Source: a virus. From it: DNA of 21,759 bases. Numbering within the stretch: the first letter of the stretch is position 1; the number at the start of each line of letters is the position of its first letter. The stretch is from positions 1-21,759 of IMG/VR virus record IMGVR_UViG_3300034012_000139; one strand, written 5' to 3'. The notes under the pieces were generated by a model. That model saw nothing but the letters and a program-made list of their open reading frames with translations. It was not told the DNA's origin and ran no database searches. Shown piece by piece: positions 1 to 21,759 of this stretch. The translations under genes were made by a program, and so were the position numbers.

Positions 1-776
1 TGAGTAATAGGGCTAACAAACTGAACATACTGACCTGCGGCAGTCTGGGAAACATTAGGCGTGTCTGCAGCCGCTCTCAATCTTTCTTCAGAAAACAAAT
101 ACGGATCGTCAACGGAGTATCTGCCACCAAAAGGATCGGAAGATAATGCATCCAACACGAGTTGTGAAAACCCTTGAGGATTGTCGCGCAATGCTTGAAC
201 ATCAGCACCTTTCGCAGCGCCTTTTATCTTATTGGCAATCTGCACTGTGTTCATCAAATTTTGGTCTTCTTGCCCCATGTAATACTGGTAACCAGCTTCA
301 TCTGGGTCACGACCAAATGCCTGACGGTAGGCAGAAGTAATATTCTGAGTGTCGTAGTCAAAGCCTTCTTTGGTGCGATCAATCTCTTCCGAAATTCTCT
401 GCGGCGTTATTCCTTGAGCCAATTTAGCAACGTAATGATTTAACGCTCCCTGCTCTGGCGCACGACCTAATTGCTCAGCAAAGATTCTGCGAACCGTCTC
501 TTCGCGGTTTGCTTGAGGATTTGCTGTCTGACCACCAGACGGCGGAGGCGGCGCTATAGGGGTAGGCGTTGAAGCACCAGAGCTTGCAGGGACTGTCGCA
601 CTAAGGCCACCAACAGGCGCTGAAGGCCCCACAGGAGCCGCTCTTGCCGCCTCTAACGCAGCAACCTCCCGCGCAATCGATTGCGCAGCCTCAAATCTGG
701 CTGCAGCATCTGGCACGCCAGCCCAATATGAATCTGAAAGGCTACCGCCATTTGCCATTTTCTTTAATGGGCTCAT
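1..776 (-). CDS. DUF4214-like virion protein, partial (C-terminus off the window)
   Basis: An open frame starts at ATG 776 and runs off the left edge without a stop, giving 258 residues. It is read from the minus strand and overlaps the stop of the upstream gene as ATGA, with GAGG about eight bases before the start. The first 70 or so residues are Ala/Pro-rich linker (for example PTPIAPPPPSGG). Two modules follow that match the DUF4214 style: one around FAEQLGRAPEQGALNHYV and one around YRQAFGRDPDEAGYQYYM. The same LGR-P-(D/E)-x-(G/A) signature occurs three times in the gene just upstream. DUF4214 domains are known from secreted, S-layer and some phage virion proteins, and their molecular role is unclear. 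I infer a virion or internal protein made together with its neighbour. The absence of a stop is due only to the window edge. Confidence 0.85.
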   Translation of the reverse strand, partial: MSPLKKMANGGSLSDSYWAGVPDAAARFEAAQSIAREVAALEAARAAPVGPSAPVGGLSATVPASSGASTPTPIAPPPPSGGQTANPQANREETVRRIFAEQLGRAPEQGALNHYVAKLAQGITPQRISEEIDRTKEGFDYDTQNITSAYRQAFGRDPDEAGYQYYMGQEDQNLMNTVQIANKIKGAAKGADVQALRDNPQGFSQLVLDALSSDPFGGRYSVDDPYLFSEERLRAAADTPNVSQTAAGQYVQFVSPIT

Positions 777-2695
777 GCTTCGTTCCTCATAGCGCTCAAT
801 CCACCGACGAATGTACGTCTTGGAGTGGTCATTTCAGCCCATTTTTCAGGCGAAATCATTATATTGGTTTGTGGGAATAGGTCGGCAAGACTTAACTGTC
901 TGCTTAACCCACCTTGAGGCTGTCGTTGTTGTTGAGGCTGCTGTCCATCAGACAAAATGTCAGACAGGCTGTCAGCTTTGTTTAAAACATCTTTGGCTTT
1001 ATCAATAATAGAAGTGCCACCTGTAGGGGTGTTCGGTAGATACCAAGAAGGCGCTTGTAGGCCGACGGAGCCTTTGCCAATAGCATCTAATCCAGCGCCT
1101 ACTTTAGAACCAACATTTGGCGCTAGTCCTTGCGTGACAGGAACCTTAATGTTGCCAACCCCACTAGCGAAGGATTCCGTCGCGCCGGAAACTTTTGACG
1201 GCAACATAGAGCCGGGGAATTTGAGACCACCGCCTGCAACTCCGGTGCTGCTACCACCACCGACCGGCATACCGGGGAAAGTTGCGTTGGAGAAGATGTT
1301 GGTAGGGATCGCGGTGCTAGCATAAGCAGGCGCTGCCGACACGCCAACACTACCGTAACCGCCACCAATAAAGCCGCCACCAGTGCCTGTGGTTGTGGCT
1401 GCAGTGGCTCCCGCTCCCGCTCCAGCACCTCCCGCAGCTCCCGCAGTGCCTAAAACCTGACTCAGACCGTACGCACCTAACAGCAAACCACCGGTCGCCA
1501 GCAGGAACTTCATGAACGTATTCTCGTGCATGTCGTTGTAGTAGGTCTGGTAGTCACCAGCAACCTTGTCTACCTTCTGAGCCGTCGCCCTAGCGATGTC
1601 GTCAGGGTTAGCGCCCAGCTCAATCGCTCGGTTTGAGATGTCTTGGTACTTCTGACCGAGAGCCGCTAACTTATCTTTGTTGGCACCGGACGCCGTGACA
1701 TCCGGATCGATGTTCTGTTCTAACCAGTTATTGACATAAACCCCAGTTGCAGCATCCTTTACGAACTCTCCGGGGTTTTGAGCATACGCATCGACCGCTG
1801 CTCTCGGCCCGTACCTCTCAACCATCTGCTGGGCTTTTTCTTCGTCCGTAAACGCAGCCGTTCCCGCCTTTGAGAACCACATGGCATAGGTCGGGAGGTC
1901 GTAAACGTCAGCCCCAGAGTGAACATCGTAATCAGCAACCGAGTCCGCAGGGTAATACTGACCCTCATTAAACGAAATCGGGTTCATTAGATTCAGACCC
2001 TCCATACCAGCACGATTGTCTTGGTATGGGTTTCTGAGCTGAGCTAACGAAGAGAAGTCATCAGGCAGCTCTATGCCCTTCTCAGCGGCATAGGCACGAG
2101 CCTCAGCCTCAAACTTCGAGTTGATGTACTCCTGAGCCTCGGGTGACCAGCCTACCTCTTCGATCCGCTTGGGATCCATCGCAAAGTCATAGTTGGTATC
2201 GACTAGCTTCTGCTCTCGACGGGACTTCTGCCCCATTTGATCTGGCCCTTTAGGGGGCTCAGCTTCAAACTGCGTTAAGTAGTTTCGGTACGCCTCTTCG
2301 TCTGGGAGCCGACCTAGATAGTTTTTAAAGACTCGGACAAGGTTAGCCTCGGGCAACTTCATCAAGTCGTTACGCAGTACCGATGGTGTGAAATCAAGGC
2401 GCTGAGATGGCTCCCTTGAGCCCATCGTCGTTGACGAATAATTGAAATAGTCGTCCATGCCCATGACGCGCTGTAACTCATCGTCACTTGGGCCACGACC
2501 TAAGACGTTCTGGTACTGCCGAGTAATCTGATCTTGCGGAGTTAGGCTCCTGTACTCATCCGAGTTTAGGATCGTATCGGCAAGCTGAGCGCGGCTTATT
2601 TCCTGACCAACGAGGTCTTCAATAGCGCCTTCATCTGGGTCTCTGCCCAGATAGTTTTGGTAGACGTAGTTAACGTCGGATTTTTTTAGCGCCAT
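773..2695 (-). CDS. DUF4214-like virion protein with Gly/Ala-rich hydrophobic core
   Basis: This 640-residue protein has three DUF4214-like modules in its N-terminal quarter: around residues 10-30 (YQNYLGRDPDEGAIEDLV), 57-78 (YQNVLGRGPSDDELQRVM) and 118-140 (FKNYLGRLPDEEAYRNYL). A mostly helical stretch reaches about residue 390. Residues 394-425 are hydrophobic, then comes a Gly/Ala/Thr-rich segment to about 490 that could insert in a membrane or form a flexible region. A Gln-rich patch lies near residues 585-595. I see no enzyme motif. By position after a gp10-like protein and by its hydrophobic centre, an internal virion or ejection-type protein is a reasonable inference, but this is not shown. 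It starts at ATG 2695 in a TAATG overlap with the gene upstream, and its stop overlaps the next gene as ATGA. No strong Shine-Dalgarno precedes the start, so coupling is likely. Confidence 0.85.
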   Translation of the reverse strand: MALKKSDVNYVYQNYLGRDPDEGAIEDLVGQEISRAQLADTILNSDEYRSLTPQDQITRQYQNVLGRGPSDDELQRVMGMDDYFNYSSTTMGSREPSQRLDFTPSVLRNDLMKLPEANLVRVFKNYLGRLPDEEAYRNYLTQFEAEPPKGPDQMGQKSRREQKLVDTNYDFAMDPKRIEEVGWSPEAQEYINSKFEAEARAYAAEKGIELPDDFSSLAQLRNPYQDNRAGMEGLNLMNPISFNEGQYYPADSVADYDVHSGADVYDLPTYAMWFSKAGTAAFTDEEKAQQMVERYGPRAAVDAYAQNPGEFVKDAATGVYVNNWLEQNIDPDVTASGANKDKLAALGQKYQDISNRAIELGANPDDIARATAQKVDKVAGDYQTYYNDMHENTFMKFLLATGGLLLGAYGLSQVLGTAGAAGGAGAGAGATAATTTGTGGGFIGGGYGSVGVSAAPAYASTAIPTNIFSNATFPGMPVGGGSSTGVAGGGLKFPGSMLPSKVSGATESFASGVGNIKVPVTQGLAPNVGSKVGAGLDAIGKGSVGLQAPSWYLPNTPTGGTSIIDKAKDVLNKADSLSDILSDGQQPQQQRQPQGGLSRQLSLADLFPQTNIMISPEKWAEMTTPRRTFVGGLSAMRNEA

Positions 2696-2952
2696 TATTT
2701 TGCCGGGAGATAAGGATCTACATTGATTGCGTTTACTAACGCAGCCGCCCAGTCTTGCCAGTTGTCATACACATAAGGGCCGGGGATCGCTTCGTTACTG
2801 AATACGTCAATTGCCTTAAGGGATGCAGCCCAAGTCTTCCAATCGCCATCAGGAATAGCTAACTGCTGCGTGGAATAAGCCTCACACATCAGCGAAGCCC
2901 ACGACTCCCAAGTGTGGTAGCGAGGATCGTAGACGAGCGAAATGTCAGACAT
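2695..2952 (-). CDS. Small protein with three W..WA..L repeats
   Basis: The 85-residue product belongs to no family I can name. It contains three spaced copies of a short motif: TWESWASLM at about residues 14-22, DWKTWAASLK at 37-46 and NWQDWAAALV at 64-73. Each is an aromatic W-x-x-W-A-x-x-L helix-like unit, which suggests an internal triplication or a three-helix unit. Its length and its place between the gp10-like protein and the DUF4214-like protein suggest a small structural or assembly factor. The start ATG 2952 overlaps the upstream TAA (TAATG) and has GGGG six bases upstream. The stop overlaps the next ATG by one base. Function unknown. Confidence 0.75.
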   Translation of the reverse strand: MSDISLVYDPRYHTWESWASLMCEAYSTQQLAIPDGDWKTWAASLKAIDVFSNEAIPGPYVYDNWQDWAAALVNAINVDPYLPAK

Positions 2953-5042
2953 TAGAAGCCCCTAACGTCGCCGAAGTTAGCGCTGATCAAAACTCGTCCC
3001 ATCTGGTAGTTACCACCAGAGACGTTGCTGCCAAACTTCAAACGGCCTAACCGGCGCTGCTCACGCATATCAATCTTGTTGGTATTTGGGTCAAACAAGT
3101 ACGGGTCAGAGTAAACGTCTTGGCTCTGAGCATACGGTCTACCAACAACCTGAACATACATCCCGTTACTCTGAACGAAATCAGGCTCAATACGCTCAAT
3201 GTGCAGCCACTTGTTCTCGCCTACACTACCGCTAGGGAACTGTGGAGACTGCGCAGGGCCACCAGCAACCCACCCTAAGTCTGAGGTCTCGAAGTAGCTC
3301 TCAATCGCTACAAAGCTCTCACCATCAACCGCATCCGTGCCAATCTCGTGCTGCCAAATGGTTGTCAGTCCGGGCATCGTTTGGAATTCAGCCGTCTCAG
3401 TCTGAGTCGCTGTAGCGTTAGCAGAGAGCGTCACCGTGATGTTTCCGGGCGTCATGCTGGGCGCTATAGCAATGACATACGCCCCAGAGGGAATGCTTGC
3501 CGAATCTACAACCTGATTCAGGGCGATCTGGTTAGTTGCAGCCATCTCTATGTCTGCGTTGCCATTCGTTGTGCTGATTGACGAAGAAAAGATCGGCTCT
3601 TCAGTCGTCAGATTAGTACCCGCATTAACAGGGAACTTAAAGACCTGAGAGAAGTAGCCAGCACTACGCGCAGCACCCGGAGAGAATCCACCGTCGTACC
3701 AAGTGTTCTCACGGACGTTGTAGATGATGCAGTTGTTGCACTCTTCTGAGTCCCCATGCGGGTAGAACCACCAGATCTCGCCAAACCGAGGAACTTTAGT
3801 CGCCCAGACTTTCTGTCTTTGAGCGTAGTTCAAGTTGTCAAAGAAATAGTTCTGATTCATTGAGTTGGGAATCTCTTTGACTACCCCGTTGTATAGGAGA
3901 AAGCGGTCAACCCCAGCCCAATAATAAATGCCGTCGTATTCAATAACAGACTGAGAAGAAAGGATAGAACTTTGATTTGAAATGGTGTCATAGCGCCAAT
4001 AGGTAGAAGGAGCCCAGTTCTGAGTACCAGCCACACCTAAAGATTGCGGCGCATACGATACACGGATGAGCGAATCTAACGACCAAAACAAGCCGGATGG
4101 GGAGTTCGAACCACCTCGAACCGGCAACCCTTTCACAATCTTCGTAGAGGCCGCAGAAACCTCGTTAGACTCGGCGCTGTTCCAATCAAATGGATCACCC
4201 GCTGCAGAGTTCTTAATTAGCCCGTTATCGCCATATACAAACACATAGGGGTGCAGAACCACCACACCGCCTGAAACTTGAATCAGGTTACCCGTAGGCG
4301 CAGCACCATTAATGTCTTTGAGCGGAGTCACTACAGAACCAAGCACAGAGCCAGCAAAAACCGAAGTGTTAGCCGTGCTATCAATCTGAGCTAAGTTCAG
4401 ACCCGGATGCGCTAAAAGCAACGTATTCTGAGACCCCGCAGAGTCATACATAGCATCGAACTGCCAGAGGTTTAGGTTATTCGCAGTAAAGACCGACTGA
4501 ACGGTTGCCACAGGAACGGAGAAGCCAGAACCTGTACCGCCAATAGCCGAAGCTGGTGCGGTTAAAGAATCGCCAACCGAATAAGATGTGCCGCTTGTTG
4601 TAATAGTGACAGTCGTGACTACGTTACCAGCGACAACTATCGTTGCTTTAGCGCCAGTGCCAGTACCGCCAGTAAGACTAACATTTGTATAAGTATTGTT
4701 AGTGTATGCAGATCCACCAATGACCGTCCCTAAAGTAAGTACCGAGCCGCCAAACGTAAATGGCGTAAGACCTGCGCCGATACCGTTGTTATCAACAACA
4801 AAGGTCTCTAAGCCTGCCGAGTAACCGTTGAAAATACGGTTGAAGCCGTCTTCGGAGTTTACATAAATACCACGAGACAGCCCATGCGTCTCATTAGTCA
4901 TCGACCGATAACCAGCTATCTTACGAGGACGCCCACGTTGAAACCTTACCCAGCGACCATCAACGTAGGTGTTTTTGTCGAAAAACGTACCGTCGCGCTG
5001 AATGCCGGGCTGAGTATCAAGTGTGAAAACCTTAGCGGTCAT
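2952..5042 (-). CDS. P22 gp10-like (packaged DNA stabilisation) propeller-type virion protein
   Basis: 696 residues. The N-terminus has the phrase VDGRWVRFQRGRPRKIAGYR (residues 27-46), which I associate with phage DNA-stabilisation/gp10-like proteins. The body has repeated short beta segments (LLLAHPGL, VVLHPYVFVYGDNG, GIYYWAGVDRFLLYNG, GEIWWFYPHG, CIIYNVRENTWYDGGF) consistent with a propeller fold. P22 gp10 is about 470 residues, so this one is longer. The extra length is explained by two Gly/Thr-rich beta domains that look inserted: about residues 108-182 and 485-552. The C-terminus has GGNYQMGRVLISANFGDVRG, typical of this group in aquatic phages. In P22 this protein sits in the tail channel below the portal and helps keep DNA in. 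It is coupled to the gene before (ATGA at 5039-5042) and after (TAATG). The family call is by motif recognition only; a generic tail protein remains possible. Confidence 0.7.
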   Translation of the reverse strand: MTAKVFTLDTQPGIQRDGTFFDKNTYVDGRWVRFQRGRPRKIAGYRSMTNETHGLSRGIYVNSEDGFNRIFNGYSAGLETFVVDNNGIGAGLTPFTFGGSVLTLGTVIGGSAYTNNTYTNVSLTGGTGTGAKATIVVAGNVVTTVTITTSGTSYSVGDSLTAPASAIGGTGSGFSVPVATVQSVFTANNLNLWQFDAMYDSAGSQNTLLLAHPGLNLAQIDSTANTSVFAGSVLGSVVTPLKDINGAAPTGNLIQVSGGVVVLHPYVFVYGDNGLIKNSAAGDPFDWNSAESNEVSAASTKIVKGLPVRGGSNSPSGLFWSLDSLIRVSYAPQSLGVAGTQNWAPSTYWRYDTISNQSSILSSQSVIEYDGIYYWAGVDRFLLYNGVVKEIPNSMNQNYFFDNLNYAQRQKVWATKVPRFGEIWWFYPHGDSEECNNCIIYNVRENTWYDGGFSPGAARSAGYFSQVFKFPVNAGTNLTTEEPIFSSSISTTNGNADIEMAATNQIALNQVVDSASIPSGAYVIAIAPSMTPGNITVTLSANATATQTETAEFQTMPGLTTIWQHEIGTDAVDGESFVAIESYFETSDLGWVAGGPAQSPQFPSGSVGENKWLHIERIEPDFVQSNGMYVQVVGRPYAQSQDVYSDPYLFDPNTNKIDMREQRRLGRLKFGSNVSGGNYQMGRVLISANFGDVRGF

Positions 5043-6265
5043 ACAAACGTCCCGCCTGAAATGCCGCTAGGGGCTGTGATTCCATTAGCACTTACCGTCA
5101 GCTCATTGACACCCAGAATTGCAATGTTGAACTCACCGGAGGTTGCTCGGTAGATACCTGTGCTGACTTCATTAGCAAAGTTCAGAGACGGAGCCGCTAC
5201 TGTGCCATCGTTCAGAGAGACGTTGGTCAAACCTACCGATACTGTAATTGCCGAAATGATGTTTACAGAATCGCAAATAAGAATAGAACTCTCACCCTGC
5301 GCTAACGTGACGTTGTTTCCACTACCAGTAGTAAAGGTCACATCGTAGTTACTAACGCCACCTACGGCCTCGTTGACCATGTAGTAGACCTGAACCGTTG
5401 GCGGCAAGGTCACCGTAGCGTTACCAGCTAGAGTCCCTGTGTACTTCTGAATGACGTTAGACGCCTCAGTTGTAGTGAGGGTAAACGCACCGCCTGCGGA
5501 TACGTCTTTAGTCAACTGAGTGAAGTTGAACAGGGTGGACTTGCCTAAACCCACCGTGTAGAACGCAGAGCCAGAACAGACCACAATACAAGAGTCTGTA
5601 GGCTGCATGATGATCGACGACGATCCGTTGATCAGCGTGCCACCTTGAGCTGCTACCGTCAGAGCGCCAGTCCCAGAGTTTCTCAGCATCACAAACCAGT
5701 TGTTGCCAAGATTACTCACGGTATCCAGAGTCAGCGTACCAGCACCGCCAGTCCACACATACGTCTGTGCGCGGTAAGTAACGTCAGCAGTAGCGCTTGA
5801 GCTAAAGGTCGTAACAGGGTGCGACTGATTTAGGGTTACACCAGAGGCCAGCAGGCCATAACCAGCCAACGTACCCGCATCTGCCGAAGAGGAGCCCACA
5901 CCAAAGGCAATAACGCCCCATGTACCGGCCTCATTTGGGTTTGCCGTGATGTAGATGTACTTCGTCTCACCCGCCGCCACAGAGATGATCGTGCCAGCGT
6001 TGTTGAACGTCTTGACCGTGAACGTATTCGAGCCGACGTTGCGAATCAGGGCATCGTTACCTACCGAGGTCTGGTTCGCAGGCGGCATGTACAGCGACAG
6101 ACCCGAAGTCGTCGCCGTTACGTTCATGATCCGGGCTGCGTAGTCATCCGTTGCGTTGCCGTTAATAGGCCACTGAAGCTGCGTATTCGCAGACAGCGTT
6201 ACCGCACGGAAAGAAACATCCGTCGGTTGAATGACGGTTCCGGTAAAAGGACTGTTGTAGCTCAT
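5039..6265 (-). CDS. Beta-rich tail/virion protein with repeated modules
   Basis: 408 residues, almost entirely predicted beta with little charge. Three loosely related modules are visible, at about residues 20-120, 150-240 and 255-345. Each carries the pattern IRNVGSNTFTV / LRNSGTGALTVAAQGGTLI / NYDVTFTTGSGNNVTLAQGES, followed by a short strand resembling FYTVGLG. Residues 353-397 (PSLNFANEVSTGIYRATSG and on) match a module common at the C-terminus of phage tail proteins. The last residues are GISGGTFV, nearly the same as the end of the long tail fibre at 16374-18662. A structural role in the tail or head surface is likely; no catalytic motif is seen. It starts at ATG 6265, two bases after the adaptor gene, and ends in an ATGA overlap with the gp10-like gene. 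Confidence 0.75.
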   Translation of the reverse strand: MSYNSPFTGTVIQPTDVSFRAVTLSANTQLQWPINGNATDDYAARIMNVTATTSGLSLYMPPANQTSVGNDALIRNVGSNTFTVKTFNNAGTIISVAAGETKYIYITANPNEAGTWGVIAFGVGSSSADAGTLAGYGLLASGVTLNQSHPVTTFSSSATADVTYRAQTYVWTGGAGTLTLDTVSNLGNNWFVMLRNSGTGALTVAAQGGTLINGSSSIIMQPTDSCIVVCSGSAFYTVGLGKSTLFNFTQLTKDVSAGGAFTLTTTEASNVIQKYTGTLAGNATVTLPPTVQVYYMVNEAVGGVSNYDVTFTTGSGNNVTLAQGESSILICDSVNIISAITVSVGLTNVSLNDGTVAAPSLNFANEVSTGIYRATSGEFNIAILGVNELTVSANGITAPSGISGGTFV

Positions 6266-6267
6266 GA

Positions 6268-6903
6268 TTAGCTATCCAATGCAACGGCTTGACGGTCACC
6301 CATACGCTGGATGTCTTCGGCTTTCAAGACCTGCATGATCTTGTCGTACTGAGCCTGCCACATCGGTATGCGCTCGTCGTTTTTGAGGAACGGCATAGCC
6401 TGTAACAGAGTCCCATACAGAAGAGCCTGCGGGGCGTAGATGGTGAACCAGTTAACTTGATTAGACGAATCCAAAGGCTGGATGCGCTCGTAGTACAGCA
6501 CCTCAAAGGCGTAGTCATCGTCCGGGGTCGGAGCGATCAGCCAGTGGGTGTAGTCGTAATCTGCGTAGTATTTAGGGGCGTCAGTCTGGGTAGGATTAGG
6601 CCAGTATTCACGCAGGTACTCGTATTTGCGCAGGAATACAGGCTGTCTGACACCGCCTACGGTAACGTTCATAGAGACCGTCTTGTGCCAGCGTGCAGGC
6701 TTATCAATGACCGCCTGATTAGCCACAAGCGTAGACTGCATAGGCGTCAAGTTGCCGAGGAACTTAATCTCAGCAGCGATCACCTGCTCAGCGAGCATGA
6801 TGAACGTAGGAATCTTTTCGAGTGTTGCTTGGTCGGTACGCTCTAAGTAGCTCGAAATGTCAGCTACCAGTGAGTCATACGTCATTACAGCCGCTGTAGT
6901 CAT
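6268..6903 (-). CDS. Head-tail adaptor-like protein (SU10/P22 gp4-type)
   Basis: From ATG 6903 the product is 211 residues. The sequence pattern TYDSLVADISSYLER, then IPTFIMLAEQVIAAEIKFLG, then a central beta region with PVFLRKYEYLREYWPN and FEVLYYERIQPL, and a C-terminal helix pair (PQALLYGTLLQAMPFLKND) is that of phage adaptor proteins. In SU10 and P22-like phages these form a ring between the portal and the tail. A GTG two codons earlier (6909) would add Met-Val, but it is only one or two bases from AAGG. ATG 6903 has AAGG seven bases before it and overlaps the upstream stop as ATGA, the junction used throughout this cluster, so I prefer it. It lies two genes before the gp10-like protein, which fits a portal-proximal neck module. 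Confidence 0.75.
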   Translation of the reverse strand: MTTAAVMTYDSLVADISSYLERTDQATLEKIPTFIMLAEQVIAAEIKFLGNLTPMQSTLVANQAVIDKPARWHKTVSMNVTVGGVRQPVFLRKYEYLREYWPNPTQTDAPKYYADYDYTHWLIAPTPDDDYAFEVLYYERIQPLDSSNQVNWFTIYAPQALLYGTLLQAMPFLKNDERIPMWQAQYDKIMQVLKAEDIQRMGDRQAVALDS

Positions 6904-7295
6904 CACCACACCTTTTTCTTGATAGATTCAGGCTGCGGGACGAATTGCTTGCCTTGTTTAGTACCCTCTCTCTTGGCACGGGTCGTAGCACCGTACTCGG
7001 CAGGAGTTAATTTTTCTCGGGCTTGTTTCGGCAAATATCGTTCGCCTGTCGCCTTAGAACCTTGTGTGGACGGTTTGCCAGACTTTGTACCCCAGTCTTC
7101 TTTTGTCCACTTTGCAAGTGAATTATCTGCCTTTTTGGGGCCTTTGTAACCCCCTCCAGCACCTTTATATTTCTGGGTTGCTAACTGAGCCTTTCTTGCG
7201 CTCCATTCCCCCGGATCACCACCCTTGCCAGAGGCTTTCACCGAAGCAACAATCCGCTTCCATTTAGCGGGATCAGACTTAACGGCGCTGCTCAT
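6903..7295 (-). CDS. DUF5872-like small basic protein
   Basis: 130 residues, strongly basic (many Lys, few acidic clusters). The N-terminal part reads KWKRIVASVKASGKGGDPGE and continues WSARKAQLATQKYKG, a phrase I know from small phage proteins. The C-terminal part, about residues 58-120, has SLAKWTKEDWGTKSGKPS, then ERYLPKQAREKLTPAEYGAT and TRAKREGTKQGKQFV, which matches the DUF5872 pattern. Function of the family is not established; nucleic-acid binding is an inference from charge. Its 5' end overlaps the end of the Rz-like gene by 17 bases, and its stop overlaps the adaptor start, so it is co-translated between the lysis cassette and the neck genes. Confidence 0.75.
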   Translation of the reverse strand: MSSAVKSDPAKWKRIVASVKASGKGGDPGEWSARKAQLATQKYKGAGGGYKGPKKADNSLAKWTKEDWGTKSGKPSTQGSKATGERYLPKQAREKLTPAEYGATTRAKREGTKQGKQFVPQPESIKKKVW

Positions 7296-7758
7296 AGCTC
7301 TGCCTCACTTGGTCGTATTGGGCGTAGCACTGCTTGAGGGCGACTCTGACTTCGTCGGCTTCTCTAGCGATCCGGACAACCACTTCGCTATCCTCTCGGT
7401 AAAGCTCTCGGGCGGTACAGGCACTTGATCCAGCGCCGGAGGGATTGGACACGGTACTGGTTTGGGTGGGGCGCTCCGGCCTGTTGCGCAGGCTGTTAGC
7501 CAAAGCGGTATTACGAGCAACCAAATCACGCGTTTCACGGTCTTTCTCCTGTCTTAGCCTATCTGCACCCATCTGAAGCTGCTGCTGCCGCTCTACGGCT
7601 TCCTGAAGGGCTTTATTATGGGCTTCCTGCTGCTTTAGGCGCTCCGCATCCCACTCGGCGTATACAGCCGCAGAGCCGTCTTTCTCGCCTTTAAAGTAGC
7701 CCCCAGCAGTCGCTATACCGACCGCCAAGACCGCCATCAGGATCATGTAAGGGTTCAT
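7279..7758 (-). CDS. Rz: Rz-like i-spanin (inner-membrane spanin subunit)
   Basis: 159 residues. Residues 1-22 form one N-terminal membrane segment (MNPYMILMAVLAVGIATAGG), followed by a charged, Gln/Glu/Arg-rich region (about 30-95) expected to form a periplasmic coiled coil. A conserved-looking C-terminal part has Cys114 and Cys144. This is the architecture of type II i-spanins, which with an outer-membrane lipoprotein partner fuse the inner and outer membranes in the last step of lysis of Gram-negative hosts. It follows the lysozyme directly with an ATGA overlap (7755-7758), and the partner reading frame lies entirely inside it. Sequence similarity to lambda Rz is weak by eye; the call rests on topology, position and the nested partner. 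Confidence 0.85.
   Translation of the reverse strand: MNPYMILMAVLAVGIATAGGYFKGEKDGSAAVYAEWDAERLKQQEAHNKALQEAVERQQQLQMGADRLRQEKDRETRDLVARNTALANSLRNRPERPTQTSTVSNPSGAGSSACTARELYREDSEVVVRIAREADEVRVALKQCYAQYDQVRQSYEQRR
7305..7538 (-). CDS. Rz1: Rz1-like o-spanin lipoprotein nested inside Rz
   Basis: A 77-residue frame lies wholly within the Rz-like gene in a different reading frame. It begins with GTG 7538 and has AGGAG at 7546-7550, seven bases before the start. The N-terminus is a lipoprotein signal: KR, a hydrophobic run, then lipobox LTAC with Cys17 as the lipidation site. The mature part is short and Pro-rich (RSAPPKPVPCPIPPALDQVP), as in known Rz1 proteins. Outer-membrane lipoprotein o-spanins pair with i-spanins across the periplasm. 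The signal, the Pro content and the good ribosome binding site together make chance unlikely. It implies a Gram-negative host. Confidence 0.85.
   Translation of the reverse strand: MKRVIWLLVIPLWLTACATGRSAPPKPVPCPIPPALDQVPVPPESFTERIAKWLSGSLEKPTKSESPSSSATPNTTK
7546..7550 (-). promoter_or_regulatory. Ribosome binding site of the nested Rz1 gene
   Basis: AGGAG on the minus strand, seven bases upstream of the GTG start at 7538. It lies inside the coding region of the i-spanin gene, so those codons serve two purposes. It is the main evidence for the GTG start of Rz1. Confidence 0.75.
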
Positions 7759-8240
7759 TTGGGTGCCGCAAAATAGAGCGCTATCTCATCGTTCCGACGC
7801 TTCACCAGACCCGGCAAAACCTTGCCACCACCCTTGGTGAACTTCAGGAACTCCTGCTTCGCACCTTCAAAGTCACCCCGGTTGTGCTTCTGCCGGAGAG
7901 TGGATCTCTGGAGGGTGCCTAGCCCAACATTGAATGCAAAGCTGACCAACGCGCCCAAGCGATTTTCGTTAAGATGGTCAGGGCAGTAACGAAGAACACC
8001 AGCGATAAAGCGCTGTAGGTCTTTCTCAAGGATCGAATCAACTTCTTCTTTGCTAAATACACGGAAGTCCTCTACTTTGAGTGCGAACTTATCGCGTTGA
8101 TCGACGGGCATCTTGCCCTGCTCTGGGTACAGCACATGCCCCACACCTATCGTCCACAACCTAGCCGGACACTTGTACGGCTTGTATCGAACACCTTCGT
8201 GGTGCTTGATCATTGCAATTGTGGCAACCGGCAGCTTCAT
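7755..8240 (-). CDS. Endolysin, T4-type lysozyme (GH24)
   Basis: 161 residues, the usual length of T4 lysozyme relatives. Such enzymes cut the MurNAc-GlcNAc bond of peptidoglycan. The catalytic region is HHEGVRYKPYKCPARLWTIG followed by VGH (residues 13-35). Glu15 matches T4 Glu11 and Thr30 matches T4 Thr26 with the same spacing. The position of T4 Asp20 is Cys24, giving the E-C-T form of the triad that occurs in some phage lysozymes. Further family motifs are ENRLGALVSFAFNVGLGTL and GLVKRRNDEIALY. No signal peptide or signal-anchor segment is seen, so release should depend on the holin upstream. It overlaps holin and Rz by ATGA at both ends. Confidence 0.93.
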   Translation of the reverse strand: MKLPVATIAMIKHHEGVRYKPYKCPARLWTIGVGHVLYPEQGKMPVDQRDKFALKVEDFRVFSKEEVDSILEKDLQRFIAGVLRYCPDHLNENRLGALVSFAFNVGLGTLQRSTLRQKHNRGDFEGAKQEFLKFTKGGGKVLPGLVKRRNDEIALYFAAPK

Positions 8241-8749
8241 TTGCTAGCCTTCGAGTTACCACGGGAACCAAACCACATAGCGATGATCGTACCCAAGAGG
8301 GCCATTTCGTCTGCGTCAAACACGATCTCCATGATCTGAATAAACTCACCCACAGAAGTGATTGTGTTGCCATGTATGAAAATCCACAGCATCGTCAACA
8401 AGTTGATCAGCACCAGCTCAAGCACAAAGATGAAGGTGACAAACGGGCGGGTAGCCGCAGTCATGTCCTTGACCCACTGGGAAGAGGACTCTAGTAGCTT
8501 CTCTTGGTTGTTGTAAATAGCGGCGGTCTGCGCCATGTACTGCTGATGATCTTGCTCATCGTTTTCGCGGACTTCCTCGGTTTTATCTGACGGGGAATAG
8601 CCCTTGTCTGTCAGCGCCAACTGCTGGCGCATCTGCATGTGCAGGATGTCTAGCTCGTGCTTCTTGTCCGCACGGTCTTGCAGCAGGTCAAACAGTCTGG
8701 GAAAGAGAGCGACTAGGTAGCCACCAAGAGTTGAGATAAGCGTCAGCAT
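8237..8749 (-). CDS. Holin, 3TM (GTA-holin-like)
   Basis: 170 residues with hydrophobic segments at about 3-21, 103-125 and 146-160, and a charged amphipathic middle (24-95). The phrases TAATRPFVTFIFVLELVLIN and IIAMWFGSRG are characteristic of the three-transmembrane holin family named for gene-transfer-agent release. A holin permeabilises the inner membrane at a set time and lets the endolysin out. The start ATG 8749 has AAGGAG six bases upstream, and the gene ends in an ATGA overlap with the lysozyme. Context (holin, lysozyme, Rz/Rz1) makes the call secure. Confidence 0.88.
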   Translation of the reverse strand: MLTLISTLGGYLVALFPRLFDLLQDRADKKHELDILHMQMRQQLALTDKGYSPSDKTEEVRENDEQDHQQYMAQTAAIYNNQEKLLESSSQWVKDMTAATRPFVTFIFVLELVLINLLTMLWIFIHGNTITSVGEFIQIMEIVFDADEMALLGTIIAMWFGSRGNSKASK

Positions 8750-8758
8750 GATTGCTCC

Positions 8759-9064
8759 TTATTTACCGTACATCCGTTCAATCTGAATCTCTTTGCGTAG
8801 TTCCCGCATCTTCTTGACTTCATACACCGCAGCATTCGTGGCTATCAGCATGTCGTAGTACATAAAAGCCAATATTGGCATTATGATAAAGAACATCAAA
8901 AGTACAGCCATCACTACAACGATCAGTGACCAAGGGACATTTTCATCGTCGCGCTTTTCGTTACCAGCCACATTAGACCCGCCGCCCAAATTAGTATAAA
9001 TACGACTCCCGAAAACCACGCCACTTTTGCCCTGAGTTCCGCTATTCTTCTTTTGCGTCGCCAT
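8759..9064 (-). CDS. Small single-pass membrane protein overlapping its upstream gene
   Basis: Read from ATG 9064 this is 101 residues. One strong membrane segment spans about residues 45-70 (PWSLIVVVMAVLLMFFIIMP and on), followed by a charged, probably helical tail (KKMRELRKEIQIERMYGK). The first 48 residues are encoded within the last part of the preceding gene in another frame (overlap 8923-9064). The start is uncertain: ATG 9064 lacks a good Shine-Dalgarno, a GTG at 8971 would cut the overlap to 49 bases and give about 70 residues, and a GTG at 9133 would lengthen it. It sits just before the holin, with its TAA forming part of the holin ribosome binding region. An accessory lysis or membrane role is only a guess; I do not recognise the family. 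Confidence 0.65.
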   Translation of the reverse strand: MATQKKNSGTQGKSGVVFGSRIYTNLGGGSNVAGNEKRDDENVPWSLIVVVMAVLLMFFIIMPILAFMYYDMLIATNAAVYEVKKMRELRKEIQIERMYGK

Positions 9065-9609
9065 CTTGCTATTTGAGCTAACCTCAGTTCCTCTGCGTGG
9101 GCTTCTTCCTGCTCGGCAACGATCCGCTGCCACATCTCTTCAAACTTGCTCCACAAGGCACCTAACTCCGGTGGCGCTCGGTATGTCATCGTCTCTCGAA
9201 TCTCTACCAGCATGGCATCTAATCTCGCCGTAATCAGTATCCGCTTCAACGCCCGCCGCCCGATACTCTCTTCACCCTTGTAGACCTGCTTGGCGTCCAA
9301 CTGCTCCTTCAAGAACAACTTGCTGATTGCGTCATAGCTGTCCATCAACGCACCCAACTGATTACCGATGTCGGTAAAAACGTCGTTCGGGTCGGCTTTT
9401 GCCACCTCTTGCACACGCTGGACTTCTGCGTGGTACTGCTGCTTCTGTGCCGGAGTAGGATCAACGATCTTGTCGTACTGCTGCTTCAGATCATCAATAA
9501 CGTCTTTTGCTTCTCCGGCTACGCTCTTAATTTCCTTGTACAACTCACAGCCCTTTCGAACTGCGGCGACCGCTGCGTTTGCTGCCGCTAATAAAGTTAG
9601 CGGGTCAAT
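8923..9609 (-). CDS. Helical protein with C-terminal membrane anchor; probable ATT start
   Basis: With the proposed ATT start at 9609 the product is 228 residues. The N-terminus would be (M)DPLTLLAAANAAVAAVRKGC followed by ELYKEIK, which looks like a real protein start and is out of place as untranslated sequence. GGAG lies six bases before ATT. A TTG at 9543 (AAGGG seven bases upstream) would give only 206 residues. The body is helical and charged. A basic patch (RWRRKRR) leads into a membrane segment at about residues 197-217 (VAWFSGVVFILIWAAGLMWL), so the protein should be tail-anchored with most of its mass on one side. It follows the tail chaperone by three bases in the same frame. Its last 142 bases overlap the next gene. 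Function unknown; its place before the holin suggests a lysis or membrane role. Confidence 0.7.
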   Translation of the reverse strand: MDPLTLLAAANAAVAAVRKGCELYKEIKSVAGEAKDVIDDLKQQYDKIVDPTPAQKQQYHAEVQRVQEVAKADPNDVFTDIGNQLGALMDSYDAISKLFLKEQLDAKQVYKGEESIGRRALKRILITARLDAMLVEIRETMTYRAPPELGALWSKFEEMWQRIVAEQEEAHAEELRLAQIARWRRKRRIAELRAKVAWFSGVVFILIWAAGLMWLVTKSATMKMSLGH

Positions 9610-9619
9610 TTTTTACTCC
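9607..9619 (-). promoter_or_regulatory. GGAG ribosome binding site facing an ATT codon
   Basis: On the minus strand GGAG (9616-9619) is followed by TAAAAA and then ATT GAC CCG. The TAA ends the tail chaperone gene. The spacing of six bases is ideal for initiation, yet no ATG, GTG or TTG stands in frame at that point. It decides in favour of ATT 9609 as the start of the next gene. Confidence 0.55.
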
Positions 9620-10101
9620 GGCTGAGAAGGCCAAGTAATGTCCCAAGGGAACCCCACCTGCGTCGGCACATCACGCAACGCTTGCCGGTAAGTAGCCCAT
9701 GCAGCTTTATCGACTTGAGAATCTTCCACTTGTGTCCAGTCCGACTCCGAAAGTCTATTGTTGCGGTCGTTGCGAACATTTGTGGCTTGCTCACCATCCC
9801 GACGCGCTTTGTATGCAGCTTCTTGCTCTGCTGCCGTACCACTCTCATTGTCCGTAAAGATTGGGCCTAGAACGTATTTGGTGTACCACTTGCCGTCGAT
9901 CTGCTCAATGCCTGCAAACTGACTGTATTGATAAACAGTGCCGCCAGTTGCCTGTGGGCCTTCAAACACTGACTGAACGCCGTTAGCTTCCATCCACTCC
10001 AAAGTAATTGGAAGGCGCACTTTTACTTTTCCGGAAAAATAATCCCGCAGAGCATGGTCTGTCGGGAAATACTCGCCTGTTGCTTCTACTCTGTATCCCA
10101 T
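9613..10101 (-). CDS. Phage tail assembly chaperone-like protein
   Basis: 162 residues. The C-terminal third has RNDRNNRLSESDWTQVEDSQ, then AWATYRQALRDVPTQVGFPW and ITWP. This is the hallmark of the phage tail assembly chaperone family (Phage_tail_APC, PF16778) and of related tail-fibre assembly proteins. Such proteins often follow a tail-fibre gene, and here it directly follows the large modular tail protein. The N-terminal half (GYRVEATGEYFPTDHALRDY) is less familiar. ATG 10101 has GAGG about eight bases upstream. It probably helps fold or attach the tail protein encoded just before it; that is inferred from family and position. Confidence 0.8.
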   Translation of the reverse strand: MGYRVEATGEYFPTDHALRDYFSGKVKVRLPITLEWMEANGVQSVFEGPQATGGTVYQYSQFAGIEQIDGKWYTKYVLGPIFTDNESGTAAEQEAAYKARRDGEQATNVRNDRNNRLSESDWTQVEDSQVDKAAWATYRQALRDVPTQVGFPWDITWPSQPE

Positions 10102-10115
10102 GATGTTTCCTCTGA

Positions 10116-12179
10116 TTAACTGATGGCAAGAAAAATGTATGTTCCACCGTTAGCATTCAATCCTGCTGGTGCTGCTGCCGTGACTTGAAACCCTGTGCTT
10201 GCAGTGTCTACATAGTTAGTGTTCGTTACTTCAGCGGCTGTTGAGTTCAAGAACAGGTATGGATCGTTACCGCTTGTAATTCCTCGTGCGCTGTCATACA
10301 CCCACCAGTCACCCGTTGAGTCAGTCCGCTTGATAAGAACGAACCTAGCACCAGCCGCGAATCCACAGTTAATGGTTTGTAATGCACCCGTGCCTGTATA
10401 GCTACCTACTTTGGATACACCGGGGCAAGAAGCGAATAAATAAGCAACGTAGGTTTTTGCGGAACCATTAACACCCACATAGCTACCAAGACTAAAAGTC
10501 GTGGATGTCATGTTTGGAGCGCCTGTTAATGTTGCTCCCCAAATGTCATCGCCGCTACTCCCCCACGTTCCTGCTGTGTTTAGGTTGAGGGCATATTGAT
10601 TTTGTTGTGGTGTTGGAGCAGAAGCCCAAACAACCCAATTTATAGCACTATCTCTACTTTTAACAATTAGTAACTCAGGAGCAACGCCTAAGTTATGACT
10701 TTGGGTTTGAGCTGACCCCGTACCCGTATAGCACACCATATCAAAGAAGCCGGGAGCGCGACCAAAAGAGTAAAACACAGCTTGGCTAGTAACAGCATAA
10801 AGCCCCGTGTTGTTCCAATTTCTTGTGCCTTGTGATGCTTGTTCAGCAACAGTTGAAGATGTAATTAAGTTATTTGCGTTAGTAACCGAATTTGTGCTTG
10901 ATACACCCCTGAGTCGGTCATTCACAACTGTATTTTCAGAATAGCCGGGCGTGTAGTTCCACATCCCCAAATCAACTGGAAAACCTGTTGTAAACTGCGT
11001 AAAGCCTGTTGGCACATTAGGACTAAACACACTCGTACCACTCGTCGGCGTTTTCATCGGGCCGCGACGGATGGCGATGTAGATGTAGGTTGTGCTAGGG
11101 CTATATGGGTTTGTGCCGCCAGTAGGCATACTAAAACCAGTAGCGGTTAAATTAGCCCAACTAAATGTAGATGTTTCTGCATCAGATAAATTTGCAATCA
11201 GTCTTGCCCCGTTACTTCCAACAGGAATACCGCGCATATTGTCAACAATCGTCCAGTTGCTTGTTCCAGACGAGGCTTTTATTAAAAGCCATTGAGGTTC
11301 ATATCCAAGATTGACTGCCGTAAAACTTGAGCCGCCATCAGTCGTAAACGACCCACAGCTAATCACATTGTCCGTACCAGTCAGGCCAAAACCACCTGCG
11401 TCGTGGGCGAATAGGTAGGCGACGTAGGTACCGCCATTCACATTCATCGAAGCTGGCGCACCACTTTCAATAGAAAACACAGTTGAATTTATCGGTGTTG
11501 AAAATGCCGTTCCACTCGCCGCTGCGGTACTGTTTAAACGAATGTAACCACCTGAAACGCCAAGACTTCTGTGGTAACAAGACCAATCACCGGTAGCGTC
11601 CATACGCTTAACAATAATGAAACCGGGAGTTGACCCAAGATTATGTGAAATGCTGCGAACAGAAGTTCCATCCCCCGTATACGTCACCACATCAAAGAAC
11701 TTGGCTTGCTCGCGGAATGTCCATGAGACGTAAGTGTCGCCAGAACCGTTTATTGCGGTGGAGCTTTGAGTAATAGAAAAGCCGTTTGAATTAAAAGCAG
11801 TAAGCCCATCTAAAGCGCGTGATGCATTTGTGCTATTTGTTTCCAGTGTATAACCAACACCTCTTGAGGTATCGTATAACCAATGGCTATCTGCCTTATT
11901 TCTGACCTTAAACCAAACCAACCCACCCTTACCGGACAAATCAATGTTATTCGTGATCGTCTGTGTAGAGCCGTTACCTGTGTACAGATACGTCGAGAAA
12001 AGATTCTCTATAAACAAAGATGGGTCTACACTCCCAGCAGTAGGCCATAGGTTCTGCTTATCCCAGTAGGCTTGTTGATCAAGCGTCCATACGCCGGGAG
12101 CAGAACTGTTCTGATATGGGCCAGTAGGTGCTACTGCCACCGGGCGAATAATTCCAGCATTCCATTTGGAGATTCCCAC
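10116..12179 (-). CDS. Large modular tail protein with about six related beta modules
   Basis: 687 residues, starting at GTG 12179 with GAGG about eight bases upstream. The N-terminus has PGVWTLDQQAYWDKQNLWP, resembling that of the lectin-like protein at 13884-14558 and likely an attachment segment. Related modules follow at about residues 65-155, 166-258, 278-372, 405-470 (degenerate), 484-582 and 593-687. Repeated phrases are YTG(N/D/T)G, SHNLGSTPGFIIVKRMDATG, SHNLGVAPELLIVKSRDS, GARFVLIKRTDSTGDWWVYD and N(V/A)NGGTY(V/I)xxxxA. These are typical of phage tail-fibre or appendage proteins. The product is probably displayed on the virion surface and takes part in host contact. No enzymatic motif is seen. 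It sits right after the APS kinase gene and right before the assembly chaperone. Confidence 0.8.
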   Translation of the reverse strand: MGISKWNAGIIRPVAVAPTGPYQNSSAPGVWTLDQQAYWDKQNLWPTAGSVDPSLFIENLFSTYLYTGNGSTQTITNNIDLSGKGGLVWFKVRNKADSHWLYDTSRGVGYTLETNSTNASRALDGLTAFNSNGFSITQSSTAINGSGDTYVSWTFREQAKFFDVVTYTGDGTSVRSISHNLGSTPGFIIVKRMDATGDWSCYHRSLGVSGGYIRLNSTAAASGTAFSTPINSTVFSIESGAPASMNVNGGTYVAYLFAHDAGGFGLTGTDNVISCGSFTTDGGSSFTAVNLGYEPQWLLIKASSGTSNWTIVDNMRGIPVGSNGARLIANLSDAETSTFSWANLTATGFSMPTGGTNPYSPSTTYIYIAIRRGPMKTPTSGTSVFSPNVPTGFTQFTTGFPVDLGMWNYTPGYSENTVVNDRLRGVSSTNSVTNANNLITSSTVAEQASQGTRNWNNTGLYAVTSQAVFYSFGRAPGFFDMVCYTGTGSAQTQSHNLGVAPELLIVKSRDSAINWVVWASAPTPQQNQYALNLNTAGTWGSSGDDIWGATLTGAPNMTSTTFSLGSYVGVNGSAKTYVAYLFASCPGVSKVGSYTGTGALQTINCGFAAGARFVLIKRTDSTGDWWVYDSARGITSGNDPYLFLNSTAAEVTNTNYVDTASTGFQVTAAAPAGLNANGGTYIFLAIS

Positions 12180-12188
12180 AGCTACACC

Positions 12189-12632
12189 TCAATTCAAAAA
12201 TTGTTTGAGCATTGTTCTTATTTGCGTTGCAATTTCATCTGCATGATGGCTAGGAAAGCAAGAGTCAAACTTCTCCGTAATCCGTACATCGTAACGCTCA
12301 GGAGGAACAAACAGCCTGTTCGTATCCTCAAACCTACCCTCTTTGATTCGGTCTACCCAAATCGTAAAGTCAGCACCAAAAGCAGCTCTCGTTTCTGGTG
12401 TAGGGCAAACAAAATCAGCTATTACTACCGCACCCCATCGACTTGCTATGTCACACAATACACCCATACGCCGCGCTTGCTCTAGCCTGTCCTCAACGCT
12501 AAATCCCAAATCCTTGTTGATTTCTCTGCGAACCTCGTCAGCGTTAAAGTGAACACACTGCAACTCCCTCGCCAAAGCATCCGCTAGTGTTGTTTTGCCA
12601 GCACCCGGCAAACCACAAATCAACACCTTCAT
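12189..12632 (-). CDS. APS kinase-like P-loop kinase (CysC-related)
   Basis: 147 residues. Walker A is GLPGAGKTT (residues 7-15). NADEVRREINKDLGFSVEDR (30-49) and LEQARRMG match the region of adenylylsulfate kinases usually written DGDNVR...DLGFS..DR.EN.RR.GE, and VVIADFVCPTPETR matches the AFISP strand. The lid and C-terminus differ: FEDTNRLFVPPERYDVRIT stands where CysC has GLYKKA..G...NFTGID. APS kinase phosphorylates adenylylsulfate to PAPS, the donor for sulfotransferases. The protein is shorter than typical CysC (about 200). It overlaps the sulfotransferase stop by ATGA, so the two are co-translated; this context supports PAPS supply. It could instead be another small-molecule kinase of the same superfamily. 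No ATP sulfurylase gene is in view, so APS would have to come from the host. Confidence 0.75.
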   Translation of the reverse strand: MKVLICGLPGAGKTTLADALARELQCVHFNADEVRREINKDLGFSVEDRLEQARRMGVLCDIASRWGAVVIADFVCPTPETRAAFGADFTIWVDRIKEGRFEDTNRLFVPPERYDVRITEKFDSCFPSHHADEIATQIRTMLKQFLN

Positions 12633-13450
12633 CCTTTAACTTTATACAAACTCTTTACAGAAAAGTCCGGCGTTTCTTTCCTCCAGAACTCTTTGCCAGC
12701 GTACTTGTCCCAAACGGACTTTGGCAGAATAGAAGGACGCTCTTCCCAAGTTACTTTTCTGCGAACCGTATGCAAGCTCTTCATATTCAAGGCTTGGTCA
12801 TACACTTCGTTCTCATATTCAACATTGTCGAAGTCGTGGTCAAAGTAGGGCTTACCAAGGAAGTCGTACACCTTACGCATACTCTCTTCTGGGTTCTTAC
12901 ACAGCCCCTCGTACTCCATCAGGAAAATCATGTCTGGGTTTAGCAACAGACCCTCTTCCAAGAAGTAGTACGGCTTCACAACCTGACCTTCCTTTTTTAC
13001 ATCCATCAGCGCATCACACCGAGTGGTGACTGTCTGACTAGCTTCATCATCAGTCAGCGTGGCGTTGTACAACGTATTCTTGGCGGCTATCCGCTCAAAC
13101 GAATCAAGTATCCAAGGCAGATCACGCACACAGCAAATAATCTTCGTCTGCGGATACAGCGCCTTCAGTAAGGCTGTCTTTGCAGTCCAACCACGGCTTG
13201 TGTCGAACACCGTCTTAGGCTCAACAGCCTCGTAATAAGCATTAAATAACGACCTCAGAATGCCCTTACGACGCTCTTCATCAATCAAATGGTTGCTCTC
13301 ACTGCCTGTAATGACGTTAATGGTTGACCCAACCAATCCCTGTACAGGCGACGATATGTCTGCATAGAACTCAGGGTTCTGACGCAAAATGGCTGACAGC
13401 AGGGTAGACCCCGACCTCGGTAGCCCAGAGATGAAGAAAAACTCTTTCAC
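12629..13450 (-). CDS. Sulfotransferase family protein
   Basis: 273 residues. The 5'-phosphosulfate loop is SGLPRSGSTLL (residues 8-18). The 3'-phosphate-binding region is IICCVRDLPWILDSFERI, with Arg109 and Ser117 in the expected places. MIFLMEYEGLCKNPEESMRK and VYDFLGKPYFDH are usual for bacterial Sulfotransfer_3-type enzymes. They move a sulfuryl group from PAPS to a sugar, lipid or protein hydroxyl; the acceptor cannot be told from sequence. No signal peptide or membrane segment is visible, so it should act in the cytoplasm. It starts with GTG at 13450 in a GTGA overlap and lacks a good Shine-Dalgarno, so coupling to the gene upstream is likely. Lying between tail-fibre genes, it may modify host surface glycans or a virion component; that is inference. 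Confidence 0.88.
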   Translation of the reverse strand: MKEFFFISGLPRSGSTLLSAILRQNPEFYADISSPVQGLVGSTINVITGSESNHLIDEERRKGILRSLFNAYYEAVEPKTVFDTSRGWTAKTALLKALYPQTKIICCVRDLPWILDSFERIAAKNTLYNATLTDDEASQTVTTRCDALMDVKKEGQVVKPYYFLEEGLLLNPDMIFLMEYEGLCKNPEESMRKVYDFLGKPYFDHDFDNVEYENEVYDQALNMKSLHTVRRKVTWEERPSILPKSVWDKYAGKEFWRKETPDFSVKSLYKVKG

Positions 13451-13872
13451 GCCTGTGGAACCCAGCTAAGTGACGCCTCATCCCACTGATACCGCACATT
13501 GCCGCCGTTCATAATTGCGTCTACAGGACGGGCTACAGGGGCGCTCCAACTCATCGTATCTAAGTACCCTATCCATGACGGGTAAGGCTTCGTAGCTTCA
13601 TGCTCTGCCACTCTACGCTCGTTCCAGACGGCTTCTGTTAGGACTTCCAGCACTCCAGCAACGGTAGTGTCGGCATCATCATCACAGGTGCCGTAATACT
13701 TGGGCGCACGGAGGTAAGTGCCATCGGAGGCAAGCTCTACAGGCCATGTAGACTTGTCTTGCCAAATGATCTTCAAACCCTTTACATCAGGCATAGATGG
13801 GCCTGTACGCTGCGGCTCTACCGTGCAAGGAATCTTGGTTGCTGCATCAACTTCTGTGACTACGATGTGCAT
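13447..13872 (-). CDS. Small tail-fibre-associated protein, unknown function
   Basis: 141 residues. The C-terminal half has KPYPSWIGYLDTMSWSAPVA and then YQWDEASLSWVPQA, a style seen in small proteins near tail-fibre genes of cyanophages and other aquatic phages. There is a short acidic stretch (CDDDAD). No enzyme motif, signal or membrane segment. The start ATG 13872 has AAGGAG seven bases upstream. It is set between the lectin-like adhesins and the sulfotransferase and overlaps the latter as GTGA. Role unknown; a fibre-assembly or small structural role is possible. Confidence 0.75.
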   Translation of the reverse strand: MHIVVTEVDAATKIPCTVEPQRTGPSMPDVKGLKIIWQDKSTWPVELASDGTYLRAPKYYGTCDDDADTTVAGVLEVLTEAVWNERRVAEHEATKPYPSWIGYLDTMSWSAPVARPVDAIMNGGNVRYQWDEASLSWVPQA

Positions 13873-13883
13873 CGTTATTCTCC

Positions 13884-14558
13884 TTAAACTGCTACTCGGC
13901 GTATTGCTCTAACACGCTTCGTGTATGTCTTACCGCCATTAAACTGTTGTCCGTAAGTAAATGCCTGATACGCTGCATAAAAAGTAGAGGTTTCCGTACT
14001 AGACCAATAAGAATTTCCTGAGATAGAGTTAAAAGCCTCAGCCCCGCCAGATTGAAATGCTGCCGCAGAAGTCTGCGCGGGAGTTCCAGAGGTGTAATTA
14101 CTGGCTCTAGCTGGTACTGCATTTGCATTTATGCCAGATGAGGTATTGTTGCCTGATGTCGTAGGCTTTAAATTGTAATAACAAATTTCTAATTCATTCT
14201 TGGCTGGCATATACCAGTCACTAAACCCACCAATCACCAAATCATTACAGAAGTGCGCCGCTGGATAAACAGTAGCACTACCATCAGCCACCATATCAGC
14301 TGTGTTCTGTGGGCCATCAATAACACTATCCGCACCCGGAGTGGCGGAACTTGCGTTTTTCCATTGCCTACTGGAATTTTCAGCAGATGCTACGGGGCCG
14401 ACAATAATATAGTGAGTGGCGGTGCCCCCTACCCCTATCTGCCCTGCGTAATACCCTCCGCCGAAAGCCTGACCAATGACTAATTGCACGGGCCAATTGT
14501 TAGCGGCCTTCGCCTGTAGTTGCTGCTGTAAAGTCCAAACACCTGAATAATTCGGCAT
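13884..14558 (-). CDS. DUF1566/C-type-lectin-like adhesin
   Basis: 224 residues. The N-terminus YSGVWTLQQQLQAKAANNWP resembles the attachment end of the large tail protein. From about residue 28 it shows a DUF1566-like fold: GGGYYAGQI, SVIDGPQNT, GGFSDWYMPAKNELEICYYN, YWSSTE, and a final RVRAIRRVAV. DUF1566 domains belong to the C-type-lectin-like superfamily, which also includes Mtd-type receptor-binding proteins and many targets of diversity-generating retroelements. The product is probably a ligand-binding tail tip or fibre. The upstream neighbour has the same domain after a fibronectin domain. The start ATG 14558 has AAGGG about seven bases before it, and the gap to the upstream gene is ten bases. 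Confidence 0.8.
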   Translation of the reverse strand: MPNYSGVWTLQQQLQAKAANNWPVQLVIGQAFGGGYYAGQIGVGGTATHYIIVGPVASAENSSRQWKNASSATPGADSVIDGPQNTADMVADGSATVYPAAHFCNDLVIGGFSDWYMPAKNELEICYYNLKPTTSGNNTSSGINANAVPARASNYTSGTPAQTSAAAFQSGGAEAFNSISGNSYWSSTETSTFYAAYQAFTYGQQFNGGKTYTKRVRAIRRVAV

Positions 14559-14568
14559 GATGTTTCCC

Positions 14569-15495
14569 TTAAACTGCTACGCGGCGAACGGCGCGGACAC
14601 GAATTAAATTGGTTTTATAACCATTCGGGTTTTGAAAACCATCACTGAATCGCTGATACCAAGCGTAACTAGCAGCAGACTGTGTACTAGCCCAATAACT
14701 CCCACCAGCCATGTTTTCAGCACCACTCGGAGATTGGAACGCAGCCGCAGAGGTTTGTGCGGGTGTTCCACCGGTGTAATTACTACCCCTGCTCGGAACA
14801 GCGTTGGTGTTGGTTCCGCTAGATGTATTGTTTGTTGCTGCTGTTGGTTTTAGGTTGTAGTAACAAATTTCCAATTCATTTACAGCGGGCATGTACCAAT
14901 CGCTAAACCCACCAATGGTAAGCCCTTCACAGAATTGAGCGGCTGGATGACTAGCATCGTTCATGTTCGAACTATTTGTCGGCCCATCAATAACCGATGA
15001 TGTACCGGAAGTGCTACCCGGAGTTATTTTCCAGCGGAGCGATGAGTTATAAGCAGAAGCAATAGGGCCAACCACAAGGTTAAAATCGGCTATACCATTG
15101 CCAGCAGTTGATATTTGTCCAGCGTAATAACCCCCACCATAAGCCTCACCAATAGCGGGAATGGGAGTTACAGAATTACTTGCTACGCTTGACGCACTAG
15201 GGCCAAATGAATTTACAGCAACAACAGTTATAGTGTATGCAACACTTGTTGTAAGCCCAGTAACGATAATTGGAGAAGACGAGCCAGTTGCACTAATCGT
15301 CGTGCCATCAGATGTTCTTCTTGCAGTAGCTATATAACCAGTAATGGCTCCACCACCCACATTAGATGGTGCGGTGAACGTCACAGACACCGAAGTTGAG
15401 GAAGCAGACGTAGCCGTGCCAATCGTAGGCGCATTAGGCACCTGCAACGGGTTATAAAACGCGGAGACAAACCCTGCTATATAGCGTATTGACAT
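14569..15495 (-). CDS. Fibronectin III plus DUF1566/C-type-lectin-like adhesin
   Basis: 308 residues. Residues 18-114 look like a fibronectin type III domain (VPNAPTIGTATSASSTSVSV, GGGAITGYIATARR, VAYTITVVAVNSFGPS). From about 115 to the end is a DUF1566-like domain: GEAYGGGYYAGQI, SVIDGPTNS, GGFSDWYMPAVNELEICYYN, YWASTQ, and RVRAVRRVAV. This domain parallels the gene just downstream almost block for block. Codons for the shared block NELEICYYNLKPT differ at many third positions, so the duplication is old or the two copies came separately. Likely a surface ligand-binding tail protein. ATG 15495 has GAGG about eight bases upstream. Confidence 0.82.
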   Translation of the reverse strand: MSIRYIAGFVSAFYNPLQVPNAPTIGTATSASSTSVSVTFTAPSNVGGGAITGYIATARRTSDGTTISATGSSSPIIVTGLTTSVAYTITVVAVNSFGPSASSVASNSVTPIPAIGEAYGGGYYAGQISTAGNGIADFNLVVGPIASAYNSSLRWKITPGSTSGTSSVIDGPTNSSNMNDASHPAAQFCEGLTIGGFSDWYMPAVNELEICYYNLKPTAATNNTSSGTNTNAVPSRGSNYTGGTPAQTSAAAFQSPSGAENMAGGSYWASTQSAASYAWYQRFSDGFQNPNGYKTNLIRVRAVRRVAV

Positions 15496-15506
15496 GGCTA
15501 TTGCCT

Positions 15507-15884
15507 CTACGAATTGATCTCTTCCCAGCTTGTCGTGACAACTAAGTCACTCGCTGAACCTGCCGTGGCTCCAATCGACTCATTCTCTTTCAAGTAAAGC
15601 GCTGTAGTCTTGTCCAGAACAATCAGGGTCGCATCAGCAGGAACCGACACGGTGGAGACAATTGGGAATGCCGATCCACCCAAAGCTGCTGCGCTGTACT
15701 TGTTGATGGTGATGTCCGCAGCGTTTGTGCCGTCTACGTTAGCAACCATGATCATGTTGATCTTGTAGACCTTACCGCTAGATGCGGCATTGCTCACAAG
15801 ACTGGTAGCACCGGTAGTCGTAAGTGAAACACTAGAATTTTCGCCATAAATAGCGGCGACGTTAACAATATTTGGATTTGCCAC
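15507..15884 (-). CDS. Small beta-rich virion structural protein
   Basis: 125 residues, starting with GTG 15884, with AAGGAG seven bases upstream. The phrases NAASSGKVYKINMIMVANVD, GTNAADITIN, VSVPADATLIVLDKTTALYL and ESIGATAGSASDLVVTTSWE are of a kind common in small structural proteins of cyanophages and other marine phages. Predicted beta with no membrane segment or enzyme motif. Probably a decoration or fibre-tip protein; exact location in the virion is unknown. Confidence 0.75.
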   Translation of the reverse strand: MANPNIVNVAAIYGENSSVSLTTTGATSLVSNAASSGKVYKINMIMVANVDGTNAADITINKYSAAALGGSAFPIVSTVSVPADATLIVLDKTTALYLKENESIGATAGSASDLVVTTSWEEINS

Positions 15885-15894
15885 GATTTACTCC

Positions 15895-16374
15895 TTATAG
15901 TCCGAAGATCATTGCGAAAGCGATGGACTGGCCTTTAGATACACCCGATGGCGCGGGTGCAGTAGATGTCCAAGTCGTGCCGTTAGAAGTCAACACGTTG
16001 CCATTCGTTCCCGGAGCAACGAACTGAACCGCGCTTGTACCATTACCTAGAACGACGTTGTTTGATGTCAGCGACGTCTGACCTGTCCCGCCTTGCGCCA
16101 CCGTGACAGTTGCTGCCTGCTTGACTAGCTTGCCCGTCGTTCCGTCAAACGCCACTAGCGCGTCAGCGGTCGCCGAAGCAGGGCCTACAACATCTCCAGA
16201 GGCTCCAGACGCAGAAGCTAGTAGCGTGACAACCCCTGAAGAGTTCTCACAGTACAACTTCATGTCGTTGATGTTCAGCGCTAATTCACCGGGCGACAGA
16301 TTGCCTGCTGTAGGCACCGCAGAGGCGGTTGTGCTGTGATAAGTAACAATTGGAGTAAAGCCTGCCTGTGCCAT
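15895..16374 (-). CDS. Small tail-fibre protein with GGTGQT repeat
   Basis: 159 residues. The N-terminus (PIVTYHSTTASAVPTAGNLS, PGELALNINDMKLYCEN) is a common start of phage tail-fibre or head-fibre proteins, where a short beta unit precedes a stalk. A stalk repeat follows: VAQGGTGQTSLTSNNVVLGN and TNGNVLTSNGTTWTSTAPAP. It ends GQSIAFAMIFGL. ATG 16374 overlaps the stop of the long fibre as TAATG, and GGAGGT lies eight bases upstream inside the last codons of that fibre. Probably a short fibre or a companion of the long one. Confidence 0.78.
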   Translation of the reverse strand: MAQAGFTPIVTYHSTTASAVPTAGNLSPGELALNINDMKLYCENSSGVVTLLASASGASGDVVGPASATADALVAFDGTTGKLVKQAATVTVAQGGTGQTSLTSNNVVLGNGTSAVQFVAPGTNGNVLTSNGTTWTSTAPAPSGVSKGQSIAFAMIFGL

Positions 16375-18662
16375 TAGAATGTACCTCCAGAGATCCCAGC
16401 CGTCGCTACGACCGTTCCCGTTGTCAAAGTATTAGTAGAAGGGTTATACGTCATGTCGGAATCTACGCACACGCCATTACTACCCGAAGTGGCTGGCATA
16501 AACGCCATGTAATAAGTAGCGTTTGCAGTGACCGCCGTGGTCGTAACATTCGCCGCATTTCCTACATCTAGCGTCGATTGGGCTACATAAGCGGGTGCCG
16601 CAAGTCCTGCTGCCAACACATACCCATTAGTGCCTAGCCCTAACTTAGATAGTGTCGCTGTTCCGCTGGCATAAATAATATCCCCAGCAGCGTAGGAAGT
16701 CAGCCCTGTGCCGCCGTAAGCAACGCCTATCGTGGTGGCGTTCCAAGTTCCCGCAGTCAGCGTACCAACCCCAGTGATCCCGGTATATGAACCGCTGATA
16801 CGCGCCGAATCAACCGTGCCAGACGTAATCTGGTTTGCGTCAATCGCAATCGAAGTATTGACCGCGGTGGTGATCTGCCCTTGAGCATTTACCCCAATAA
16901 CTGGAACCTGCGATGCCGACCCATAAGTCGCTGCACCAACTCCAGTTGTCGCAATATTGAAGGTGTACGCAGGCGACTCGTTCAAGCCTGTGCCTGCGCT
17001 GTAAGTCAGCGGCGCACCGAACTGGCTGAAGACGATCCCTGTAGTGCCTACAATGATAGGCAGGGGTGTCTGCTGTACCCACGAGGTATTCGCGTTTGCA
17101 GTACCCGAAGTAATCAGGAAGAAGTCACCCTGATCGATCTGGTCAACCCCTGTTCCTGATGTATCAAAGTCAGTCGCACGGATCAGAATAAAAGGTAATC
17201 CAGCATCGCCAGCCTGAGATAGCGTATAGACACCGTTCTCAAGCGTTGCCGCCTGATTTTTGATCAGTATCCGAGTACCGTTATCCGCAGGCGAAGTGAA
17301 CGTATAGCCATCAACCGTCAATGCACCGTTAGCATTTGCAGTCAGCGTCGCACCCACACCGCCTGTGCCGTTCGCATAGGTAACCGCAGGCAGCGCTGTG
17401 GTCGTTGCGTATTTGCAGGACTGGTGGAAGTTGATGCCCGAGGCTATCGAATCGGCGTAGGTCTTATTGACGATGTCGTTGCCAGTAGACGGTGGAGTGG
17501 TAATCGTCCCAGAAGTCATTGCGACCGACGTAAACGTACCAGCCGCAGGCGTCGTGCCGCCTATTGTCGCGCCATCTATTGCGCCACCCGTGATTGCAAC
17601 CGATGAGGCCGCTTGGGTAGACATCGTGCCAAGACCTGTGATGTCGGTATTCGGGATCGTGGCGCTTGCCGTTAGAGCGCTTGACCCAGTGCCTTTGACG
17701 TAACCCGTCAAACTATTAGCTCCGGTGCCGCCATTTGCAACTGCAAGTGTGCCACCCAGTGTCAGCGTTCCGCTTGCGGTGATCGGGCCACCAGAGAAAG
17801 TCATCCCTGTAGTGCCACCAGAGGCATTTACCGAAGTAACCGTACCAGCGCCTGCAAGTGCACCCCAGACAAAGGCTGAGCCATTCCACCGCAGATAAGT
17901 GTCGGTAACCGTTGGCGCAGATACAAAATCAGTTGTGTTTACAGCGCTCTGATACAGAAGCTGATTCGGGCTACCGCCGAGGATATTCGCTACAGCCGTC
18001 ACGGTAACGTCTGTTGCCGAAGTGATACGGCCTGTGGCGTCTACCGTAATCTGGGCGACTTGACTGCCCGAGCCATAAGTTCCCGGCGATACCCCCGTGA
18101 CATCTAAGCTGATCGTCGGGTTACCAGACAGGCCGTTGCCATTAGTGACAACAATCTCGCCAGCCGTGCCAGCAATCTGTACTGAGCCAACGCTTGAGCC
18201 GTTTTGAAGGGTCAGAAGACCAGACCCAGCAAGGCCATTTATAGAGCCTACAGCGCCCGTTAGAGAAATTACAGGGTTACCTGCCACCCCATCACCATTC
18301 GTGACCGCAACGCCCGTTCCAGAGCCTGTAAGCGTCCTTCCTACAACCGTATTGCCGCTGGTCTTGGCAATCATCCCATTAGTGGACGTTTCAAGGCTTC
18401 CAGAAGCCCCGTTCAGGATGATTGAGATCGTACCCAGAGCGCCCGTATCCGTCAGCCCTACGCCCGTACCACCCTGCAATCTGCGGGAGTTAGGTAACGT
18501 AGACTCGGCGTTAACAGTAATGAACGTCTGCTGTTGGGTTGGCGAATTAGCAATTGCCGCGACGGTCGTCTGTACCGTCTGCCCGTTCTGGCTAATCGGC
18601 ACCGACTCCGTGCCAGTCAACGACTGGGCGGCGGGGAGTTGTGTGATCGTTACTTGCGCCAA
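16374..18662 (-). CDS. Long tail fibre protein, Gly/Thr-rich beta repeats
   Basis: 762 residues, with TTG 18662 as the best start: GGGG lies about seven bases upstream. The first 38 residues (ITQLPAAQSLTGTESVPISQ and on) match the N-terminus of the protein at 20875-21456. A long repetitive stalk follows, with GTYGSGSQVAQITVDATGRI (194-213) echoed by ATYGSASQVPVIGVNAQGQI (578-597), and two NGGTG/YGGTG motifs. About residues 395-548 form a known tail-fibre module (NDIVNKTYADSIASGINFHQ, then NGTRILIKNQAATLENGVYT and ILIRATDFDTSGTG). It ends GISGGTF. These features fit a trimeric fibre for host attachment. Very low charge and long Gly/Ala/Thr/Ser runs agree. Confidence 0.83.
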   Translation of the reverse strand: MAQVTITQLPAAQSLTGTESVPISQNGQTVQTTVAAIANSPTQQQTFITVNAESTLPNSRRLQGGTGVGLTDTGALGTISIILNGASGSLETSTNGMIAKTSGNTVVGRTLTGSGTGVAVTNGDGVAGNPVISLTGAVGSINGLAGSGLLTLQNGSSVGSVQIAGTAGEIVVTNGNGLSGNPTISLDVTGVSPGTYGSGSQVAQITVDATGRITSATDVTVTAVANILGGSPNQLLYQSAVNTTDFVSAPTVTDTYLRWNGSAFVWGALAGAGTVTSVNASGGTTGMTFSGGPITASGTLTLGGTLAVANGGTGANSLTGYVKGTGSSALTASATIPNTDITGLGTMSTQAASSVAITGGAIDGATIGGTTPAAGTFTSVAMTSGTITTPPSTGNDIVNKTYADSIASGINFHQSCKYATTTALPAVTYANGTGGVGATLTANANGALTVDGYTFTSPADNGTRILIKNQAATLENGVYTLSQAGDAGLPFILIRATDFDTSGTGVDQIDQGDFFLITSGTANANTSWVQQTPLPIIVGTTGIVFSQFGAPLTYSAGTGLNESPAYTFNIATTGVGAATYGSASQVPVIGVNAQGQITTAVNTSIAIDANQITSGTVDSARISGSYTGITGVGTLTAGTWNATTIGVAYGGTGLTSYAAGDIIYASGTATLSKLGLGTNGYVLAAGLAAPAYVAQSTLDVGNAANVTTTAVTANATYYMAFMPATSGSNGVCVDSDMTYNPSTNTLTTGTVVATAGISGGTF
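16383..16388 (-). promoter_or_regulatory. Ribosome binding site within the GISGGTF codons of the long fibre
   Basis: GGAGGT on the minus strand, formed by the Gly-Gly codons of the terminal GISGGTF peptide, eight bases before ATG 16374. The related peptide ending the 5039-6265 gene places GGCGGG (5051-5056) at the same distance from ATG 5042. Confidence 0.65.
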
Positions 18663-18671
18663 GATTTTCCC

Positions 18672-19004
18672 CTACGTTGTGCTAATCACATCCAGATTAC
18701 CGTTGTTCTCTGGATCATCTGTGTTTTGATTAGTCGATAGTACAAACCCAGTTGTTGTAATAATATCATTCGGATCGACTGCAATATTCGCATCAGGCCG
18801 AGGAAATCTAATAGTGATACGTTCGGTCTTTCTTGCAGGCAAACGATACGGGTCAAACTGGTCTTTGCAGTTTTGGCTGCATACCATCAGACCCGGAAAG
18901 TTAGGGTCTTTCGATAAATCAGCGTGCGGACGCTTCATGCGACACCTATCGCATACTGCAATTGCAATATCCGAATAACCTCTAGTGTCTAAGAAGACCG
19001 GCAT
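18672..19004 (-). CDS. Small zinc-ribbon-like protein
   Basis: 110 residues. Four cysteines form two pairs: Cys18-x2-Cys21 (VCDRCRMKRPHADL) and Cys42-x3-Cys46 (MVCSQNCKDQFDPYRLP), as in small metal-binding ribbons found in phage neck or tail regions. The C-terminal half (RITIRFPRPDANIAVDPNDI) is a beta segment rich in Pro and Asp. Metal binding is inferred from the cysteine spacing. It lies two bases after the adaptor-like gene and just before the long fibre, whose ribosome binding site overlaps its stop. Function unknown. Confidence 0.72.
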   Translation of the reverse strand: MPVFLDTRGYSDIAIAVCDRCRMKRPHADLSKDPNFPGLMVCSQNCKDQFDPYRLPARKTERITIRFPRPDANIAVDPNDIITTTGFVLSTNQNTDDPENNGNLDVISTT

Positions 19005-19006
19005 AG

Positions 19007-20065
19007 TTACCTAGAATAAACAGAAATATTCGGCGCGAGGTACACAGGCGACTTGTCGCGCTCTTCAGCCTGAGCCAAACCTAAGTATTTCTCAGCCTGC
19101 ATCTCTAAATACTGAATCCGCTGCATATCAATACCCGGCAGCTCCATCGACATCTGATGCGCCAGCATGTTCTGAATCGCCAAGTACCAGCGGTCAGGGA
19201 TCTCTAGCTGCCCATCTAAGGCACCCACATCCATGATCTGACGCGAGTAGTACACAACGATCTGAACAAACGGATCGCTTGGCACAGGCCATAAGTTGAT
19301 CTCAGCTCGGGGAATAGTACGGTTGAACCAGAATTGATACGGCTGGTTCGCAGTAAAGTTCTTGTTTGGCAGCGAGACATAGTCATCGCGGTTTAGACGC
19401 GCCATCGGGACTTCTCGGCTGTTATTGCCGACGTAGAACTCACGAACCTGCAACGTGTTACCGCCGGTCTCGCGCATACGGTAATACTGCTTACTAGCAC
19501 CCGGATCAATCTGATACCAGAGCCACTCGTTATCGACCCAAGTTTCTACTCCGGTGTCTTCGAGTAACGTCCACGTTGAACCATCACTGGAGGTTTCAAA
19601 AAGGATGTGAAAACTTCCTGACACTCCCGGAAGAATACCAATAGAGCCAGCGTACACAGGGTTATTAGTGCCATAGTTCACCGAAATGTTGCCGTTAGGG
19701 GATGTTTGCACGCAAACAGTGTTGATGTTGCTGTCAAAAGCGTTGGCTGCTATGCCAGAAGACGCAGAATAGCTGCCAGAAGGGCGCTCCATCGTGCGAT
19801 AGTTGGCATTTAGGACGTCAATACCGCCTACAGGCAGGTAATAAATGTACTGATCGGCCTTCAGACCGATAACTTCTTGCCCAATAGCCCAATAATTGAT
19901 GCCAATGTTGGCTAGATTGGACAGAAGATAGAAAAGAGACTGCTTGGCAGAGTAAATTTGCTCGGAAGTCAGCTCTTCAGCCAACTTACCAGAGCGTCGG
20001 GCTCCGTGGTCGATCAAATCCTGTACTTGGATGACAGTCTGACCGATAGTTCCAGAGTAAGCCAT
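19007..20065 (-). CDS. Adaptor/tail-tube-like protein with inserted discoidin-like domain
   Basis: 352 residues. The outer parts look like a phage neck protein: N-terminal helices (VQDLIDHGARRSGKLAEELT, SAKQSLFYLLSNLANIGINY) and C-terminal EINLWPVPSDPFVQIVVYYS, LEIPDRWYLAIQNMLAHQMS and PGIDMQRIQYLEMQAEKYLG. This order is that of P22 gp4-like or SU10-like adaptors. Residues 93-215 are set into the middle and read like a discoidin/F5-8 C domain (AFDSNINTVCVQTSPNG, GSIGILPGVSGSFHILFETS, QYYRMRETGGNTLQVREFYV). Such domains bind carbohydrates or lipids elsewhere; here it could decorate the neck or be structural. ATG 20065; the stop lies two bases before the next gene. A second adaptor-like gene is at 6268-6903. 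Confidence 0.72.
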   Translation of the reverse strand: MAYSGTIGQTVIQVQDLIDHGARRSGKLAEELTSEQIYSAKQSLFYLLSNLANIGINYWAIGQEVIGLKADQYIYYLPVGGIDVLNANYRTMERPSGSYSASSGIAANAFDSNINTVCVQTSPNGNISVNYGTNNPVYAGSIGILPGVSGSFHILFETSSDGSTWTLLEDTGVETWVDNEWLWYQIDPGASKQYYRMRETGGNTLQVREFYVGNNSREVPMARLNRDDYVSLPNKNFTANQPYQFWFNRTIPRAEINLWPVPSDPFVQIVVYYSRQIMDVGALDGQLEIPDRWYLAIQNMLAHQMSMELPGIDMQRIQYLEMQAEKYLGLAQAEERDKSPVYLAPNISVYSR

Positions 20066-20074
20066 GTGCTTTCC

Positions 20075-20461
20075 TTACCATGCAGGCGATTTTTTGGACT
20101 TCGTAGCCGTTGAAATCTTTGATTTCAGCATCTTTGGCTTGCCGCCCTTTTTCATGCCATCCAATTCAGACAATGCTGATCTTCTTCGTTCTTCCATCGA
20201 AGGACGATTAACACCTTTTAGCGTTCTTGACCGCGTGGCAAAGCTTTCCAAATCCTCTAATCCGGGCGTTGGCTGTTCTTTTATTTTACGAATAGCCTCA
20301 GATGAATCAGCATTTGCTCTGTCATATTGTTCTTTGCTAACTTCTTGATTGTTAACGAAATATTTGCCGTTTACAATTCTGCCAACTGTTAACTCAGGAA
20401 CTGTTTCGCCCTTAGCGCGACGCGCCTCAAGTTCACGAACATATTCTCTTAAATCCGCCAT
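20075..20461 (-). CDS. Small charged protein with Lys-rich C-terminus
   Basis: 128 residues. The N-terminus is a charged helix (LREYVRELEARRAKGETVPE), followed by TVGRIVNGKYFVNNQEVSKE, then acidic and Arg-rich helices, and a Lys-rich tail (KKGGKPKMLKSKISTATKSK). No known family comes to mind. The tail could bind nucleic acid or sit in the capsid interior; this is inferred from charge only. ATG 20461 has AGGAG seven bases upstream, overlapping the TAG stop of the previous gene. Confidence 0.75.
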   Translation of the reverse strand: MADLREYVRELEARRAKGETVPELTVGRIVNGKYFVNNQEVSKEQYDRANADSSEAIRKIKEQPTPGLEDLESFATRSRTLKGVNRPSMEERRRSALSELDGMKKGGKPKMLKSKISTATKSKKSPAW

Positions 20462-20470
20462 ATCATTCTC

Positions 20471-20875
20471 CTACCAACCGGGACAGTTCCAACGCTTCAT
20501 TGAAGCACGCGCTCGACTACCTTTTTCACTCTTCTCAGCAGTAGGCCCCATACGCGCACAAAAGGAGTCTCTGCGCTTACCCCCCTCAGGCTGCGGAGCC
20601 TTCAAATCGCTACCAGTCTCACGGTTGTACTTTGCTCGACCCTTAGCTGTCAATCCAGCACCCTGCTCTGCAGGCAACTTCTCACCGCGACCAATAGCTA
20701 AAGATACGCCACCATTTTTTTTAGCCTCTGGCAGCTTAGCGTAAGCCTTCTTGCCGACATTCGACTTCGTAAACTCTTTAGCCACATCCTCAGAGATGCC
20801 AACCTTCTTGGCAATCTTTGGGTTGTATTCAGCCGCCTTCATCAGACGGAACTGGGCTTTAGATTTGGCTGGCAT
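20471..20875 (-). CDS. Small basic protein, DUF6321-like C-terminal part
   Basis: 134 residues from ATG 20875. A longer frame starts upstream at 20977, but that would overlap the previous gene by about 100 bases. ATG 20875 forms a TGATG junction with that gene's stop, and MPAKSKAQFRLMKAAEYNP is a typical phage protein start. The C-terminal half has GVSLAIGRGEKLPAEQGAGL, TAKGRAKYNRETGSDLKAPQ and PEGGKRRDSFCARM, a signature I associate with DUF6321 in cyanophages. Highly basic; nucleic-acid or capsid-interior association is possible but not shown. Confidence 0.78.
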   Translation of the reverse strand: MPAKSKAQFRLMKAAEYNPKIAKKVGISEDVAKEFTKSNVGKKAYAKLPEAKKNGGVSLAIGRGEKLPAEQGAGLTAKGRAKYNRETGSDLKAPQPEGGKRRDSFCARMGPTAEKSEKGSRARASMKRWNCPGW

Positions 20876-21456
20876 CACGCCACCTGCTGTATTGAAACAA
20901 TTACGGATGGGATTGCTGGGTGTAGCGCCGTTGAGGGCAGATGCTCCATAGTTACCGCTGCGTCGCTCTTCAACCAATAGATTTCCACATAGTCGCTTGA
21001 GTTCAAATCAAGGAAAATGTTCCAAGCTGCCACCATGTAACCAAAAATGTTACTGGTCTTTCTTGCTGGAATCGTCACAATAGTTGCTGAATTAGGCAAG
21101 TCAACGCCATTAACTTTGAACCAGATCGTTACTTCCTGCTGAGCATTTTCAGTATTTTTAAACTGACTGCTAAACTGCAGGTCATAGATACCAGTGTTCG
21201 GCACCGTAATCTCGCTGTTATTGACTAAAGTAATTGAGTCAGCAATGTCTTGCGTGTTAAAGGTCATCGCCACGCCAGCAACCGTACTGCCCGTTTGATC
21301 AGTGCTGTCGCTCCAAGCACCGTACGCACGGTTATAGGCGATCACGTCTGCGATGGTTGTCTTCCTGTTATTACCGCTCTGAACAATCGGAACCAGCTCC
21401 GTACCATCTAATGGCAGAGCGGCTGCTGTCATTGCTGAAATTTTGGTATCTGCCAT
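20875..21456 (-). CDS. Virion protein with TKIS-type N-terminus and jelly-roll-like body
   Basis: 193 residues. The N-terminal 40 residues (ISAMTAAALPLDGTELVPIV and on) match those of the long fibre at 16374-18662 and are common on phage structural proteins. Residues about 45-193 look like a C1q/TNF-type jelly roll: ITVPNTGIYDLQFSSQFKNT, VTIWFKVNGVDLPNSATIV, and SSDYVEIYWLKSDAAVTM. Such a body usually makes trimers on the virion surface. ATG 21456 has GGAG six bases upstream; it directly abuts the gene before and overlaps the next ATG by one base. A capsid decoration or fibre-tip role is inferred. Confidence 0.78.
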   Translation of the reverse strand: MADTKISAMTAAALPLDGTELVPIVQSGNNRKTTIADVIAYNRAYGAWSDSTDQTGSTVAGVAMTFNTQDIADSITLVNNSEITVPNTGIYDLQFSSQFKNTENAQQEVTIWFKVNGVDLPNSATIVTIPARKTSNIFGYMVAAWNIFLDLNSSDYVEIYWLKSDAAVTMEHLPSTALHPAIPSVIVSIQQVA

Positions 21457-21681
21457 TTAAGACTCCAACTCAATCTTGTCATCGTTCTCTTGCAGAACGT
21501 AACCAGAACTTTCCATCAGAATGTAGAACGGCCCTGCAGCTACCGGCCCTCGAACAATCACCGACTGTCCACCTACGTCACTGCCGTTACCAGCGCTGGC
21601 GTCAGCAACCACCCCAGTAGCTGTACCGGGGTAGGTGTTAGCGAAGTTCGCTACTTCTTCAAAGCCAACGCCGCCAGCCAT
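21457..21681 (-). CDS. Small protein, unknown function, probably structural
   Basis: 74 residues: EEVANFANTYPGTATGVVAD, a Gly-rich beta-like middle, then FYILMESSGYVLQENDDKIE. The start ATG 21681 overlaps the TAA of the gene upstream (TAATG), and the stop TAA directly abuts the next ATG. No recognisable family. Its frame, junctions and composition agree with a small virion or accessory protein. Confidence 0.65.
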   Translation of the reverse strand: MAGGVGFEEVANFANTYPGTATGVVADASAGNGSDVGGQSVIVRGPVAAGPFYILMESSGYVLQENDDKIELES

Positions 21682-21759
21682 TACGCAATACCAGCTTGAA
21701 TCAACTTCAGCGTGACTGTGCCATCGCCAGAATTCATCGTCACACGAATTGCTGTTACT
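21681..21759 (-). CDS. Partial gene, C-terminal 25 residues only
   Basis: The frame enters from the right edge and ends at TAA 21681-21683. The visible end is TAIRVTMNSGDGTVTLKLIQ followed by AGIA. It overlaps the next ATG as TAATG. A beta-type end of a structural protein is likely, but too little is present to identify it. Confidence 0.6.
   Translation of the reverse strand, partial: VTAIRVTMNSGDGTVTLKLIQAGIA

Follow-up and report, generated by a model that had tools for sequence, protein, structure and literature searches.

The stretch of DNA analysed here, below called the window, comprises 21,759 nucleotides of the IMG/VR virus record IMGVR_UViG_3300034012_000139. Two neighbouring open reading frames on its minus strand encode a sulfotransferase and a short APS-kinase-like protein (Table 1). 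The two genes are joined by a 4-nt ATGA overlap (...AAAGGATGAAGG...), as an earlier note on this DNA had described, and the GTG start of the sulfotransferase gene in turn overlaps the stop of the upstream 141-aa gene (GTGA), so that the overlapping unit consists of three genes and not two. This upstream overlap is absent from the earlier note. In the order of transcription, the genes of a long repetitive fibre-like protein and of two small proteins are followed by those of an fn3 and Lcl_C fibre protein, a second Lcl_C fibre protein, the 141-aa protein, the sulfotransferase, the kinase, a DUF7483 tail fibre protein and a tail-fibre-assembly chaperone. Beyond the chaperone lie, among others, genes for a phage lysozyme and for an SU10-type adaptor. 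The kinase stop and the DUF7483 fibre start are 9 nt apart. With Lcl_C proteins upstream and the DUF7483 fibre and its assembly chaperone downstream, the pair does lie inside a tail-fibre region, which had also been claimed. Promoter-like sites number 2 in the window and 8.9 in shuffled sequences, terminator-like sites 7 and 5.7, respectively. The carrier of the cassette is a freshwater-type phage.

Table 1. Genes, motifs and gene overlaps at the sulfotransferase-kinase locus (window positions)
Feature	Position	Strand	Basis
Long repetitive fibre-like protein	16374-18662	-	no Pfam match
fn3 and Lcl_C fibre protein, 308 aa	14569-15495	-	PF07603 6e-11; fn3 6.5e-10
Lcl_C-domain fibre protein, 224 aa	13884-14558	-	PF07603 3.7e-10; relative upstream in 75/75 loci with room
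141-aa cassette protein, probably fibre accessory	13447-13872	-	upstream of 78/80 sulfotransferases; weak phrog_7759 match
GTGA overlap, 141-aa gene stop / sulfotransferase start	13447-13450	-	sequence
Sulfotransferase, 273 aa; PHROG 27463	12629-13450	-	Sulfotransfer_3 6.9e-19; phrog_27463 1e-50; model closest to TPST1/TPST2
Sulfotransferase 5'-PSB motif GLPRSGST, residues 9-16	13403-13426	-	alignment conservation
Sulfotransferase 3'-PB motif R109...S117	13100-13126	-	both residues in 34/34
ATGA overlap, sulfotransferase stop / kinase start	12629-12632	-	sequence
APS-kinase-like P-loop kinase, short, 147 aa; PHROG 10255 'kinase'	12189-12632	-	Pfam APS_kinase 4.4e-16; phrog_10255 6.5e-35; neighbours in relatives
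Kinase P-loop GLPGAGKTT, residues 7-15	12588-12614	-	conservation in alignment A1
Kinase APS-site stretch NADEVRREINKDLGFSVEDR, residues 30-49; D32, R35, F44, R49	12486-12545	-	column conservation; CysC contacts
Tail fibre / virion protein with DUF7483, 687 aa	10116-12179	-	PF24299 5.5e-90; phrog_24898 tail fiber protein 5.1e-67
Tail-fibre-assembly chaperone, 162 aa	9613-10101	-	Phage_tail_APC 5.9e-23

The sulfotransferase belongs to the Sulfotransfer_3 family (69.4 bits, cut-off 27) and also lies over the cut-off of Sulfotransfer_1 (1.2e-11). The key residues of the 5'-PSB and 3'-PB motifs, which the earlier note had already named, are invariant or nearly so in an alignment of 34 sequences, with R12, R109 and S117 found in all 34. 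A structure model (pLDDT 91, pTM 0.87) has the tyrosylprotein sulfotransferases TPST1 and TPST2 as top matches in Foldseek and VIA (Z 20.1, 230 residues aligned, rmsd 3.3; Z 20.1-19.2 for the human and tick enzymes), followed by polyketide sulfotransferase domains (Z 16.9 for CurM, and 16.3), heparan 3-OST (14.5) and SULT (13.0), and also a profile comparison matches TPST (2.8e-12). As to our knowledge few structures of this sulfotransferase family have been solved, being closest to TPST argues only weakly for a protein acceptor. At the position of the residue after the 5'-PSB that we take to be the catalytic Glu of TPST, the phage protein has S33, which is mostly S, T or A in relatives; close by, at position 31, 16 of the 34 sequences have D and 4 have E, and among these 34 no invariant His or Glu lies between the two PAPS motifs. 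With a serine at the catalytic-Glu site and no such invariant residue, the acceptor is not readable from the sulfotransferase sequence.

The best Pfam family of the kinase is APS_kinase (59.7 bits, cut-off 21.1, residues 3-84 only), followed by AAA_33 (7.8e-11), and each of its six best NCBIfam models describes an APS kinase or a bifunctional enzyme containing one, with scores far below all of their cut-offs (57.4 versus 138.7 bits for apsK). In the P-loop, G7, L8, P9, G10, G12 and K13 are invariant and T14 and T15 reach at least 90% (alignment A1). The columns of D32, R35, F44 and R49 are invariant in 36 of 36 diverse relatives in which the kinase is fused to an adenylyltransferase-like domain (alignment A3), and F44 is nearly invariant also in alignment A1, where it is missing from L065. 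These four residues match Asp480, Arg483, Phe492 and Arg497, the core APS contacts of Mycobacterium tuberculosis CysC, for which the available part of the source also lists the main chain of Ile523 and Ser524 and the lid residues Lys562 and Phe576 as APS contacts, and the lid residue Arg559 as stacking on the ATP adenine (PMC4373884). According to one alignment with Escherichia coli CysC, the lid of the phage kinase is 19 residues shorter, R100 and F101 fall at the places of Arg559 and Phe576 (R in 33 of the 36 fused relatives, and F or Y in all 36, respectively), and Lys562 falls in the lid gap and has no counterpart. The residue after the DR motif is Gln, as opposed to Asn in E. coli CysC and human PAPSS1. 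The phage kinase has in common with canonical APS kinases (CysC and the PAPSS kinase domain) the P-loop, the DxxR, the DLGFS..DR stretch and, by the model of a relative, the overall fold, and differs from them in the shorter lid, in the lacking Lys562 counterpart and in its score below the NCBIfam apsK cut-off. As the core contacts are there, the lid is ambiguous and the apsK equivalog score is below the cut-off, the protein is filed as 'APS-kinase-like'.

For the kinase, the structure model is one of the fused relative L067, with 55% identity to the protein of the window (pLDDT 89, pTM 0.68). Nearest to this model are APS-kinase domains, with Z 19.2 for the kinase-like domain of fungal ATP sulfurylase and Z 19.1 for the true APS kinase 7yq0 (138 residues aligned, rmsd 1.9). 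ATP sulfurylases appear in the VIA list only via chains that also hold an APS-kinase domain, and the list hardly tests the fused domain. A kinase for host takeover or DNA was dropped as a candidate, with T4 polynucleotide kinase appearing only at rank 50 of the best 50 matches (14% identity). There is good support, from motifs and from the model of a relative, for an APS-kinase-like enzyme with PAPS as predicted product, and the earlier assignment as a P-loop protein of APS-kinase type held when Pfam profiles, structure comparison and the APS-binding core residues were consulted. The differing lid and the close fold of gluconokinases, which come next in the comparison (Z 16.5), would also suit a kinase that acts on a different small molecule, such as a riboside or a sugar. 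In this case, the sulfotransferase would use host PAPS, and the fused form would serve the synthesis of NAD or sugar nucleotides together with an NMNAT-like adenylyltransferase. The invariant APS-contact residues speak against such a kinase, and so does the strict pairing with the sulfotransferase in the window lineage.

This pairing was addressed with IMG/VR relatives, of which there are 171 stretches for the sulfotransferase and 573 for the kinase, and the best 80 of each were taken. The 80 sulfotransferase loci are close kin and not independent, with sulfotransferases 83-100% identical to that of the window (one locus, L082, has the same proteins at 100% identity). Among these best 80 of 171, a kinase gene follows on the same strand within 300 nt downstream of the sulfotransferase gene in 79 of 79 decidable loci, the contig of the 80th ending 95 nt past the gene, so that the co-occurrence in related phages proposed as a check of the earlier note was indeed found. 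Chance neighbourhood is ruled out by this count, with the caution that the loci are close relatives. The 79 kinases comprise 47 kinase-adenylyltransferase fusions, 29 short forms and 3 cut ones. Upstream, the 141-aa gene is present in 78 of 80 loci, and an Lcl_C relative lies within 2.5 kb in all 75 loci that have more than 1.5 kb of upstream DNA. In the lineage of the window, the two genes are thus constantly associated with each other and with fibre genes. Downstream genes vary widely, which makes the cassette look like a movable block. The phage fibre region holds a real, conserved sulfation cassette of predicted chemistry that is apparently mobile as a block. In 67 of the 79 pairs (12 with an aligned kinase stretch below 100 aa were left out), sulfotransferases of cassettes with short and with fused kinases have a mean identity of 91.0%, and the kinases themselves only 51.5%. 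Judged from these identities, a distant member of the same kinase family has taken over the place next to the sulfotransferase, which would be expected if what counts is the kinase product.

Seen from the kinase, the association is less uniform. Among the best 80 of 573 kinase loci, the sulfotransferase is adjacent in 43; in another 17, one of greater length (524-608 aa) lies 0.4-3.4 kb upstream, and in the last 20 the locus has none. When the records of the 37 non-adjacent loci and of two named phages were searched as a whole, Sulfotransfer_3 was found in 28 of 39 (18 over cut-off), with no match in the two named phages, a Stenotrophomonas and a Clavibacter phage with fused kinases. A query with the kinase alignment gave 66 new loci, 12 of them with a sulfotransferase by our own profiles, which are narrower than those of Pfam, and 7 of these outside the window lineage. 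In 6 of these 7 phage loci, several of which are close kin, the genes lie directly side by side, in one case on opposite strands. Against random gene positions inside the same loci, a purely positional control, this has p ~0.0002. Against a general bond counts that Sulfotransfer_3 was detected in only 6 of 31 distant kinase records searched whole (2 over cut-off), which were drawn from the 54 new kinase loci that had no sulfotransferase by our own profiles; the 25 records without match would agree with a kinase for another small molecule. A query with the sulfotransferase alignment gave 35 further loci (L338-L372, including L361, where gene calling kept no sulfotransferase), with a kinase within 6 kb in 12 of them. 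Among the other 23, APS_kinase was found in none of the 22 records searched whole, the 23rd (L347) being a contig-end fragment of the near lineage and excluded from this search. Nor was there an APS_kinase match in seven further phage records that hold a related sulfotransferase, S-SKS1, S-SRM01 and S-SCSM1 among them. The bond of kinase and sulfotransferase is strict in the window lineage and looser elsewhere, and phages that have no kinase would have to use host PAPS.

Outside phages, the kinase family is found in Alphaproteobacteria, judged from the best 80 of 406. A kinase-adenylyltransferase fusion follows two TPR-sulfotransferases in Bradyrhizobium uaiense, and a short kinase follows one TPR-sulfotransferase in a Rhizobiales MAG. 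For the non-SAR11 bacteria, gene calling kept the kinase in 10 of 17 loci; three of the 10 also hold a sulfotransferase, which in two is a neighbour of the kinase. Of 63 Pelagibacter-type loci (L244-L306), 49 have the kinase gene next to an adenylyltransferase-like gene, 3 have the two fused, and in 8 they are separated by one or a few genes. No sulfotransferase was found near the kinase in these 63 loci with our own profiles, which at first spoke against a role in sulfation. Yet in 17 Pelagibacter-type genomes, which were selected for presence of the kinase and may be incomplete, Sulfotransfer_3 was detected in 13 (12 over cut-off), CysD in none and ATP-sulfurylase in 1, so that 16 of the 17 have neither, and in 14 the family kinase is the only APS_kinase match. 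With sulfotransferases present and these sulfate-activating enzymes mostly missing, the kinase and its adenylyltransferase-like neighbour are the only PAPS route seen there, and the neighbour may act as ATP sulfurylase in these genomes.

The adenylyltransferase-like domain occurs fused in relatives and is absent from the window. In five proteins, Pfam lists CTP_transf_like for it with about 19-23 bits (cut-off 21) and no ATP-sulfurylase, and by profile comparison it matches NMN adenylyltransferases (1.6e-9), the nearest family, which would suit a kinase in NAD or sugar-nucleotide synthesis. However, NadD is already present in 14 of the 17 Pelagibacter-type genomes (12 over cut-off), so that the NMNAT role is mostly covered, and sulfotransferases are found in 13 of these possibly incomplete genomes, although CysD and ATP-sulfurylase are both missing from 16 of the 17. 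A kinase for a molecule other than APS is thus unlikely. In short-kinase phages, no separate adenylyltransferase was found in 17 of 17 records, which may be incomplete, and four fused control records all matched. A wider proposal, made tentatively here and doubtful as a whole, is that phages use a PAPS unit of their own to sulfate the tyrosines of their receptor-binding module (or a fibre glycan), and that the adenylyltransferase-like domain, which is fused to or next to the kinase in many relatives and in SAR11 bacteria, is a so far unrecognised third kind of ATP sulfurylase that forms a small, self-sufficient PAPS synthase with the kinase. If true, the kinase and its partner domain would be a testable answer to the question of how SAR11 bacteria make PAPS, a question raised by the 13 of 17 genomes with sulfotransferases and the 16 of 17 without known ATP sulfurylase.

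Within the window, the question of the acceptor leads back to the fibre genes. The phage record that matches best is MW202545.1, which is circular and has 57 kb. The structural proteins of the window match those of this phage (tail adaptor 71.9% identical) and more distantly those of Caulobacter phages, which makes an alphaproteobacterial host probable. At the collinear place in MW202545.1, between the tail-fibre gene and the lysis genes, there is a gene annotated as endo-N-acetylneuraminidase, and the cassette thus seems to be a stand-in for a receptor-binding protein. Lcl_C is the domain of the Legionella adhesin Lcl, an adhesin that binds sulfated glycosaminoglycans and has a C-type-lectin-like fold (PMC11162425); for the phage cassette, this analogy may be a coincidence. 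The 141-aa protein has no Pfam match and contains a conserved KYYGTCDDDAD stretch, with Tyr 53, 59 and 60 present in 97-99% of 73 unique copies. An acidic tyrosine context as TPST signature was dropped, since a count of net charge (net acidic by 2 or more within +/-5 residues) gave no such tyrosine in the 141-aa protein or in either of the Lcl_C proteins. The YY-GTC-DDDAD of the 141-aa protein is only a candidate for a sulfation site.

Sulfotransferases commonly act on polysaccharides, and with the same chemistry, the target could be an envelope glycan of the host, LPS or capsule, that would be sulfated late in infection. This would mask the receptor and keep progeny and competitors from adsorbing to dying cells and debris. 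Such a target would agree with a second cassette type, in which the C-terminal half of the sulfotransferase is heptosyltransferase-like (read by eye) and which has heptose-synthesis-like genes of HldE/HldD type after the kinase (L009; CTP_transf_like 3e-18, PfkB 2e-16, Epimerase 1e-27), or a GT25 (L060; 4e-15) or methyltransferase gene (L018; 4e-8) before it. This suggests a glycan as acceptor in that type, and also the sulfotransferase gene of S-SRM01 lies among glycosyltransferase and nucleotide-sugar epimerase genes. In the window, however, the 26 ORFs scanned with Pfam include no glycosyltransferase, the pair stays tied to fibre genes even where the downstream genes differ, and the sulfotransferase model is closer to TPST than to heparan sulfotransferases. 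The earlier note had named a host surface glycan and a virion part side by side as possible targets. The constant neighbourhood of fibre genes and the similarity of the fold to TPST tilt the acceptor to the virion, and sulfation of a host glycan, the main alternative, is less probable.

The same scan bears on two further explanations. Sulfotransferase-based nucleotide modification systems have been reported in phages (PMC10829341, in the part available, citing Iyer et al. 2013), and the pair might accordingly phosphorylate and sulfate modified DNA bases. The 26 scanned ORFs hold no base-modification enzyme, only 1 of 13 lineage records, any of which may be incomplete, has Thymidylat_synt, a family that includes base hydroxymethylases, and the pair is located in a fibre cassette, so that a DNA modification is very improbable. 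The kinase could also be an auxiliary metabolic cysC that feeds assimilatory sulfate reduction for cysteine during infection, as aquatic phage cysC genes are interpreted in several surveys (PMC10914622, PMC12713726, PMC9611531, PMC8066274). The partner here is a sulfotransferase and not a reductase, neither PAPS reductase nor sulfite reductase is among the 26 ORFs, and again the place is a fibre cassette, which leaves this function the least probable one.

It is thus proposed that the two genes would form a minimal sulfation unit. The kinase would phosphorylate host APS to PAPS, which would be used on the spot by the translationally coupled sulfotransferase; this chemistry had been predicted already in the earlier note, and as a prediction it is supported by the core contacts and by the pairing in 79 of 79 loci. 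The unit would travel in a receptor-binding cassette of Lcl_C fibre, 141-aa protein, sulfotransferase and kinase among tail genes, and because of this location the acceptor would most likely be a protein or protein-bound glycan of the fibre module. Its sulfation would take place in the cytoplasm, either before virions are assembled or while they are. Late expression can be expected. A fibre-borne acceptor is favoured, as it best explains both the fibre linkage and the cytoplasmic cofactor, and we consider it fairly probable that the receptor-binding cassette makes PAPS and sulfates its own fibre module, be it the protein or its glycan. We know of no earlier sulfated phage receptor-binding module, and if the virion is the target, the cassette would provide such a module together with a function for phage sulfotransferases. 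In either case, activated sulfate that is made and attached to a fibre protein or to a surface sugar would be a new viral decoration of self or host.

Systems with some of these features are known. The rhizobial NodPQ proteins are a full ATP sulfurylase and APS kinase, and NodPQ-NodH acts on a lipochitooligosaccharide. As proposed for the phage, enzymes that make PAPS stand together with a sulfotransferase whose acceptor is a surface-active molecule, whereas the phage has the 147-aa kinase alone, and has it in a fibre cassette. RaxST of Xanthomonas catalyses tyrosine sulfation of RaxX and has RaxP and RaxQ as core PAPS enzymes (PMC6637879). So far as described in the accessible part of that source, RaxST resembles the phage enzyme as a cytoplasmic bacterial sulfotransferase that is modelled on TPST2, needs a PAPS supply and has a product acting outside the cell, but it is cellular, has a peptide substrate and export genes, and its PAPS enzymes are encoded by core genes at other places in the genome. 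The phage sulfotransferase, moreover, has a serine where the catalytic Glu of TPST aligns. TPST genes are described as sparse in bacteria and, from unpublished observations, as often adjoining genes of extracytoplasmic proteins (PMC9372746, in the part available).

In phages, sulfotransferases and 'cysC' genes are already known, each separately. Sulfotransferases have been noted in two OM43-phage-like genomes, with a function called unclear (PMC10580990), and a viral one is listed in PMC8290583, as far as these texts were available. The proteins of cyanophages and marine phages (S-SKS1, S-SRM01, S-SCSM1 and the OM43-phage genomes) are related to that of the window, with 25-33% identity in ten phage records, but unlike the window phage they come without an APS_kinase match in 7 distinct records. 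In 7,334 freshwater phage genomes, 62 cysC genes were counted and read as assimilatory sulfate reduction (PMC10914622); the word sulfotransferase is absent from the main text of that paper in its available form, and phage cysC is likewise listed without a sulfotransferase in the accessible parts of PMC12713726, PMC9611531 and PMC8066274. These freshwater genes may be of the same family as the kinase described here. Their assimilatory reading differs from a sulfation unit, but phage 'cysC' that have been counted as sulfur-assimilation genes may belong to such units. Neither PMC10434257 nor PMC13299392 contains, in the parts available, anything on a kinase-sulfotransferase pair, and in the open-licence literature of PubMed Central, as far as accessible, no description of such a pair or of virion sulfation was found. 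A sulfotransferase with its own PAPS supply is known in kind from the cellular systems, and its place in the fibre cassette of a phage would be new.

An adenylyltransferase-like gene adjoins the family kinase, that is, the relatives of the window's APS-kinase-like protein, in 49 of the 63 Pelagibacter-type loci (L244-L306). Sulfotransferases are present in 13 of the 17 Pelagibacter-type genomes tested, and a known ATP sulfurylase is absent from 16 of these genomes, which were chosen for the family kinase and are possibly incomplete. Judged from sequence, the kinase together with its adenylyltransferase-like neighbour is a candidate for a new PAPS route in SAR11. A kinase fusion with 66% identity to the window's kinase also lies on a contig titled Candidatus Woesebacteria (L235, NZCP01000010.1), which is possibly misbinned or viral.

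Other arrangements are found as well. In the large-phage loci L073 and L066, the kinase gene, a separate adenylyltransferase-like gene and the gene for a protein of 204-210 aa form a single run, overlapping or abutting, and the Sulfotransfer_3 match of the 204-210 aa proteins is sub-threshold (3e-4 and 5e-3). In L368 and L372, one of the two tandem kinase-profile genes carries a fused adenylyltransferase-like domain. A second cassette type, in L009 and its relatives, encodes a sulfotransferase of about 590 aa, fibre proteins and the kinase. By eye, the C-terminal half of this sulfotransferase resembles a GT9 heptosyltransferase, and the fibre proteins show RCC1-like repeats. The kinase is followed by genes that are HldE-like and HldD-like by our reading of the Pfam matches.

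Features of the window and of related loci
Feature	Location	Remark
Kinase, adenylyltransferase-like neighbour	L245:5992-6773	Pelagibacter-type example
Kinase, separate adenylyltransferase-like gene, 204-210 aa protein	L073:5992-7456; L066:5989-7419	large phages
Sulfotransferase, then tandem kinase-profile genes	L368:5995-8550; L372:751-3342	
Second cassette	L009:1509-8620	also in relatives
141-aa cassette protein	window 13447-13872	
Rz-like spanin gene	window 7279-7758	by eye
Rz1-like lipoprotein ORF	window 7305-7538	by eye; other frame, nested in Rz-like gene
SU10 adaptor-like protein	window 19007-20065	4e-4, below cut-off
SU10 adaptor-like protein	window 6268-6909	2e-27
Annotated endo-N-acetylneuraminidase	L307:23967-26450	MW202545.1

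In the window's own 141-aa cassette protein, Tyr59-Tyr60 is kept ahead of the acidic run GTCDDDAD, and this pair may be a sulfation site. Elsewhere in the window, a Pfam scan gave nothing over the cut-off for the Rz-like gene and the nested Rz1-like ORF, and two proteins show similarity to the SU10 adaptor family. Where the window has the sulfation cassette, the best-matching phage, MW202545.1, has a gene annotated as endo-N-acetylneuraminidase.
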